A DNA stretch of 64,000 nt from Hyphomicrobiales bacterium (GTDB lineage Bacteria > Pseudomonadota > Alphaproteobacteria > Rhizobiales > Rhizobiaceae): positions 248,001 to 312,000 of the forward strand of contig UCNG01000006.1 in the NCBI GenBank assembly GCA_900473915.1, written 5' to 3'. Positions 1-64,000 of the stretch are shown piece by piece. Below the pieces are notes generated by a model. The model had not been told where the DNA came from, made no database searches, and saw only the letters and a program-made list of their open reading frames with translations. Numbering within the stretch: the stretch's first letter is position 1; every line of letters starts with the position of its first letter. Both the position numbers and the translations under genes were made by a program.

Positions 1-162
1 GGCCGTATCGCGCAAGGTTTCACAACCCGGCAGATTGCCGATGGTCTTGAACTGTCGCCACGCACGATCGACAGCCATCGTGCGGCCATCGGGGCGAAAC
101 TCGGCACGACCTCGCAGGCGGAAATGACGCGCTTGTGGCTGGAAGGACAAGCCAATCCGTAG
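1..162 (+). CDS. LuxR-family response regulator, C-terminal end (partial)
   Basis: The window opens inside this gene; only the last 53 residues and the stop are visible. They form the end of a LuxR/FixJ-type helix-turn-helix: 'TTRQIADGLELSPRTIDSHR' is the typical turn and recognition helix, followed by the usual 'KLGTTSQAEMTRL' tail. The protein would bind DNA, most likely as the output domain of a two-component regulator, but the receiver domain is outside the window. It ends 85 bp before the GlcG-like gene on the same strand. The family is clear; the signal and targets are unknown. Confidence 0.85.
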   Translation, partial: GRIAQGFTTRQIADGLELSPRTIDSHRAAIGAKLGTTSQAEMTRLWLEGQANP

Positions 163-220
163 AACTACCGAGAAGTTTGTAAGAGTTACGGATTCCGCCG
201 CTCGCCGACCAAAACTAGAT

Positions 221-243
221 GTTCCTCGTCACAACTGAGGAAC
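221..243 (+). promoter_or_regulatory. Hairpin covering the ribosome-binding site of the GlcG-like gene
   Basis: GTTCCTC at 221-227 pairs perfectly with GAGGAAC at 237-243 across a 9-nt loop. The right arm contains the Shine-Dalgarno (GAGGA) of the gene starting at 248. If the mRNA starts upstream of 221, this 7-bp stem would hide the ribosome-binding site. The pairing is seen directly; a regulatory role is inferred. Confidence 0.45.
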
Positions 244-247
244 GACC

Positions 248-730
248 ATGATCCGTAAACTTGCAATTGTCGCCCTGTCGATGGCTCCGGCTACCGCTTT
301 CGCCCAGACTCTCCCCACCACGCCTTATCTGCCGCTCGATCTGGCAACCAAGGCCGCACAGGCTGCGCTGGATGCCTGCGTCGCCAAGGGCAGCAATGTA
401 AGCGTCGCTGTCGTTGCACGCGACGGGGCGACCAAGGTTCTGCTCAAGGCCGACCTGTCCGGCCCGCATACCGGCAACAGCGCCGAAGGAAAGGCGTTTA
501 CATCAGCGGCTCTCGGCCGCGATTCCGGCGAACTTGCGGAATTCATCGCTTCGAAGCCAGCCAATAACGGCATGCGCGACATGGATTCTCGCTTCGTTAT
601 CCAGGCGGGCGGCCTGCCGATCAAGATCGGCGATGCGCTGGTCGGCGGTATCGGCGTCGGCGGAGCGCCGTCCGGTGCGATCGACGCGGAATGCGCTCTC
701 GCGGGCGTGCAGGCCATCACGGCAAAGTAA
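248..730 (+). CDS. Secreted GlcG/HbpS (DUF336) family protein
   Basis: 160 residues, with a typical signal peptide (MIRKLAIVALSMAPATAFA) predicting export to the periplasm. The mature part is one GlcG/HbpS domain: an N-terminal helix with 'ALDACVAKGSNVSVAVV', then 'DGATKVLLKAD' and the glycine-rich end 'IGDALVGGIGVGGAPSG'. HbpS members bind haem or cobalamin and some act with sensor kinases; others sit in glycolate or diol operons. No catalytic site is known. It starts at the ATG after GAGGAAC, which lies inside a hairpin (221-243). It stands alone between a LuxR-type regulator and a convergent gluconate permease, and a strong terminator follows. The ligand cannot be told from the sequence. 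Confidence 0.85.
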   Translation: MIRKLAIVALSMAPATAFAQTLPTTPYLPLDLATKAAQAALDACVAKGSNVSVAVVARDGATKVLLKADLSGPHTGNSAEGKAFTSAALGRDSGELAEFIASKPANNGMRDMDSRFVIQAGGLPIKIGDALVGGIGVGGAPSGAIDAECALAGVQAITAK

Positions 731-733
731 GAA

Positions 734-780
734 AAACGGTCGGGACTGGCCTTGCCCGGTCCCGACCGTTTCGCGTTTTT
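734..780 (+). terminator. Rho-independent terminator after the GlcG-like gene
   Basis: A perfect 13-bp stem (734-746 with 759-771), 12-nt loop, then TCGCGTTTTT. It lies 4 bp after the stop codon. On the opposite strand the stem is followed by a TTTTTC run, so it may also stop transcripts from the convergent gntP-like gene. Confidence 0.85.
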
Positions 781-804
781 GGGAGGCATGCTCCAGTGGC
801 TGGC

Positions 805-2181
805 TCAGGCGAGCCAGAACAGAAGGCAGGCCATTCCAAAACCAAGAAGCCCGATAAGGGTTTCCAGAACCGTCCATGTTTTCAGCGTCGTCTTCACGTC
901 CATGTTGAAGAAGCGTCCGACCAGCCAGAAGCCGGAATCGTTGACGTGGGACAGCATGACCGACCCCGCCGCGAGGGCGATCACTATCGCTGCGGTCTCA
1001 AGCCCGTGATATCCGGCGGCCTGAACGGCAGGCTGAACAAGCCCGGCAGCGGTTATCAGCGCTACCGTTGCCGATCCCTGCGCCACGCGCAAAATCGTTG
1101 CAATCAGGAAGCCCGCCACGATGACAGGCAGTCCGGTATCTGCAAAGGCATTTGACAGGGCATCGCCAATGCCGGACGCGCGCAGGACGCCGCCGAACAT
1201 TCCGCCTGCGCCCGTGATCAGGATGATGGAACACACCGGACCGAGCGCTGAATCGAGAATGCGTTCCACGCTGGCTGCATCCCTGCCGCGCCGCGGCCCG
1301 AGCACATAGGACGCCACCAGCACCGCCACCAGAAGCGCAACCGGAGTCGATCCGAACATTCGCGCCAGCTGATACCAGTTCGCATCGGCGCTGACCCAGC
1401 CTTGCGCGCGGGCAAAATCGAGGCCGGTATTGATGAAAATCAGAACCAGCGGCAGCAGAAGAAGCAGTATAACCAGGCTGGGGCTCGGAGGGTTTACAGC
1501 CTCTTTTACACTCGCCGCCTCGAAATTGTCAGGGACAGGAAGATTGATCCGCTTGCCGATCCACGCACCGAACAGGTGTCCGGCGATAAACCAGACGGGG
1601 ATGACGACCACGATGCCGACAAGAATGAGAAGCCCCACATCCGCGCCCAGCAGTTCGGATGCTGCAACAGGCCCCGGATGCGGGGGCACGAAAACATGCA
1701 TTACCGAAAAGGCGGCAGCGACTGGAATGCCATAGAGAAGCAGACTTCCCTTGAGACGCCGCCCGACGGTGAAGACCACTGGGAGCATCACCACCAGCCC
1801 GGCATCGAAAAAGATGGGGAAGCCGAAGATGAGCGACGCGATGCCAAGCGCCATGGGCGCGCGGTCTTCGCCGAACCGCCGGATGAGATCGTCGGCAAGC
1901 GCCTGCGCGCCGCCCGATATTTCAAGCAACCGTCCAAGCATTGCGCCAAGCCCCACCAGAAGCGCCACCCCGCCAAGGGTAGAACCGAAGGCAGATGTGA
2001 TCGTCGTGAGGATATTGCCTGCCGGGATGCCGGTCGCGAGCGCTGTCAGAAGGCTGACGATCACAAGCGCGACGAAGGCATGGACACGAAACCGGATGAT
2101 GAGCAAAAGCAATAAAAGGACAGCGCCAACCGCTATCGAGATGAGCGCACCTGCACCCAACGTCTGCTGGAATTCCTGCAT
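805..2181 (-). CDS. GntP-family gluconate:H+ symporter
   Basis: 458 residues, close to the usual length of the GntP family, with a dozen or so hydrophobic segments. Family signatures are 'FGFPIFFDAGLVVMLP' around residue 125 and 'HVFVPPHPGPVAASE' around residue 165. Members import gluconate or related sugar acids through the inner membrane. The start at 2181 has AAGGA eight bases upstream. It is a single gene between convergent and divergent neighbours. The window also holds gnd and eda, which act on gluconate after phosphorylation, but they are not linked. A near-palindrome at 2260-2274 may be an operator. The exact substrate (gluconate, fructuronate, idonate) is not certain. Confidence 0.9.
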   Translation of the reverse strand: MQEFQQTLGAGALISIAVGAVLLLLLLIIRFRVHAFVALVIVSLLTALATGIPAGNILTTITSAFGSTLGGVALLVGLGAMLGRLLEISGGAQALADDLIRRFGEDRAPMALGIASLIFGFPIFFDAGLVVMLPVVFTVGRRLKGSLLLYGIPVAAAFSVMHVFVPPHPGPVAASELLGADVGLLILVGIVVVIPVWFIAGHLFGAWIGKRINLPVPDNFEAASVKEAVNPPSPSLVILLLLLPLVLIFINTGLDFARAQGWVSADANWYQLARMFGSTPVALLVAVLVASYVLGPRRGRDAASVERILDSALGPVCSIILITGAGGMFGGVLRASGIGDALSNAFADTGLPVIVAGFLIATILRVAQGSATVALITAAGLVQPAVQAAGYHGLETAAIVIALAAGSVMLSHVNDSGFWLVGRFFNMDVKTTLKTWTVLETLIGLLGFGMACLLFWLA

Positions 2182-2259
2182 GCTTCATTCCTTATATGGG
2201 AGGAGCCCGTTTGATCCATTGCGCCCAAAAAGGTGTTTCACACTTTTTGGGATGCATGT

Positions 2260-2274
2260 TAGGCAAATTACCTA
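2260..2274. promoter_or_regulatory. Candidate operator upstream of the GntP permease
   Basis: TAGGCAAATTACCTA reads as two 7-base half-sites around a central A with one mismatch (TAGGCAA against TAGGTAA). It lies 79 bp before the start of the GntP permease, in an AT-rich spacer. Such a site would suit a GntR- or LacI-type repressor, but none is encoded nearby. Confidence 0.3.
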
Positions 2275-2320
2275 TCATCGTCGTCCGGAAAAGCAAATTA
2301 CACGAAATAGTGCTTTAAAC

Positions 2321-2351
2321 ACAAAAAAACGCCCCCTTTGCAGGGGGCGTT
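2321..2351 (-). terminator. Rho-independent terminator of galU
   Basis: A perfect 9-bp GC-rich stem (2328-2336 with 2343-2351), 6-nt loop, and a run of seven T on the minus strand just after it. It sits 22 bp beyond the galU stop. Confidence 0.9.
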
Positions 2352-2373
2352 GACCAGAGACCGGATGAATTTA

Positions 2374-3267
2374 TCAGGCTGGCTTGATTGTGTTCAGCAG
2401 ATTGCCGATCGAGCCTTCGACCGAAGGGCGAATATCGTTGCGCCACAAGGCAAAAGCGACATTGGCTTCGATAAAGCCGGCCTTGGAGCCGCAGTCGAAT
2501 GTCAGGCCCTGATAATTGAAGCCGAAGAATTTCTGCGCGTCGGCAAGCTTGAGCATGGCATCGGTCAGCTGGATTTCATTGCCAGCGCCTTTTTCCTGCT
2601 TGCTCAGAAGCTCGAAGATTTCCGGCTGCAGGATATAGCGGCCATTGATGTAGAGATTGGAAGGAGCCGTGCCTTTGGCGGGCTTTTCGACCATCTGCGT
2701 GATCTCGAAACCGCTGCCGATGGTCTTGCCCTTGCCGACGATGCCGTATTTATGCGCCTCGTCCGGATCGCATTCCTGCACGGCGATGACATTGCCGCCG
2801 GTCTTTTCGTAAAGCTCGACCATTTCCTTCAGGCAGCCCTTCTTGGACTGCATGACCATATCCGGCAACAGAAGAGCAAACGGCTCGTCGCCGACAAGCT
2901 CGCGCGCGCACCAGACCGCATGGCCAAGACCGAGCGGCACCTGCTGGCGGGTGAAGCTGGTCGTGCCCGGCTGCGGCTGGATATCCTGAAGATGCTCCAG
3001 TTCCGCCGTCTTGCCGCGCTCGGCGAGCGTGGAATAAAGCTCTACCTGCGCATCGAAATAGTCTTCGATGACTGCCTTGTTGCGTCCGGTGACGAAAATC
3101 AGATGTTCGATACCAGCTTCGCGCGCCTCATCGACCACATATTGAATGACGGGCTTGTCCACGACCGTCAGCATTTCTTTCGGGATCGATTTGGTGGCGG
3201 GCAGGAAACGGGTGCCAAGACCTGCGACAGGGAACACGGCCTTGCGAATTTTTCGGATCGAACTCAT
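2374..3267 (-). CDS. galU: UTP--glucose-1-phosphate uridylyltransferase
   Basis: 297 residues. It makes UDP-glucose from UTP and glucose 1-phosphate, the precursor for glucans, LPS and exopolysaccharide. The nucleotide-binding signature '[18 protein letters not shown]' is at residues 16-33, followed by '[13 protein letters not shown]', the GLGHAVWCA segment, 'VEKP' and a 'FDCGSKAGF' end. The reading frame stays open to 3468, but the start at 3267 is chosen because GGAGAGG precedes it and the protein then begins exactly like other GalU enzymes; the extra 67 residues resemble nothing. It is a single gene with its own terminator. It may supply the polysaccharide locus at 29-39 kb. Confidence 0.97.
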
Positions 3268-3645
3268 TCCTCTCCTCGATTTCACTATTTCAGATTTGCT
3301 ATCAAAGCATTGAAACGACTGAATTTCAAATAAGGCCTTTTCATTAAAGAACGACGAAATTGCGAGGTGCGTCCCATCACATTCAATGCCCGGTCTTAAT
3401 GTTGCTTGATTCAAAAATTTTTCGAAACTTCCGACAAATTTCAATCGAGACCAGCGATGGTAAACCAATTGCTAACCGACAGGTTCTAATTTGAACGTTC
3501 AACGGTTTGGTCTGGAATTTTCTGCTGGCTCAAATTCAACACAGGATGGTATTAATTGATGAATGCAATCCGGAGCGAGCAGAATCCAGGTCGAAGGGAA
3601 ACGCGCCGGTATCGGCTAAATTTGATTGCAGAAGGGAAACACAGA
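3268..3645. other. Divergent intergenic region between galU and the transglycosylase gene
   Basis: About 380 bp between two divergent starts, rich in AT around 3290-3500. It must carry both promoters, but I see no clear -35/-10 pair or palindrome. The frames open on both strands here look like upstream extensions of the two genes. Confidence 0.5.
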
Positions 3646-4881
3646 ATGCTGCGATTTCCATTCACGGTGAGCCCGTCAATGAAGCTGAAAGCTGCAACGG
3701 TTGCGATAGCTGCGCTCGCCTCAACGCTTACAACCGGTTCCGCACTGGCTGATGCGCAATTTCGCCAATGGGTCGCCAGCTTCCGTCCTGTCGCCATAAA
3801 GGCGGGTGTTTCGCCGTCCACGTTCGACCGCGCATTTCGCGGCGTGGATGCGCCGGACCCGGTGGTGCTGCAGAAGGCCCGCTATCAGCCTGAATTTACC
3901 GAGCCCGTCTGGAACTACATCGATAACCGGGTGAACGAGCAGTCCGTCGCAGTCGGCCAGAGCATGGCGCGCAAATGGGGGCCATGGCTCCAGCGCATCG
4001 AGCAGCGTTTCTCGGTCGACCGCAATATCCTGCTCGCCATCTGGTCGATGGAAAGCAATTACGGTGAAATCCTCAAGCGTGATGACGTCATGCGCGATGC
4101 CGTGCGTTCGTTGGCCACGCTTGCCTATGCGGACCAGCGCCGCGCCAAATATGGCCGCACCCAGCTCATTGCCGCAATGAAGATTCTCCAGACCGGCGAT
4201 ATCGACCGCGGCCATCTTTCCGGTTCCTGGGCCGGTGCGCTCGGCCACACGCAATTCATCCCGACCAGCTATCAGGCATACGCTGTCGACGTGGATGGCA
4301 ATGGCAAGCGCGATATATGGAACTCGGTTCCCGACGCGCTTGGCACGGCAGCGAACCTCCTGCACCGCAATGGCTGGCAGCCGGGCCGTACATGGGGCTA
4401 TGAAGTGGCGCTTCCGGCGGGGCGCAAATTCCCGTCCGGCTCGCTCACCGTTGCTGAATGGCAGAAAATTGGCGTCGTTCGTGCCAACGGACGCGCGTTT
4501 CCCGATCCAAACGAGACGGCAACGCTGAAAGTGCCGGATGGGCGTCAGGGCCCGGCCTTCCTGATGACCAAAAACTTCTTCGTGCTGAAGCGCTATAACA
4601 ATGCCGACAAATATGCGCTGGCCGTCGGTCTGCTGGCGGACCGCATTGGCGGCTATCAGGGTCTGCGGCAGGACTGGAATCGCCCGTTCACCCCGATTTC
4701 GATGAACGAGCGGCTGGAGTTGCAGACGCATCTGAAGGCACTCGGCTATTATGACGGCAATATCGATGGCAAGATCGGCTCCACTTCGCGTGCGGCCATC
4801 GAAGCCTTCCAGCAGCGCAACGGACTTCAGCCGGACGGACATCCAAGCAAGGAAGTTCTGTCGGTCTTGCGCCGTCGCTAA
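3646..4881 (+). CDS. Lytic murein transglycosylase, MltB/SLT_2 type with peptidoglycan-binding domain
   Basis: 411 residues. It should cleave peptidoglycan between MurNAc and GlcNAc with formation of 1,6-anhydro ends. An N-terminal signal segment ends at GSALA; there is no lipobox, so the protein is periplasmic rather than a lipoprotein. The SLT_2 domain carries the catalytic Glu in 'AIWSMESNYGE' and the typical 'GALGHTQFIPTSYQAYAVD'. The last 60 residues are a PG_binding_1 domain ('LKALGYYDGNIDGKIG'). The chosen start at 3646 has GAAGGG ten bases upstream; starts at 3556 or 3679 are possible. A strong terminator follows. Confidence 0.9.
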   Translation: MLRFPFTVSPSMKLKAATVAIAALASTLTTGSALADAQFRQWVASFRPVAIKAGVSPSTFDRAFRGVDAPDPVVLQKARYQPEFTEPVWNYIDNRVNEQSVAVGQSMARKWGPWLQRIEQRFSVDRNILLAIWSMESNYGEILKRDDVMRDAVRSLATLAYADQRRAKYGRTQLIAAMKILQTGDIDRGHLSGSWAGALGHTQFIPTSYQAYAVDVDGNGKRDIWNSVPDALGTAANLLHRNGWQPGRTWGYEVALPAGRKFPSGSLTVAEWQKIGVVRANGRAFPDPNETATLKVPDGRQGPAFLMTKNFFVLKRYNNADKYALAVGLLADRIGGYQGLRQDWNRPFTPISMNERLELQTHLKALGYYDGNIDGKIGSTSRAAIEAFQQRNGLQPDGHPSKEVLSVLRRR

Positions 4882-4897
4882 ACTATCGAGCAGAACG

Positions 4898-4937
4898 AAT
4901 GGGGCGCGCTTCTGATCAAGTGCGCCCCATTTTGTTT
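4898..4937 (+). terminator. Rho-independent terminator after the transglycosylase gene
   Basis: A 10-bp perfect stem (4898-4907 with 4922-4931), extendable to 14 bp with one G-U pair, followed by TTTGTTTTT. Confidence 0.85.
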
Positions 4938-4954
4938 TTGCGGATTGCCAAGCT

Positions 4955-5059
4955 AGGGCGGTTCCTATTTTTATTGAATCACCAGAACCGCTCTAACTAT
5001 TTGTTTAGTCGCATTTTCCAACGCAAAACCGTTTCACACTTTTGCTGGAAATGCTCTAA
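4955..5059 (+). repeat. RIME/Bru-RS-like mosaic palindromic repeat, copy 1
   Basis: Two modules. The first is an inverted repeat GGGCGGTTC...GAACCGCTC (4956-4993). The second (4986-5059) is shared with 30202-30274 (reverse complement) and 55789-55860; it holds a hairpin GCATTTTCCAACGCAAAA / TTTTGCTGGAAATGC with two bulges. The copy ends 10-25 bp before a start codon. Rhizobial RIME and Brucella Bru-RS elements have this mosaic form; the family assignment is from memory, the repetition is seen in the window. Confidence 0.7.
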
Positions 5060-5084
5060 TATACCGGCCATGAAGGCAGGACGG

Positions 5085-6233
5085 ATGCGCGAAAATCGGA
5101 TTATGGGTAGTCGGCTGGTGAAAGCTGCTGGCGTCATGCTGGCGGTGGCAGTGGTGCTGTTTTCAGGCGTCGCCACGGCCTTCGCACAGGAACGTCCGCG
5201 CACGCTTTTCGATCTCCTGTTCGGCTCGCGACAGGCGCAACCCCAGCGCCAATATGAGCGGCCCGCTCCGCAACGCGCACGGCCAAAACCGAAACGGGCC
5301 AAGCCGGTCTCGCCCGCGTCACGTCCGGCGCCGCCGCCAGCGGCAAGCCCTGCGGTCGAAATCATTGAGAAAAAGCCGGATGCGAAAAAGATCCTCGTCG
5401 TCGGTGATTTCATCGGCGACGGCCTGGCCGAAGGACTCGGCGTCGCTTTCGCGTCGGACCCTGATCTCAAGGTCGTTTCCAGGATTAACGGTTCATCGGG
5501 CTTTGTGCGCAACGACCATTTTGACTGGCCCGACAATATCGGCAAGATACTCGACGAGGAAAAACCGGCTGCTGTCGTGGTGATGATCGGCTCCAACGAC
5601 AGGCAGGCTATCACCGAAAAGGGCGCAAGCCTGCCGCCCCGGTCGCCGGAGTGGAAGGAAGAATATCAAAAGCGCGTCGCCGCCTTCATCAAGGCGATCA
5701 ATGACAAACAATTTCCTCTCGTGTGGATCGGGCAGCCGCCGTTTCGCCCGAAAGGCATGTCGCAGGATATGCTGGCACTCAATGAAATCTATCGCACGGC
5801 CACCGAAAAGGCGGGCGGAAAATTTGCCGACGTCTGGGACGGTTTTGTCGATGAAGACGGCAATTTCACCCAGACCGGCTTCGACATCAACGGCCAGACC
5901 GCGCGTCTGCGCGGCAATGACGGCATCAACATAACTTCGGCAGGCAAGCGCAAGCTCGCCTTTTATGCGGAAAAGCCGCTTCGCGCCTATCTCGGCGGCG
6001 CGAAGGAAGAGGATCAGCCGCTGCCTGCGGCAGGCGCGCCTGATCCGTCAAAACCGGTTGATCGCGTGGCTCCGGTCAGTATTCGCGATATCGAGAAGGA
6101 CGATAGTGGCGTTCTCCTGGGCGGTAATCTCGCAGTGCGTCCCCAAGCCGCACATCCATCCCGGACAGAAGGCAAACCATCGCCCGGACGTGCGGACGAT
6201 TTTTCCTGGCCGCAGAAGAGCGCAAATCCCTAA
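5085..6233 (+). CDS. Secreted DUF459 protein, SGNH-hydrolase-like
   Basis: 382 residues from the chosen start. A signal segment ends at ATAFA, then a basic, proline-rich linker, then a DUF459 domain from about residue 100 to 310. The domain opens with 'KILVVGDFIGDGLAEGL', where SGNH hydrolases have GDS, and continues with 'VVMIGSNDRQ' and 'GINITSAGKRKLAFY'. The family is probably a periplasmic esterase or acyltransferase, but the nucleophilic Ser is not obvious here (GDF rather than GDS). Starts at 5070, 5085 and 5103 are possible; 5085 has AAGGCAGG upstream. A mosaic repeat sits directly before it. Function unknown. Confidence 0.7.
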   Translation: MRENRIMGSRLVKAAGVMLAVAVVLFSGVATAFAQERPRTLFDLLFGSRQAQPQRQYERPAPQRARPKPKRAKPVSPASRPAPPPAASPAVEIIEKKPDAKKILVVGDFIGDGLAEGLGVAFASDPDLKVVSRINGSSGFVRNDHFDWPDNIGKILDEEKPAAVVVMIGSNDRQAITEKGASLPPRSPEWKEEYQKRVAAFIKAINDKQFPLVWIGQPPFRPKGMSQDMLALNEIYRTATEKAGGKFADVWDGFVDEDGNFTQTGFDINGQTARLRGNDGINITSAGKRKLAFYAEKPLRAYLGGAKEEDQPLPAAGAPDPSKPVDRVAPVSIRDIEKDDSGVLLGGNLAVRPQAAHPSRTEGKPSPGRADDFSWPQKSANP

Positions 6234-6456
6234 TTTTTTGGCCGCATCGGCGCGATTGAACTATCCCTTGACTGATAGCGCGAAGATTTTCGCTGCCCAT
6301 ATAATTCTAATTGCTACATTTCCCGCTGTTCACATGGGCGTTTGCATCGTCTATCAGAAGGCACCGTCTGCCTGAAAAGGCTGTACAGGAAGGGCGCTGT
6401 TGCTTCCGCGAGAGCGAGTTGCTTTGAGCGCCCGTCAGAAAACAAGAGGCGTTTGA

Positions 6457-7860
6457 ATGAATATTGCATCAAAGCCTTCTGTCGATCCACATCGGGAGGA
6501 GGAACCCCATCTTGCACGTAATCTGTCCAACCGACATCTTCAGCTGATCGCCATCGGCGGCGCCATCGGCACCGGCCTTTTCATGGGGTCGGGCAAGACC
6601 ATTTCGCTGGCCGGTCCTTCGATCCTGCTCGTCTATGCGGTGATCGGCTTCATGCTGTTCTTCGTCATGCGGGCGCTGGGCGAAATCTTGCTGTCCAATC
6701 TGGAATATCGCTCCTTCGCGGATTTCGCGGGCGATTATCTGGGGCCGTGGGCGCAGTTCTTCACCGGCTGGACCTATTGGCTTTGCTGGATCGTGACCGG
6801 CGTGGCCGATGTGGTCGCCGTTTCGGGCTATGTCTCGTTCTGGTTTCCTGAACTGGCCCTCTGGATACCGGCCCTCGGATTGATATTTACGCTTCTGGCG
6901 CTCAATCTGCCCACGGTGCGCAATTTCGGCGAAATCGAATTCTGGTTCGCGCTTATCAAGATCGTGGCCATCGTCGCGCTGATTATCGCTGGCGTCTACA
7001 TGCTCTCGACCGGCTTCACGCTTCCGAACGGCAGCCAGGCATCGGTTGCGCATCTTTGGAACCATGGCGGCTTCTTCCCCAACGGTTTCCTTGGCTTCGT
7101 CGCCGGTTTCCAGATCGCGGTCTTTGCCTTCGTCGGCATTGAACTCGTGGGCACTGCTGCCGCGGAAACCAAGGACCCGGTGCGCAATCTGCCGAAAGCA
7201 ATCAACTCGATCCCGATCCGCGTGGTGCTGTTTTATCTCGGCGCCCTGTTCGTCATCATCACGGTCATTCCGTGGGATCAGGTGGACCCGAATTCGAGCC
7301 CCTTTGTGGCCATGTTCTCGCTTGCCGGTCTTGGCATTGCAGCGCATGTGGTGAATTTCGTCGTGCTGACTTCGGCAACGTCGAGCGCCAATTCCGGCAT
7401 CTATTCGACCTCGCGCATGATCTACGGCTTGGCGACTTCCAAACTGGCACCGAAGGCGCTCGGCAAGCTGAACAAGCGAAAAGTACCGGTTAATTCCCTG
7501 TTCTTCTCGTGCGTTTTCCTGCTCGCAGGCGTGGTCCTGCTTTATGCGGGCCAGAGCATCATTGAAGCCTTCACCATCGTCACGACGATTTCGGCGCTGC
7601 TTTTCATCTTCATCTGGTCGGTCATTCTGGCGTCTTATCTGCAATATCGCCGCAAGCGCCCGGACCTGCATGAAAAGTCCACCTTCAAGATGCCCGGCGG
7701 ACGCGCTGCCGTCGTGATGGTCTTCGCCTTCTTCGCCTTCATCCTGTGGGCGCTGGCGCAGAAGCCGGACACTGCGGCGGCGTTGAAAATCACGCCTTTC
7801 TGGTTCGTGCTTCTCGCCATCGCTTATCTGGTGATGAAGTCACGGCGCAGCCAAAGCTAG
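6457..7860 (+). CDS. cycA: D-serine/D-alanine/glycine permease, CycA type
   Basis: 467 residues with about 12 membrane segments, an APC-superfamily amino-acid:H+ symporter of the inner membrane. It follows E. coli CycA almost throughout: 'NRHLQLIAIGGAIGTGLFMG', 'GKTISLAGPS', 'FVGIELVGTAAAETKDP', 'TSATSSANSGIYSTSRM' and the C-terminal 'HEKSTFKMP'. CycA takes up D-alanine, D-serine, glycine and D-cycloserine. The ATG at 6457 has AAGAGG seven bases upstream. It is a single gene converging on gltD, sharing a bidirectional terminator. A related family member with another small neutral substrate is the only realistic alternative. Confidence 0.88.
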   Translation: MNIASKPSVDPHREEEPHLARNLSNRHLQLIAIGGAIGTGLFMGSGKTISLAGPSILLVYAVIGFMLFFVMRALGEILLSNLEYRSFADFAGDYLGPWAQFFTGWTYWLCWIVTGVADVVAVSGYVSFWFPELALWIPALGLIFTLLALNLPTVRNFGEIEFWFALIKIVAIVALIIAGVYMLSTGFTLPNGSQASVAHLWNHGGFFPNGFLGFVAGFQIAVFAFVGIELVGTAAAETKDPVRNLPKAINSIPIRVVLFYLGALFVIITVIPWDQVDPNSSPFVAMFSLAGLGIAAHVVNFVVLTSATSSANSGIYSTSRMIYGLATSKLAPKALGKLNKRKVPVNSLFFSCVFLLAGVVLLYAGQSIIEAFTIVTTISALLFIFIWSVILASYLQYRRKRPDLHEKSTFKMPGGRAAVVMVFAFFAFILWALAQKPDTAAALKITPFWFVLLAIAYLVMKSRRSQS

Positions 7861-7876
7861 ACCTGCTAAAGACGCG

Positions 7877-7904
7877 AAAAGCCCGGAGGAAACTCCGGGC
7901 TTTT
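7877..7904. terminator. Bidirectional terminator between cycA and gltD
   Basis: A perfect 12-bp stem AAAAGCCCGGAG / CTCCGGGCTTTT with a GAAA tetraloop; T runs follow on both strands. Confidence 0.9.
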
Positions 7905-7925
7905 TCAGTTTTAATCTTTTTTCTT

Positions 7926-9380
7926 TTAACGCGGTAAAACCGAGCTTCCCATCAAGTCCGCATCGATGGCATGGGCCGCCTGACGGCCTTCGCGGATCGC
8001 CCAGACAACCAGCGACTGGCCGCGACGGATATCGCCCGCCGCATAGAGCTTATCGACATTGGTGCGATAATCGCGGTCGTTTGCGCTGACGGACTTGGAG
8101 CCGCGCCGGTCGGTGGCGATTTCGAGCTTCTCGCCCAGTTCCTTGACCACGCTGTTTTCAGCCGGTCCGGCAAAGCCGATGGCGATGAAGGCAAGATCGG
8201 CCTTGATGAAGAACTCGGTTCCGGCAATCGGCTTGCGCTTTTCATCGACCTGACAGCACTTCACATGGGTAAGGCGGCCATCTTCGCCGATGAACTCCAG
8301 CGTTGCCACCTGAAACTCTCGCGATGCGCCTTCCGCCTGACTGGAAGAGGTGCGCATCTTGGTCGCCCAATAGGGCCAGACGCTGAGCTTGTCTTCCTTT
8401 TCCGGTGGCTGCGGGCGGATGTCGAGCTGGGTGACATTGACCGCGCCCTGACGGAAAGCCGTGCCGACGCAATCGGACGCCGTATCGCCACCGCCGACAA
8501 CCACGATATGCTTGCCGCCTGCGAGAATCGGAGCTGCTGGCCAGCCGACAGACTCGATGTTTTCACGGCCAACGCGGCGGTTCTGCTGCACGAGGTAGGG
8601 CATGGCATCGTGAACGCCGTCGAGATCAGCGCCGGGAATGCCCGCCGGGCGCGGGGTTTCCGATCCGCCGCAATAAAGCACCGCGTCATAAGTATCGAGC
8701 AAACCCCGCAGCGGCTTGTCGACGCCGATATTGACACCGCAATGGAAACGCACGCCCTCGCCCTCCATCTGCGCGACGCGGCGGTCGATCAGGTGCTTTT
8801 CCATCTTGAAATCAGGGATGCCGTAGCGGAGCAACCCGCCGGGGCGGCTTTCGCGCTCATAGACATCAACCATGTGTCCGGCGCGCGCAAGCTGCTGAGC
8901 AGCGGCAAGGCCAGCCGGACCGGAACCGATGATGGCAACCGACTTGCCGGTCTTGTTGGCGGCAGGCTGCGGCACGATATGACCCAGCTCATAAGCCTTG
9001 TCGCCCAGCGCCTGTTCCACGGTCTTGATTGCAACGGGCGTGTCTTCAAGGTTGAGCGTGCATGCTTCCTCGCAAGGGGCGGGGCAGATGCGGCCCGTGA
9101 ATTCCGGGAAATTATTGGTCAGATGCAGGTTGCGGATCGCCTGATCCCAGTTGTTGTTATAGACGAGATCGTTCCAGTCCGGGATCTGGTTGTGGACCGG
9201 GCAGCCCGTCGGCCCATGGCAGAATGGAATGCCGCAATCCATGCAGCGCGCTGCCTGCTTCTGCACTTCGCCATCCGTCATTGGAATGGTGAATTCGCGG
9301 AAGTGACGGATACGATCCGACGCTGGCTGGTACTTTGCCACCTGCCGGTCGATTTCAAGAAAACCAGTTACCTTACCCAT
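7926..9380 (-). CDS. gltD: Glutamate synthase (NADPH) small subunit
   Basis: 484 residues. It takes electrons from NADPH through FAD and passes them over iron-sulfur clusters to GltB. The N-terminal region has the cysteine-rich cluster motifs 'CMDCGIPFCHGPTGCPVHN' and 'GRICPAPCEEACTL'; then the FAD motif 'VAIIGSGPAGLAAAQQLA' near residue 150, the NADPH fold 'VVVGGGDTASDC' near residue 290, and the end 'YAAGDIRRGQSLVVWAI'. The start at 9380 has GGAGAA upstream and matches the family; the frame's further 15 residues are not needed. It follows gltB by 81 bp on the same strand, forming the gltBD operon. Confidence 0.97.
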   Translation of the reverse strand: MGKVTGFLEIDRQVAKYQPASDRIRHFREFTIPMTDGEVQKQAARCMDCGIPFCHGPTGCPVHNQIPDWNDLVYNNNWDQAIRNLHLTNNFPEFTGRICPAPCEEACTLNLEDTPVAIKTVEQALGDKAYELGHIVPQPAANKTGKSVAIIGSGPAGLAAAQQLARAGHMVDVYERESRPGGLLRYGIPDFKMEKHLIDRRVAQMEGEGVRFHCGVNIGVDKPLRGLLDTYDAVLYCGGSETPRPAGIPGADLDGVHDAMPYLVQQNRRVGRENIESVGWPAAPILAGGKHIVVVGGGDTASDCVGTAFRQGAVNVTQLDIRPQPPEKEDKLSVWPYWATKMRTSSSQAEGASREFQVATLEFIGEDGRLTHVKCCQVDEKRKPIAGTEFFIKADLAFIAIGFAGPAENSVVKELGEKLEIATDRRGSKSVSANDRDYRTNVDKLYAAGDIRRGQSLVVWAIREGRQAAHAIDADLMGSSVLPR

Positions 9381-9461
9381 ATTATTCTCCTCTCGCTGTG
9401 CGAGGCTCGCGGTGCCGTGCGCCATCCCAGGCGCACAAGCACTGCGTTTTAACGATGGCTC

Positions 9462-12400
9462 TTACTCAGCCGCGACGCCGATCTGCATACGCTCCATCTC
9501 TTCCAGAGCGCGGCGATATTCGACCGGCATGACTTTCACGAATTTCGGACGATAGCTTTCCCAATTGTCGAGAATATCCTTCGCCCGCGTCGAGCCCGTG
9601 TAGTGCAGGTGGTTGGCGATCAGCTGCACCAGACGTTCCTCGTCATGATGGGTCATGTTGGCGGAAACATCCACACGGCCCTTGTGCATGAGATCACCGC
9701 CATGGTGATGCAGCTTTTCGAGGATATCGTCTTCTTCCGGCACCGGCTCCAGTTCGACCATCGCCATGTTGCAACGCTGGGCGAAATCGCCTTCCTCGTC
9801 GAGCACATAGGCGACGCCGCCCGACATGCCCGCCGCGAAGTTGCGGCCCGTCTGTCCGATGACAACAACCACGCCGCCGGTCATGTATTCGCAGCCGTGG
9901 TCGCCCACACCTTCGACAACCGTGACCGCGCCGGAGTTGCGCACGGCGAAACGCTCGCCTGCAACGCCGCGGAAGTAGCATTCGCCTTCAAGCGCGCCGT
10001 AGAGCACCGTATTGCCGACGATGATCGAATCCTCGGCGACGATGCGCGTGTCTTCCGGCGGGCGCACCACGATGCGGCCACCCGAAAGGCCCTTGCCGAC
10101 ATAGTCATTGCCATCGCCGATCAGTTCGAGCGAGATGCCGCGTGCGAGGAACGCACCGAAGGACTGGCCAGCCGTGCCGCGAAGCGTAACGGCGATAGTG
10201 TCTTCCGGCAGGCCCTTGTGACGAAAACGCTTGGCCACTTCGCCCGAGAGCATCGCACCGGCAGAACGATCCACATTCTTGATCTCCACGTCGATCTTGA
10301 CCGGCTGACGCTCTTCGAGCGCAGGCGCAGCAAGCTCGATCAGCTTGCGATCCAGAATATCGTCAATCGGGTGGTGCTGGCGCTCGGTCCAGTAAATCTC
10401 GTGCTTCTCGGCCTCCGGCTTGTAGAAGATGCGGCTGAAATCCAGCCCCTTCGCCTTCCAATGGTCGATCATCGCCTGCTTTTCCAGAAGCTCGGTCTCG
10501 CCGATGATCTGTTCCAGCCTGGTGAAACCCATGGAAGCCAAAAGCGCCCGCACTTCTTCGGCCAGATAGAAGAAGAAGTTGATGACGTGCTCCGGCGTTC
10601 CCTTGAAGCGCTTGCGCAGGACAGGGTCCTGCGTCGCCACGCCCACCGGACAGGTGTTCAGGTGGCACTTGCGCATCATGATGCAGCCAGCAGCAATCAG
10701 CGGAGCGGTCGAGAAACCGAACTCGTCGGCCCCCAGCAGCGCGCCGATGACCACATCGCGACCGGTACGCAAACCGCCATCGACCTGAAGCGCCACACGG
10801 GAGCGAAGCCCGTTCAGGACCAGCGTCTGATGGGTTTCAGCAAGGCCGATTTCCCATGGGGAACCGGCGTGCTTCAGCGAGGTGAGCGGCGAGGCACCCG
10901 TGCCGCCGTCATAGCCCGACACGGTGATGTGGTCGGCGCGCGCCTTGGCAACACCGGCGGCAACCGTGCCCACGCCCACTTCCGACACCAGCTTGACCGA
11001 AATATCGGCAGCCGGATTGACGTTCTTCAGGTCGTAGATGAGCTGCGCCAGATCTTCGATGGAATAGATGTCATGGTGCGGCGGCGGCGAAATGAGACCG
11101 ACGCCCGGCGTCGAATGACGGGTCTTGGCGATGGTGGCATCGACCTTATGGCCGGGCAACTGACCGCCTTCGCCGGGCTTCGCGCCCTGCGCGACCTTGA
11201 TCTGGATCAGATCGGAATTGACCAGATATTCCGTCGTCACGCCGAAACGGCCCGATGCCACCTGCTTGATGGCGGAGCGTTCCGGGTTCGGCATACCATC
11301 GGGCAGCGGATAGAAACGATCCGGCTCCTCGCCGCCTTCGCCGGTGTTCGACTTGCCGCCAATGGCGTTCATCGCGCGCGCCAGCGTGGTGTGGGCTTCT
11401 CTGGAGATAGAACCGAAGGACATGGCGCCGGTCGAGAAGCGCTTGACGATCTCCGAAGCCGGCTCGACTTCGTCGATGGAAACCGGATTCAGGCCACGAT
11501 CGGCTGCGAAGCGAATGTTGAACAGGCCGCGAATGGTCTTGGCTTGCGCCGACTTGGAGTCGAGCATGCGCGTATATTCAGTGAAGGTCTCCGGGTTCGA
11601 CGTGCGCACGGCATGTTGCAGCTTGGCTACGGCGTCCGGGTTCCACATATGGGCTTCGCCGCGCATGCGGTAGGCATATTCGCCGCCGACTTCCAATGCG
11701 GTCAGCAGCACCGGATCGTTGCCGAAAGCGTCAGTATGACGGCGCACGGTTTCCTCCGCGACTTCCTCCAGCCCGACGCCTTCGATGCTGGTGGCGGTGC
11801 CGAAGAAGAACTTGTCGACGAAGCCCGACTGGAGGCCAACGGCGTCGAAAATCTGCGCGCCGCAATAGGACTGGTAGGTCGAGATGCCCATCTTGGACAT
11901 GACCTTGAGAATGCCCTTGCCGATGGACTTGATGTAGCGCTTGACCACTTCGTTCTCGTCCACTTCCGGCGGGAACTCACGGCGGCGATGCATGTCGAGC
12001 AGCGTGTCGAAGGCGAGATAGGGGTTGATCGCTTCTGCGCCATAGCCTGCAAGGCAGGCGAAATGATGCACTTCGCGCGGTTCGCCCGATTCCACCACGA
12101 GGCCGACCGAGGTGCGAAGCCCCTTGCGGATCAGATGATGGTGCACGGCAGCCGTCGCCAGCAGAGCCGGGATCGGGATGCGGTCCGGGCCGACCTGACG
12201 ATCCGACAGGATAACGATGTTATAGCCGCCGTGGACAGCCGCTTCCGCACGGTCGCAAAGGCGTTCGATTGCGCCATGCATGCCCGCAGCGCCTTCGCCG
12301 ACATTATAGGTGATGTCCAGCGTCTTGGTGTCGAAGCGGTCTTCGGTGTGGCCGATGGAGCGGATTTTTTCCAGATCGCCATTGGTCAGGATCGGCTGGC

Positions 12401-14213
12401 GCACTTCCAGACGCTTGCGGCGCGACGTGCCGACAAGGTCAAAGATGTTCGGGCGCGGGCCGATGAAGGAGACAAGGCTCATCACCAGTTCTTCGCGGAT
12501 CGGATCGATCGGCGGGTTCGTCACCTGCGCGAAATTCTGCTTGAAATAGGTGAACAGCAGCTTCGACTTGTCGGACATGGCCGAAATCGGCGTATCCGTC
12601 CCCATCGAGCCGATGGCTTCCTGACCGGTGGTGGCCATGGGAGCCATCAGGATCCGGGTGTCTTCCTGCGTGTAGCCAAAGGCCTGCTGGCGGTCGAGCA
12701 GGCTCACATCCTTGCGCAGCGCCCGTGGTTCGACCGGGTTGAGGTCTTCCAGAATAAGCTGCGTGTTGGCCAGCCACTGCTTGTAAGGGTGCTTCTGCGC
12801 GATCTGCGACTTGATTTCCTCATCCGAGACGATGCGGCCTTCTTCCATGTCGATAAGCAGCATGCGGCCCGGCTGAAGACGCCACTTCTTGACGACCTTC
12901 TTTTCATCGACCGGCAGGACGCCTGCTTCGGACGCAAGAATGACGAAATCGTCGTCGGTCACGATATAGCGTGCAGGACGCAAGCCATTGCGGTCGAGCG
13001 TCGCGCCAATCTGGCGGCCATCGGTGAAGGCCACCGCGGCAGGGCCGTCCCATGGCTCCATCAGGGCTGCGTGATATTCGTAGAACGCCTTGCGCTCATC
13101 CGACATCAGCTTGTTGCCCGACCATGCTTCCGGGATCAGCATCATCATGGCATGGGCAAGGCTGTAGCCGCCCTGATGCAGGAATTCGAGCGCATTGTCG
13201 AAACAGGCCGTGTCCGACTGGCCCTCATAGGAAATCGGCCACAGCTTGGAAATGTCGTTGCCGAACAGTTCCGAATCCACCGAAGCCTGACGCGCCGCCA
13301 TCCAGTTGACGTTACCGCGCAGCGTGTTGATCTCGCCATTATGGGCAACCATGCGGTATGGATGCGCCAGACGCCAGGACGGAAAAGTGTTGGTGGAAAA
13401 GCGCTGGTGCACCAGCGCCACCGCGCTTTCAAAACGCGGGTCTTTCAGGTCCTGATAATAGGCGCCGACCTGATAGGCGAGGAACATGCCCTTATAGACG
13501 ACCGTGCGCGCCGACATGGACACGACGTAGAAACCCTTATCGTCGCCGTCATTTTCCTGATAGATGCGGTTGGAGATGACCTTGCGCAGCACGAACAGGC
13601 GGCGCTCGAAATCGTCGTCCGTCTCCAGCATCGGGTTGCGGCCGATGAAAACCTGAACGTGAAACGGCTCGGTCGCGGCAATATCCGGAGCCTTCGACAG
13701 AGATGAATTGTCGACCGGCACCTCGCGCAAGCCGATGAAGGTCTGGCCTTCGGCGGCGATGACTTCCTTGACGATTTCTTCAATATGAGCGCGCAGCTGC
13801 GCATCACGCGGCATGAACAGATAGCCGACGCCATAATAGCCTGGCTGCGGCAGGTCGATGCCCTGGCGCGCCATTTCCTCGCGGAAGAAGCGGTCTGGAA
13901 TCTGCACAAGAATGCCAGCGCCGTCGCCCATCAGCGGATCGGCGCCGACCGCGCCGCGATGGGTCAGGTTTTCCAGCATCTTGAGGCCGTTTTCCACGAC
14001 CTGATGCGACTTCTTGCCCTTCATATGCGCAATAAAGCCAACGCCGCACGCATCATGCTCATTGCGCGGATCGTAAAGGCCTTGTGCCGGCGGCACGCCC
14101 GCTGCCTTGGTTTTTCGCGCCGTTCGGATGGAAGCGGTCGTCGCAGCTTTGACCGTTCCGTTCTGACCGTTGTGAGAAACCACATTCGATACAGATGGCG
14201 TCAAATGCGTCAT
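9462..14213 (-). CDS. gltB: Glutamate synthase (NADPH) large subunit
   Basis: 1583 residues. With GltD it converts 2-oxoglutarate and glutamine to two glutamates for ammonia assimilation. After a short propeptide comes the glutaminase domain with Cys in '[11 protein letters not shown]' as the expected N-terminal nucleophile after cleavage; then the FMN-binding synthase domain ('[16 protein letters not shown]', '[13 protein letters not shown]') with the 3Fe-4S motif [12 protein letters not shown], and a C-terminal beta-helix ('[21 protein letters not shown]'). Start 14213 is chosen because GGAGG lies eight bases upstream; 14219 would be too close. The propeptide is longer and richer in Ser/Thr/Ala than in E. 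coli. Confidence 0.97.
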
Positions 14214-14564
14214 CGTCATTCCCTCCGTTTGGCCCTCATCATGAGGCGCGCGATCAGTATATACCGAGATGGTGTGACAACCATCCCGCCGTTGCTTTGC
14301 GTATAAAGGAAGCCTTATCGACAAGGCGTTGGACGAGGTTCCGGGCGAGCGGCAAAGCCGGTGCGAGGAACGATGTTTGGCGCCTTATTCTCATCAGGCT
14401 TGGACAGACGACACCCAGCCCGCCAGAAAATGGCGCACTCGAATTCCTCCTGTCGCGGTCGGGGCGCCTGCTACCGCCAGGCGATGTGCCTGCCGGTTCC
14501 GGCGCCTCTTTCTGAAACTTTTCGGAGAGCGTTGCGTCGCTTCCGTTCGCATCAGCTTTTAATT

Positions 14565-14581
14565 GGACAGCATTGCTGTCC
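14565..14581. promoter_or_regulatory. Perfect palindrome, candidate operator
   Basis: GGACAGC-ATT-GCTGTCC is a perfect 7-bp inverted repeat with a 3-bp centre. It lies about 350 bp before gltB and 280 bp before the threonine aldolase gene. No T run follows on either strand, so a terminator is unlikely; a protein-binding site is more probable. Confidence 0.35.
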
Positions 14582-14739
14582 TAATTACGTATGACAGAAT
14601 TCAAATTGCCTCACAAGATGGAAACGCAATTTTTCTCGGCAACTTCCGTAATAAAATATCAAAACTCGTTATTTTGCTGGATTTTAATTGCGTTTAGCGG
14701 CCATTGCGTCAGTTTGGCGCGCTTGTGTTCGCTCCTTGA

Positions 14740-14758
14740 TTGCCTAAAAAATAGGCAA
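14740..14758. promoter_or_regulatory. Perfect palindrome, candidate operator
   Basis: TTGCCTA-AAAAA-TAGGCAA, a perfect 7-bp inverted repeat around an A tract, 105 bp before the GTG of the threonine aldolase gene. The half-site resembles one half of the site before the GntP permease, but in the opposite arrangement. Confidence 0.35.
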
Positions 14759-14862
14759 GTTGGCGACATTTTTCGCGGGGGCCGGGCCTTAACCGCTTCT
14801 GTCAGACAGGTTATAGAAACATCCACCGTGCGACAGGCCATTCAACCCATCTGGAGGAACAC

Positions 14863-15912
14863 GTGCATTTTGCGTCAGACAATTGGGCAGGCGCCCACCC
14901 GAAAATCGCCGAGAGCCTTTCGTTGCATGCCGCGGGTTTTGCGGCAGCTTATGGCGCAAGTGAAATCGACAAACGCGTGGAACAGCGGTTCAACGAATTG
15001 TTCGAGCGTGAAGTGGCCGTCTTCTTTGTCGGCACCGGCACGGCGGCCAATTCGCTGGCGCTCGCCAGCGTCAACCGTCCGGGCGGTGTTTCGCTGGTGC
15101 ACCGTGAGGCGCATGTGATCGAGGATGAATGCGGCGCGCCGGAATATTTCACCGGCGGCGCGCGGTTGCATCCGATAGATGGCGCGCATGGCCGCATCGA
15201 TCCCGAGCTTCTGAAACGCGAGTTGAAGCGCTTCAACCCGGCCTTCGTTCATGCCGGACAGCCCATGGCTGTCAGCATCACGCAGGCGACTGAAGTCGGC
15301 ACCCTCTACCAGCCGGAACATATCGCCGCCATCTCGCAAATCTGCCGCGATGCCGGGCTGCCCCTGCACATGGACGGCGCACGTTTCGCCAATGCGCTCG
15401 TTTCTCTGGACATGACGCCTGCTGAAATGACCTGGAAGCAGGGGGTGGATATCGTTTCCTTCGGCGGGACGAAAAATGGCTGCTGGTGTGCCGAGGCACT
15501 GGTCTTCATGGACCCTGCCCGCGCCAAAGACCTTCCATTCATCCGCAAGCGCGCGGCACAGCTCTTTTCAAAGACGCGCTTTGTGGCAGCACAGTTTGAC
15601 GCCTACCTTCAGGATAATCTCTGGCTGGAACTGGCCCGTCATTCAAATGCGCTCGCAACGCGCCTTGCCCGTCATATCAATGCTTCGAGCCAGATGCGCC
15701 TGGCCTGGAAGCCGGAAGCCAATGAGGTCTTCGCCATCATGAAACAGTCGGTCTATGATCGTTTGCGCAATGCCGGAGCGATCTTCTACGACTGGAACCC
15801 GCCGCATTCGGAAGTGAACCGCATCAGCGACGGCGAAATTTTCGCCCGTTTCGTGACGAGCTTCGCCAATACGGAAGAAGACGTGGACCGTTTCGCCGAA
15901 TTGATTGCCTGA
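14863..15912 (+). CDS. ltaE: Low-specificity L-threonine aldolase family enzyme
   Basis: 349 residues, a fold-type I PLP enzyme that should split L-threonine or allo-threonine into glycine and acetaldehyde. It shows 'FASDNWAGAHP' at the start, 'FVGTGTAANSLALAS' (PLP phosphate binding), 'HMDGARFANALV' with the PLP-nitrogen Asp, and 'DIVSFGGTKNG' with the Schiff-base Lys near residue 205. The start is GTG at 14863, with GGAGG seven bases upstream, and matches the family N-terminus. It is a single gene sharing a terminator with the convergent Hsp20 gene. A related beta-eliminating specificity (such as phenylserine aldolase) cannot be excluded. Confidence 0.88.
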   Translation: MHFASDNWAGAHPKIAESLSLHAAGFAAAYGASEIDKRVEQRFNELFEREVAVFFVGTGTAANSLALASVNRPGGVSLVHREAHVIEDECGAPEYFTGGARLHPIDGAHGRIDPELLKRELKRFNPAFVHAGQPMAVSITQATEVGTLYQPEHIAAISQICRDAGLPLHMDGARFANALVSLDMTPAEMTWKQGVDIVSFGGTKNGCWCAEALVFMDPARAKDLPFIRKRAAQLFSKTRFVAAQFDAYLQDNLWLELARHSNALATRLARHINASSQMRLAWKPEANEVFAIMKQSVYDRLRNAGAIFYDWNPPHSEVNRISDGEIFARFVTSFANTEEDVDRFAELIA

Positions 15913-15936
15913 CGCTTTAACACGAGTAACGACGAA

Positions 15937-15965
15937 AAAAGGCGGCGCTCGGAGCGCCGCCTTTT
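15937..15965. terminator. Bidirectional terminator between the aldolase and Hsp20 genes
   Basis: A perfect 13-bp stem (15937-15949 with 15953-15965), AAAAGGCGGCGCT / AGCGCCGCCTTTT, with a 3-nt loop and T runs on both strands. Confidence 0.9.
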
Positions 15966-15984
15966 CATTCACGATCAACCGGAT

Positions 15985-16455
15985 TTAGTGCGCGGTCTTT
16001 GCCTCGATCTGCTGGGTGCTGTCAGAGCCAGCCTTGGTGACTTCGATCTTGCGCGGTTTCATCTGTTCTGGAATCTCGCGCTTGAGATCAATGTGCAGGA
16101 GACCATTCTTGAGGCTCGCACCGGCAACTTCCACGAAGTCGGCAAGCTGGAAGCGACGCTCGAAAGCACGCGAGGCGATACCGCGATAAAGCACTTCGCC
16201 CACATCGGAAGCATTCTCATCGGCCTTCTGACCCTTGACGGTCAACTGATTGCGATGGGCCTCGATTTCGAGTTCGCTTTCGGAAAAGCCCGCAACCGCC
16301 ATGGTGATGCGATAGGTGTTTTCACCCGTGCGCTCGATATTATACGGCGGATAGGACTGGTTACCTTCCGGCGAAGCGAGCGTATCAAGCATGGTGAAGA
16401 GACGATCGAAGCCGACCGTGGAACGATAAAGCGGGGAAAAATCTACGTGACGCAT
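15985..16455 (-). CDS. Small heat-shock protein, Hsp20/IbpA family
   Basis: 156 residues. It is a cytoplasmic holdase chaperone that binds unfolding proteins. The short N-terminus '[16 protein letters not shown]' is typical of rhizobial class A small heat-shock proteins; the alpha-crystallin domain spans about residues 38-135 ('[18 protein letters not shown]', '[15 protein letters not shown]', 'GLLHIDL'), and an '[12 protein letters not shown]' tail holds the I-x-I/V-type anchoring region. GGAGG lies eight bases before the ATG. The mRNA leader carries a ROSE-like thermometer and an RpoH-like promoter, so heat control at both levels is likely. Confidence 0.93.
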
Positions 16456-16498
16456 GTGTTAGCCCTCCTTTAGAGCGACATGATGCTTGTTTCAGCAT
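16456..16498 (-). ncRNA. ROSE-like RNA thermometer in the Hsp20 leader
   Basis: On the minus strand the leader has UCGCU (16474-16478), a CUAA loop and AGGA of the Shine-Dalgarno (16466-16469). UC-CU pairs with AGGA leaving the middle G bulged. This fits the U-Y-GCU signature that defines the temperature-sensing hairpin of ROSE elements. A second hairpin ATGCT/AGCAT with a 6-nt loop lies just upstream (16483-16498), and a GC-rich hairpin near 16514-16525. ROSE elements control small heat-shock genes in rhizobia; the position is exactly right. Confidence 0.75.
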
Positions 16499-16606
16499 GA
16501 TCTTCCGAGAAGCGCCGGGGCGCACTGGAGACCATACACGGCGGCGAAATTCCCTTATGGCGAATTCCTTGATGCCGGCGGCCCCTTCCAGGCGACCGCA
16601 AAACTC

Positions 16607-16635
16607 ATTTGGGAACGGTTCTTTTTCATTTCAAG
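16607..16635 (-). promoter_or_regulatory. Candidate RpoH (sigma-32) promoter of the Hsp20 gene
   Basis: On the minus strand, CTTGAA (-35) is followed after 16 bases by CCCAAAT (-10), close to the alphaproteobacterial heat-shock pattern CTTG...CCCAT-T. Transcription would begin near 16600, giving a leader of about 145 nt that contains the ROSE-like hairpins. Confidence 0.5.
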
Positions 16636-16831
16636 GCCGATAGCGCGCGAAGTTTATGAAACACGAGCTGTCACGCCGCGTAATAACTCCTGATCGATAG
16701 GGGGCTACATTTTGGGGGATTCGCCGCACAATGAACCCAAAATGAACATCATCTTCGGTGAGCGTTCAGCTGCTTGGGGCTAATGTCCCGCCATGCCTGC
16801 TGCAAAGCGGGTTCACCAAAGGATTACGGTT

Positions 16832-17230
16832 ATGAAAAAAGCTGTTCTTGCTTTTGCCGCACTTGCTACCGTCGCGACCGGTCTTGCGACGCCCACCCTC
16901 GCAGCCGATAGCGGCCTGCGCGTTCAGGTTCAGTATTACGACGATGACGGCTATCGTCCGCCGCGCCCTTATCCGGGTCCGCGTCCTGGTTGGGATGGTG
17001 GCCCGGACCGCCGCCCGAATTGGGGTGACGATTACGGCCGTCGTGAAATCATGGGGCCGCGCCGTATCGCGCGCTCGCTGGAACGCCGCGGCTATGATGT
17101 CGGCGACATGCGCCTCAACCGCGATACATATTTCGTTCGTGCCACAAGGCCGAACGGCCGTCGTGTCATCGTCATGGTGGACGCCTATTCAGGTCGCATC
17201 GTCGGCGAACGTCGTCCGGGCGGTTACTGA
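16832..17230 (+). CDS. Secreted PepSY-like hypothetical protein
   Basis: 132 residues. A clear signal peptide (MKKAVLAFAALATVATGLA, cut after TLAA) leads to a short acidic, proline/arginine-rich stretch and then a C-terminal domain of about 60 residues ('RIARSLERRGYDVGDMRLN', 'VRATRPNGRRVIVMVDAYSG') that looks like a PepSY domain. Such proteins are common and mostly uncharacterised in Rhizobiales; PepSY domains may inhibit proteases or bind metals. AAAGGA stands eight bases before the ATG. The frame is open further upstream, but this start is favoured by the signal peptide. Single gene with its own terminator. Confidence 0.75.
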   Translation: MKKAVLAFAALATVATGLATPTLAADSGLRVQVQYYDDDGYRPPRPYPGPRPGWDGGPDRRPNWGDDYGRREIMGPRRIARSLERRGYDVGDMRLNRDTYFVRATRPNGRRVIVMVDAYSGRIVGERRPGGY

Positions 17231-17287
17231 TCTCTCTTCATGTGAATAGAACGGCTGGCGTAACGTCCCTTGCCCGGCTGTTCTTTG

Positions 17288-17325
17288 AACCGGAAGTTCG
17301 CAATCGAACTTCCGGTTACTTTTTA
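17288..17325 (+). terminator. Rho-independent terminator after the PepSY-like gene
   Basis: A perfect 13-bp stem AACCGGAAGTTCG / CGAACTTCCGGTT with a CAAT loop, followed by ACTTTTT. Confidence 0.9.
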
Positions 17326-17390
17326 TCATCAATTGCCGCATTATGCTGAACACACGCATGACAATCTGAAACAGAAAGGCCCGCAATCGG

Positions 17391-18383
17391 ATGTCGGAAC
17401 TGCTTTTCGAAACCGATGCGAATCCCATTCCGCACGGGATAAGAACCGGACTTCTTGAGATGAAGAACGGCAAAACCCTGCGCTATGCCATGCTGAAAGC
17501 CGAAACGAAGACGACACGGGGAACGGTCGTCCTGCTTCAGGGACGTAACGAATTCATCGAAAAATACTTCGAAACCATGAACGATCTGACCGCGCGCGGC
17601 TTTGCGGTGGTGACGTTCGACTGGCGCGGGCAGGGCGGCTCGCATCGGCTGCTGAAAGATCGCCAGCGCGGCTATGTCCGCAGTTTCGATGACTATGCCG
17701 ACGACCTTGATCTTATTCTGGGCCAGATCGCTTTGCCCGATTGTCCGCCGCCTTTCTATATTCTTGGCCATTCCGCCGGGGCGCTGGTCGCGCTTGCCTC
17801 GATGGGCAGGCTGACGTCACGCATCAGCCGCATGGTGCTTTGTGCGCCCTTCATGGGGCTGGATGGGCAAAAACTCAGCGACGACACTGTGCGCCGCATC
17901 GCTTCTGCCTTTCGATGGCTCGGCCTCGGGCGAATTTATGCCTCCGGCGGCCGCAGGCTGGCTTCGCGTCCCTTTGCAGGCAATCCGCTGACCAGCGACC
18001 CGGCGCGCTTCATGCGCAACATGGAAATTCCACGCCTCCATCCCGAACTGGCGCTTGGCGGGCCGACAGCACGCTGGCTCTGGAGTGCGCTCGAAACATC
18101 GCGGCGCATCAACCAGCCGGATTTCTATGATGGGCCAACGGTGCCGGTTCTTATCGTTGCGGCCGGCGCGGATCGTGTGGTTTCCACGCCGGTGATCGAG
18201 CGTTTTGTCGCGCGAACGCGCAATGTCTCGCTGACGACGATTGCTGGCGCCCGCCATGAAATGCTGCAGGAAGCCGATTTTTATCGGGAGCAGCTCTGGG
18301 CTGCCTTCGATGCCTTCATTCCCGGATCGTCGGAAGTGGAAACCATGCCGGAGACCATCGAACCTGCGATCTCCGGTGTTTAG
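17391..18383 (+). CDS. Alpha/beta hydrolase, lysophospholipase (PldB) type
   Basis: 330 residues of the serine-hydrolase 'Hydrolase_4' family, which acts on monoacylglycerols or lysophospholipids. The nucleophile is Ser in 'GHSAG' near residue 128; the oxyanion side has 'FDWRGQGGS'; the acid is probably Asp in 'VAAGADRVV' (about 260) and the base His in 'GARHEML' (about 288). No signal peptide, so probably cytoplasmic or peripheral. AAAGG lies 11 bases before the ATG. It ends exactly where the convergent hisN ends, with no spacer. Substrate not determinable. Confidence 0.85.
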   Translation: MSELLFETDANPIPHGIRTGLLEMKNGKTLRYAMLKAETKTTRGTVVLLQGRNEFIEKYFETMNDLTARGFAVVTFDWRGQGGSHRLLKDRQRGYVRSFDDYADDLDLILGQIALPDCPPPFYILGHSAGALVALASMGRLTSRISRMVLCAPFMGLDGQKLSDDTVRRIASAFRWLGLGRIYASGGRRLASRPFAGNPLTSDPARFMRNMEIPRLHPELALGGPTARWLWSALETSRRINQPDFYDGPTVPVLIVAAGADRVVSTPVIERFVARTRNVSLTTIAGARHEMLQEADFYREQLWAAFDAFIPGSSEVETMPETIEPAISGV

Positions 18384-19160
18384 CTAGCTGTTCAGCAGAT
18401 CAAGCGCGGCCCGGTGCAGCTTGGCAGAAGCGGCGGCGACAATATCACCGCCCTTTTCCGCCGGGCTGCCATCGCGTTGCGTCACCACGCCGCCAGCCTG
18501 CTCGATCAGCGGAATGAGGGCGACAATATCATATGGCTGCAAGCCAGATTCGACCACGATATCGGCAAAGCCGCTGGCCAGCATTGCGAAGGCATAGCAG
18601 TCCACGCCATAGCGCGACAGGCGGACAGCATTTTCCAGCCGGTCGAAACTCTTGCGGCTATCTCCCTTGAAAAGGGCTGGCGTCGTGGTGAACATGGTTG
18701 CATCTTCCAATGCCGCATCCTTGCGCACGGAAAGGCGGCGCGGCGCAGCATCGGCGCGCTGGAGATAAGCGCCGTCACCATCGCTGTAGAACAGTTCTCC
18801 TGTGAAGGGTTGCGACATCATTCCCGCCTTGGCGTCGCCATCGACTGTCAGCCCCAGAAGCGTGCCCCAGACCGGCAGGCCGGAAATGAAGGCACGGGTT
18901 CCGTCGATGGGATCGATGACCCATACATGGCTGCGGTCGATATTTTCCGGCCCATATTCTTCCCCAAGAATACCGTGATCCGGAAAAGCGCTGCCGATGA
19001 CCGCGCGAATCGCACGCTCCGCCGCCCGGTCCGCTTCGGTCACCGGATCGAAACCAACGCTATATTTGTTGTCTATTTCCGTCATCTGACGAAAGCGCGG
19101 AAGCGTTTCAGCGGCGGCAGCGGCAGCCACTTCGGAAAAAAATGCCTTGTCGATCAGCAA
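18384..19160 (-). CDS. hisN: Histidinol-phosphatase, inositol-monophosphatase family
   Basis: 258 residues. Members of this branch remove phosphate from histidinol phosphate in histidine synthesis in actinobacteria and alphaproteobacteria that lack HisB phosphatase. Metal-binding motifs are complete: 'DPVTEADRAAE' near 38, 'GEEYG' near 66, 'WVIDPIDGTRAFISG' near 80-95 and 'YDIVALIPLIEQAGG' near 208. The start is TTG at 19160 with AGGAG at a proper distance; no in-frame ATG gives a better N-terminus. A general inositol-1-phosphatase (SuhB-like) is the alternative. The leader region also borders a candidate suhB-motif small RNA. Confidence 0.85.
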   Translation of the reverse strand: MLIDKAFFSEVAAAAAAETLPRFRQMTEIDNKYSVGFDPVTEADRAAERAIRAVIGSAFPDHGILGEEYGPENIDRSHVWVIDPIDGTRAFISGLPVWGTLLGLTVDGDAKAGMMSQPFTGELFYSDGDGAYLQRADAAPRRLSVRKDAALEDATMFTTTPALFKGDSRKSFDRLENAVRLSRYGVDCYAFAMLASGFADIVVESGLQPYDIVALIPLIEQAGGVVTQRDGSPAEKGGDIVAAASAKLHRAALDLLNS

Positions 19161-19266
19161 CCCCGAACTCCTGTTTTCAAGTCATGGCGCAGAATTGCGC
19201 AAACCATGCTAATTTTGCCTAGATAATGAGCATACCAAAATTAGCTCAAAAAATATGCGTGTTTTC

Positions 19267-19295
19267 TTGACGTTTGCCCCGTTCAGACGTAACTT
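19267..19295 (+). promoter_or_regulatory. Candidate sigma-70-type promoter of the small RNA
   Basis: TTGACG, 17 bases, TAACTT on the plus strand. Predicted transcription start is near 19302, directly before the first hairpin of the candidate small RNA. Confidence 0.6.
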
Positions 19296-19301
19296 AAATC
19301 T

Positions 19302-19387
19302 CAGACAGGTTTTCCTGTCGATGCCTTTCGGGGCATTTCCTCCCTAGTCTTTGACCGCGCTCGTAATCCTCGGGCGCGGTTCTTTTT
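19302..19387 (+). ncRNA. Candidate trans-acting small RNA, alpha-r8/MmgR (suhB motif) type
   Basis: About 85 nt with three hairpins: GACAGG-TTTT-CCTGTC (19304-19319), ATGCC...GGCAT (19321-19336), and a terminator ACCGCGC...GCGCGGT (19354-19380) followed by TCTTTTT. Between the second and third lies the unpaired, CU-rich TTTCCTCCCTAG (19336-19347), able to pair with Shine-Dalgarno sequences. It has its own promoter and is transcribed away from hisN, against the flanking genes. Size, order of hairpins and the anti-SD motif agree with the alphaproteobacterial MmgR family, originally found next to suhB-like genes. AbcR/alpha-r15 is a less likely alternative. Confidence 0.72.
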
Positions 19388-19415
19388 ATCCGTGAGAATG
19401 CAGTTGCGGAACGGG

Positions 19416-20306
19416 CTACTCCGCGGCCAGCGGCGGCGCGATAAACAGATCATCCGGCAGGGATGTCAGAACGCTGAGAAAGCCGTATAGATCGGCGCAG
19501 AGCGTTTCGAAGCCAGCAAGCTTGTGCAGGGTCTGCTCATTCACATAAAGGCTTCGATTGATCTCGATCTGGAGCGCATGGCAAGCCATGGCGGGACGCC
19601 CGTAATGCTCGGTGATGAACCCGCCCGCATAAGGCTTGTTGTGCGCGACGGTGTAACCCAGGTCCTGAAGGAGATCGATGGCGGCCTGCGTCAGCCTTTC
19701 GCTGCATGACCGTCCGAAACGATCACCGACGATAAAGTCTGGACGCGATCCGACTTCGCCGGGCCGAACGCCTCCCGGCATCGAATGGCAGTCGATCAGC
19801 ACGGCATAACCAAAACGCTGGCGCGTGGACTGAAGCAGCGCTTCAAGCGCCTGGTGATAAGGCTTGTAGAGATCTTCAATGCGATAAAATGCTTCGGCGA
19901 GCGGAATGCGTCCCGGATAGATCAGCTGTCCTTCGCCGACCAGACGCGGGACCGTGCCCAGCCCGCCTGCAACGCGCGCCGACTGGCTGTTGACGAAAGG
20001 CGGCAACGGCTCGGCGAACATGCGTGGATCGAGCTCGTAGGCCTCTCGATTTACATCCAGAAAAGCACGCGGAAAATGCGCCTTCAGCAAAGGTGCGCCG
20101 AGCCTGGTTGCCGAGGCAAAAAGCTCATCGACATAACAGTCTTCCGAATGGCGTATGCTGAGGGCATCGAGGCGCGAGGCTTCAACGAAGGCATGCGGAT
20201 AATAGCGCCCGCTATGCGGTGAATTGAAGACAAACGGAATGCGTTGTTCCGCCGGAGCGCATATCTCGAAGGGCGGTATCAGACTAAAATCGCGCTCCAA
20301 ACTCAT
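19416..20306 (-). CDS. N-formylglutamate amidohydrolase family protein
   Basis: 296 residues. The family hydrolyses N-formyl-L-glutamate to glutamate and formate, the last step of one histidine-breakdown route. Seen: 'FVFNSPHSGRYYP' near residue 27 with a conserved His, 'SIRHSEDCYVDELF', 'FLDVNREAYELDP', 'VLIDCHSMPGG' near 165, and 'QIEINRSLYVNE' near 250. No hut genes are adjacent, so the physiological substrate may be another N-acyl amino acid. ATG at 20306, weak GGGTGAAG upstream. It diverges from cpdR. Confidence 0.88.
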   Translation of the reverse strand: MSLERDFSLIPPFEICAPAEQRIPFVFNSPHSGRYYPHAFVEASRLDALSIRHSEDCYVDELFASATRLGAPLLKAHFPRAFLDVNREAYELDPRMFAEPLPPFVNSQSARVAGGLGTVPRLVGEGQLIYPGRIPLAEAFYRIEDLYKPYHQALEALLQSTRQRFGYAVLIDCHSMPGGVRPGEVGSRPDFIVGDRFGRSCSERLTQAAIDLLQDLGYTVAHNKPYAGGFITEHYGRPAMACHALQIEINRSLYVNEQTLHKLAGFETLCADLYGFLSVLTSLPDDLFIAPPLAAE

Positions 20307-20613
20307 TCTTCACCCGTTCTCGACCGGAACATACAGGCCAACCGAAAGCGGCCCACGTCAGTAGCGCGATAAATTACGCCAGACGAGCCATGCATGCAAA
20401 TGGCAGAACAGCGAATCCTCCGACACCGGAATGGGTGCATATGCGGCAATCCTGTCACATTGAACAGCTTGTTGCCAAATACGCGCTATAACAATTAACA
20501 TTTACGCGAGCATTCATTCCATATTTACCAAAGAAGCGTTTTCTACGGTGGATATTGAGTCGTTAAGGGTCGGCTTTAGAGCGATGAACACGACACAGAA
20601 TTCGGACGGAACA
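20307..20613. other. Divergent intergenic region between the amidohydrolase gene and cpdR
   Basis: About 305 bp, AT-rich from 20460 to 20560. ATTAACATTTACG near 20495 has one TTAAC half-site of the CtrA type, but I do not find a full TTAA-N7-TTAA site. No gene or terminator seen. Confidence 0.4.
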
Positions 20614-20976
20614 ATGAAGAGAATCCTTCTAGCTGAAGATGACAATGATATGCGCCGTTTCCTCGTCAAGGCGCTGGAAAAAGCCGGTTATCACGTGACG
20701 CACTTCGACAATGGCGCGAGTGCCTATGAAAGATTGCAGGAGGAGCCTTTTTCTCTTCTGCTGACCGACATTGTCATGCCGGAAATGGACGGCATCGAAC
20801 TGGCGCGCCGTGCGACGGAAATCGATCCGGACCTGAAGATCATGTTCATTACGGGATTCGCCGCTGTCGCGCTCAACCCCGATTCGGACGCGCCGCGCGA
20901 TGCAAAGGTGCTTTCGAAGCCGTTCCACCTGCGCGATCTGGTCAACGAAATCGAAAAAATGCTGATCGCCGCCTGA
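20614..20976 (+). CDS. cpdR: Single-domain response regulator CpdR
   Basis: 120 residues, a receiver domain with no output domain. In Caulobacter and rhizobia the unphosphorylated form primes ClpXP to destroy cell-cycle proteins, and the CckA-ChpT phosphorelay controls it. Acidic pocket 'LLAEDDNDM', phospho-acceptor Asp in 'LLLTDIVMPEMDG', switch Thr in 'MFITGF' and Lys in 'VLSKPFHLRDLV' are all present. The C-terminus ends in two alanines, as expected for a protein that is itself degraded. The start at 20614 has GGACGGA upstream and gives the family's N-terminus; the frame's 22 further residues are probably not translated. Confidence 0.93.
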   Translation: MKRILLAEDDNDMRRFLVKALEKAGYHVTHFDNGASAYERLQEEPFSLLLTDIVMPEMDGIELARRATEIDPDLKIMFITGFAAVALNPDSDAPRDAKVLSKPFHLRDLVNEIEKMLIAA

Positions 20977-21088
20977 GGCGATCCTTGGTTTTGCGGCCCT
21001 TTGTTTTGTCATCAACAAAAAGACGAAAAAACTTCATAAAAGGGCATTGACGGGCGCGACGCGATATGGTGTATGCGCCACATCGAAT

Positions 21089-21163
<75 letters not shown>

Positions 21164-21230
21164 TTCGATCTCTCAATCATTCCAGTAAGTTACGGCGAAT
21201 GCGCCAGGCATCTGTCAGGCGCCCTGCATG

Positions 21231-21569
21231 CTATTCTGGTAGCGCATTTGTGAGAGCTGCCCCAGAAAAAACATCGAACGCGACGCCGTAGTTGTGGTTG
21301 CTCTGGCCACCACTTGTTTTGGTGACGGTAGCGGCGGGCGCTGTTCGCCCCTGTGCGTAAAGTTGCTGCTGGCGATCTTGTGAGCAGTACGCGTACTGGC
21401 CAAAACGCGCCATTATTCGCCTCACTGCACCCTGCGCATCAAGAGCGGCGAATTTCTTCGATTTGACGTTCTTACAAAGTGCGGAGCGGGCGTCCACCGG
21501 GCTTTCGGCGTCCTGCAGACGCGTCAGCAGCTCCGGGAAATTGTCGAGAAGAATGGAACGGTCGTCCAG
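21231..21569 (-). pseudogene. Remnant of a phage endolysin, M15 (VanY-like) peptidase
   Basis: The minus-strand frame is open from 21569 to a stop at 21231, without a credible ribosome-binding site. Its second half reads 'QQQLYAQGRTAP', 'TKTSGGQSNHNYGVAFDV', the zinc-binding S-x-H...D core of L-alanyl-D-glutamate-type phage lysins, then ends abruptly after a few residues. The first half (about 60 residues) does not look like the usual lysin N-terminus and may be a fused fragment of another prophage gene. A stop codon at 21570-21572 closes the frame. I read this as prophage debris beside the tRNA. Confidence 0.65.
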
Positions 21570-21572
21570 CTA

Positions 21573-21906
21573 GCGGCGAAGTGGGTCTGGCCGATCGACA
21601 AGGCGGTTCGACTGAACCTGCGCCATAACTTCATCGGCAAGTGCGTTGTGAGCACATGGATCGTCGCTCGCCTCTCGAAACAACGCCTGCACGTCATTCA
21701 GACGCCATATGCGTGCCTGCATCGTTCATCCACGTACTGCCCATCAGTTCCTGATAGCGATTGGCAATACTGCAGGCCGATGCGGCTGATTGCGGGGCGT
21801 GGACATTTCACGCCTTTTAAAAATGCTTTGGTCGAGGCTCCCTGCACGGGAGCTTCGACCTCGGTATCATAAGAGACCGTGGGCCGGGATGCGGCCCAGA
21901 TCAAAT
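21573..21906. other. Degraded spacer with two hairpins downstream of the lipase gene
   Basis: No intact gene. Short open frames look like fragments. A strong hairpin lies at 21830-21860 (13-bp arms with one G-U pair, 5-nt loop) and a second, GGGCCG-GGATG-CGGCCC, at 21881-21897. For the lipase gene, which ends at 21907 on the minus strand, the second hairpin is followed only by a weak TCTCTT and the first by CAAAGCATTTTT, so together they may form an imperfect terminator. Confidence 0.45.
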
Positions 21907-23226
21907 TTATTCGTCGGCGCAGCCGTCGGTTGCGGTTTTGCCAGCGAAGCGATCGGCGATCCAAGGCAGATAAAGCGGTTCCGCCGATGCTGGCGTGCTG
22001 AAATGGTCTTGCTCGCCGGGCAACTGGATGCGTGTGACATTACCGCCCAATTTGCACATCTGCTTCCGGTAGAGCTCACCCATGACAGGGGGAACAACCG
22101 TATCCTTTGTGCCCCAGTAAACAATGACAGGTGCAACCGGCTTGGTATTCGGAACGCTGGCGGCCAGCATGGCTTTCGCCCATGCCTCAGCATTGGTCGG
22201 CTTGCCTTTCAGCAGCGTGCTAAACTTGTCGCCAACTGCGTAGTTCAACGTATCAGAAGCCACATGGATACATTTGTTCGACATGACTTCATCGATGATC
22301 TTGGCACCTTCTTCCGTCAAAACGTCGGTGAGTTGCAGCTTGTCAGGAAACGCTGCCTGCGTTGCCCAGAGGTTCTGTGCAAGATGCGTAAAATCAAACA
22401 CATTGACAGAGAAGCCCTTCGCCAGTCTTGTCAACAGGACTTCGCTTGCTTCTTCAGTTATCTCACCCTGAGGGGCAGCAACCGCGACATCCTGTGGTGC
22501 CATGGCGACAAATCCGAGCAGCTCGATACCGTCGAAAGCCGTGCCTGACTGATTGATGTATTCGCCGGAACTGGCCGCGGCAATAGTCGTTCCGCCGCCT
22601 TGCGACCAACCATAGATGACGGCCTTCTTGCCAGCGCCGACTTCCTTCATGTCGCCAGCGGCGCGAATGGCATTAATTACGTCACGTCCGTTGGTCGCAG
22701 CAACAGTATACTGGTGCTTGCCGCCGCCGCCCAAGCCCTGGTAATCCGTCGCAACCACGACGTAGCCAGCCTTGATAAAGGTCTCAATCGCCGGGACGCC
22801 ATAATCCACGGAGGATGTGGTGCCGCCCACGGCGAAATACAGATTCAGCGGAACTGCCGGGTTGATCACTTGCGAGGGGCCACAATTCTGCGCTGTACCC
22901 GTCGTGCCGTGCGCCCAGGAAATCACCGGGCGGCCTTCCTTCGGAGCTTCACCGACGGGAGCGATCAGAAGGCCGGTCGAAATCGTCTTGCGATCATTGA
23001 CATCAGAGGAAATGTAGGCAATGCGCCAGGCCTGAGCGCCCTCGACCGGCGTGGAGATCTTCTCTTTGCTGATAATCTGGCCAAGCTTGCCCTCCGGCTT
23101 CATCTGCATCACCGCTGCATAAAACGGGGGCACATCCGGTTCTGCAAAAGCAGTGGTCGGGGCATTGAATGCAATTAAAGCCGCGACTGAAAAACATATG
23201 GGCATATTCTTGAGAAGTTTTCTCAT
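21907..23226 (-). CDS. Secretory lipase (LIP family) / alpha-beta hydrolase
   Basis: 439 residues. A signal peptide (from MRKLLKNM to TTAFA) predicts export. The body matches the secretory-lipase family first known from Candida: 'VISWAHGTTGTA' near 100, 'VVVATDYQGLGG' near 155, the nucleophile Ser in 'YGWSQGGG' near 208, Asp in 'YWGTKDTVVPP' near 375 and His in 'GEQDHFST' near 407. It would split esters or triacylglycerols outside the inner membrane. The start at 23226 has TTGGAG upstream. It lies in the accessory-looking stretch next to the tRNA and phage remnant, so horizontal origin is possible but not shown. Confidence 0.85.
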   Translation of the reverse strand: MRKLLKNMPICFSVAALIAFNAPTTAFAEPDVPPFYAAVMQMKPEGKLGQIISKEKISTPVEGAQAWRIAYISSDVNDRKTISTGLLIAPVGEAPKEGRPVISWAHGTTGTAQNCGPSQVINPAVPLNLYFAVGGTTSSVDYGVPAIETFIKAGYVVVATDYQGLGGGGKHQYTVAATNGRDVINAIRAAGDMKEVGAGKKAVIYGWSQGGGTTIAAASSGEYINQSGTAFDGIELLGFVAMAPQDVAVAAPQGEITEEASEVLLTRLAKGFSVNVFDFTHLAQNLWATQAAFPDKLQLTDVLTEEGAKIIDEVMSNKCIHVASDTLNYAVGDKFSTLLKGKPTNAEAWAKAMLAASVPNTKPVAPVIVYWGTKDTVVPPVMGELYRKQMCKLGGNVTRIQLPGEQDHFSTPASAEPLYLPWIADRFAGKTATDGCADE

Positions 23227-23513
23227 TTTATCTCCAAGCGAAACCGTAGAGTGAATCTTCTTGGGATAAAGAAGCACGAATTACTTTTTTGTCAAACCAA
23301 AAATAATAGTAAAGTTAATGCCATTTAAAGTATTATTAGAAGTCGCTTTAATAAAAATGCCGCTTAATCTCATGGAGAATCAGCAAGGATTTAGATGCCA
23401 ACCCAAAGTTGCAGTCTTGCAAAAGGCCTTACCCGACACTTGCGAAGAAGGGGACATCCATCCCCCTTATAACGAAGCCTTCTAATCTTCACTGGTTCGG
23501 CGCGACACGCGCT

Positions 23514-25085
23514 TTAATGGCATTTGAGCGCTTTGCGGTAAAGCATGAAATCTGCGGCAGCCAGGGGTTTGGAAAACAACCACCCTTGTGCGAAGTTCAC
23601 GCCGCGCTCCTTGAGAAATGCTGCCTGTTCTTCGGTTTCCACACCTTCTGCCACGGTGAGCAGCCCAAGTGAACGGGCGAGATCGATAATATGCAAAATG
23701 ACAGCACTCGTTGCAGCCTGCTTTCCAATTGTATCGACGAATGACTTATCAATCTTGAGTGCATCCAGAGGCAGTCGCTGTAAATATTGCAGGCTGGAGT
23801 ACCCGGTGCCGAAATCATCGATGGCGACGGAATGGCCTGCTTTGCGGGCCCTTTCGAGCGTATTGCTTGCAGAAGTGACGTCAAGAAAGCCTCGTTCGGT
23901 CGCTTCCAACCAGATTTGCTCCTTGTGAATGTCGGTTGCGGCCAGCTTTCCGGCGATCAGATCAATGATCCTTCCTGATTGAATATCCAACGAACACACA
24001 TTGATCGCGATGTGTAGCGTACGATCGTCTGCAAGGACCGCCCCCAGGTCCGCAATCACCGCATCGACAACGAGATCGGTGATAGGAACGATCTGTCCAG
24101 TTTCCTCGGCAAGCGGTATGAACAGGTCAGGGGCGATCAGGGAGCCGTCCGGCCGCCTCCACCGAACCAGCGCTTCGGCGCCGACGCATACTCCTGTCGT
24201 CAGATCAACAATAGGCTGATAATGAACGAGAAATTCGCGTTTGGCGATTGCCAGATCCAGCTCTGCCCGGAGCGACAGGCGACGTTTCGAAAACCAGAAG
24301 ACAACACCAAGCAAAAATAATGATAACAGCGCCCCGGCCGGCAAGAAAATAAAGAGTTCTTCCCACAGCCACGGAACGATCCTGGAGCGGGGGCCGAGGA
24401 CTACCGCCGCCAGACCGTCACTTTCGGCAAAGCTCGCTAAAAAAGAGGCATAGGTTCCGCTTTTCCGGTTTCTCGCCGCCGCGACGACAAGGTCGGCAGC
24501 AGGACTATTGCGCGTGCTGATGATCTGGCCGTCTTCATTCAACAGGGCAATCGCAATATCGTCGTCAATAACCACGTCGATGAAATAGGAAGGCGTAATC
24601 AGCGCATTATAATTCCCCATCCCTATAGCCGTTGCCTGTTCGCCGAAACTGACGTCGGGGGTGACATGCAAACTTACGCGCAGGCCGTCGCGAGTGATGA
24701 AGTCGCTTTCAGAAGCCTTTATATCCCGTTCCGCTCGGCCCCATGACGTGCATTTCAAACGACCATTTTCGAAATAGCCGATTTCCTCCACGGCAGGAGT
24801 ATTCACTGTCTGATTGCGCATCAAAGCGATATGTTCCGCGGAACAGGGAGGCAGCGCCGCATATTCCATGACTTCCATTACCTGGCGGGCATCCCGAAAA
24901 GCAGTCTTGGCGCGAAAAACCGCGCGCTCTGCAATTTGCGACAGGACGGCCAGCTCTTTCTGGCTCGCCAGGCGGTAAGAAACAAAACTCATCGCCGCCA
25001 TCGAAGCCGCGGTTCCGAAAATGGCAAGCAAAAGGCCCGCAACGATCACGCGCTCTCGCCTTGATGACGTTATCGTATAAGCCAT
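23514..25085 (-). CDS. Membrane-bound cyclic-di-GMP phosphodiesterase, CSS-EAL type
   Basis: 523 residues. Two membrane segments (about 15-35 and 240-262) enclose a periplasmic CSS-motif domain with its paired cysteines in 'LPPCSAEHIALMRN' and 'RLKCTSWG'. A cytoplasmic EAL domain follows from about 275. Catalytic elements look complete: 'GAEALVRWRRPDG', 'INVCS', 'EATERG', 'DDFGTGYSSLQYL', 'KIDKSFVD' and 'VAEGVETEEQ'. In enterobacterial relatives the redox state of the cysteines, set by DsbA/DsbB, controls activity. Thus it probably lowers c-di-GMP in response to periplasmic redox state. No linked cyclase is visible. About 290 bp separates it from the lipase start. Confidence 0.9.
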   Translation of the reverse strand: MAYTITSSRRERVIVAGLLLAIFGTAASMAAMSFVSYRLASQKELAVLSQIAERAVFRAKTAFRDARQVMEVMEYAALPPCSAEHIALMRNQTVNTPAVEEIGYFENGRLKCTSWGRAERDIKASESDFITRDGLRVSLHVTPDVSFGEQATAIGMGNYNALITPSYFIDVVIDDDIAIALLNEDGQIISTRNSPAADLVVAAARNRKSGTYASFLASFAESDGLAAVVLGPRSRIVPWLWEELFIFLPAGALLSLFLLGVVFWFSKRRLSLRAELDLAIAKREFLVHYQPIVDLTTGVCVGAEALVRWRRPDGSLIAPDLFIPLAEETGQIVPITDLVVDAVIADLGAVLADDRTLHIAINVCSLDIQSGRIIDLIAGKLAATDIHKEQIWLEATERGFLDVTSASNTLERARKAGHSVAIDDFGTGYSSLQYLQRLPLDALKIDKSFVDTIGKQAATSAVILHIIDLARSLGLLTVAEGVETEEQAAFLKERGVNFAQGWLFSKPLAAADFMLYRKALKCH

Positions 25086-25546
25086 TTACTACCCTTTCCG
25101 CCGCAAGTGACGGTCGAATTCGATCTCGCGCGTAGAACCGAGAGCAGGCGCGCCCGGCTTGATGTAGTCAGTGCTGTTAAACTGCGTTCTGGCAGCCGTT
25201 CGGCCTCTCTGCACTCGACATCTGCCGGATACCTTTCCGTGATAAAATAACCAATCCAAAATCGGCGCCTTGATCCGCCTGGCCGAGGAAACAAAGCAGA
25301 AATATGCCGCAACAGACTAGTGAAGACTAAGTAAAGATTCTTAATTAGTGAATAAACAAAAATAACTATTAAATATTAGATATATGTAAAATAATACGCA
25401 GGCATAGTGCATGGATTACTTATGGTAAAATCCGGACAGATTTCTTATCCCGGCTTCGCCGTTTCGGATAACGCATAAAAACAAATAGATATTCGGTGAT
25501 GGCGATGCCATTTAAACCGGGATCGTTCCGGCCTATGCAGAACTGA
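25086..25546. other. AT-rich intergenic region upstream of the CSS-EAL gene
   Basis: About 460 bp. The stretch 25320-25420 is much richer in A and T than its surroundings. An 80-codon frame overlapping the CSS-EAL start has no resemblance to anything and no ribosome-binding site. Nothing else recognisable. Confidence 0.4.
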
Positions 25547-25572
25547 AAAAGCCGCCCCGGTGGGCGGCTTTT
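25547..25572 (-). terminator. Rho-independent terminator of gnd
   Basis: A perfect 11-bp stem AAAAGCCGCCC / GGGCGGCTTTT around CGGT, 16 bp beyond the gnd stop, with T run on the minus strand. Confidence 0.9.
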
Positions 25573-25587
25573 CAATTACAGCGAACT

Positions 25588-27000
25588 TTATTCGCCCCAG
25601 GGACCGTGGAAGTCGCCGTCCTTGTCGATACGCTTGAAGCCATGCGAGCCGAAGAAATCGCGCTGGCCCTGAATGAGATTGGCGGTTCCGAGCGCTTGCG
25701 TGAAGCTGTCGAAATAGCTGAGCGCCGAGCCTAGTGCAGGCAGAGGCAGACCAGCCAGCGCCGCCTTGGCGACGATCTGGCGAAGGCCGTTGGAAGCCTT
25801 GCTCATACGCTCGACAAAAGCAGGCGCGAGCAGCAGGTTACGGCTTTCGCTGTCTTCGAAGGCGTGGGCGATATCGTCCAGAAGCTGCGAACGAATGATG
25901 CAGCCTGCGCGCCAGATGCGGGCGGTTTCGGCAAGTGGAATATTCCAGCCATGCTCTTGTGAAGCAGCTTCCATCACCGCGAAGCCTTGTGCGTAAGCGG
26001 CGATCTTGCCCGCCAGCAGGCCTTGCTCCAGATCCGCAAGGAATTTTGCCTGATCGGAAATGTCGAGGCTGCGCTGGCCCGGATTGTAGGCCTTTGCGGC
26101 AAGCGCACGTGCCGCCTTCAGCGAGGACAGCGAGCGTGCGGCGACCGCTGCTTCGATCGCCGTTGCCGGAACGCCCAGCATCTGCGCCTCGATGGCTGCC
26201 CAGCGGCCCGTGCCCTTCTGGCCGGCTTCGTCGAGGATCATGTCGACCATCGCCTTGCCGGTTTCCGGATCGGTCGCCTTCAGTACCTTGGCGGTGATTT
26301 CGATCAGATAGGAATTAAGCGGACCCTGGTTCCACTTCTCGAACACATCGCCGATGGCCGGGGCCGACAGGCCAAGGCCGTCGCGCAGGATGCCGTAGAT
26401 TTCGGCAATCATCTGCATGTCGGCATATTCGATGCCGTTATGGATCGTCTTGACGAAATGACCGGCGCCATCGGGGCCTACCAGCGCACAGCAAGGTTCG
26501 TCCTTGTATTTGGCGGCAGCGGCAAGCAGGATCGGCGCAATGCGCTCATAGGCTTCCTCGGTGCCGCCAACCATCATCGACGGGCCATGGCGGGCACCTT
26601 CCGCACCGCCGGAAACACCCATGCCGACAAAGGTCGGGTCGTTGGGACCAAGCGCCTTCAGGCGGCGCACCGTATCGCGGTAATCGGAATTACCGGCGTC
26701 GATCATGATGTCGCCCTTCTCAAGATAGGCCTTGAGGCGGGTAGTTTCGGCATCAACGGGAGCGCCTGCCTTGATGAGGAAGATGATCGGGCGCGGCTTG
26801 CGGATATTGGCCGCGAGGTCCTCGAAAGTGGGGCAGGGAATGATCTTGTCGCGCAGCGGGCCAGCTTTTTCGAGGAAGGCTTTCAGCACAGGCTCATCAC
26901 GGTCGTAGACGGCTACCGTGTAGCCTTTCTCGGCTATGTTCAGCGCCAGGTTGGAGCCCATGACGCCAAGGCCGACCATTCCGATATCTGCTTTTTCCAT
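25588..27000 (-). CDS. gnd: 6-phosphogluconate dehydrogenase (decarboxylating)
   Basis: 470 residues, the usual size. It oxidises 6-phosphogluconate to ribulose 5-phosphate with release of CO2 and reduction of NADP+. The dinucleotide fold begins 'MVGLGVMGSNLALN'; substrate motifs are 'GMGVSGGAEGARHGPSMM' near 128 and 'GHFVKTIHNGIEYADMQ' near 185 with the catalytic Lys; the C-terminal domain has 'GTGRWAAIEA' and 'NLIQGQRDFFG'. The start at 27000 has AAGGG upstream; 17 further residues in frame are not family-like. Single gene with its own terminator. Confidence 0.97.
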   Translation of the reverse strand: MEKADIGMVGLGVMGSNLALNIAEKGYTVAVYDRDEPVLKAFLEKAGPLRDKIIPCPTFEDLAANIRKPRPIIFLIKAGAPVDAETTRLKAYLEKGDIMIDAGNSDYRDTVRRLKALGPNDPTFVGMGVSGGAEGARHGPSMMVGGTEEAYERIAPILLAAAAKYKDEPCCALVGPDGAGHFVKTIHNGIEYADMQMIAEIYGILRDGLGLSAPAIGDVFEKWNQGPLNSYLIEITAKVLKATDPETGKAMVDMILDEAGQKGTGRWAAIEAQMLGVPATAIEAAVAARSLSSLKAARALAAKAYNPGQRSLDISDQAKFLADLEQGLLAGKIAAYAQGFAVMEAASQEHGWNIPLAETARIWRAGCIIRSQLLDDIAHAFEDSESRNLLLAPAFVERMSKASNGLRQIVAKAALAGLPLPALGSALSYFDSFTQALGTANLIQGQRDFFGSHGFKRIDKDGDFHGPWGE

Positions 27001-27260
27001 TTTGTGCCCTTCGCAAATGCAACCGACCGGCCGTCGTCTAGACACATGCAAACATCGAACGCCGACAAGCCGAACCGATAAGAATAGGCCGCAGCCGGAT
27101 TTCGGCAGCAGCGCATGTCAATCTGTATCCTATTGTGGGATGATCTAGGGCATATGACGCAAAGTTGATAGACCTCCCATGGCGAAAATCACCGGTTTTG
27201 CCTGCATAACAGCATTGTTAAATCGGTTAGCTCGCCCCAAAACCCTGTCTTCCGCACACT

Positions 27261-27803
27261 TCACACCCGTTCCAGCTTGCGATGCGGCAACGGCGGCAAT
27301 TCGATAGCGATCGCATCATTCGCCTTCACCGTGCCGCCTGCGAGCACGATGGTCATGATGCCGGACTTGCGGACAAGTTCACCATCGGGCGTGCGATCCA
27401 GCACGGCGTCGAGAAGCCCGGTCTGGAAATTCTCTATCTGGGCGCAGGGGTTGCGCAGGCCCGTTGTTTCCAGAACAACCGCGTCGCCGATCCTGATCAG
27501 AGCGCCTTGCGGCAAGCCCAGAAGATCGACGCCGCGCGTGGTGATGTTCTCGCCAAGATCAGCGGGCGCGACGTCAAAGCCCTTTTCCGCCAACTCGTCG
27601 AAAAGCTCGGCATGAATGAGATGCACCTGTCGCAGATTGGGTTGCGTGGAATCGGCCCGCACGCGTGAACGGTGCTTCACCGTTGCGCCTTGATGTGCAT
27701 CGCCTTCGACGCCAAGCCCGGTGACGATGCGGATTTCCGGCACGAGCTGCTTTGAAAAGCGATGCTCGCCATCCCGCGCCACGGCCACGACAAATCCGCT
27801 CAT
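27261..27803 (-). CDS. MOSC-domain protein
   Basis: 180 residues made up of one MOSC domain, the fold found at the C-terminus of molybdenum cofactor sulfurase and in YiiM/YuaD proteins. Seen: 'GLGVEGDAHQGATVKHRS', 'QVHLIHAELFDEL', 'GENITTRGVDL', 'LETTGLRNPCAQIENF' with the conserved Cys, and 'GIMTIVLAGGTVKAND'. Small MOSC proteins probably carry sulfur to, or use, molybdopterin; their exact reaction is unclear in bacteria. The ATG at 27803 has GAGGTGG upstream. It stands alone and is not linked to modABC. Confidence 0.88.
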   Translation of the reverse strand: MSGFVVAVARDGEHRFSKQLVPEIRIVTGLGVEGDAHQGATVKHRSRVRADSTQPNLRQVHLIHAELFDELAEKGFDVAPADLGENITTRGVDLLGLPQGALIRIGDAVVLETTGLRNPCAQIENFQTGLLDAVLDRTPDGELVRKSGIMTIVLAGGTVKANDAIAIELPPLPHRKLERV

Positions 27804-27881
27804 CACATCCACCTCATGAAATAGTCCTGACAGGACAAAGAAACTTCGTTAGCCGCATTACATGGGCTATATAGCACCTGT

Positions 27882-28952
27882 ATGAAGCTGCGGGGCAAGC
27901 ACGTGAATCAGGACAGGCAGGAACTGAAGGACTTTCGCTGGGGCATATGGGGCACGGGCACGATAGCCAACGCCTTTGCCGAGGATATTCAGGCAAGCAC
28001 CGGGATGCGTGTCACCGCTGTCTGCTCGCGCGCAGCGGAGACCGCCGAAGCTTTCCGTCGGCGCATTGGCGCTGGCAAGGCGTTCAGTGATTCAGGCGCG
28101 TTTCTTGCCCATCCGGATATCGATGCGGTCTATATAGCGACCCCGAGCGCGATGCATGTGCTGCAGGCCATGCAGGCAATCGCGGCAGGCAAGCCATGCC
28201 TGATCGAAAAGCCGCTTTCGCTCGATGCCGCTGGTGCCCGGCAGATCGAAGCCGCGGCAAAGGCAAAGAACGTCTTCGCCATGGAGGCGATGTGGAGCCG
28301 CTTTCTGCCAGCGATCCGCGCCGCCAAGAAGCATATCGACAGCGGTCGCATCGGCGCGGTGACGCGTATCGAAGCCGATCTCTCCTATATCCGTGCCTAT
28401 GATCCGCAAAGCCGCTTCTTCAGTCCGGAACTTGGCGGTGGCGCGGCATTCGATCTCGGCGTCTATCCGGTTTCGCTGGCACTGTATTTCCTGGGCCGGC
28501 CGGATCATGTCGATGGTCGCTGGCAACGCGCCAAAAGCGGTGTGGATATGCGCGCGGAGTTCCAGCTTGGCTGGCCGGAGGCTAAAGCCAGCCTCTCTTG
28601 CGGCTTCGACCGCGACGGTGAGAACCGCATGTTGATCGAGGGGACCAAAGGCACGATCCTGATCCATGCGCCATTTCTGAAAGCCCAGAGGCTGACGCTG
28701 TTTTCGGCTTTCGCAGCACGGTCATCGCTCGGGCCGAATGGCGGCAAAGGCTTTATCGGCAAGGTCATGAACCGCCTGCCGCTGCCGGGCCGCACGATTG
28801 AGACATATGCCTTTTCCGGCAACGGATTGCAGTTTCAGGCCGAAGCGGTCCGCGATGCGGTGCGCGGCGGGCAAATATCGAGTGCAATCATGCCGCTCGA
28901 CCAAAGCGCCGCCGTTGCGGATATTGTCCGCAAGGTGCTGTCGAAGGGTTAG
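27882..28952 (+). CDS. Gfo/Idh/MocA family NAD(P)-dependent oxidoreductase
   Basis: 356 residues. It has a Rossmann start 'WGIWGTGTIANAFAED', the family motif 'GKPCLIEKPLSLD' with its Lys, and a C-terminal substrate domain ('GGGAAFDLGVYPVSLALYFLG'). It resembles trans-dihydrodiol or glucose-fructose type dehydrogenases. ATG at 27882 has no clear ribosome-binding site; GTG at 27903 is the alternative. It diverges from the MOSC gene and runs towards the oxidoreductase that opens the polysaccharide locus, with a mosaic repeat between. Substrate unknown. Confidence 0.82.
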   Translation: MKLRGKHVNQDRQELKDFRWGIWGTGTIANAFAEDIQASTGMRVTAVCSRAAETAEAFRRRIGAGKAFSDSGAFLAHPDIDAVYIATPSAMHVLQAMQAIAAGKPCLIEKPLSLDAAGARQIEAAAKAKNVFAMEAMWSRFLPAIRAAKKHIDSGRIGAVTRIEADLSYIRAYDPQSRFFSPELGGGAAFDLGVYPVSLALYFLGRPDHVDGRWQRAKSGVDMRAEFQLGWPEAKASLSCGFDRDGENRMLIEGTKGTILIHAPFLKAQRLTLFSAFAARSSLGPNGGKGFIGKVMNRLPLPGRTIETYAFSGNGLQFQAEAVRDAVRGGQISSAIMPLDQSAAVADIVRKVLSKG

Positions 28953-28955
28953 AAG

Positions 28956-29054
28956 CGCACCCCGAAAAGTGTGAAACGATTTCCGGAGTAAGATGCGCGC
29001 TAAGACAAATTTTTAGAGAGACGAGCTGATGCAATCAGATCGCTTCTCTAAAAA
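28956..29054. repeat. RIME/Bru-RS-like mosaic repeat and terminator-like hairpin, copy 2
   Basis: First half (28956-29000) is an inverted repeat GCGCA...TGCGC holding CGAAAAGTGTGAAACG, the reverse complement of the core of the copies at 4955 and 55789. The second half is a hairpin with perfect 9-bp arms TTTTTAGAG (29010-29018) and CTCTAAAAA (29046-29054), which overlaps the stop codon of the next minus-strand gene and could end transcription from both sides. Confidence 0.6.
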
Positions 29055-30184
29055 CTGCTTCTCATCCTATAAGGCTGTGCATTCTCGCCAGCATTGTTCA
29101 AGGCAAGCGCGATTTCGGTGATATGCAGCGCCACATCGCCGGAAAAGAACGCTCTGTCGCCCGTCCGGATGGCGCGGGCCTGATCGGCGATGCCGCGCAC
29201 GAAATCGATCTGCGAAGGATACATGGGCAGCGACCGCTTGTCGGCCTTGGGATAGGACAGTTTCGTGCCGACAGTTGGTTTCCATGCGAGAAACTTGCCG
29301 ACGCGCATTTCGAGAATGCCGAACAGGCGCGCCAGAAAACGGCGCTTTTCCTCCGTGCGCTCAAGACGGACAGAAGAGCGATTATCCCACAGATCGTCCA
29401 CCACAATCGAACCCTTGTCGGCAACGATCGTCAGGCTGCGGTCCTTCGGCATCGCAAGTCCTGACGTAAGGCGCGCCACCAGTCCCGACTTGAAAACAAG
29501 ACAGCCGACCGAAAAATCAGGCGCCATGTGCAGATGTTCTGTTCCCGGCCCCTTGTCCGGAAAGGTTATGGCGGAAAATGCCGAGACGCGCTCGACCGGG
29601 CCGAACAGCGACACCAGCCATGATAGCGCATAGCCTGCATGTTCCAGCGTGCAGCCGATCTCGAACTCGTGCAGGCCCGGCCATGGCGCGCCCGACTGCG
29701 AGCGCCAGGTCGACCATTTGTCACGAAACACCGGCCCGTCTTCCATTTCGGCATAGACAAGACGCGGCATGCCAATGCCGTTGATTACGCTTGCCACCAG
29801 ACGATAGGCCTCGCTGAGGCCATTGGCCGGAGCCGCCGCGAGAGTGAGACCCGATTGCCGCGCAAAAGCGACCAGCGCTTCCGCATCCTCATAATTCATT
29901 GCCAGCGGCTTTTCGGAATAGACGTGCTTTCCCGCGACAAGCGCTGCGTGGGATATTTCAAAATGGCTTTCGGGCGTGGTCAGGTTGACGACGATCTCCA
30001 CGTCAGGATCGGCGAGCACAGCTTCAAAACTGTCATACGCACTGACCGAATAATGTGCGCAGAATGCCTTCAGCCGCTCGGGCGAGCGATCATAGGCGCC
30101 GCGCAGCTTCAGTTCGGGATAATTGCGCAGCGTGGTCATGTAGTAGTCGGCAACAAACCCGGTCCCGACGATTGCGATATTCAT
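29048..30184 (-). CDS. Gfo/Idh/MocA family oxidoreductase of the polysaccharide locus
   Basis: 378 residues. 'MNIAIVGTGFVADYYMTTL' is the nucleotide-binding turn, 'GKHVYSEKPLAMNYEDA' carries the family Lys, and 'HEFEIGCTLEHAGYALSWL' the conserved C-terminal His region. In such a locus it may make or modify a nucleotide-sugar (for example at C3) or a sugar of the polymer. ATG at 30184 is favoured over the longer frame because it gives the family's exact start. It lies downstream of the polymerase gene on the same strand, 101 bp away, with a mosaic repeat in the gap just before its start. Confidence 0.82.
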   Translation of the reverse strand: MNIAIVGTGFVADYYMTTLRNYPELKLRGAYDRSPERLKAFCAHYSVSAYDSFEAVLADPDVEIVVNLTTPESHFEISHAALVAGKHVYSEKPLAMNYEDAEALVAFARQSGLTLAAAPANGLSEAYRLVASVINGIGMPRLVYAEMEDGPVFRDKWSTWRSQSGAPWPGLHEFEIGCTLEHAGYALSWLVSLFGPVERVSAFSAITFPDKGPGTEHLHMAPDFSVGCLVFKSGLVARLTSGLAMPKDRSLTIVADKGSIVVDDLWDNRSSVRLERTEEKRRFLARLFGILEMRVGKFLAWKPTVGTKLSYPKADKRSLPMYPSQIDFVRGIADQARAIRTGDRAFFSGDVALHITEIALALNNAGENAQPYRMRSSF

Positions 30185-30201
30185 GAAGTGGCTCCGGTTA
30201 A

Positions 30202-30274
30202 AAGCATTTCCAGCAAAAGTGCGAAGCGGTTTTGCGTTGGATAATGCGTGCAAACAATGAGATAGAGCGGTTCT
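30202..30274 (-). repeat. RIME/Bru-RS-like mosaic repeat, copy 3
   Basis: On the minus strand this is the 72-bp module shared with 4986-5059 and 55789-55860, with the hairpin GCATTATCCAACGCAAAA / TTTTGCTGGAAATGC. It ends 17 bp before the start codon of the oxidoreductase, in the same orientation to the gene as the other two copies. Confidence 0.75.
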
Positions 30275-30285
30275 AAAATTCTGTT

Positions 30286-31635
30286 TTAACTGGAGCCGCT
30301 GTATCGTTTCGGGATGATGATTTTCGCGGTCAGCCTGAGGCCGAAGATCGCAAAGATGAGCGTGAGCCAGACCGGGTCCATCCGGCGGAAGAAAAAGCTT
30401 TCCAGCATGGCATTCAACGTCCCGAAGAACACGATCATCAGGAAAAAATCGGCAAGCAGCAGATTTTCGCGCACCGGACGGCACCGCATATAATTGACCA
30501 GCGGCATGACGATGATGACAAAAATGGCGCAGACCAATGCCGGAATGCCCATCGATAGCGCAATATCGAGATAACCATTGTGCCCGTGCACGATGCCGCG
30601 CACATCCCAGTCCAGATAGTAGGGATTGGCAGCTTGCTTCGCTATCGGTGTGCCCCAGAAGCTTTCATAGCCAAAGCCGGTCCATGGCCGGTGGGAGAGC
30701 GCCTCCACCGCAAAGGCCCAGATGGAAGTGCGCCCGGTAAAAGTCGGGTCGACATTGAGTTGCAGAACGAGCTGGTGCATCGGTTCGAACAGGACCGTGC
30801 CGAAGGTAAACAGCGCAAGCAGAAACTGGATCGTGAAGACTGCTACCGGCGCAAGGAAGCGGAGGCCGAAAATGCCGGGGCCGATTACCAATAGCATGGC
30901 CAGCGGCACCAGTGCCGCCGTCGTCTTCGAGCCGGTCTGCGCAACGAAGATCAAGGCAGAAACAGCAATCAGGAATCCGCTCACGCGCCAGCCGCGCCGC
31001 CACAGATAGACACCGGCGAAGGCCAGGGCCGCCATGACCGGCCCGGCAATATTCTTGTGCGTGAAGACGCCGCGCCAGAGATAGGCGTTCTGCGGTTCCA
31101 GCGCGTCGGCGCCGTGGGTGCCGAGATTTGGCAGAAGCACGACGCCTGCATAGGAAATAACAATGACGATTGACGCCACCGTGACCAGCATCGCCGAATA
31201 GGCGTCGCCATCCTGCGGCAGGCTCAAAACGGCAACGACCGTCAGGATGCCGATCATCGTCAGCAATACGCCACGTATCGCCGTCGCTGGATCGGGGCTT
31301 GCGAAAACCGATGCCAACAGGAAGGCAAACATCAGCAGCCAGCCGGGGCTGACGATTTTGACTACCTTCTTCGGATCGGCAAACATCGCAAGCGACAGCA
31401 GCGCCACGGCACCGAGACAGCCGAAACCGAGCTGATTGATGGCATCGCCGCCGCCTGACGTGTCCCCGCTTGCCGCCGCGTTCAGCGGATTGAAGGGACG
31501 GAAGGAAATCAGCAGAATGCAGAATGTTATCGTGGCGATAACAAGCGCAATCGTGCGGACTGTAGCCCGCACGTTCGTTTGCGCCGCAACATCGGAACGT
31601 GCGTCAGTTCTTGTCCGGGTTGCGATATTGCTCAT
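30286..31635 (-). CDS. O-antigen ligase/Wzy-like polysaccharide polymerase
   Basis: 449 residues with about eleven hydrophobic segments and one larger periplasmic loop. The Wzy_C signature lies in the second half: 'DPTFTGRTSIWAFAVEAL', 'PWTGFGYESFWG' and 'VHGHNGYLDIALSMG'. Proteins of this type (ExoQ, WaaL, Wzy) join repeat units or transfer glycans at the periplasmic face. In this locus a polymerase role is more likely than O-antigen ligation. It starts 32 bp inside the upstream glycosyltransferase gene, so the two are translationally coupled. Confidence 0.87.
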   Translation of the reverse strand: MSNIATRTRTDARSDVAAQTNVRATVRTIALVIATITFCILLISFRPFNPLNAAASGDTSGGGDAINQLGFGCLGAVALLSLAMFADPKKVVKIVSPGWLLMFAFLLASVFASPDPATAIRGVLLTMIGILTVVAVLSLPQDGDAYSAMLVTVASIVIVISYAGVVLLPNLGTHGADALEPQNAYLWRGVFTHKNIAGPVMAALAFAGVYLWRRGWRVSGFLIAVSALIFVAQTGSKTTAALVPLAMLLVIGPGIFGLRFLAPVAVFTIQFLLALFTFGTVLFEPMHQLVLQLNVDPTFTGRTSIWAFAVEALSHRPWTGFGYESFWGTPIAKQAANPYYLDWDVRGIVHGHNGYLDIALSMGIPALVCAIFVIIVMPLVNYMRCRPVRENLLLADFFLMIVFFGTLNAMLESFFFRRMDPVWLTLIFAIFGLRLTAKIIIPKRYSGSS

Positions 31636-32596
31636 TCAGATATCCAAAATGGGCCATGACGCGGCCCAGCCCGATATGGAGGAAATAGGTCCCGACCGGC
31701 ACGAAGCGCGCCGCGATGCCACGCCGGAGGGCCTTGATCGGAGAATACCCCAGAAGAGCAAGACTTTTCAAAAAAACGCGCACTTGACCGAAAGGCTCGT
31801 CCTTGCGCTGGCGCTGTTCGATCAGTGTCGACAGAACGCCGTTGCGCAGGCCGCGCGCCGTGATCCAGTCCTTTTCCAGCCGCCGCGCCGGAATGGTTTC
31901 GCGGACGATGCCTTCATTGCACCAGGCAATATTGAAGCCCTTGGCCCGCGAGCGATTGATGAAATCCGAATCGCCGCCGCCGGTGAAGTTGAACTTCAGG
32001 TCCATGAACGGATAGCCGATGGCTTCCAGCACCGGGCGGGCAATCAACAGATTGCCGGACGAATAAATGATCGGAACCGGGCCCGTCTTGTTGTAATGCG
32101 GCAGGAAGACCGGATGTTTTGCCCATTTTTCCGAACCCGGCTTTTCGAAGATCGGATGTTGGGGGCCGCCAACGAGGCTCGCATTATAGCGCTCGGCGGT
32201 CGCCACCATGTTTTCGATCCAGGCCGGATCGGCCAGTTCGTCGTCGTCGATGACGATGACATATTTGAAGTTCGGGAAATAGGTCGTCGCCGTCAGCCAG
32301 CCCGCATTATATGCGTTGCAGTTGCCGCGATGGGATTCAACGATCAGCATGCCGGTATATTTCCCGGCCTCGAACTGCGGTGCCGCAACCTTGGCCCCTT
32401 CGCGGTCCTCCGCTTCGTTCTCGATCACCACCACCGCGAAGCGGCGGTTCGTGACTTGAGCGTTCAGCGTGTCGAGCGTACGGATGACATGCTCCGGACG
32501 GCGAAATGTTGGCAGGGTCACAACCACCTCGACTTCATCAAAACGAAGTCCAGGCGTTTTAGCGATTACTTGTATATGATCCGGTAATACAGACAT
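31604..32596 (-). CDS. Family 2 glycosyltransferase
   Basis: 330 residues with a GT-A fold: 'VEVVVTLPTFRRPEHVIRTL' at the start, 'NAGWLTATTYFPNFKYVIVIDDDELAD' in pieces carrying the metal-binding D-D-D, and 'FTGGGDSDFINRSRAKGF' with the acceptor-side ED/GDSD motif. It should add one sugar to the lipid-linked repeat unit at the cytoplasmic face. ATG at 32596; upstream GGGCGGG is a weak ribosome-binding site. First gene of the minus-strand transcript that continues into the polymerase and oxidoreductase. Confidence 0.87.
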   Translation of the reverse strand: MSVLPDHIQVIAKTPGLRFDEVEVVVTLPTFRRPEHVIRTLDTLNAQVTNRRFAVVVIENEAEDREGAKVAAPQFEAGKYTGMLIVESHRGNCNAYNAGWLTATTYFPNFKYVIVIDDDELADPAWIENMVATAERYNASLVGGPQHPIFEKPGSEKWAKHPVFLPHYNKTGPVPIIYSSGNLLIARPVLEAIGYPFMDLKFNFTGGGDSDFINRSRAKGFNIAWCNEGIVRETIPARRLEKDWITARGLRNGVLSTLIEQRQRKDEPFGQVRVFLKSLALLGYSPIKALRRGIAARFVPVGTYFLHIGLGRVMAHFGYLNEQYRNPDKN

Positions 32597-32733
32597 TATC
32601 CCGCCCAATATTTAATTGCCCATGTTTTCAATCGGCCTATTCAAAAAGAATTAAAGAAAAGTTCACCGCGTGGTTGTAAGCACGGCCCGAAACTATCATA
32701 GAGAACACCGATCCGTGATACTCAGGAGCTGTC

Positions 32734-33936
32734 TTGCCGTCCCCACACCTTGTTTTCGTAACATCGATTGTTCCACATGGAATCCCGACTACCGGCTATG
32801 AAGTGGCGAATGCCGCCGTCGTTGATGGGCTGCGGCGTTCGGGTGCGAAGGTGACCGTGCTTGGCTTCACATGGCCGGGCGTGCAAGCCGATGCGGCGGA
32901 TACGGTCGTGCTGGGCGAAGTCGAAGTGCGAACCGAAGGCGCAGGCATAAAGCGCAAGATCGGCTGGGTGGTGAAATCCTTCCTGACCGGCCTGACTGTT
33001 TCCTCGGCGAAGTTGCGGGTGATCCCGGCACAGAAACTGCGTCAGGCCATCGCACAGATTGGCCCTTTCGATGCCTATGTGCTGAATGGCGTTACTCTTC
33101 CCGGCGCGTTTGAAGATATTTTCAACGACAAGCCGTCGCTGTTCGTGGCGCATAATGTGGAATATCGCTCGGCGGAGGAAAACGCCGCCGACGCCGGAAG
33201 CTTCATCCAGAAATTCCTGTTCGCGCGCGAGGCCCGCATTTTGAAAGGGCTGGAAAGCCGCCTCAGCGGAAAGGCGCGTTTCGTCTTCACCTTCGCCGAA
33301 GATGATGGTCCTGCGCTGGGCCTCGGTCCTGACCGGTTCGCGACCATGCCGCTCATCACGCCCGGCGGCGCGCAAGCGGCACAGCAGCGCCCGGTCAAAT
33401 ACGACCTTGCTCTGATCGGCACATGGACATGGCATCCGAACAGAATCGGGCTCGAATGGTTTCTCTGCGAAGTGAAGCCGCATCTCCCCGGCGATATTTC
33501 CATCGCGATTGCAGGCAACACACCCGCCGACTTGATCGCTACGTGGTCCAGTGCAGGGACGAGCGTCAATTTCATCGGCAAGGTGCCGGACTCTACCGAA
33601 TTTGTGGAAAGCGGCGCACTCGTGCCGCTTATCAGCCGGGCGGGGACCGGCGTACAGCTGAAAACTATTGAAACATTCGAGCTTGGCATGCCAAGCGTCG
33701 CCACGACGCATTCCGTGCGCGGCATCGATCATATTCCAGGCAACTGCACCGTTGCCGACGATCCACGGGCATTTGCCGCGGCAATCGTCGAACGGATCGA
33801 AAAGTTAAGATCGGGGGATCGCCAGAGACTGGATGGCAAGGCCTTCACGAGGTCACAAATCGAAGGCATGGACCGCGCGGTTTCCCGCGGTCTGCAAGCT
33901 CTTCGCGGCGAAAAAAGAACGACGGACCAGGCATGA
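32734..33936 (+). CDS. Glycosyltransferase, GT4-like
   Basis: 400 residues with a GT-B plan: 'FVTSIVPHGIPTTGYEVAN' at the N-terminus, a linker near 215 ('LALIGTWTWHPNRIGLEWF'), and a C-terminal nucleotide-binding half with 'VNFIGKVPDSTEFVESG' and 'GTGVQLKTIETFELGMPSV', the usual E-x7-E type region. The start is TTG at 32734 with AGGAG six bases upstream; no ATG gives this N-terminus. It begins the plus-strand transcript of the locus and overlaps the next gene by 4 bp. Sugar and linkage unknown. Confidence 0.82.
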   Translation: MPSPHLVFVTSIVPHGIPTTGYEVANAAVVDGLRRSGAKVTVLGFTWPGVQADAADTVVLGEVEVRTEGAGIKRKIGWVVKSFLTGLTVSSAKLRVIPAQKLRQAIAQIGPFDAYVLNGVTLPGAFEDIFNDKPSLFVAHNVEYRSAEENAADAGSFIQKFLFAREARILKGLESRLSGKARFVFTFAEDDGPALGLGPDRFATMPLITPGGAQAAQQRPVKYDLALIGTWTWHPNRIGLEWFLCEVKPHLPGDISIAIAGNTPADLIATWSSAGTSVNFIGKVPDSTEFVESGALVPLISRAGTGVQLKTIETFELGMPSVATTHSVRGIDHIPGNCTVADDPRAFAAAIVERIEKLRSGDRQRLDGKAFTRSQIEGMDRAVSRGLQALRGEKRTTDQA

Positions 33937-34691
33937 TGCATACCGAAAATGTAACCTACCGGAATATCCTCGGCGTGAAGGTCGCCTGTTTTGATTGGGA
34001 TAGCGCCTTCGCCTTCTTCGAGAACCGCATCAATGAAGGCCGGTTCATGAAGCAAGGCTGGCTCAACGCCAACAATTCCAACATTGCGGATGAGAACCCG
34101 GATTATAGCGCCGCGTTGCAGGATTTTCTGATTCTGCCTGACGGGGTGGGCGTCGATATCGCCAGCAAGGTCGCCTATGGCAGCAAATTTCCGGCCAATC
34201 TCAACGGGACGGATTTCGTTCCGGGGCTTTTGCAGCATATGAAGCGCCCGCTGAAGGTTGCGCTTCTCGGCGGCGGTCCGGGCGTCGCTGCCGATGCCGC
34301 GCAGCTTTTCATGCAGCAGATCCCGCATCACGAATATCGCGTCATTTCCGATGGCTTCTTCAAGCCCGCCGACCTCGACGGCATTCTGGCGCAATTGAAG
34401 GATTTCCATCCCGATATATTGCTCGTCGCCATGGGCGTTCCGCGTCAGGAACTCTTCATCGACAAGCATATCACGGCCGAACATTGCACGGTGGCCAGCG
34501 CAGTCGGGGCGCTGTTCGACCTGCACACGGGCCGGGTGCAGCGCGCGCCGCACTGGGTGCGCAAAATCCAGATGGAGTGGGCGCACCGGCTGTTGCAGGA
34601 ACCGCGGCGACTCGCGAAACGCTATCTCATCGGCAATCCCGTATTTCTGTCGCGCGTCGCCAAAGGCTGGATGAAGGGAGAACCTCGGTGA
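33933..34691 (+). CDS. WecG/TagA/CpsF family glycosyltransferase (GT26)
   Basis: 252 residues. The family transfers N-acetylmannosamine(uronic acid) or related sugars onto a lipid-linked acceptor. Characteristic are 'LNANNSNIADENPDY' with the catalytic Asp/Asn region, 'LPDGVGVDIASKV', 'NGTDFVPGLL', 'ALLGGGPGVAADAA', 'AMGVPRQELFI' and the C-terminal 'GALFDLHTGRVQRAP' and 'GLE/EWAHRLLQEPRRL' type ends. It overlaps the upstream gene by ATGA and the next by GTGA, so the three are coupled. In many loci this enzyme adds the second sugar of the repeat unit. Confidence 0.92.
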   Translation: MMHTENVTYRNILGVKVACFDWDSAFAFFENRINEGRFMKQGWLNANNSNIADENPDYSAALQDFLILPDGVGVDIASKVAYGSKFPANLNGTDFVPGLLQHMKRPLKVALLGGGPGVAADAAQLFMQQIPHHEYRVISDGFFKPADLDGILAQLKDFHPDILLVAMGVPRQELFIDKHITAEHCTVASAVGALFDLHTGRVQRAPHWVRKIQMEWAHRLLQEPRRLAKRYLIGNPVFLSRVAKGWMKGEPR

Positions 34692-35551
34692 GAACCGCAA
34701 TCGTTACAGCCAGTTGGGATCAGGATTTCGAGCGCTGCAAGCTGCTTTGCGAAACCATAGACAAATATGTCAGCGGTTTCACAAAGCACTACATCCTCGT
34801 GGACAGCAAGGATGTTGCCCTGTTTCGCAAGCTTGAAAGTGCGCAGCGCGTCATCATTGATGAACGCGATCTTCTCCCCTCATGGCTGCATGCCTTCTGG
34901 GACCCAACCTATCTGTGGCGCAGGCGGGTCTGGCTTTCGCTTCGGACCAAGCCGCTGCGCGGCTGGCATGTGCAGCAGTTGCGCCGGATCGCGCTTGCCG
35001 CCGCCGTGGAGGAAGACGGATTTCTCTATACGGATTCCGACACGGCTTTTCTGCGTCCCTTCGATTGCAGCACGCTCTGGCACGGCGAAAAGCTTCGGCT
35101 TTTCGTGCGTCCCAATGCGCTCGCCAATCCCGAATGGCCGGAGCATCCGGTCTGGGCGACCAATGCAGCGAAACTACTCGGTATCGAGAACGGCAAGAGC
35201 GGGCTCAATGACTATATCGGCCAGCTTGTTTCATGGCGGCGCGACAGCGTGATTTCGATGTGCGATCGGATCGAAGCCCATACCGGACAGCATTGGGTGG
35301 CGGCCCTTGGCAATATAAGGCGTTTTTCCGAATGCTTCATCTATGGCCGCTATGTCGATGACGTGCTGCAAGGCTCGGGCCATTACAGCGACACACATGA
35401 TCTCTGCCGGATGCAATGGTTCGCCCCGCCACCGAGCGAAGAGGAATTCCGCACCTTTATCGCCGAAATGGAGCCGCATCAGGTTGCCATCGGCATGCAG
35501 TCCTTTCTCGGCCTTTCGGTCGATGACATCCGGCGCATTATCGGAGCCTGA
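34688..35551 (+). CDS. DUF6492-type protein of the polysaccharide locus
   Basis: 287 residues from a GTG that overlaps the stop of the previous gene. 'RTAIVTASWDQDFERCKLLC', 'KHYILVDSKDVALF' and 'EDGFLYTDSDTAFLRPFD' resemble a GT-A-like nucleotide-diphosphosugar fold with a D-S-D metal site. Members are found in polysaccharide clusters and are probably glycosyltransferases, though unproven. GGGAG lies eight bases upstream of the GTG. The much longer frame starting at 34484 overlaps the WecG gene and is not a real start. Confidence 0.75.
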   Translation: MRTAIVTASWDQDFERCKLLCETIDKYVSGFTKHYILVDSKDVALFRKLESAQRVIIDERDLLPSWLHAFWDPTYLWRRRVWLSLRTKPLRGWHVQQLRRIALAAAVEEDGFLYTDSDTAFLRPFDCSTLWHGEKLRLFVRPNALANPEWPEHPVWATNAAKLLGIENGKSGLNDYIGQLVSWRRDSVISMCDRIEAHTGQHWVAALGNIRRFSECFIYGRYVDDVLQGSGHYSDTHDLCRMQWFAPPPSEEEFRTFIAEMEPHQVAIGMQSFLGLSVDDIRRIIGA

Positions 35552-35554
35552 ACC

Positions 35555-36820
35555 TCAAATTCGTTTAGCTGGCAAACGGATGCTCCTATAGGTGAAAACC
35601 AGCGACAGCAGATAAAGGCCGCCAAACACGATATTCAGTCCCAGAATCCAATCGTGATTGTCGGCATAGTTCACTAGCAGCAGCCAGACGAGAAATGCCT
35701 TGGCGGTGGTCATCAGCACCATGCTCAATGTCCTGAGACCGGTCTGGCCGCGCGCATACAGAATTTCGGTCTGGTATTCTATGAGGTTGCGGAAACCCGG
35801 TACAAGCAGAACCAGCGGCAGCAGCCCGACAATCGGCGCAACGCTCGATCCGAGCGCATTCGGGAAGACTTGCAGGAAGACAACCATCGCGCCGAGACCT
35901 GCCACCGAGACGGCAAAGACCGCAAACTCCAGTCCGGCGCGGATGCGCAAAGAGGACAACATGTCCGGCGCGCGCATGAGCTTTTGCACCAGCATCATGT
36001 TGAAGGACCGCACCGGCAAGGCCGTCAGGTCCACAAGGCGCATGATGATCGCGTAAAGCCCTGCCGTTGCAGGCCCGCCGATAGTCAGCACGAGAAGCTT
36101 GTCCAGCTCGGCCTGAATATAGAAGAGCAGTTCGGCCCCCATCACGGCAATCGCATCGGAAAGCCGCCGCATATAAAGCGCCGGTTTGAAGCGGAGCCGG
36201 ATCGGCGGGTAGAATTTCAGCGCGGCCAGCAGCGCCACGCCATTGGCCGCCACATACCACCATGCCCAATGAGCGATATCGTGAGTGCTTGCCAGCCACA
36301 TGAACAGAACGGCAGCGATGGCCCGCATGGCCGTACCGAAAATCACCAGTCCCGCCGATATGCCGAAGCGGCGCAGGCCATTGTTGACGATGATGACGAT
36401 TTCCGTCGAACGCCACAGCAGGGCCTCGGCAAACACCACCAGGGCAAAGGGCAGGAAGGAAATGTCGCGGCTGAAAAAGACGAAATAAACCAGCCAGGAT
36501 GCGAGCGCGAAAAGCGGCAAGGAAACCAGAATGGCGACCAGAAAACCCGCCGTATAGGCGCCGAGCAGGCGCGGCTTCACGGTCGATATGCGGTAAAGCG
36601 GCGAACTGAACCCCAGGGAAACGATGCGCGACAGCACTACCCCGGTACCCGATGCAGTGGCAAATATACCGAAATCACCCGTCGGCAGCGTATTGGCAAG
36701 TGCGATGAAATAGACGAGTGAAACCACCAGCCTGCCAGCGGAGCCGGAAAACAGGGACAGGTAATCGCGCACCATTCCGGCATTATTGCCCGACAGTTTC
36801 CGCAGCGCTTTCGCTATCAA
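35555..36820 (-). CDS. Wzx-like polysaccharide flippase
   Basis: 421 residues with about twelve hydrophobic segments, of the MATE/MOP-superfamily polysaccharide-export type. The N-terminus 'DYLSLFSGSAGRLVVSLVYF' and 'LANTLPTGDFGIFATASG' are typical for Wzx-like proteins; the middle has 'IQAELDKLLVLTIGGPATAGLYAIIMRLVDL'-type features in pieces. It would move the lipid-linked repeat unit across the inner membrane. The start is TTG at 36820, with GAGG seven bases upstream. It lies on the opposite strand to its neighbours and converges on the DUF6492 gene with a 3-bp gap. Confidence 0.85.
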   Translation of the reverse strand: MIAKALRKLSGNNAGMVRDYLSLFSGSAGRLVVSLVYFIALANTLPTGDFGIFATASGTGVVLSRIVSLGFSSPLYRISTVKPRLLGAYTAGFLVAILVSLPLFALASWLVYFVFFSRDISFLPFALVVFAEALLWRSTEIVIIVNNGLRRFGISAGLVIFGTAMRAIAAVLFMWLASTHDIAHWAWWYVAANGVALLAALKFYPPIRLRFKPALYMRRLSDAIAVMGAELLFYIQAELDKLLVLTIGGPATAGLYAIIMRLVDLTALPVRSFNMMLVQKLMRAPDMLSSLRIRAGLEFAVFAVSVAGLGAMVVFLQVFPNALGSSVAPIVGLLPLVLLVPGFRNLIEYQTEILYARGQTGLRTLSMVLMTTAKAFLVWLLLVNYADNHDWILGLNIVFGGLYLLSLVFTYRSIRLPAKRI

Positions 36821-37147
36821 CAGGGAGCCTCATCTATCGTGATCTGATGTGCGTTCGACCCTTTGGAACGGGAAGCGCAGCAAGGAGATTTAGCTAAAAA
36901 GACTTAAACTCTTCTTTGCAAGCGTAAAGAGAAAACAAGCAAAAGCTAAAATAGTCGAGTTGAGCATTTTGCGGTTGAGGGCGGCGTTATTTTAACTTTT
37001 TGTTTTCTATAAAAAATTACATTCGGCCATCAGGTTTGGGGCGGGCGGATTCCGGTTTGGCATGCGCAAGCTCCGGTTTATGGATTTCATAGCAGCGGTT
37101 GATACCGGAAACGGTGGAGGCGGCTACAGATACGGACGAATTCGACA
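36821..37147. other. Divergent intergenic region between the flippase and co-polymerase genes
   Basis: About 325 bp, strongly AT-rich from 36890 to 37020. It should hold both promoters. No clear operator or terminator seen; a 40-base pyrimidine/purine-poor A/T stretch lies around 36995-37020. Confidence 0.4.
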
Positions 37148-38926
37148 ATGAGCGATCACGAGGAGCGCAGAAAGGCGGGAGGTGAAAAACCTCTTCTCGC
37201 ATTTTCCGATATGCGCCCAACCGGTCGCCCGGCTGTTCGTGAGGCCAGCGAAGCGGCACCGCCATGGACACCACCCGCGACATCAGATGAACGCGCCGCG
37301 TTCTTTCATCAACACGATCATGATCCGCAAGAAACGCCGGAACCCGTTATCGAGGAAGAGCCGGACGATGCGGATGTGATCGAGTTGCAAAAACGCGTCG
37401 CACTGATCGAAGCGGAGCTGGAGCGCAAGGTTCAGGAACGCCAACGTCGCAAAATTGCAGTCGAGACTGACACTCCAACCCTTGAGCCGATCCGTGAAAC
37501 GGTTCGGCGCGAGCCTCCCGTCGCCGACCGCTCGTCACCCGACACTGAATGGAAACCGCTGATCGATCCGCGCATTGCCATCGATGTGGTGCGGGGATCG
37601 CGCAGGCTCCTGCTGGTCACTACCGTATTGGGCGGTGTGGTTGCCGCGCTCTATGCATTGTCGCTGCCGCAGATGTATGTCGCTTCGACCGATATTCTGG
37701 TCGATCCACGCAATATCAAGACAGTTGGAGACGAACTGACGCCGGGGCAGCTTCCGACCGATGCGTCGCTTGCCGTTGCGGAAAGCCAGGCTCGCATTAT
37801 CGATTCCAGCAGCGTGCTGCTGAAGGTGATCGACAAGACGGACCTGACAAAGGATCCTGAATTCAACGGCACTCTGGTTCCGACCGGCATCGCCGGGCTG
37901 GTTGCGCAGATCAGGGAAATCTTGTCGCCCAAAAAGGCGAGCGACAGCCAGACGCTGCAAACCCGCGTGCTCTATAACCTGCACAAGAGCATCGCCATTG
38001 GCCGCGATGCCAAGACCTTCATCTATTCGATCTCGGTGAAAACCCGCGATCCGCAGAAATCGGCCTCGCTTGCGAACACGATCAGTTCCGTTTTCCAGAG
38101 CGAGCTTGCATCGCTGCAATCGGACGCCGCACGGCGCACCTCGGACGAACTGTCGAACCGGCTTGCCGATATGCGCGCCAGTGTCGAACAGGCGGAGCGC
38201 GCAGCAGCTGATTTCCGCGCCTCGCACGATCTCGTCAATGTCGACGGCAAACTGATCAGCGACAACGACCTGACGCGGCTCAATGACCAGCTGACCAACC
38301 AGCGCGCCGAAACCATGCGGCTTCAGGCCCGGGTGCAGGTGCTGAGCAACGCCACCTCCGACAGCGTGGTGGCCGGGACTTTGCCGGAAGATTTGCGATC
38401 CAACACGCTGACGGCGCTGCGGGCGCAATATGCGCAGGCGCGCCAGACGGCAAGCGGCTTGTCCACCCAGCTCGGCCCCCGTCACCCGGCGCTCATTCAG
38501 GCCCAGTCGCAGGCAGGCACGGTGCTGAACGATATCGATGCCGAACTGCGGCGCATCCGCTCCTCGCTGCAAGTCGAGGTGGCCCGGTCCGCTCAGCAGG
38601 AAAAGGACCTGACCGCCCGTCTGGCCCAGCTCAAGTCACAGCAGGCGAACAATAGCGGCGATCTGGTGAAATTGCGTGAGCTTGAGCGCGAAGCCACGGC
38701 GCGCCGCTCCGTCTACGAAGCCTTCCTCCTGCGCTCGCGCGAGACAAACGAACAGGAAGGGCTGAATACGGCCAATGTCAGGGTTCTTTCGGAAGCCCGC
38801 CCGCCGCTCGATCCGGCCAGCACGTCGCGCAAGCTGATCGTCATCGCGGGGCTGATTGCAGGCTTCCTCGCGGGCCTTGCGATCACAGCCGTCCGCAATT
38901 TCGGACGGCTGCTGCGCCTGGCTTAA
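37148..38926 (+). CDS. Wzz/GumC-type polysaccharide co-polymerase
   Basis: 592 residues. Two membrane segments (about 152-172 and 562-584) flank a large periplasmic coiled-coil domain (about 330-545), as in chain-length regulators. 'PQMYVASTDILVDPRN' is the Wzz motif after the first segment, 'LRELEREATARRSVYEAFLLRSRE' (in pieces) the GNVR-like region, and there is no tyrosine-kinase domain after the second segment. The N-terminal 150 residues are an acidic, proline-rich cytoplasmic extension with a short coiled coil near 76-102, unusual for the family. It sets polymer length and works with the polymerase. It ends one base before the convergent GNAT gene. Confidence 0.87.
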   Translation: MSDHEERRKAGGEKPLLAFSDMRPTGRPAVREASEAAPPWTPPATSDERAAFFHQHDHDPQETPEPVIEEEPDDADVIELQKRVALIEAELERKVQERQRRKIAVETDTPTLEPIRETVRREPPVADRSSPDTEWKPLIDPRIAIDVVRGSRRLLLVTTVLGGVVAALYALSLPQMYVASTDILVDPRNIKTVGDELTPGQLPTDASLAVAESQARIIDSSSVLLKVIDKTDLTKDPEFNGTLVPTGIAGLVAQIREILSPKKASDSQTLQTRVLYNLHKSIAIGRDAKTFIYSISVKTRDPQKSASLANTISSVFQSELASLQSDAARRTSDELSNRLADMRASVEQAERAAADFRASHDLVNVDGKLISDNDLTRLNDQLTNQRAETMRLQARVQVLSNATSDSVVAGTLPEDLRSNTLTALRAQYAQARQTASGLSTQLGPRHPALIQAQSQAGTVLNDIDAELRRIRSSLQVEVARSAQQEKDLTARLAQLKSQQANNSGDLVKLRELEREATARRSVYEAFLLRSRETNEQEGLNTANVRVLSEARPPLDPASTSRKLIVIAGLIAGFLAGLAITAVRNFGRLLRLA

Positions 38927-38927
38927 T

Positions 38928-39530
38928 TTACGCAGACTGGCGTGCGGGTGCCTCGACACGCGGCACCTTGCGTCCGCTGGCGCGCAAGACGCCACGCGCG
39001 CCGTCCAGGTGGCCGGGTTTCAGCTCAAGCGCCAGAAACCGACGTTTTTCATAGGGGCCGGGCATGGCAAGATCGCCGGTCTTTTCAGCGGTGAAGCCGA
39101 AGCGCCCGTAATATTCCGGATCGCCGACAAGCAGGATCGCGCCATGGCCAAGGCGTCTGGCCTCATCAATCGCATGACGCATCAACGCCGAACCGATGCC
39201 GCAACCGGCGGCAGAAGGATCGACGGCCAGCGGACCGAGCAGCAAGGCGGATACGGGAAAGCCAAAGGCATCGAGACCGGCATGGACATCCCACAGCCGC
39301 ACGGTGCCTGTGAGTGCTCCGTCCTCACCCAGCGCGGCAAAAGCCAGCCCTGCCGCTGGCAGGCGACCGCGACGCAGCTTTTCCGAAGATTTGCGGCGGC
39401 GGCCTTCGCCCATCGCGCGATCAAGCAGCGCTTCGCGCGCCAGAACATGCTCCAGCGCCTCGCCGGCAACTGTGACAGCCGGGGCGACAACGGTTGTGAT
39501 ATTTTCCTGAATTTCCAGAGTTGCGTTCAT
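38928..39530 (-). CDS. GNAT family N-acetyltransferase
   Basis: 200 residues. The acetyl-CoA-binding core is 'LLLGPLAVDPSAAGCGIGSALMRHAIDEA' (in pieces; Q/R-x-x-G-x-G variant G-C-G-I-G-S), then 'LVGDPEYYGRFGF', a signature of YhbS-like acetyltransferases. Substrate unknown. The start at 39530 has GGGGA upstream at a long distance, so it is moderately certain. It lies 95 bp downstream of the decarboxylase gene's end in the opposite order (39625), both on the minus strand. Confidence 0.82.
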   Translation of the reverse strand: MNATLEIQENITTVVAPAVTVAGEALEHVLAREALLDRAMGEGRRRKSSEKLRRGRLPAAGLAFAALGEDGALTGTVRLWDVHAGLDAFGFPVSALLLGPLAVDPSAAGCGIGSALMRHAIDEARRLGHGAILLVGDPEYYGRFGFTAEKTGDLAMPGPYEKRRFLALELKPGHLDGARGVLRASGRKVPRVEAPARQSA

Positions 39531-39624
39531 CACATCTATCCCCGCAAAGCGGCAGCAGCATACCCATCCAGTGCCTTGCGGCACTGAACGAATTGAGAGG
39601 ATCATTAGGTTTAAGACCTATTGA

Positions 39625-40758
39625 TCAGATGACGTAGGATCGGAGCGGTTCGAAGCCGTTGAACGCCACCGCCGAATAGGTGGTGGTGTATGCGCCCGTG
39701 CCTTCGATGAGGATCTCATCACCGATGGTCAGCGAGACCGGCAGCGGGTACGGCGTCTTTTCATAAAGCACGTCCGCACTGTCGCAGGTCGGGCCAGCCA
39801 GTACGCATGGTTCGGTTTCGCTGCCGTCATGCGGGGTCACGATCTGATAGCGGATCGCCTCGTCCATGGTTTCGGCGAGGCCGCCGAACTTGCCAATGTC
39901 GAGATAGACCCAGCGCACATTGTCGTTGTCCGCCTTGCGGGAGACCAGAACCACTTCGGTCTTGATCACGCCTGCATTGCCGACCATGCCGCGGCCCGGT
40001 TCGATGATGGTTTCCGGGATGCGGTTGCCGAAATGCTTGGACAGCGCGTCGAAGATCGCCATGCCATAGGCCTGCGCGGTCGGCACGTCCTTGAGGTAAC
40101 GGGTCGGGAAACCGCCGCCCATGTTGACCATGCGCAGAACGATGCCTTCATCGGCAAGGGTGCGGAACACCTTGGCCGCATCGCCGAGCGCGCGATCCCA
40201 TGCGGTGAGGTCCGTCTGCTGCGAGCCGACGTGGAACGACACACCATAGGAATCGAGGCCGAGCGACTTTGCATGGCGTAGAACGTCGATGGCCATCGCA
40301 GGCACGCAGCCGAACTTGCGCGACAGCGGCCATTCGGCGCCTTCACCGTCGGTCAGCACACGGCAGAACACGCGGCTGCCGGGAGCGGCGCGCGCAACCT
40401 TTTCCACTTCTTCCACGCAATCGACCGCATAAAGGCGAATGCCCAGCTCGAAAGCGCGCGCAATATCGCGCTCCTTCTTGATGGTGTTGCCATAGGAGAT
40501 GCGGCTTGGCGTGGCGCCAGCTTCCAGCGCCATTTCAATCTCGGCAACCGAAGCGGTGTCGAAGCATGAGCCGAGCGAAGCGAGCAGGCGCAGGATTTCC
40601 GGCGCGGGATTCGCCTTCACGGCATAGAAGATACGCGAGTAAGGCAGGGCCTTCTCGAAGCTCTCATAGTTGTCGCGCACGACGTCGGTGTCAACGACGA
40701 GGCAAGGGCCGTCCGGACGGCGGGTGTTGAGGAAGTCGATGATACGCTGCGTTGCCAT
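39625..40758 (-). CDS. odc: Ornithine decarboxylase (alanine-racemase-like, class III PLP)
   Basis: 377 residues. It decarboxylates L-ornithine to putrescine; some rhizobial relatives also use lysine. The Schiff-base Lys is in 'FYAVKANPAP' near 50, the phosphate-binding 'GGGFPTRY' near 220, 'EPGRGMVGNAG' near 258 and the active-site Cys in 'GPTCDSADVLYEK' near 320. Dimer-bridging residues are thus present. ATG at 40758 with GGGAGA upstream. It has a long leader with a hairpin just before the ribosome-binding site. With the homospermidine synthase at 59683 it would give a putrescine-homospermidine pathway. Confidence 0.93.
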   Translation of the reverse strand: MATQRIIDFLNTRRPDGPCLVVDTDVVRDNYESFEKALPYSRIFYAVKANPAPEILRLLASLGSCFDTASVAEIEMALEAGATPSRISYGNTIKKERDIARAFELGIRLYAVDCVEEVEKVARAAPGSRVFCRVLTDGEGAEWPLSRKFGCVPAMAIDVLRHAKSLGLDSYGVSFHVGSQQTDLTAWDRALGDAAKVFRTLADEGIVLRMVNMGGGFPTRYLKDVPTAQAYGMAIFDALSKHFGNRIPETIIEPGRGMVGNAGVIKTEVVLVSRKADNDNVRWVYLDIGKFGGLAETMDEAIRYQIVTPHDGSETEPCVLAGPTCDSADVLYEKTPYPLPVSLTIGDEILIEGTGAYTTTYSAVAFNGFEPLRSYVI

Positions 40759-41010
40759 GGTCGTTCTCCCGCACGGCTTGATCTTGCCGTATTCTAAGGG
40801 ACAAAGTGTGCATGAACGCATCCGCGGTGAGAACAGCCTTTGGAGATGCTGGTATCACGCGAAAACTCATGCGGCGATGGAACAACGCTCAATTCGCGTT
40901 ACTCCGCTTTGTCTGCCTTGGATTGGAATTGGAGAACCGCATCCGCACTTCTGGCAATGAAGGTGTGCCTCTTCAGTAATTTCAGCTTTTGGACAGCCGA
41001 AAGACACTAG
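40759..41010 (-). promoter_or_regulatory. Structured leader of odc, candidate speF-type RNA motif
   Basis: On the minus strand a hairpin ACGGC-AAGATCAA-GCCGT (40773-40790) ends two bases before the GGGAGA ribosome-binding site. Further upstream the leader carries a small open frame (40867-41007). Alphaproteobacterial ornithine decarboxylase genes of this class are known to have a conserved 'speF' leader RNA. Position and gene fit; I cannot check the consensus structure from memory, so the assignment is by context. Confidence 0.45.
40867..41007 (-). CDS. Possible 46-residue leader peptide upstream of odc
   Basis: A frame opening with GTG at 41007 and ending 108 bp before odc. It would code for a small cysteine-rich peptide: 'FGCPKAEITEEAHLHCQKCG' then 'CGSPIPIQ'. 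Spacing of the five Cys/His residues suggests a zinc ribbon. The upstream sequence (GGGCC) is a poor ribosome-binding site and the frame continues open further up, so translation is unproven. It could equally be a by-product of a conserved RNA structure. Confidence 0.25.
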   Translation of the reverse strand: MSFGCPKAEITEEAHLHCQKCGCGSPIPIQGRQSGVTRIERCSIAA

Positions 41011-41339
41011 AAAGGCCCGCACCGTCGTTGCTTCAAGATGTCCTCGATCTGGCGGTTGGCCAACAGATCGACTGGAGCGGTTAGGTCCAGGTACCGTACC
41101 GAATTCCTCACCATTCGAGGATCGGCGGACACCCACAGGCACGTGCGACTTTGGGCAACCGCGATATAAGTCCAAAGTCGTGTCCATTCAATGACAAAAA
41201 CTTCTCTGGATGAATTTATTTTTGGCAGGATCACATTGAACGGCATGCTTGCCATTGTTCAATATTAGTGAAACATTCTTCGCTTGGACCCGCTTTGAAA
41301 GAGGGTAAACATCCCGTTAATTGCTGCATGTTGTGAACA
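41011..41339. other. Divergent spacer between the odc leader and the amidase gene
   Basis: About 330 bp carrying the promoters for both directions. Frames open on the minus strand (to 41255 and 41495) overlap each other or the amidase and look non-coding. No palindromes of note. Confidence 0.35.
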
Positions 41340-42527
41340 ATGGCCCGCTTCGATCCCTTCAATGCCATCATTGCAAAAGCTGAAAAGCCGCCTGTTCACG
41401 CTTCGACTGGGCCGCTTGAAGGCGAGAGGCTCGCCGTAAAAGACATTTATGATGTCGCAGGAATGGTGACCGGATGCGGGAATCCGCAGATTCAAGCCGA
41501 ATCACCTCGCGCCGAAAGATCGGCTCCGGTGGTGGAAAAGCTTCTCGCCGCCGGGGCGGAATTTGTCGGCAAGGCGCAGACCGACGAACTTGCCTTCTCG
41601 CTGATGGGGCAGAATTCGCATTTCCCTTACCCCGTCAATCCGGCAGCGCCGGACCGCGTGACGGGCGGCTCATCGTCCGGTTCGGCGGCGGCTGTGGCAG
41701 GCAAGCTCGCCGACATTGCGCTCGGATCCGACACCGGCGGTTCCATTCGCGCTCCTGCAAGCTTCTGCGGTCTTGTCGGCCTGCGCGCCACCCATGGCCG
41801 TATCCCGCTCGAAGGGATCATGCCGCTTGCGCCCTCGCTCGATACGATCGGATGGTTTGCGCGCGACATAGAGCTTTACGACCGTGTCGGCGCGATCCTG
41901 CTTGGCGACGACGCCGGCGAATTCCGGCTGACGAAGCTTCTTTACATGCCGGTTCTGGAACAGCTTCTGCTGGGCGAGGCCGAGACGGATGCCTATCGCG
42001 CCATGTTTGCCGAAGTGCGCCCACACTTCGCGAGCCTCAAGGCGGCGAGCCAGCCGACGCTTTCGATAGATGAACTCTATCTGGTCTTCCGCCATATTCA
42101 GGGTGCGGAAGCCTGGGCGACGCATGGCGGCTGGATTTCTTCCGGTGATCGCAAGCTCGGCCCTGGCGTCGCGGACCGTTTTGCCTTCGGCGCGGAAATC
42201 GCCGCTGATCTCGTTGCCAGCCAGCGTGCGCGCCGGGCGCAATTCACGCAGGAACTTGAAAAGATCATCGGGAATGACGCCGTGCTGGCGCTGCCGACCG
42301 TACCGGGTGCGGCTCCGCTCGCAAAAGAACCTTTCGAGACCTTGCAGGCCTATCGCGAGCAGGCACTGCGCCTGCTGTGCCTTTCGGTGCTTTCCGGCCT
42401 GCCGCAAATCACATTACCCTTGGGGCAGGTGCAGGGCGCACCTTTCGGCATTTCTTTCATAGGACCACGCGGCAGCGACCGGGCGCTGATCGCACTGGCC
42501 AGAAACATTATCGGGAAGCGGGGCTAA
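41340..42527 (+). CDS. Amidase-signature family enzyme
   Basis: 395 residues. The Ser-cisSer-Lys triad is present: Lys34 in 'AVKDIYD', the cis-Ser in 'GGSSSGSAAAVA' (about 111) and the nucleophile Ser135 in 'GSDTGGSIRAP'. The C-terminal end is shorter than in GatA. Such enzymes hydrolyse amides, often aryl or short acyl amides; the substrate cannot be told. Three bases separate it from the LysR gene downstream on the same strand, so the regulator may control its own operon. No clear ribosome-binding site before the ATG at 41340. Confidence 0.87.
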   Translation: MARFDPFNAIIAKAEKPPVHASTGPLEGERLAVKDIYDVAGMVTGCGNPQIQAESPRAERSAPVVEKLLAAGAEFVGKAQTDELAFSLMGQNSHFPYPVNPAAPDRVTGGSSSGSAAAVAGKLADIALGSDTGGSIRAPASFCGLVGLRATHGRIPLEGIMPLAPSLDTIGWFARDIELYDRVGAILLGDDAGEFRLTKLLYMPVLEQLLLGEAETDAYRAMFAEVRPHFASLKAASQPTLSIDELYLVFRHIQGAEAWATHGGWISSGDRKLGPGVADRFAFGAEIAADLVASQRARRAQFTQELEKIIGNDAVLALPTVPGAAPLAKEPFETLQAYREQALRLLCLSVLSGLPQITLPLGQVQGAPFGISFIGPRGSDRALIALARNIIGKRG

Positions 42528-42530
42528 ACC

Positions 42531-43424
42531 ATGGACACCCTCACACGTATGCGCGCCTTCATCGACGTGGTCGAGGCGGAAGGATTTTCCGCCGCAGCGC
42601 GAAAAATCGGGCGTTCCAAGGCACTCCTGTCCAAATATGTGCGCGAATTGGAGGATGAGCTTGGCGCGCGCCTTCTCAACCGCACCACGCGACAATTCTC
42701 GCTGACCGAGGCCGGGCATACCTATTATCACCGCGCGGTCGAAATCATTCGCGAGATCGACGCGCTGCAAGACGCTGTCAGCGAAACCAGTTCCGATGCG
42801 CGCGGCCGCATCAAGCTGTCGGCCCCGCGCACTTTTGCCGATGCCGTCATCGGCCAGTCGCTCATCGATTTCTGCCTTGCCCACCCGGAAATCGTGCTCG
42901 ACGTGCGGCTGGACGACCGTTTTGTCGATCTGGTGGAAGAAGGCTTCGACCTCGCGATCCGCATCACCCGCTTGCAGGATTCTTCCCTCATTGCAAAGAG
43001 ACTATCGCCGTTCCATTCCGTCCTGTGCGGCGCGCCGGAACTGATTGCGCGCGTCGGCAAGCCAGAACGCCCCGAGGATCTGGCCGACCGGCCCTGCATC
43101 ATCGACACCAATGCGCGCTCGCGCAACAACTGGCATTTCCGCAATACGGACGGTTCGATGATGACGGTTCCCGTCAATGGCCCGATTGAAGTCAACAGTC
43201 CCGTTGCCACAAAGAATGCCGCACTCGCAGGCCTTGGCTTCTCCATGCTGCCCGCCTTCATCGCCGAAGAAGAAATCGAGCGCGGCAGGCTGGTTTCCTG
43301 TCTGGACGAGTTTATCGTGAAAGATGGCGGCATCTACGCGGTCTATCCGCATCGGCGTTATCTGCCCGCGAAAATCCGCGCGCTGGTGGATTTTCTGACC
43401 CAATGGTTCAAGGAACGGGAGTAG
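42531..43424 (+). CDS. LysR-type transcriptional regulator
   Basis: 297 residues. The winged helix at residues 1-60 is well preserved ('AFIDVVEAEGFSAAARKIGRSK', 'ELEDELGARLLNRTTRQFSLTEAG'), and the effector-binding domain from about 90 has the CrgA-like pattern 'GRIKLSAPRTFADAVIG' and 'VDLVEEGFDLAIRI'. It is expected to bind DNA as a tetramer and sense a small molecule. It lies 3 bp after the amidase gene in the same direction; LysR genes are more often divergent from their targets. Confidence 0.92.
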   Translation: MDTLTRMRAFIDVVEAEGFSAAARKIGRSKALLSKYVRELEDELGARLLNRTTRQFSLTEAGHTYYHRAVEIIREIDALQDAVSETSSDARGRIKLSAPRTFADAVIGQSLIDFCLAHPEIVLDVRLDDRFVDLVEEGFDLAIRITRLQDSSLIAKRLSPFHSVLCGAPELIARVGKPERPEDLADRPCIIDTNARSRNNWHFRNTDGSMMTVPVNGPIEVNSPVATKNAALAGLGFSMLPAFIAEEEIERGRLVSCLDEFIVKDGGIYAVYPHRRYLPAKIRALVDFLTQWFKERE

Positions 43425-43491
43425 AGCGCTCCAGCGTCGCACTTTTGCCGCCTTCAGGCATAAGCGTGGAAAAACTCTAACGGGAAGTTTT

Positions 43492-44184
43492 ATGCCGGTT
43501 TCGTCGTCTTGGCTCAAAATCAGGTTCGTTCGGGCTGCCGCAACTGTGTTGCTGGCCGTTCTGCCGACGGCTGCGCTCGCCCACCCGCATGTCTTTGCCG
43601 AAGCGCGGCTGGAGCTCTCCATCGCGCCCGACGGTACCGTCGAGAAGCTGGCGCATGTCTGGCGCTTCGATGACGTATTCTCCTCAACCGTGCTGATGGA
43701 GTTCGACAAGAATGGCGACTTGCAGCTCGACAAAAACGAGTTGATCGACCTCGGCCACGTCATCAACGGTTCGATTGCCGAATTCAAATATTTCCAGACT
43801 ATTCTGGACAACGGCAAGGATGTGAAAATGGCAAGGCCGACCGATCTGGCCGCCGACTTCACCGACAATCGCCTGCTCATCATTTTCACCAGCAAGCCTG
43901 AAAAGCCGCTGAAGCTCGCAGCCGGGCACAAGGTCAGTTTCGGCGTCTATGACCCGACCTTCTATACCGCCATCGATTACATGAATGACAGCGACCTGAT
44001 CGTGAAGGGCCTGCCCGCAGGCTGCACGTCCAAGGTCGTCCGCCCCGATCCGGACGAGGCGCTCGCCCAGAACCAGGCGACACTGACCGATGCATTCTTC
44101 AACGATCCGGCGGGCACGAACATGTCGAAAATCTTTGCAACCCGTCTTGAGATAGACTGTGAACCGAAAGGAAAGACTGGCTGA
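43492..44184 (+). CDS. DUF1007 periplasmic protein linked to metal transport
   Basis: 230 residues. A signal peptide (to PTAALA) is followed at once by 'HPHVFAEARLEL', the hallmark of DUF1007, whose first His residues lie at the mature N-terminus and could bind metal. Acidic stretches 'FDKNGDLQLDKNEL' resemble an EF-hand loop. The family is almost always next to a NicO/RcnA-type transporter, as here; it probably hands a divalent metal (nickel, cobalt or zinc) to it or receives it. GGGAAG lies before the ATG. Overlaps the transporter gene by one base (TGATG). Confidence 0.85.
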   Translation: MPVSSSWLKIRFVRAAATVLLAVLPTAALAHPHVFAEARLELSIAPDGTVEKLAHVWRFDDVFSSTVLMEFDKNGDLQLDKNELIDLGHVINGSIAEFKYFQTILDNGKDVKMARPTDLAADFTDNRLLIIFTSKPEKPLKLAAGHKVSFGVYDPTFYTAIDYMNDSDLIVKGLPAGCTSKVVRPDPDEALAQNQATLTDAFFNDPAGTNMSKIFATRLEIDCEPKGKTG

Positions 44185-45281
44185 TGAGAAAACCGGCAGC
44201 CTTCGTTCTGGCCCTTTGCCTTACGATGATCGTTGCGCAAGCCTATGCGCAGTCCTCGCTCGGTATCGGCGCGAATGAGGTGGCGATGAAGCCGACCGGG
44301 CCTTTCGCGCATATCATCCTCTGGATGAACGAGCAGCAGCGCTCCTTCTATCTCGCCATGACCAATGCCTTGAAAGCCATGCGCGAGGACCCATGGCAGG
44401 CCTCGGTTCTGGTCGGGCTCTCCTTCGTTTACGGTATTTTCCACGCCGCAGGGCCGGGCCATGGCAAGGCGGTGATCTCGTCCTACATGATCGCCAATGA
44501 AACGGCGCTGCGGCGCGGTATCTTCCTGTCGTTCATTTCATCTCTTTTGCAGGCGATCATGGCGATTGCCGTCGTCGGCGTCGCATGGTTCCTGCTGCGT
44601 GGCACCGGCATTTCGATGAACCAGACAGCGCGCTACATGGAGATCGCCAGTTTTGCGCTTGTGCTGTTTTTCGGCCTTTGGCTTCTGGCACGCAAGCTGC
44701 CGCTGCTTTTCAGAAAGCGCGATGACGCAGGCGCTGCTTCATCGCTTTTCGCCGCCGCACCCGAACCGGCAATCGCTTCCGGCCCGGCATGGCAGGGCAC
44801 GATTTCGCAAGCCACACGCGCGGCGGCGACCGGCAGCGCAGTCAGGCTGAATTACAAGCCCGCAACCGCTGCTGCATCGGACCACGTCTTCATCGGCGAA
44901 GGTGATGTGTGCGCGGCATGCGGCAATGCCCATATTGCCGATCCTTCGACGCTCGGCGACGATTTCAACTGGAAGACGGCCTGGTCGGCGATTCTGTCGG
45001 TTGGCCTGCGCCCCTGCTCGGGCGCGCTGATCGTGCTGACATTTGCGCTGTTGAACGGCTTGATGGTTGGCGGTCTGCTTTCGGTCTTCGCGATGGCCTT
45101 CGGCACGTTCATCACGGTGGCTGTTCTTGCCACGCTGGCCGTCACCGCCAAGAACACGGCCCTGCGCTTTGCGCGCAGCAAAGCCATGTCGGGCCGGCTG
45201 AAGGCGGCAATCGAGGTGGCCGCCGCCCTGTTCATCGCGCTGACGGGCGCACTGCTGTTGAGCGCTTCGCTGGTGGGTTAA
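44184..45281 (+). CDS. NicO-family nickel/cobalt (zinc) transporter
   Basis: 365 residues, a signal-like N-terminus and six to seven membrane segments. The family motif 'GIFHAAGPGHGKAVISSYM' (H-x4-G-H-G) is near residue 88. A cytoplasmic or periplasmic loop near 240 carries 'GEGDVCAACGNAHIADP' with two Cys and one His, a likely metal site; the second half has 'LSVGLRPCSGALIVL'. RcnA relatives export nickel and cobalt; those paired with DUF1007 may move other metals. Its stop overlaps the stop of the convergent small gene by 3-4 bases. Confidence 0.87.
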   Translation: MRKPAAFVLALCLTMIVAQAYAQSSLGIGANEVAMKPTGPFAHIILWMNEQQRSFYLAMTNALKAMREDPWQASVLVGLSFVYGIFHAAGPGHGKAVISSYMIANETALRRGIFLSFISSLLQAIMAIAVVGVAWFLLRGTGISMNQTARYMEIASFALVLFFGLWLLARKLPLLFRKRDDAGAASSLFAAAPEPAIASGPAWQGTISQATRAAATGSAVRLNYKPATAAASDHVFIGEGDVCAACGNAHIADPSTLGDDFNWKTAWSAILSVGLRPCSGALIVLTFALLNGLMVGGLLSVFAMAFGTFITVAVLATLAVTAKNTALRFARSKAMSGRLKAAIEVAAALFIALTGALLLSASLVG

Positions 45282-45487
45282 TCCCGCTTCTGCCGCTTCG
45301 AGCGCAGCCAGAAAATTGCGAAGAAGCCCAAAACGAAGACAATCGGGAAGATGATTGCCGCGATTTGCGAGCGCTCGCCGAGCGCCAGCATGATGCTGGG
45401 CACGAAATAGGCAAGCACCCCGAAGCCGATCAGGATGACGGCGGCGGCAATTGCCGGATTGCTCTTCTTGCGCTCAACCACGGTCAC
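45278..45487 (-). CDS. Small membrane protein, function unknown
   Basis: 69 residues from a GTG at 45487 with GGAGGAG six bases upstream. Two hydrophobic segments ('IAAAVILIGFGVLAYFVP' and 'IAAIIFPIVFVLGFFAIFWL') and a basic tail (RSKRQKRD). The start lies 14 bp inside the end of the acetyltransferase gene, so it is probably translated together with it. I do not recognise a family; the strong ribosome-binding site argues that it is real. Confidence 0.65.
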   Translation of the reverse strand: MTVVERKKSNPAIAAAVILIGFGVLAYFVPSIMLALGERSQIAAIIFPIVFVLGFFAIFWLRSKRQKRD

Positions 45488-46151
45488 GAAACTCCTCCAG
45501 TTTCTTCTTCTGCAGGCCGTCACTATCAAAGTTTTCCGGCGCAAGCCACGCCTGATAGGCTTGTCTCAAGACGGGCCATTCGCTGTCGAGGATGGAAAAC
45601 CACGCCGTATCACGGTTCTTGCCCTTGGCCACCATATGCTGGCGGAAAATCCCCTCGAACTGAAACCCGAAACGCTCGGCGGCGCGCTTGGAAGGCCCGT
45701 TTTCGTTGTGGCATTTCCATTCGTAGCGGCGGTAGCCAAGCTCATCGAAAATATACTGCATGAAGAGGAACTGCGCTTCTGTGGCAGCGGGTTTGCGCGA
45801 AATCTGCGGGCCCCAATAGACGCTGCCGATCTCGATGACGCCATGGACAGGGTCTATGCGCATCAGCGCCTGCCGCCCGGCGACTTTGCCGCTCGCCTTG
45901 TCGATGACCGCAAAAAACAGCGGATCGTCGCTTTTGGATGCCTTTTCCAGCCACGGCTCGAATTCTGCACGGGTCGCAGGGGGAAACTCAAACAGCCAGG
46001 TGAAGCGCCGGTCTGCATCCTCCACCGAGGAAGCGGCAAACAGTTCATCGCCATGCTTCTCGGGGTTCAGCGGCTCCAGCCGCGCATAGCGGCCTTCAAG
46101 CACTTTGCGTTCCGGCTTTGGACGCGGCGTCCAGTTCTGCAAATCAGTCAT
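45474..46151 (-). CDS. GNAT acetyltransferase, RimJ/RimL type
   Basis: 225 residues. 'LEGRYARLEPLNPEKHGDEL' opens the fold, 'FAVIDKASGKVAGRQALM' and 'IEIGSVYWGPQISRKPAATEA' make the core, and 'GYRRYEWKCHNENGPSKRAAERFGF' (in pieces) the acetyl-CoA site of the RimL/YdaF group. Such enzymes acetylate protein N-termini, amino acids or polyamines. Coupled to the small membrane-protein gene downstream. Confidence 0.85.
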   Translation of the reverse strand: MTDLQNWTPRPKPERKVLEGRYARLEPLNPEKHGDELFAASSVEDADRRFTWLFEFPPATRAEFEPWLEKASKSDDPLFFAVIDKASGKVAGRQALMRIDPVHGVIEIGSVYWGPQISRKPAATEAQFLFMQYIFDELGYRRYEWKCHNENGPSKRAAERFGFQFEGIFRQHMVAKGKNRDTAWFSILDSEWPVLRQAYQAWLAPENFDSDGLQKKKLEEFRDRG

Positions 46152-46221
46152 GCCAATTCTCCCATTCGACCGGACAGGAGCATAAAAGACGCGGGACGAA
46201 AACCGGATTATTGTTTCCGTG

Positions 46222-47301
46222 TCATTTTTCCCGAATGGCCGCGCGGTCGACTGAAACGGCCTTCACCAGCGCCACCACTGCGTCACCGGCGCGCAACGCC
46301 AATTCGTCCACCGAACGCCGCGTCAGCCGCGCAACCAGATGGCGCCCCCGGAAGTCGAGCGCGACATAGGCGTTGGGGCCGTCATCCATCGTAATGGCCG
46401 TGACAGTCACCGGCAGCACATTGCGGATACTGATCGCTTCCGGCGCCTTGCGGGCAATCGAAACATCGCGGGCGCGCACGCGCAGCCGCACATGCATATC
46501 CTGTTTCAGCCCCGCATCACTGAGCTGGAACGATGCGCCGCCCAGGTCGATCTCGGCCAGCTTGTAGCGCTCGTCGTAGAACGAAACCGTCCCTTCAAGA
46601 AGCACGCCGCCGCCTTCGCCTTCCGCATCGATCAGCGGAAAGATATCCGCCGCCGCACCGCTTGCCGCTACCCGGCCAGCAGACAGCAGCACGATCTGGT
46701 CGGCTAACCGCGCCACTTCGTCGATCTCGTGGCTCACATAGACAATCGGCACGTGGCTTTCATCGCGAAGACGCTCGATAAAGGGCAGTATTTCCTGCCG
46801 CCGCGCATGGTCGAGCGAGGAAAGCGGCTCATCGAGCAGCAAGAGCGCCGGATCGGACAGAAGCGCGCGGCCGATGGCGACACGCTGGCGCTCTCCGCCC
46901 GAAAGCGTCGATGGCCGCCTGTCGAGAAGATGGCCGATGCCGAGCAGCGCCACCACCTCGTCGAAGCTGCGCGTTGCCTGCCTGTGTCCGGCCCAGCGGG
47001 CATAGGTCAGGTTGCGCTTCACGCTCATATGCGGGAAAAGCCGCGCTTCCTGAAATACATAGCCGATGCGGCGCTTTTCCGGCGGCAGATCTATGCCTTT
47101 TTCGGCATCGAACAGCGTGAAGTCACCGACAGCGATGCGCCCACTTTGCGGGCGGAGCGTTCCGGCAATCATTTTCAGCAGTGTCGTCTTGCCTGCACCG
47201 GAATGGCCGAACAAGGCGGTCACGCCCCAATCGGCGGCGAAATCTGCCTCGACAGGGAACTTGCCGTTGCGGCCCTTGATGGAAACAACAAGCGCGCTCA
47301 T
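46222..47301 (-). CDS. modC: Molybdate ABC transporter, ATP-binding protein
   Basis: 359 residues. ATPase domain: Walker A 'GHSGAGKTTLL' near 32, signature 'LSGGERQRVAIGRALL' near 128, Walker B 'LLLLDEPLSSLD' near 148, switch 'VYVSHEIDEV'. The C-terminal 90 residues form the Mop/TOBE molybdate-binding domain ('ISIRNVLPVTVTAI', 'LTRRSVDELALRAGD'), which distinguishes ModC from other importers. It powers uptake through ModB. The start overlaps the modB stop (ATGA). Confidence 0.96.
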   Translation of the reverse strand: MSALVVSIKGRNGKFPVEADFAADWGVTALFGHSGAGKTTLLKMIAGTLRPQSGRIAVGDFTLFDAEKGIDLPPEKRRIGYVFQEARLFPHMSVKRNLTYARWAGHRQATRSFDEVVALLGIGHLLDRRPSTLSGGERQRVAIGRALLSDPALLLLDEPLSSLDHARRQEILPFIERLRDESHVPIVYVSHEIDEVARLADQIVLLSAGRVAASGAAADIFPLIDAEGEGGGVLLEGTVSFYDERYKLAEIDLGGASFQLSDAGLKQDMHVRLRVRARDVSIARKAPEAISIRNVLPVTVTAITMDDGPNAYVALDFRGRHLVARLTRRSVDELALRAGDAVVALVKAVSVDRAAIREK

Positions 47302-47981
47302 TTGGTTGCCCCTGCGAGCCTGCGCTGCAACCATTCGGAAAGCACCACGGCAACCACTGAAATGGCGGCGGATATGGCAATGAGCCGAAGCGCTTCCGCG
47401 TCACCGGATGGGGTCTGCATCAAAGCATAAATGGCGAGCGAAAGGGTCTGCGTTTCGCCCGGAATGTTGGACACGAAGGTGATTGTGGCGCCGAACTCGC
47501 CGAGCGCCTTGGCAAAGCCAAGCACCGCGCCCGCCAGCACGCCGGGCAGAAGCGGCGGCAGGATGACGGTTAAAAAGGCGGTGAAGCGGCTGGCGCCCAA
47601 CGTGCGCGCCGCTTCCTCAAGCCCGCGATCCAGCCCTTCAATCGAAAGCCTGATCGGGCGGACGAGCAGCGGAAACGCCATCACGCCGGCGGCAAGCGCG
47701 GCACCCGTCCAGCGAAAGGAAAACGAAAGGCCGAACCATTCCTGCAAGGGCGCGCCAAGCGCACCCCGCGCCCCGAACAGGATCAGGAGCAGATAGCCCG
47801 TCACCACTGGCGGCAAGACCAGCGGCATGGTGACAATGGCCTGCGCCAGCGACTTGCCCGGAAAATTGAACCGGGCAAGAACCCACGCCACGACAAAGGC
47901 AACTGGCAGAGCGACAATGATGGCTATTCCGGCAACCCGGAGCGACAGAGACACGATCTGCCAGACATTGCCTTCCATCAT
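47298..47981 (-). CDS. modB: Molybdate ABC transporter, permease
   Basis: 227 residues, five to six membrane segments, the typical ModB length. The ABC-permease EAA loop is 'EEAARTLGASRFTAFLTVILP' in shape, with 'MPLVLPPVVTGYLLL' and 'ALGEFGATITFVSNIPGETQTL' typical for ModB. The ATG at 47981 directly follows the modA stop; a second Met is one codon on. Middle gene of modABC. Confidence 0.96.
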   Translation of the reverse strand: MMEGNVWQIVSLSLRVAGIAIIVALPVAFVVAWVLARFNFPGKSLAQAIVTMPLVLPPVVTGYLLLILFGARGALGAPLQEWFGLSFSFRWTGAALAAGVMAFPLLVRPIRLSIEGLDRGLEEAARTLGASRFTAFLTVILPPLLPGVLAGAVLGFAKALGEFGATITFVSNIPGETQTLSLAIYALMQTPSGDAEALRLIAISAAISVVAVVLSEWLQRRLAGATK

Positions 47982-48737
47982 TTATTCTGCGGCCTCCGCA
48001 GCGCCGACGAAGCCCTTGTCCCTGATGATCGCCTGACCGGCATCGCTTTCAAGGAAAGCAAGGAAAACCTTGGCGGCATCGGTTTTGTTCTTCGCTACAA
48101 GCGCCGCAGGGTAGAGGATCGGCGCATGGCTGTCAGCCGGGAACCGATAGGCTTCGACCAGTTCGGGCGCAGCGGCACGGTCCGAGGCGTAGACGATGGC
48201 CGCCTTGACTTCGCCGCGGCTGACATATTGCAGCGCAACGCGCACATTCTCGCTGAAAACCGCATTTTTCTCGACTTCCTTCCAGATATCGAGCTTTTCC
48301 AGCGCTGCCTTGCCGTATTTGCCGGCCGGGACATTCGACGGGTCACCCATGGCGAAACGACCTGCGCTCAAAAGCTGTTTCGCCTCGCCCTTCGGTGTGT
48401 CCTTCTGCGTTGCGACCACCAGCGCATTGCCCGCGATCACCTTGCGCGAAGCCTTGTCGATGGCATCGGCCTTTTCGACATAATCCATCCAGTCGAGATC
48501 GGCGGAAATGAAAATCTGCGCCGGAGCACCTTGCTCGATCTGCTTGGCCAGAACCGACGAAGACGCAAACGACGCAACCACTTCCGTACCGTCCCTGGCC
48601 TTCATCTGCCGGGCGGCTTCCTCGATAACGTCCTTCATGCTGGCGGCGGCGAAAACAGTCACCTTCTCGGCAGCATGAGCGACCGAGGCGGCGCCCGCAG
48701 CAAAGGTGATGAGAAATGCGGCGATCAGTTTCTTCAT
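47982..48737 (-). CDS. modA: Molybdate-binding periplasmic protein
   Basis: 251 residues with a signal peptide (cut after SVAHA). The mature protein begins 'EKVTVFAAASMKDVIEE', with Ser residues that bind the oxyanion, and continues 'VVASFASSSVLAKQIEQGAPAQIF' and 'FAMGDPSNVPAGKYG', all typical of ModA. The ATG at 48737 has GGAGGA six bases upstream. First gene of the operon; molybdate would feed molybdenum enzymes. No clear ModE box is visible upstream. Confidence 0.96.
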   Translation of the reverse strand: MKKLIAAFLITFAAGAASVAHAAEKVTVFAAASMKDVIEEAARQMKARDGTEVVASFASSSVLAKQIEQGAPAQIFISADLDWMDYVEKADAIDKASRKVIAGNALVVATQKDTPKGEAKQLLSAGRFAMGDPSNVPAGKYGKAALEKLDIWKEVEKNAVFSENVRVALQYVSRGEVKAAIVYASDRAAAPELVEAYRFPADSHAPILYPAALVAKNKTDAAKVFLAFLESDAGQAIIRDKGFVGAAEAAE

Positions 48738-48991
48738 GAATATCCTCCATATCGCCTGCAACAGCAGGCAAACCATCATCCGCCGGAAAACCGGCGCTGT
48801 TTCTGTTCGAGCATGGAGATTTCTTCCATGCCCTGACTTGCGATGATGGGTGTGATGGAGGCAAACGCGACCCGGATGCCGTCAAACCCTTGATGCACGG
48901 GCGTCCATGCAAAAGCCGCCCAAAATTGCGTAACGAATTCAGATCGTTCCGCAGCGCTACCTTAATGCGGTGAAATCCGTTTGACCAGCCC
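48738..48991. other. Upstream region of modA
   Basis: About 250 bp between modA and the large palindrome. AACGA...TCGTT (48932-48948) is a weak inverted repeat. No gene seen. Confidence 0.35.
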
Positions 48992-49141
48992 TAGCATTAC
49001 AGTTGCATTCTTCGTGATGCCGGGCTGCAAAGAGCAATTTGTCTGCGTTCCGGTGCTCACGTACCTTTAAGTACGCTCCGCTCCGGTACTCGAAAATCAC
49101 TCTTTTCGCCACGGCCTGACGAATTTGCAACTGTAGTGCTA
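48992..49141. repeat. 150-bp near-perfect palindrome between modA and trhO
   Basis: Arms of about 70 bp fold on one another with few mismatches. Matched blocks, outside to inside: TAGCA/TGCTA, TACAGTTGCA/TGCAACTGTA, AAAGAG/CTCTTT, ATTT/AAAT, CCGG/CCGG and CGTAC-CTTTAA-GTACG at the centre (49065-49080). It could extrude as a cruciform or act as a bidirectional terminator. It resembles intergenic palindromes of rhizobia and Brucella (RIME2-like), an assignment from memory. Confidence 0.7.
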
Positions 49142-49157
49142 TGAGGGGCGTGCGACA

Positions 49158-50075
49158 TCAGCTTCCGATATGCTTGTGCGCCCCGCGCTTCTCGGCAAGC
49201 TTCACCTGCTTCTGGCGCTCCGCATAACGGGCGCGATCTTCCGGCGTGCGCTCGTCATAGCAGCCAGCGCAGGAAACGCCTTCCTCGAAAAACTGCGAAA
49301 GCTTGTCTTCCGGCGAAATCGGGCGGCGGCAGGCGCGGCAAAGTTCGACGTCGCTCTCAGCAAGGCCATGGCCAACGGCCACGCGCTCATCGAACACAAA
49401 GCACTCGCCATTCCACATGCTTTCTTCACGCGGAACGTCCTCAAGATATTTCAGGATTCCACCCTTGAGATGGAAGACATCCTCGAAGCCAAGCCCCTTG
49501 ACGAAAGCCGTCGCCTTTTCGCAGCGAATGCCGCCGGTGCAGAACATGGCGATCTTCTTGCCTTCCAGCTTGTCGCGATTCTGCTCGACCCATTCGGGAA
49601 ACTCCCGGAATGTCTTGGTCTGCGGATCGATCGCCCCTTCGAACGTCCCGATGGCATATTCATAATCGTTGCGCGTATCGACAACGACCGTGTTTTCATC
49701 GGCGATGAGTGCGTTCCAGTCCTGCGGCGCGACATAGGTGCCAACGCTCTTCAGCGGATCGATACCCTCGACGCCCATGGTGACGATCTCGCGCTTCAAC
49801 CGCACCTTCATGCGATGGAACGGCATTTCGCTCGCATGGGAATATTTGAGTTCCGGCTCCGCCAGACCGGGAATGGCCGTGATGTGCTGAACAAGCTTTT
49901 CAATCGCCTGTGCGGTGCCCGCGACTGTCCCGTTGATGCCTTCCGCCGCCAGAAGCAACGTTCCCTTGATACCATTGGCGCAGCAAAGCTGTGCCAGCGG
50001 CTCGCGCAGGCTTTCATATTGCGGCAGCGGCGCAAAGCAATAAAGGGCGGCAACGGTGAAAGGCAAATTGCTCAT
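49158..50075 (-). CDS. trhO: tRNA uridine(34) hydroxylase, rhodanese-domain protein
   Basis: 305 residues. The N-terminal acylphosphatase-like domain ('[19 protein letters not shown]') precedes a rhodanese domain with the active Cys in '[16 protein letters not shown]' near 180, and a C-terminal zinc-like part '[12 protein letters not shown]...CAGC'. TrhO/YceA makes 5-hydroxyuridine at tRNA position 34 with oxygen. Start at 50075 chosen because the preceding residues are not conserved. Single gene, divergent from the muramidase gene. Confidence 0.92.
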
Positions 50076-50205
50076 CGGTTCTGTCTTCTTTGAAAATTCA
50101 CCTCGCAACTAATCCCCGCAAACGGCGAATTCAAGTCAACTTTATCCTCATGCGCCGAAGTCGCCCCAAAATCGGTCTCGGAGATCAACTTTCGAGGAGC
50201 AATAG

Positions 50206-50817
50206 ATGTTCGACAGCCAAACCATTGCAGCCCTGACGACAATGGCAAAAGAGGCGGAGATTGATGCAGCGGCTCTGCTGGCGATTGCGGAAGTGGAGAG
50301 CGGCGGTCGCGCGCTTTACAACGTCAATGGCGGCAAGGAACCGGCAATCCGGTTCGAGGGACATTATTTCGACCGCAGGCTTTCCGGACGCCTGCGCGAC
50401 TATGCAAGGAGCAACGGCTTGTCAGCCCCGGTTGCGGGAAAGATACGCAATCCGAAATCGCAAGGCGAGCGCTGGCTTCTGCTTGAACGCGCCATGGGCT
50501 TGAACAAGAAGGCAGCATTTGAGTCCACATCCTGGGGGCTGGGTCAGGTCATGGGTGCCCATTGGCAATGGCTTGGTTATCCAACGGTCGAGGATCTCGT
50601 CGCGGAAGCACGCGGATCAGTTGCCGGGCAAGCGCGGCTGATGCTGCGCTTCATCGAAAAGGCGGAGCTTCTTGAAGTGCTGAAGGATTGCAACTGGCGG
50701 GAATTCGCGCGTCGCTACAACGGTCCGGCCTTTGCCCGCAACCAATATGACAAACGCATGGCCGAAGCCTATCAGCGCTGGCAAAAACAGCTCGATAATT
50801 TTAAAAGAGCCGCGTGA
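50206..50817 (+). CDS. N-acetylmuramidase-domain protein (DUF3380), unexported
   Basis: 203 residues, essentially one N-acetylmuramidase domain as found in phage endolysins: the catalytic Glu in 'IAEVESGGRALYN' near 28, then 'AIRFEGHYFDRRLSG', 'ESTSWGLGQVMGAHW' near 107 and 'FARRYNGPAFARNQYD' near 170. There is no signal peptide or membrane segment, so export would need a holin or lysis. A good ribosome-binding site (GAGGAGCAATAG) precedes the ATG. No other phage genes are near. It may be a domesticated phage lysin. Confidence 0.83.
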   Translation: MFDSQTIAALTTMAKEAEIDAAALLAIAEVESGGRALYNVNGGKEPAIRFEGHYFDRRLSGRLRDYARSNGLSAPVAGKIRNPKSQGERWLLLERAMGLNKKAAFESTSWGLGQVMGAHWQWLGYPTVEDLVAEARGSVAGQARLMLRFIEKAELLEVLKDCNWREFARRYNGPAFARNQYDKRMAEAYQRWQKQLDNFKRAA

Positions 50818-50973
50818 ATACAATTCCCTTCAATAGTGGACAAACCGCAGAAGGGAACTTAAATCGATTTATATGGATGGAACATCCTTTAGCCGATATA
50901 TCGGGTGCTCCATTCATTTGTCCTGAAACCGCGCACTTCACCAACGAGATGCGCTCAACAGCCGAGCAAGCCG

Positions 50974-51612
50974 ATGTCTCAGAAAACCGACCTTCTCGTC
51001 CCCATCATGACAGGCCAGCCGGTCATCCCGGTTCTGCTGATCGACAAGGTGGAACATGCTGTTCCGCTGGCGCGCGCGCTTGCCAAGGGTGGATTGCCCG
51101 CTATCGAGATCACCTTGCGCACGGCTGCGGCGCTCGATGCCATTCGTGCCGTTGCGGATGAAGTGCCGGAAGCAATCGTCGGTGCCGGAACGATCCTCAA
51201 TGCCAAACAGTATGAGGATGCGGCGAAGGCGGGTTCGCGCTTCATCGTCAGCCCCGGCGCAACGAAATATATCGTTGCAGCCGCCAATGACAGCGACGTG
51301 CCGCTTCTGCCCGCCGCCATCACGCCAAGCGAGATGCTGGCGCTGCGCGAAGAAGGCTATACCCATCTGAAATTCTTCCCGGCAGAACAGGCTGGCGGCG
51401 CATCGTTCCTGAAGGCATTGTCCTCGCCGCTCGCGGGAACCGTCTTCTGCCCGACAGGCGGCATCAGCCTTGCCAATGCAAAAAATTACCTGTCATTGCC
51501 CAACGTTGTCTGCGTCGGCGGTTCCTGGGTTGCACCAAAGGAACTCGTTGAGGCTGGCAACTGGGATGCGATCACGAAGCTTGCAAGCGAAGCAGCCGAT
51601 CTGAAAAGCTGA
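50974..51612 (+). CDS. eda: 2-dehydro-3-deoxy-phosphogluconate (KDPG) aldolase
   Basis: 212 residues. It splits KDPG into pyruvate and glyceraldehyde 3-phosphate in the Entner-Doudoroff pathway. Catalytic Glu in 'AIEITLRTAAAL' near 46, 'VGAGTILNAKQYEDA' , 'FIVSPGATKYIV' and the Schiff-base Lys in 'THLKFFPAEQAGG' near 134; 'FCPTGGISLANA' binds phosphate. The start at 50974 agrees with the family, though its ribosome-binding site is weak; the frame is open to 50905. edd is not in the window. Strong terminator follows. Confidence 0.94.
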   Translation: MSQKTDLLVPIMTGQPVIPVLLIDKVEHAVPLARALAKGGLPAIEITLRTAAALDAIRAVADEVPEAIVGAGTILNAKQYEDAAKAGSRFIVSPGATKYIVAAANDSDVPLLPAAITPSEMLALREEGYTHLKFFPAEQAGGASFLKALSSPLAGTVFCPTGGISLANAKNYLSLPNVVCVGGSWVAPKELVEAGNWDAITKLASEAADLKS

Positions 51613-51632
51613 GCAGGACCAGACAGGAATGC

Positions 51633-51659
51633 AAAAGGGGCCTTCGAGGGCCCCTTTTT
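51633..51659. terminator. Bidirectional terminator between eda and the DUF882 gene
   Basis: A perfect 10-bp stem AAAAGGGGCC / GGCCCCTTTT with a 6-nt loop and T run. Confidence 0.9.
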
Positions 51660-51683
51660 GGTTCGTTCTCGCTTGTGCGGCGA

Positions 51684-53636
51684 TCAATTGGTTTCGGTAA
51701 ACTTCGCCACTGTCAGGAAGGTAACAGCACTTCCGCTGAACTGGTTGGCGCGTTCGCTCGGCAGATTGCCGCGCTGGAAACCTGCCGTGTAGACCATCGC
51801 CGGTGCTGAGCGCAGTGCGTCGTTGCGGAGTACCGGATTGGTAACCGGTACGGCGCTCGACACGGATTCCGTCGACATGGCGACTTCCGAAGTCGGCATC
51901 GCTGCCGGCTGGACAACCGCACGCGGCTTGGACTGAGCCTTGGCTACCCGGCGCGCGCCCTTCGCCGTGGCGCGAACGCCAGTTTCAGAGGCCTTGCCAA
52001 TCGCGGCGACCTGTTTGTGGGCAGCAGACGCCGTGCCCCTGGTTGGCGCGGGGCGGGCCACCGAAGCGGTCTGCACTGCTGCCGGTGCCTGCTTTGGTGC
52101 AGCGTCGACAACCGGCTTGCTGTCATAATAATCGTCGGAAGGCGGAGCGATCAGTTCGCCGATCTCATCCTTCCTGGAAAGCAGGGCAAGCTGCGTATTG
52201 CCACGCGGCGCTTCCTTCGGCAGCGGGAAAGCTGCCGTTTCACCCGGCTGCGGTACGGCCACATTGCCAGCATCGGCGACCTGTGCCGGTTCGTTCTGCT
52301 GGCTGTTGACCAGCGCGGCAATCGCGTCCTGACCGCTTGCTGCGGGATTTTCACCCGGGCGCACCGGACGCGCCGACGGGATCACGGCTGCGGCAAGCTG
52401 CATATTATCCGCCTCAAGCTGTGGGCGAGCCGATGGGATCGGCACAAAACCGTTCATCAGTGGCGAAGGCGTGCCTGCATCGGCAACCTGTGCCATGTTC
52501 CCATCCACGGCAGCAGGCTCGGCTGCAGCGAGCGCAACGGCATCCTGCGGCGCCAATGCCGGCTTGCGGGCCGGGATCGGAACGTTGAGCGCAGCGACCG
52601 GAACTTCGGCAGCGGCCTGTGCCTGGGCATCGAGCCCGGTTTCCGGACGTGGCGCCTGCATCGGCACCGGGGCCTCGCGGGCAGGCAGAGCGGCAACCAT
52701 GGTTTCACGCGGCTGCTGGACCGGCTCTTCCGGAACGGCTGCCGGAGCCTGACGTGCAGGCGCTGCGCGCGCCGGACGCGCCGTCGCCGGTGGAGCGCTT
52801 ATTTCACCGCCGCTTTCTTCTTCTTCATCGGCACCGCCGCCAAACAGCGCGCCGAACAGGCTCTTGCTGCGGCGCGGTGAGGAATTGCTGGCCACCATGA
52901 CCTCGCCACCGCCAGCCTTGCGCTTTTCAATCATGGCCAATGCCTGCTCATAGCCAGGCAATGGCTTGCCATCGGCGGGCAGGTGAGCGGTTTTGCCGTC
53001 CGGGAACAATGCGAGCAGCTCGCGACGGCTCATGCGCGGCCAGGAGCGAACATTGCCGACGTCCATATGGACGAATGGCGAACCGGAACGCGGATAATAG
53101 CCGACGCCGCCAATCTGATAGCGCATGCCGATGCCGCGCAGCTTCGCCAGGGGAACGCCGGGAATGTAAAAGTCCATCGCGCGGCCAAGCATATGCTGGC
53201 TCTTCTTGGCAACGCCGGTATTGGCTGAACGCGAACGCAGCATGGCGTTGGTGGCTGGCGAACGATAGGCAGAAACGACGGTGATATACTGGCTCGACCC
53301 GGAGGAGCGGTAAACCTGCCAGACCAGATCGAAGAGGCGCGGATCCATCTTGGTCGGCTCATTGCGGCGCCAGTCGCGCAGGAAAACGTTCAGCTTCTTC
53401 AAGCCCTGCGCATCGAAGCGCCCGTTTCTCTTGAAGACTATTTCCGCTTTTTCGCCGGTATGGACGTAATAAAGCTTGAGGGAACGGGTTTCAGCCGAAG
53501 CCTGCGAAGGAGACAGCGCCATGAGAACCGCAGCAGCGGCAAGGGCAGACGGAATGGATACAGACATTTTGATGTTGTCCTTCATTCCAGTCCAAGCCTT
53601 CGCAAAGCGCGCTTTAATGGTCGATATGCTGTTCAT
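51684..53636 (-). CDS. DUF882 (YcbK-like) M15-type peptidase with long proline/alanine-rich tail
   Basis: 650 residues. After a long signal region (cut near QASAE) comes a DUF882 domain at about 50-205, with the zinc ligands in 'KKSQHMLGRAMDFYIPG' and 'GSPFVHMDVGNVRSW'. E. coli MepK (YcbK) of this family cuts peptidoglycan cross-links. The rest, over 400 residues, is low-complexity Ala/Pro/Gln with repeats of the type IP-A/S-x-R/K-P ('IPARKPAL', 'IPSARPQLE', 'IPSARPVRP'), probably an extended wall-spanning tail. Start 53636 is chosen among 53636, 53584 and upstream frames; not certain. Confidence 0.82.
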   Translation of the reverse strand: MNSISTIKARFAKAWTGMKDNIKMSVSIPSALAAAAVLMALSPSQASAETRSLKLYYVHTGEKAEIVFKRNGRFDAQGLKKLNVFLRDWRRNEPTKMDPRLFDLVWQVYRSSGSSQYITVVSAYRSPATNAMLRSRSANTGVAKKSQHMLGRAMDFYIPGVPLAKLRGIGMRYQIGGVGYYPRSGSPFVHMDVGNVRSWPRMSRRELLALFPDGKTAHLPADGKPLPGYEQALAMIEKRKAGGGEVMVASNSSPRRSKSLFGALFGGGADEEEESGGEISAPPATARPARAAPARQAPAAVPEEPVQQPRETMVAALPAREAPVPMQAPRPETGLDAQAQAAAEVPVAALNVPIPARKPALAPQDAVALAAAEPAAVDGNMAQVADAGTPSPLMNGFVPIPSARPQLEADNMQLAAAVIPSARPVRPGENPAASGQDAIAALVNSQQNEPAQVADAGNVAVPQPGETAAFPLPKEAPRGNTQLALLSRKDEIGELIAPPSDDYYDSKPVVDAAPKQAPAAVQTASVARPAPTRGTASAAHKQVAAIGKASETGVRATAKGARRVAKAQSKPRAVVQPAAMPTSEVAMSTESVSSAVPVTNPVLRNDALRSAPAMVYTAGFQRGNLPSERANQFSGSAVTFLTVAKFTETN

Positions 53637-53947
53637 CGAATCGTATCGCCTTACCGTTTTCCGCCCCCAGAGGCATTCTCCGAGCGTCTTTCGGAACTTT
53701 CTTTGCGGTGTCGCAAAAAGCCTGCGTTTCAGTTCCACTCGAGCTTCCGATTGTCGGATTTAATGGTTAACGGACGCTTAGTGAACAACAAATGAGGAAA
53801 CACCATGGCAAAAAAGCCACACACGTGCATCTATTTTCGCCATGGTTAAAAAATTATTAACAGTCTTTAATTCGCAACAGTACCTGCGAAGGGCGACAGC
53901 AAATCTGTTATAAATAACTGAAATTCAATATGTTACGCGCGGCAGGA
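53637..53947. other. Intergenic region with a possible 14-residue open frame
   Basis: About 310 bp between the start of the DUF882 gene and the end of the response regulator gene. On the plus strand, GAGGAAACACC precedes an ATG at 53805 with 14 codons (to 53849), and CCATGGC/GCCATGG (53803-53809, 53839-53845) pair around it. AT-rich from 53840 to 53935. Nothing else recognised. Confidence 0.3.
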
Positions 53948-55462
53948 TCATCCGGCCGCGCGGTTGAAAGGGCTGATATCAGCCTCTTCCTCGACACCCA
54001 TTCCCTTGCCGGAAATCGACGCCACATCGATGCCATATTCCTTCAGCTTCCGGTAAAGCGTGGTTCTTCCAATGCCCAGACGCCGGGCGACTTCGCTGAT
54101 CTGGCCGTCATAATGAGCGATCGCGAACCGGATCATTTCCTCCTCGGCAGCGGCAAGCGTGCGCACCTCGCCTTCCGCGTCGATCCCGCTGAACATGCCC
54201 GCCGCGCCGCTCAGGCCCGGATCGTGATCGACGAGGCTGAATCGACCGGATTGCTGCGCGGCCCTTGCAGATTCCGTTCCCGCCCCGATCTGGGCGAAAT
54301 CGGCCGCCGTCAGTTCGCCAGTTTCGCAGAGAAGAACGGCCCGATAAACCGCATTTTTCAGTTCCCGCACATTGCCGGGCCAATGATAAGCCTTCAGCTT
54401 TTCCAATGCGTGAGTTGTGATGCCGGTGATGTGCCCCATCCGCTCTTCACTGACATAGCGCATCATGAACTGGTGCAGCAGGATCGCAATATCTTCCAGA
54501 CGATTGCGCAGGGGCGGCATGGCTACGGCAAAGGACCCGAGCAAGTGGTAAAGCCCGGCGTGAAAGCGCCCCATATGGACCAGATCGGCGAGCGGGCGGC
54601 TGTTCGAAGCCATGATGCGGGCATTCGAAAGAACGCGCTCGCCTCCGCCGCTGGTTTCGAACTGACCGGATTGCATTGCGGCAAAAAGCTTTATCTGCGT
54701 GTGGCGCGGCAGCGCGCCCACTTCATCGAGGAATAGCGTGCCGCCATCGGCTTCCGCGAGCTTTCCGAGGCTGCGAAGGGGATCGCCATCGCGACGGTCG
54801 CGCCGTGCGGTTGAAACTCCGAAAAAAACTTCGTCAGCATTGTCCACCGTCAGGGTGCGACAATCGACTGTCACGAAAGGGCCGCGCCAGCGGACGCTGC
54901 CGCTGCAAATGGCGCGGGCCAGCGTCTCTTTGCCGCTTCCGGGCTCTCCTTCGATCAAAAGCGGCGCGTCCAGCGCCGAAGCCCGACGCGCCAGAATGGC
55001 GAGTCGTTCCATTTCCGGGCTTTTGATCGCCATATCGGAAAGTGTCAGATGGGCCTTCAGTGAGGAGCGGGCGCGGCGGATTTCCTGTGTCAGCGCATCG
55101 ATCTTCAGCACATTGGAAACGGAAACCTGCACGCGCTCGAAGGCGACCGGCTTGGTCACAAAATCGATCGCCCCCATTTTCATAGCCTGGAGAACCGGCT
55201 GGAGATCATCGTTCTGGACGAGAACGATCACCGGAACGCTGTTTCCAGCTTCGCGCATGCGCCGCAGAACGGTCAGGCCATCCATATCCGGCATGGATAG
55301 ATCGAGCAGCATGAGGACAATGTCCTTGCGCTGGCTGACGAAGCTGAGTGCGCTGGCCCCGCCATCCGCCAGGATGGTCCGATAGCCCATGCGCATGACT
55401 ATCGCTTCCAGATTGCGTCGATGGATCGGATCGTCATCCGCTATGAGTATGCGCGTGGCCAT
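53948..55462 (-). CDS. NtrC-like response regulator lacking the GAFTGA motif
   Basis: 504 residues: receiver (1-120), AAA+ domain (about 140-375), Fis-type helix-turn-helix (about 450-485, 'ISEVARRLGIGRTTLYRKLKEY'). The receiver has 'ADDDP', Asp in 'LLDLSMPDMDG' and Lys in 'VTKPVAF', but the switch Thr/Ser is Val ('PVIVLVQND'). Walker A 'GEPGSGKET', Walker B 'GGTLFLDEVG' and 'PPLRNRLEDI' are present, but where family members have GAFTGA this one reads 'EVFFGVSTARRDRRDGD'. It therefore probably does not activate sigma-54 and may act as a repressor or with sigma-70. No sensor kinase nearby. Confidence 0.85.
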   Translation of the reverse strand: MATRILIADDDPIHRRNLEAIVMRMGYRTILADGGASALSFVSQRKDIVLMLLDLSMPDMDGLTVLRRMREAGNSVPVIVLVQNDDLQPVLQAMKMGAIDFVTKPVAFERVQVSVSNVLKIDALTQEIRRARSSLKAHLTLSDMAIKSPEMERLAILARRASALDAPLLIEGEPGSGKETLARAICSGSVRWRGPFVTVDCRTLTVDNADEVFFGVSTARRDRRDGDPLRSLGKLAEADGGTLFLDEVGALPRHTQIKLFAAMQSGQFETSGGGERVLSNARIMASNSRPLADLVHMGRFHAGLYHLLGSFAVAMPPLRNRLEDIAILLHQFMMRYVSEERMGHITGITTHALEKLKAYHWPGNVRELKNAVYRAVLLCETGELTAADFAQIGAGTESARAAQQSGRFSLVDHDPGLSGAAGMFSGIDAEGEVRTLAAAEEEMIRFAIAHYDGQISEVARRLGIGRTTLYRKLKEYGIDVASISGKGMGVEEEADISPFNRAAG

Positions 55463-55788
55463 TAACAGTTATCATTACCTATGGAGTTCCCGCGCCCGAA
55501 ATACTTAAACAGTTTAAATGTCTCATATTCTAGGCGCGTTATTTGGTGCCAAGCCTTCAACGAATGCAAGGTACGAAAATGTGCCTCAGTGTCCCATTTC
55601 ACAAAATTTGTATCCTGACTTCGCTTTCTGCTTCAACCATCCGCTTATTCGCCAATCTGGTTATTCATCAGCCGGGGCGGACAAGTCATTCACAAATGAT
55701 CGAAGGCCTTTTCCCACCTCTTGGCGATCATGACAAGACGTGCGAGAAGGAGCGTGACAGAGCGGCTGCGGTTAGCGCTGGATCGTGG
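55463..55788. other. Divergent spacer upstream of pepF
   Basis: About 325 bp between the response regulator start and the mosaic repeat. Open frames (from 55518 and 55543) look like upstream extension of pepF or random. Promoters for both genes are expected; none stands out. Confidence 0.35.
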
Positions 55789-55860
55789 AGCCGCTCTATC
55801 TCTTTGTTTGTACGCATTATCCGACGAAAAACCGCTTCGCACTTTTTATGGAAATGCTCT
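55789..55860 (+). repeat. RIME/Bru-RS-like mosaic repeat, copy 4
   Basis: The 72-bp module shared with 4986-5059 and 30202-30274: CCGCTCTATC...GCATTATCC...AAAACCGCTTCGCACTTTT...GGAAATGCTCT. It ends one base before the T of TTGGAG, the ribosome-binding site of pepF. Confidence 0.75.
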
Positions 55861-55872
55861 TGGAGAATGTTC

Positions 55873-57732
55873 ATGACCCGCTTTTCAGAATCCGTTTCCT
55901 TCAACAAAGCTTTGCATGCGCCTGCCAACGATGCGGCTGTAGCCGAGGCTGATCTCGGCAGTCTGCCGGAATGGAATCTGGCCGATCTTTATCCATCCGC
56001 CGACAGCGCGGAACTGAAAGGCGATATTGAAAAGGCGATAAAGGACGCGGCAGCTTTTGAGGAACGCTGGAAGGGCAAACTCGGCGACGAAGCGGCCAAG
56101 ACCAATGGCGGCAATTTTGCCGATGCAATCAAGGAGTTTGAGGCGCTTGACGAGCTCATGGGCCGTATCGGCTCTTTCGCTGGCCTCTATTACTACGGCG
56201 ACACGACCGACCCGAAGCGCATGAAGCTTTTCGGCGACACGCAGCAAAAGCTGACCGACGCCAGCACGCATCTCATTTTCTTCGGCCTCGAACTGAACCG
56301 CATCGACGATGCCGTTCTGGAAAAGGCGATGAACGATAATGCAGCCATCGGCCATTACCGACCATGGCTGACCGATCTGCGCCTGGACAAGCCATACCAG
56401 CTCGATGACAAGCTGGAGCAGCTCTTCCACGAGAAGTCGATTACCGGCTACAGCGCCTGGAACCGGCTGTTCGATGAAACCATGTCCGGTCTTCGCTTTG
56501 AAATCGACGGCAAGGAACTGAGCATCGAGCCGACGCTGAACATGCTGCAGGATGCCGATGGTGCGGTGCGCAAAAAAGCGTCTGAAGCGCTGGCAAAGAC
56601 CTTCGCGGCCAATCTGCGCACCTTCACGCTGATCACCAACACGCTTGCCAAGGACAAGGAAATTTCTGACCGCTGGCGCGGTTTTCAGGACATCGCCGAC
56701 AGCCGCCACCTTGCCAACCGCGTCGAGCGGGATGTGGTGGATGCGCTGGCCAAGGCGGTGGAAGATGCCTATCCGCGCCTTTCGCACCGCTATTACGAGC
56801 TGAAAGCCAAATGGCTCGGGCTTGAAAAGCTCGAAAACTGGGATCGCAACGCCCCGCTGCCGGAAACGCCACAGGCACTGATCCCATGGGACAAGGCACG
56901 TGAAACCGTGCTTTCCGCCTATGGCAATTTCGCGCCGGAAATGGCCGAAATCGCCAAGAATTTTTTCGACAAGAACTGGATCGACGCAGCCGTGCGTCCC
57001 GGCAAGGCGCCGGGCGCGTTCGCGCACCCGACCGTGCCGTCGGCGCACCCTTATGTGCTGCTCAACTATATGGGCAAACCGCGCGATGTGATGACGCTGG
57101 CGCATGAGCTGGGTCATGGCGTGCATCAGGTTCTGGCGGGCAGTCAGGGCGCGCTGATGGCTTCAACCCCGCTGACGCTCGCTGAAACCGCGTCCGTGTT
57201 CGGCGAAATGCTGACTTTCCGCTCGCTTCTGGCCGCAACGCAGGACAAGCGTGAGCGCAAGGCCATGCTGGCGCAGAAGGCCGAGGACATGATCAACACG
57301 GTCGTGCGCCAGATCGCCTTTTACCAGTTTGAGCGCCGTGTTCACACCGAGCGCCGTGAAGGCGAATTGACCGCGGAACGCATCGGCGAAATCTGGATGG
57401 ATGTGCAGCGCGAGAGCCTTGGCGATGCCGTCAATCTCAATCCGGGTTACGAGACCTTCTGGACCTATATTCCGCATTTCATCCACTCGCCGTTCTATGT
57501 CTATGCCTATGCGTTTGGCGACTGTCTGGTGAACTCGCTTTATGCGGTTTACCAGAACTCGGAAAAGGGCTTCCAGCAGAAGTATTTCGACATGCTGAAG
57601 GCTGGCGGCACCAAGCACCACAAGGAATTGCTTGCGCCATTCGGCCTTGATGCAACCGATCCGGATTTCTGGGGCAAGGGGCTGTCGGTGATCGAAGGCA
57701 TCATCGATGAACTCGAAGCCATGGAAGACTGA
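55873..57732 (+). CDS. pepF: M3-family oligoendopeptidase F
   Basis: 619 residues. A cytoplasmic zinc peptidase of the PepF/clade 3 type that degrades short peptides, perhaps signal-peptide remains. Zinc motif 'TLAHELGHGVHQ' (HExxH) near 412, 'LAETASVFGEML' with the third ligand Glu near 440, and 'YIPHFIHSPFYVYAYAFGD' (in pieces) with the substrate His/Tyr near 540. The start at 55873 has GGAG seven bases upstream; 55867 is possible. A mosaic repeat abuts the start. pabB follows after 8 bp on the same strand, so the two may be cotranscribed. Confidence 0.94.
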   Translation: MTRFSESVSFNKALHAPANDAAVAEADLGSLPEWNLADLYPSADSAELKGDIEKAIKDAAAFEERWKGKLGDEAAKTNGGNFADAIKEFEALDELMGRIGSFAGLYYYGDTTDPKRMKLFGDTQQKLTDASTHLIFFGLELNRIDDAVLEKAMNDNAAIGHYRPWLTDLRLDKPYQLDDKLEQLFHEKSITGYSAWNRLFDETMSGLRFEIDGKELSIEPTLNMLQDADGAVRKKASEALAKTFAANLRTFTLITNTLAKDKEISDRWRGFQDIADSRHLANRVERDVVDALAKAVEDAYPRLSHRYYELKAKWLGLEKLENWDRNAPLPETPQALIPWDKARETVLSAYGNFAPEMAEIAKNFFDKNWIDAAVRPGKAPGAFAHPTVPSAHPYVLLNYMGKPRDVMTLAHELGHGVHQVLAGSQGALMASTPLTLAETASVFGEMLTFRSLLAATQDKRERKAMLAQKAEDMINTVVRQIAFYQFERRVHTERREGELTAERIGEIWMDVQRESLGDAVNLNPGYETFWTYIPHFIHSPFYVYAYAFGDCLVNSLYAVYQNSEKGFQQKYFDMLKAGGTKHHKELLAPFGLDATDPDFWGKGLSVIEGIIDELEAMED

Positions 57733-57740
57733 GCAAACCT

Positions 57741-58904
57741 GTGACCCATCCGGGTAGCAAACCGCTTATTCTCTTTCGGGACGACAAGGCGGGCCGCGAT
57801 GTACTTTTCGCGGCTCCCTCAGCGATCATTCGCGCCGACACGCCGGATGAATTCGAGCCCGCATGGGAGGCGATGCAAGCGGCGCACGAGACCGGAAAGT
57901 GGCTTGCGGGCTATCTTTCCTATGAAGCTGGCTATCTTCTCGAACCCAAGCTCAAACCGCTTCTTCCCGGCGGGCGGCATGCGCCGCTTCTCTGCTTCGG
58001 CGTATTCGATGGCCCGTCCGATGAGCGAATGCACGGTCGCAGCGAAGACAATGCCACCTTTTTGCGCAATCCGGTCGCGCAATGGTCGTTCGAAGATTAC
58101 GCGCCCCGTTTCGAGCGCTTGCACCGGCATTTGCGTGAGGGCGATTGCTATCAGGGCAATCTTACCTTTCCGATCCACGCGGAATGGGACGGCGACCCGC
58201 TGGTCCTGTTCAACATGCTCGCGAAGCGTCAGCCGGTTCGCTACGCGACCTATTGCGATCTGGCCGGGCCGATCATCCTGTCGCGATCGCCGGAACTTTT
58301 CTTCGAGGTCGATGGCGACGGGTGGATCGAAACGCATCCGATGAAAGGCACCATGCCGCGCGGCGCAACGCCGGAAGAAGACGAACGTAACCGTCAGTTT
58401 CTGCTGAACGATCCCAAGAATCAGGCTGAAAACCGTATGATCGTCGATCTCTTGCGCAACGATATTTCGCTGGTCAGCGAAGTCGGCTCGCTCGACGTGC
58501 CGGAACTCTTTCGCGTCGAAACCTATCCCACCGTTCATCAGATGATCAGCCGGGTGCGGGCCAGGCTGAAAGATAATTTATCGCTGCGGTCGCTTTTTGC
58601 CGCCCTTTTCCCGTGCGGCTCGATCACCGGCGCGCCGAAGATCAGCGCCATGGAAATTCTGCGTGAACTGGAGACCGGGCCGCGCGACATCTATTGCGGC
58701 TCGCTCGGCTGGATCGAGCCCAGCGGACGCATGCGTTTCAATGTTGCCATCCGTACGATCTCGCTTCTGGATGAAAATCGTGCGATCTTCAATGTCGGGG
58801 GCGGTGTGGTCTTCGATTCCACGGCGCAGGCGGAGTATGAGGAATGTCTTCTGAAAGCACGGTTCGCGGCTCCATCCAGTCAGACGGAGCGGAGGTCGTC
58901 ATGA
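57741..58904 (+). CDS. pabB: Aminodeoxychorismate synthase component I
   Basis: 387 residues, of the shorter PabB type without a long N-terminal half. It converts chorismate and ammonia to 4-amino-4-deoxychorismate for folate. 'GDCYQGNLTFPI' near 134, 'SRSPELFFEV', the Lys-bearing 'HPMKGTMPRGA' near 198 that is diagnostic for PabB rather than TrpE, 'ENRMIVDLLRNDI', and 'PCGSITGAPKISAMEIL' near 292. GTG start 8 bp after pepF, with no good ribosome-binding site, so coupling is likely. The glutaminase PabA is not in the window. Confidence 0.92.
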   Translation: MTHPGSKPLILFRDDKAGRDVLFAAPSAIIRADTPDEFEPAWEAMQAAHETGKWLAGYLSYEAGYLLEPKLKPLLPGGRHAPLLCFGVFDGPSDERMHGRSEDNATFLRNPVAQWSFEDYAPRFERLHRHLREGDCYQGNLTFPIHAEWDGDPLVLFNMLAKRQPVRYATYCDLAGPIILSRSPELFFEVDGDGWIETHPMKGTMPRGATPEEDERNRQFLLNDPKNQAENRMIVDLLRNDISLVSEVGSLDVPELFRVETYPTVHQMISRVRARLKDNLSLRSLFAALFPCGSITGAPKISAMEILRELETGPRDIYCGSLGWIEPSGRMRFNVAIRTISLLDENRAIFNVGGGVVFDSTAQAEYEECLLKARFAAPSSQTERRSS

Positions 58905-59539
58905 TAGAGCCGGATTACCAACTGATTGAAACCATGCGCTGGGAACCGCTCTCCGGCGTTCTGCGCTTCGACCTGCACATGGCCCGCCTAGAGAAATCTG
59001 CCCGTGAACTGGGGTTTTCCTGCAATATGGACGCCATCCGGCAAAAGATTGCAGAAATCGGAACCGGCGAACAGGCCCTGAAACTGCGGCTGACGCTTGC
59101 ACCGGACGGTGTTGCGACGGTCTCCAGCGCGCCATACGAACCGCTGTCTTGCCAGACAGTGTGGCGGATCGCGATTGCGCGCACGCGTCTCAATCACAAC
59201 GATCCCCTGCTGCGCCACAAGACGACCAGGCGGCAGGCCTATCTCGCGGCACGGGAGGAGTACTCCCCGGCAGAGGTCAACGAAGTCATTCTGCTCAATG
59301 ATCGCGGAGAAGTCTGCGAGGGGACCATCACGTCGATATTTCTCGATGTCGGCGGTGCGGCCTGCATGACGCCGGCCCTGTCATGCGGTCTGCTTGACGG
59401 CGTGCTGCGCCGTGAATTGCTCAATAACAGCGTGGTGGAAGAGGGTATCGTGACCATGGATACGCTCAAGAATGCGCGCAACATTCTCGTCGGCAATTCG
59501 CTGCGCGGCATGATCCGCGCACAGCTGGTCGAGGCTTAA
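58901..59539 (+). CDS. Aminotransferase class IV, probable aminodeoxychorismate lyase
   Basis: 212 residues. A fold-type IV PLP enzyme; next to pabB the natural role is release of pyruvate from aminodeoxychorismate to give p-aminobenzoate (PabC). The PLP Lys is in 'LLRHKTTRRQAYL' near 107, and 'EVILLNDRGEVCEGTITSIFL' (in pieces) near 145 gives the conserved Glu/Asn region. The ATG at 58901 overlaps the pabB stop and has GGAGG six bases upstream; the frame's earlier Met at 58844 is not needed. Branched-chain aminotransferase activity is unlikely given the small size. Confidence 0.85.
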   Translation: MIEPDYQLIETMRWEPLSGVLRFDLHMARLEKSARELGFSCNMDAIRQKIAEIGTGEQALKLRLTLAPDGVATVSSAPYEPLSCQTVWRIAIARTRLNHNDPLLRHKTTRRQAYLAAREEYSPAEVNEVILLNDRGEVCEGTITSIFLDVGGAACMTPALSCGLLDGVLRRELLNNSVVEEGIVTMDTLKNARNILVGNSLRGMIRAQLVEA

Positions 59540-59682
59540 AAAGCTAAAACGCGTTAAACATGTATCGATGTCATGACCTTGTGACGTTTCTTTCTTTCAA
59601 TGAAGTTGTGTTATCTTTTCCGGGCATCAGCTAAAGCGGGTGATAACCTGACCGCAATTCTGCGGCATCTGAGAGGAAGAAA

Positions 59683-61128
59683 ATGGCGAAAGCGAAATGG
59701 CAAGTCTATGGCGAGATAACCGGCCCCGTCATCATGATCGGCTTTGGGTCGATCGGGCGCGGTACCCTGCCGCTGATTGAACGTCATTTCAAATTCGACC
59801 AATCACGCATGGTCGTGATCGATCCGAGTGAAGCCAATCGCAAGATTCTCGATGACAAGGGCATTCGCTTCATCAAGGAAGCGATCACCAAGGACAATTA
59901 CAAGAAGGTTCTCGGCCCTCTCCTGAAAGGAACGGAGGGCCAGCCCTTCGTCGTCAATCTTTCGGTCGACACCGGATCGCTCGACCTGATGCGTTACGCC
60001 CGGGAACATGGCGCACTTTATATCGATACGGTAGTGGAGCCCTGGCTCGGCTTCTATTTCGATGAAAAAGCCGACAATGCCTCGCGCACCAATTATGCGC
60101 TGCGCGAAACGGTGCGCGCTGAAAAGCGCAAGAACCCCGGCGGCACGACTGCTGTTTCCTGCTGCGGCGCAAATCCCGGCATGGTCTCGTGGTTCGTCAA
60201 GAAAGCGCTGGTCGACCTTGCGACCGAATTGAAGCTCGATTTCACCGAACCGGCGGCGGATGACCGTCACGGCTGGGCGAAGCTGATGAAGAAGGCCGGC
60301 GTCAAGGGCATCCACATCGCGGAACGCGATACCCAGCGCGCCAAGGAGCCGAAGCCTTTCAACACTTTCTGGAATACATGGTCCGTCGAGGGCTTCATCG
60401 CCGAGGGCCTGCAACCGGCGGAACTTGGCTGGGGAAGCCATGAGAAATGGATGCCCAAGAACGCCCGCAAGCAGAAGAAGGGCAACAAGGCCGCGATTTT
60501 CCTTGAACAGCCCGGCGGCAATACCCGCATCCGTACCTGGTGCCCGACGCTCGGCGCGCAATACGGCCTGCTTGTCACGCATAATGAAGCGATCTCCATT
60601 GCCGATTTTTTCACGCTACGCGACAAGAAGGGCAAGCTCGACTTCCGCCTGACCTGCCACTATGCCTATCACCCGAGCAATGACGCCATTCTGGCGCTTG
60701 ACGAAATGTTCGGCGCGGGCGGCAAGGCACAGCCGGTGCAGCACGTTCTGGAAGAGCATGAAATTCTGGATGGCAGCGATGAGCTTGGCGTTCTGCTCTA
60801 TGGCCACGACAAGAACGCCTATTGGTATGGCTCGCAATTGAGCGTCGAGGAAGCGCGCAAGCTCGCGCCCTATCAGAACGCAACCGGCCTGCAAGTCTCC
60901 TCGGCTGTTCTGGCGGGCATGGTCTGGGCATTGGAAAATCCGCGAAGCGGCATCGTCGAGACCGATGAAATGGATTACCGCCGCTGCCTTGAAGTCCAGA
61001 TGCAGTATCTGGGGCCCGTGAACGGTTATTATACCGACTGGACGCCGCTGGAAGGTCGTGGCCACCTGTTCAAGGAAGACCTCGACACCAAGGACCCATG
61101 GCAGTTCCGCAATATTCTGGTGCGTTGA
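59683..61128 (+). CDS. hss: Homospermidine synthase
   Basis: 481 residues. It makes sym-homospermidine from two putrescines (or putrescine and spermidine) with NAD+ as hydride carrier, the main polyamine route in rhizobia. 'IMIGFGSIGRGTLPLIERHF' (in pieces) binds NAD; 'DTVVEPWLGFYF', 'CGANPGMVSWFVKKAL' and 'THNEAISIADFF' are typical for the bacterial enzyme. GAGAGGAAG lies before the ATG. The 140-bp upstream spacer is AT-rich and probably holds its promoter. Putrescine would come from the ODC at 39625. Confidence 0.95.
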   Translation: MAKAKWQVYGEITGPVIMIGFGSIGRGTLPLIERHFKFDQSRMVVIDPSEANRKILDDKGIRFIKEAITKDNYKKVLGPLLKGTEGQPFVVNLSVDTGSLDLMRYAREHGALYIDTVVEPWLGFYFDEKADNASRTNYALRETVRAEKRKNPGGTTAVSCCGANPGMVSWFVKKALVDLATELKLDFTEPAADDRHGWAKLMKKAGVKGIHIAERDTQRAKEPKPFNTFWNTWSVEGFIAEGLQPAELGWGSHEKWMPKNARKQKKGNKAAIFLEQPGGNTRIRTWCPTLGAQYGLLVTHNEAISIADFFTLRDKKGKLDFRLTCHYAYHPSNDAILALDEMFGAGGKAQPVQHVLEEHEILDGSDELGVLLYGHDKNAYWYGSQLSVEEARKLAPYQNATGLQVSSAVLAGMVWALENPRSGIVETDEMDYRRCLEVQMQYLGPVNGYYTDWTPLEGRGHLFKEDLDTKDPWQFRNILVR

Positions 61129-61135
61129 TCAAACC

Positions 61136-61155
61136 GGCCCGGTTTCGGCCGGGCC
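61136..61155 (+). terminator. GC-rich hairpin after hss
   Basis: GGCCCGG-TTTCGG-CCGGGCC, a perfect 7-bp stem 8 bp after the hss stop. The T run is weak (ATTCC), so termination is likely partial and may let transcripts continue into the next small gene. Confidence 0.5.
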
Positions 61156-61169
61156 ATTCCATAAGGAAT

Positions 61170-61502
61170 ATGCGTCTGCACCGCTCTGCCCGCACCATGA
61201 TGAGGCTGATTGCAAGCCGGTTTCCCGATTTGATGGCTCTGGTCTGCGGCCTGCTCGTTTTACCCTGGATTCTCGGCGTGCCGGGTCACCCCGACAGGTT
61301 GGTGGAGCTTGGATGGACAATCGGACTTGTGGCGATTGTCGTCTATCTCGTTCTCTACCAGATAGTGAAATCCCTTGGGTCCAAGGGCTTGTTCAGGAGC
61401 AATATGGCGGTCAATCGCTGTCTCCACCGCATCCTTTCCGCGTCGGCGGTCATCGTAACTGTCGTGCTGGCGATATCCGCCATGCTTCTGTTCATGTCGT
61501 GA
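61170..61502 (+). CDS. Small membrane protein, function unknown
   Basis: 110 residues from ATG at 61170 (AAGGAA just before), or 101 from the Met at 61197. Three hydrophobic segments: 'LMALVCGLLVLPWILG', 'LGWTIGLVAIVVYLVLYQIV' and 'ILSASAVIVTVVLAISAMLLFM' (in pieces). No motif recognised. It follows hss by 41 bp on the same strand. Confidence 0.6.
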   Translation: MRLHRSARTMMRLIASRFPDLMALVCGLLVLPWILGVPGHPDRLVELGWTIGLVAIVVYLVLYQIVKSLGSKGLFRSNMAVNRCLHRILSASAVIVTVVLAISAMLLFMS

Positions 61503-61645
61503 CAGAGAAGTAGAAAGGCCAGACGCACCCTTTATCCTGCGCGGCGATCTTGCATCATTGCTAACAAATCGACAGTCCTGACACTTATTCCTCGCAATGA
61601 GGACTTGTTTTCGTGCAAGTTTCCATACATCAAACTAATCATCCC

Positions 61646-61712
61646 GAGCGGTTCCCATCAGCACGGAATCGTTGATACCGCTCTAAATATCTGGTTACGC
61701 ATTTCAGACGCC
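61646..61712 (+). repeat. Diverged RIME/Bru-RS-like repeat, copy 5
   Basis: Inverted repeat GAGCGGT (61646-61652) / ACCGCTC (61677-61683) followed by CTAAATATCTGGTTACGCAT, like the first module and junction of the copy at 4955-5059, but cut short before the hairpin. It lies 46 bp before omp10. Confidence 0.5.
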
Positions 61713-61757
61713 GCTAAGTTACGGTCTGGCTCGGAATGCTCAATGGAGAGCATGGAT

Positions 61758-62138
61758 ATGAAACGCTTCCGCATCATTGCCCCTCTTGCAGTCATGTCGC
61801 TGGCGTTGGCGGCGTGCGAAACGACTGGGCCGGTCGGCGGCAATGTTCCGGTCGTCTCCCGCGCGCCGGCTGGCATCGAAGGCAGCTGGGTCGATCCCAA
61901 TGGCATCGTTTCGTCCTTCAATGGCGGCGTTTTCGAGACCCGCGCCACCGACACGAACGAAAAGCTTGCAGAAGGCAACTATCGTTACCAGTCGCCGCAG
62001 CTTGTTGAAATCGACATGCGCTCCATCGTGCGCGGCACCTCGTCGAAGGTGAACTGCGCCCTCGTTTCGCAGTCGCAGCTCAACTGCACGTCGTCGTCGG
62101 GCTCGCGCTTCTCCCTGACGCGTCGCGCGGCGGGTTAA
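61758..62138 (+). CDS. omp10: Outer-membrane lipoprotein Omp10
   Basis: 126 residues, equal to Brucella Omp10 in length. The lipobox 'LALAAC' puts the lipidated Cys at residue 20. The mature part 'GIEGSWVDPNGIVSSFNGG' and 'TDTNEKLAEGNY', then 'QLVEIDMRSIVRGTSSKVNC' and 'SGSRFSLTRR', differs from the classical Brucella protein at scattered positions. The domain resembles small AprI/Inh-type or immunogenic outer-membrane lipoproteins; it faces the cell surface in Brucella and affects virulence. The ATG at 61758 has GGAGAG seven bases upstream; two Met codons lie before it. hemH follows. Confidence 0.93.
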   Translation: MKRFRIIAPLAVMSLALAACETTGPVGGNVPVVSRAPAGIEGSWVDPNGIVSSFNGGVFETRATDTNEKLAEGNYRYQSPQLVEIDMRSIVRGTSSKVNCALVSQSQLNCTSSSGSRFSLTRRAAG

Positions 62139-62172
62139 GCACCGGATTTTTCGTCTGAATCTCGACGATTTA

Positions 62173-62195
62173 CGGCGCGGGAAACACCCGCGCCG
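62173..62195 (+). terminator. GC-rich hairpin between omp10 and hemH
   Basis: CGGCGCGGG-AAACA-CCCGCGCCG, a perfect 9-bp stem 34 bp after omp10. No T run follows, so it may stabilise the omp10 mRNA end or attenuate readthrough into hemH. A second small inverted repeat, AATTGC...GCAATT, lies at 62200-62218. Confidence 0.5.
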
Positions 62196-62276
62196 ATAGA
62201 ATTGCGCCAGCGGCAATTGTCAGGATTGTAATTTGTCTTTTTTTCTCTAGTTTTCCGGCTGAACAGGAGTCGGAAG

Positions 62277-63329
62277 ATGAGTGAGATGGACAAAGTGCAG
62301 GAGAAGGCCAACCAGACAACCAGACCGGAGGCGCAGGGAAAATTGCCGAAAGTCGGTGTTCTGCTTGTCAATCTCGGCACGCCGGATGGCACGAGTTATG
62401 GCCCGATGCGCCGCTATCTGGCCGAGTTTCTCTCGGATCGTCGCGTCATCGAATGGCCGCGCCTGATCTGGTATCCGATCCTTTACGGCATCGTTCTGAG
62501 CACCCGCCCGAAACGCTCCGGCAGGCTTTACGACCGCATCTGGAATCGCGAGAAAAACGAATCTCCATTGCGCACCTATACCCGCGCGCAAGGAGAGAAA
62601 CTTGCCAAGGCGCTCGCTGAATATCCCAATGTGGTGGTGGACTGGGCGATGCGTTACGGCCAACCGTCCATTGAAAGCGTCACTGACCGTCTTCTGGAGC
62701 AGGGTTGCGAGCGGATTGTCATGTTCCCGCTTTACCCGCAATATTCGGCAACGACCACCGCGACGGTGAACGACAAGTTCTTCGAAGCGCTCATGAAGAA
62801 ACGTTTCCAGCCGGCGGTGCGCATCGTGCCATCCTATGAAGCGGAGCAGGTGTATATCGAGGCGCTGGCTCGTTCCATCGAGAAACATCTGGCAACGCTT
62901 TCCTTCAAGCCGGAAGTAATTCTGGCTTCCTATCATGGCATCCCAAAAAGCTATTCGGACAAGGGCGACCCTTACCGCCAGCAATGCCTTGAAACATCAC
63001 GCTTGCTGCAGGCAAGACTGGGTCTGGATGACAGCCAGTTTCGTTCCACGTTCCAGTCGCGTTTCGGGCCGGAAGAATGGCTCCAGCCCTATACGGACGA
63101 AACGGTCGAGGAACTGGCCAGGCACGGGGTCAAGTCGATGGCTGTTCTCAATCCGGGATTCGTGGCCGACTGCCTGGAAACGGTGGATGAGATCGGCAAT
63201 GAGGCCGCAGAAGCATTTCTCGAAAATGGTGGCGAGAATTTCAGCCATATTCCCTGTCTCAATGACAGCGAAGACGGCATGAAGGTCATCGAGACGCTGG
63301 TGCGTCGCGAATTGCAGGGATGGGTTTAG
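62277..63329 (+). CDS. hemH: Ferrochelatase
   Basis: 350 residues. It inserts ferrous iron into protoporphyrin IX, the last step of haem synthesis. 'VGVLLVNLGTPDGTSYG' starts the fold, 'YPQYSATTTATV' near 155, the catalytic His in 'ILASYHGIPKSYSDKGDPY' (in pieces) near 221 and 'FQSRFGPEEWLQPYTDE' near 263, then 'NPGFVADCLETVDEI' with the conserved Glu. A long charged N-terminus of about 22 residues precedes the domain. AGGAG lies eight bases before the ATG. Confidence 0.97.
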   Translation: MSEMDKVQEKANQTTRPEAQGKLPKVGVLLVNLGTPDGTSYGPMRRYLAEFLSDRRVIEWPRLIWYPILYGIVLSTRPKRSGRLYDRIWNREKNESPLRTYTRAQGEKLAKALAEYPNVVVDWAMRYGQPSIESVTDRLLEQGCERIVMFPLYPQYSATTTATVNDKFFEALMKKRFQPAVRIVPSYEAEQVYIEALARSIEKHLATLSFKPEVILASYHGIPKSYSDKGDPYRQQCLETSRLLQARLGLDDSQFRSTFQSRFGPEEWLQPYTDETVEELARHGVKSMAVLNPGFVADCLETVDEIGNEAAEAFLENGGENFSHIPCLNDSEDGMKVIETLVRRELQGWV

Positions 63330-63334
63330 ATTGA

Positions 63335-63427
63335 AGGGAGTAGGGCAATAGGGCAGTAAGGCAGTATGTTCAGATCTGTGCTAGAATTTGCCTGCTGCCT
63401 TATTGCCCGACTGCCTATTGCCTTAAG
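63335..63427. repeat. Inverted pair of AGGGCAGT-type octamer arrays
   Basis: Left arm: AGGGAGT, AGGGCAAT, AGGGCAGT, AAGGCAGT (63335-63365). Right arm (63388-63426), read on the minus strand: AAGGCAAT, AGGCAGT, CGGGCAAT, AAGGCAGC, AGGCAAA. The arms can pair into an imperfect hairpin. AGGGCAGT is the unit of the Brucella 'HOOF-Print' variable tandem repeats as I recall them. It fills the gap between hemH and the SPFH gene, and its right end touches the ribosome-binding site of the latter. Confidence 0.75.
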
Positions 63428-63435
63428 GAAAAACA

Positions 63436-64000
63436 ATGACCGGTTTCGATATCACGTTGCTCATTCTGGCCGCACTGGTTCTGGCGACATTGTTTGCCGG
63501 CATAAAGACCGTGCCGCAGGGGTATAATTATACGGTCGAGCGGTTCGGCCGCTATACGCGCACCCTCAATCCCGGCCTCAATCTGATCGTTCCGTTTTTC
63601 GATCGTATCGGCGCTCGCCTCAATATGATGGAGCAGGTGCTTGATGTCCCGACGCAGGAAGTCATCACCCGCGACAATGCCATTGTCGGCGTTGACGGCG
63701 TGGCTTTCTATCAGGTGCTCAATGCTGCACAGGCGGCCTATCAGGTCGCGAACCTCCAATATGCAATCCTCAATCTGACCATGACGAACATTCGTACTGT
63801 CATGGGGTCGATGGATCTGGATGAGCTTCTTTCGAACCGCGATGCGATCAATGATCGTCTGCTGCGGGTCGTCGACGAGGCTGCCCATCCCTGGGGCCTC
63901 AAGATGACACGCGTGGAAATCAAGGATATCAACCCGCCGGAAGACATCGTGACTTCAATGGCGCGGCAGATGAAGGCTGAGCGCGACAAGCGCGCGCAGG
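63436..64000 (+). CDS. SPFH/stomatin-family membrane protein (partial, QmcA-like)
   Basis: 188 complete codons visible; the gene runs off the window. One N-terminal membrane segment ('[17 protein letters not shown]') is followed by a Band 7 domain: '[25 protein letters not shown]' (in pieces), '[22 protein letters not shown]', '[23 protein letters not shown]', and '[16 protein letters not shown]'. This is the slipin/QmcA type, usually paired with an NfeD-like gene just downstream. It organises membrane microdomains. AAGGA lies eight bases before the ATG. Confidence 0.92.

What the first reader, a model, noticed from the sequence alone, without database searches (positions are those of the whole stretch)
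19267..19387. Candidate stand-alone small RNA with an anti-Shine-Dalgarno CCUCCCU motif next to hisN
A promoter (TTGACG-17-TAACTT), two hairpins, an exposed UUUCCUCCCU and a strong terminator are stacked within 120 bp, on the strand opposite to both flanking genes, which have no use for such a terminator. The layout matches the alphaproteobacterial alpha-r8/MmgR small RNA, first noticed as the 'suhB' motif beside inositol-monophosphatase-type genes such as hisN. Family assignment is from memory.
Basis: partly seen in the sequence, partly recalled or inferred. Interest (0 to 1): 0.72.

Follow-up and report, generated by a model that had tools for sequence, protein, structure and literature searches.

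The report
MmgR-type small RNA beside hisN
This looks like a genuine small regulatory RNA of a known bacterial family (suhB/MmgR), but in this Brucella/Ochrobactrum group it has outlived the plastic-storage pathway the family is named for, so its job here is probably something else.

Summary
Window 19316-19394 (+) matches Rfam RF00519 (suhB/mmgR) at 55.7 bits, cut-off 41, and folds as two hairpins, an open anti-Shine-Dalgarno stretch and a terminator. The same gene lies between hisN and the N-formylglutamate amidohydrolase gene, opposite to both, in 71 of 80 related loci. It is an alpha-r8/MmgR orthologue.

In the window's clade PhaR is missing from 29 of 29 genomes and PHB synthase from 28 of 29; both are present in 16 of 16 others. 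The PhaR operator between -35 and -10 is present in 45 of 47 other members, 0 of 25 clade members. The CU-rich loop of hairpin 2 is present in 46 of 47 others, 0 of 25 here, but also missing from 6 of 30 further PhaR-bearing genomes. The core is identical in all 72. This looks like one ancestral event. The RNA seems kept for non-PHB targets under different control. Expression, Hfq binding and targets are untested; the window's own genome is not held.

The parts
19267..19295 (+). sRNA promoter: TTGACG, 17-nt spacer, TAACTT; the spacer lacks the PhaR operator found in most PhaR-bearing relatives
19302..19389 (+). inferred sRNA transcript of about 85 nt (start inferred from the -10 box, not mapped)
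   Evidence: inference
19304..19319 (+). hairpin 1 (GACAGG-UUUU-CCUGUC), mostly outside the RF00519 match; 6 of the 7 pairs counted show double changes across 54 sequences
19320..19337 (+). hairpin 2; loop UUCG here, where 46 of 47 members outside the clade in the hisN set have a CU-rich loop
19336..19345 (+). anti-Shine-Dalgarno core UUUCCUCCCU, identical in 72 of 72 members
19353..19389 (+). intrinsic terminator: 11-pair stem 19353-19381 and U tract
19316..19394 (+). Rfam RF00519 suhB/mmgR match, 55.7 bits
18384..19160 (-). hisN/suhB-type inositol-phosphatase family gene (PF00459), divergent neighbour
19416..20306 (-). N-formylglutamate amidohydrolase gene (PF05013), conserved neighbour

Best explanation
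The window carries the hisN/FGase-linked alpha-r8 (suhB/MmgR) small RNA of a Brucella/Ochrobactrum-group bacterium. It is transcribed from its own sigma-70-type promoter and ends at its own terminator, giving an RNA of about 85 nt (anatomy and conservation shown; transcription inferred). It most likely binds Hfq and pairs its open UUUCCUCCCU with Shine-Dalgarno regions of several mRNAs, blocking translation, as reported for Caulobacter SisA (inferred by homology). In this clade the link to PHB storage appears to be gone: the PHB pathway and the PhaR repressor were lost, the PhaR operator in the promoter decayed, and the CU-rich loop of hairpin 2 was replaced. The invariant core implies that the RNA still controls other genes, probably for nutrient uptake or catabolism (inference).
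For: Rfam hit above cut-off. Own covariance model finds it at the hisN junction in the window and 71 of 80 loci, 77-107 bits (17 of these built the model); the next best match is 23 bits. In all 71 the core lies between FGase and hisN, opposite to both. Covariation over 54 of the 72 members: 96.4% of cells paired, 10 of 20 pairs with changes on both sides, 0 of 500 shuffles reach it. Within the clade (25 sequences, columns taken without gaps) information per base is 1.82 in hairpins 1-2 and 2.0 in the core and linker, against 0.72 upstream, 0.84 in the spacer and 0.21 downstream; length differences lower the outer values. PhaR absent in 29 of 29 and PhaC in 28 of 29 clade genomes, both present in 16 of 16 others. 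Operator 0 of 25 against 45 of 47. CU-rich loop 0 of 25 against 46 of 47. Hfq gene in 13 of 13 genomes searched. Family mechanism: SisA represses targets through the 10-mer (PMC12559287, passages).
Against: No expression, Hfq or target data for this organism, and its own genome is not held, so PHB loss is shown only in relatives. The co-loss is best read as one event. Exceptions: Tianweitania (L071, L072) lack the operator although the L071 genome has PhaR; G044 has the operator and PhaC but no PhaR hit (possibly an assembly gap). Four of 30 further PhaR-bearing genomes lack the strict operator and 6 of 30 lack the CU-rich loop, so the loop does not track PhaR strictly. Perfect core-matching start sites are not clearly commoner in sRNA-bearing genomes (7-14 each, four genomes) than in sRNA-less ones (4-9 each, four genomes).
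Confidence: 0.88

Rival explanations
1. It is an AbcR/ar15-type sRNA rather than alpha-r8.
For: Same Rfam clan (CL00108) and a similar CU-rich pairing motif.
Against: In clan competition only suhB was kept for the window. Of 15 secondary or sub-cut-off RF00519 loci rescanned (L086-L100), 14 are ar15, and none of the 15 has hisN or FGase beside it. AbcR RNAs are described with two anti-SD motifs (PMC7143759, passages); the window has one.
Confidence: 0.02
2. It is a cis element: a leader, or a terminator serving a neighbouring gene.
For: It lies in the upstream region of hisN.
Against: It is on the strand opposite to both genes. In the 9 of 80 loci without it, hisN and FGase lie 42-217 bp apart with no Rfam suhB match. 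PMC1273637 gave up the cis reading because the motif lies on the strand opposite to the suhB gene (passages).
Confidence: 0.03
3. It is a degenerate remnant, no longer functional after PHB loss.
For: The operator and the CU-rich loop are gone; the RNA itself is missing in Falsochrobactrum and Paenochrobactrum.
Against: Core, hairpins and terminator stem are far more conserved than their surroundings within the clade, with compensatory changes across members.
Confidence: 0.05
4. It still regulates PHB-related genes in this organism.
For: Founding function in S. meliloti (PMC8401924, passages); one clade genome, G003, carries two PhaC genes and a phasin.
Against: 28 of 29 clade genomes have no PhaC, 29 of 29 no PhaR, and 7 of 8 searched have no phasin.
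Confidence: 0.07

Closest known systems
MmgR (sm8, suhB) of Sinorhizobium meliloti, alpha-r8 family, RF00519
   Same: Family model, core, terminator, three stem-loops; lies opposite to both flanking genes (identity of the S. meliloti neighbours recalled)
   Different: No PhaR operator in the spacer, no CU-rich loop in hairpin 2, and no PHB pathway in nearly all related genomes
SisA of Caulobacter crescentus (alpha-r8)
   Same: Beside FGase, same 10-mer core (PMC12559287, passages)
   Different: Caulobacter has four siblings and a CrfA sponge; the four Brucella-group genomes searched, G001-G004, have one over-cut-off copy each; no search for a CrfA-like sponge was made
AbcR1/AbcR2 (ar15, RF02345)
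   Same: Same clan, CU-rich anti-SD pairing
   Different: Separate loci without hisN or FGase, two anti-SD motifs

Membership tests
alpha-r8 / suhB / mmgR (RF00519) | covariance-model score above gathering | tested here: met
   55.7 vs 41 bits
alpha-r8 / suhB / mmgR (RF00519) | open 10-nt core UUUCCUCCCU after a short hairpin | tested here: met
   19336-19345; 8 of 10 open, first two in hairpin 2 in the prediction
alpha-r8 / suhB / mmgR (RF00519) | intrinsic terminator | tested here: met
alpha-r8 / suhB / mmgR (RF00519) | linkage to the FGase gene | tested here: met
   FGase at 19416-20306; linkage as stated in PMC12559287
alpha-r8 / suhB / mmgR (RF00519) | Hfq-bound stand-alone transcript | not testable with these tools
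   Hfq gene in 13 of 13 related genomes; no RNA data
MmgR as PHB regulator | PhaR operator between -35 and -10 | tested here: not met
   absent in the window and 24 of 24 other clade members
MmgR as PHB regulator | PHB synthase and PhaR in the genome | tested here: inconclusive
   missing in 28 of 29 (PhaC) and 29 of 29 (PhaR) clade genomes; window's own genome not held
AbcR / ar15 (RF02345) | best clan match is ar15 | tested here: not met
   suhB is the match kept

The most novel reading that the evidence does not exclude
In the ancestor of the Brucella-Ochrobactrum group a PHB-control RNA was set free. With PHB synthesis and the PHB-sensing repressor gone, its promoter lost the repressor site and its CU-rich loop was replaced, while the core was kept unchanged in 25 of 25 members. 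It became a one-motif regulator with new inputs and a non-PHB target set: a traceable case of an sRNA surviving the loss of its named pathway.
Probability: 0.45. Interest if true: 0.5.

Novelty: new variant of a known kind. Interest (0 to 1): 0.36.

Why it matters
The RNA itself belongs to a known family. What would matter is that the family's only named physiological role known to me, PHB granule control, probably cannot be carried over to this clade, which (recalled) includes animal pathogens and soil bacteria. Rfam-based annotation labels it 'Makes More Granules Regulator' in organisms that nearly all lack PHB synthase. It also offers a natural experiment for separating the conserved core function of alpha-r8 RNAs from the PHB add-on.

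Tried and rejected
Target search: perfect matches AGGGAGGAA upstream of ATG were counted in four sRNA-bearing genomes (G002 11, G001 14, G003 13, G004 7) and four sRNA-less ones (G005 9, G006 4, G009 6, G007 5); the reversed control pattern gave 0 or 1 each. One of G001's 14 is a nested duplicate. Allowing for genome size this does not separate the two groups, so no target is claimed. The most notable sites lie before an acyl-CoA dehydrogenase and a 3-hydroxyisobutyrate-dehydrogenase-like gene in tandem in G002, with identical site strings in G001; the first also occurs in sRNA-less G009.

Independent PhaR loss: G108 (L158) lacks PhaR, PhaC and the operator, but the hisN+FGase tree puts it as sister of the clade (support 0.87), so it is not counted as a second event. 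Of the 15 PhaR-less genomes, 12 have no over-cut-off sRNA and say nothing; the three that do are G029 (already in the clade set), G044 and G108.

Relocated operator: none within 220 nt upstream of the core in 23 of 25 clade members; L022 has one strict match inside the RNA and L025 a loose, CG-only match in the spacer.

The conserved block TTAGCTCAAAAAATATGCG upstream of -35 was considered as a regulator site; read on the other strand it could be the hisN -35 box (TTGAGC), so it is left open.

Literature: the listings of the searches show no report of this decoupling; one search was uninformative (its terms matched unrelated words). The one MmgR paper I asked for (J Bacteriol 2017) is not held; Lagares 2016 and the Ceizel-Borella promoter papers were not looked up, so prior notice cannot be excluded.

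Full report
Check of the observation. The Rfam scan of the whole window gives four hits, one of them RF00519 suhB/mmgR at 19316-19394 (+), 55.7 bits against a cut-off of 41, E 9.1e-9. The fold is far better than shuffles (z -5.89, 0 of 200; z -5.47, 0 of 200, for the inferred transcript). The terminator is found by a plain scan (11 pairs, 8 G-C; 3 terminator-like sites in 801 bases against 1.1 in shuffles); the promoter is not found by E. coli consensus, but TTGAC stands 68-71 nt upstream of the core in all 72 members.

What it is. The 80 best relatives of the neighbouring phosphatase (of 94 confirmed) were fetched from named genomes. A covariance model built from 17 members and searched over the window and all 80 loci finds the RNA in the window and 71 of 80, at 77 bits or more, with the next match at 23 bits. 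In those 71 the core lies between FGase and hisN, which share a strand, and is opposite to both. The 9 without it are Falsochrobactrum (L023, L026, L030), Paenochrobactrum (L027, L036), Pseudaminobacter (L035, L077), Aquamicrobium (L050) and a MAG (L042); their FGase-hisN gaps are 42-217 bp, and Rfam finds no suhB there above its cut-off. The covariation count on 54 of the 72 members shows 96.4% of cells paired, 10 of 20 pairs with double changes and a covariation score above all 500 shuffles. Hairpin 1, most of which lies before the start of the RF00519 match, has double changes in 6 of 7 pairs; its outermost pair, which I added, is unpaired in 24 of 54. Related sequences inflate such scores, but slid versions fall to 36-52% paired.

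Copy number. Each of four Brucella-group genomes (G001-G004) has one over-cut-off RF00519 hit and two or three weaker ones. Of 15 secondary or sub-cut-off loci rescanned, in these and other genomes, 14 are ar15/AbcR and none has hisN or FGase beside it. Some genomes of the wider family have several over-cut-off hits.

Link to PHB. In S. meliloti, MmgR limits PHB granules, is Hfq-dependent, activated by NtrC and repressed by AniA/PhaR (PMC8401924 and PMC7143759, passages). PhaR binds the mmgR promoter at a palindrome with core YGCRNYGCR (PMC12542648, passages). In the sequences here, TGC-N3-GCA lies between -35 and -10 in 6 of 6 Phyllobacterium-like and 39 of 39 Mesorhizobium-like members, in 0 of 2 Tianweitania, and in 0 of 25 members of the window's clade including the window. 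Chance per promoter is about 0.6%. Spacer information is 1.67-1.73 bits in the first two groups and 0.88 in the clade. In 30 further loci, the ones fetched from 40 PhaR-bearing genomes searched (of 133; 36 of the 40 had a match, 34 over the cut-off), 26 of 30 have the strict core inside the promoter and 29 of 30 a strict or loose core within the wider upstream stretch. At least one of these (L194) is a genome already counted (L040).

PHB genes. I tested 45 of the 80 genomes. PhaR (PF07879) is absent in all 29 of the Brucella-Falsochrobactrum-Paenochrobactrum clade and present in all 16 others. PhaC_N (PF07167) is absent in 28 of the 29 and present in 16 of 16 others; the exception G003 has two copies. 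Phasin_2 (PF09361) is absent in 7 of 8 clade genomes and present in 5 of 5 others. L033, named Brucella endophytica, falls outside the clade in the tree and has PhaR, PhaC and the operator, so it is counted outside. Among the 37 sRNA-bearing genomes of these 45, operator and PhaR agree in 36 (24 without both, 12 with both; L071 the exception).

RNA change. The hairpin-2 loop is CU-rich (CUCCUU or CUUCUU) in 46 of 47 members outside the clade and in 0 of 25 inside, where it is UUCG-like; TTTCCTCCCTAG is identical in all 72. In the 30 further PhaR-bearing loci the loop is present in 24 and missing in 6, so its loss alone is no marker of PHB loss. A review places a predicted targeting aSD in the first loop of MmgR (PMC7143759); whether that is this loop I did not verify.

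How independent. The hisN+FGase tree (113 of 114 taxa, midpoint-rooted) supports one clade (0.87) with the PhaR-less, PhaC-less, operator-less L158 as its sister (0.87). So the losses are best read as one ancestral change followed by long retention of the RNA, with loss in Falsochrobactrum and Paenochrobactrum. G044 contradicts a strict rule: operator and PhaC present, PhaR not found.

Mechanism. Shown here: gene anatomy, conservation, context, co-distribution. Inferred: transcription, Hfq binding, pairing with Shine-Dalgarno regions and repression (by homology to SisA, PMC12559287), non-PHB targets. My target search did not discriminate.

Place of the window. Of the first 30 loci it is closest to L002, Brucella pseudintermedia, 90.3% over 7.1 kb aligned; species not determined. 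Literature status: S. meliloti sm8 lies between SMc04042 and SMc04043, opposite to both, with a Northern doublet below 100 nt (PMC2573895, passages). Two Brucella sRNA papers do not mention suhB or mmgR in their main text (PMC4365724, PMC4845025, term searches).

Noticed in passing
window 40854-41156 (-): An ar45 sRNA (RF02347, 162 bits) ends 8 nt before a speF leader (RF00518, 123 bits) on the same strand, suggesting one leader transcript with both elements.
   Followed up: no
window 19208-19270: Inverted repeat GCTAATTTTG/CAAAATTAGC, and a block TTAGCTCAAAAAATATGCG upstream of the sRNA -35 that is well conserved in the clade; possibly the divergent hisN promoter (TTGAGC on the - strand).
   Followed up: partly
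G003, the genome of L007 (Brucella pseudogrignonensis), contig C6: Two PhaC genes and a phasin on one contig, without PhaR, in a clade whose other tested genomes lack PhaC; perhaps acquired.
   Followed up: no
L071, L072 (Tianweitania): sRNA promoter without the PhaR dyad although the L071 genome encodes PhaR.
   Followed up: no
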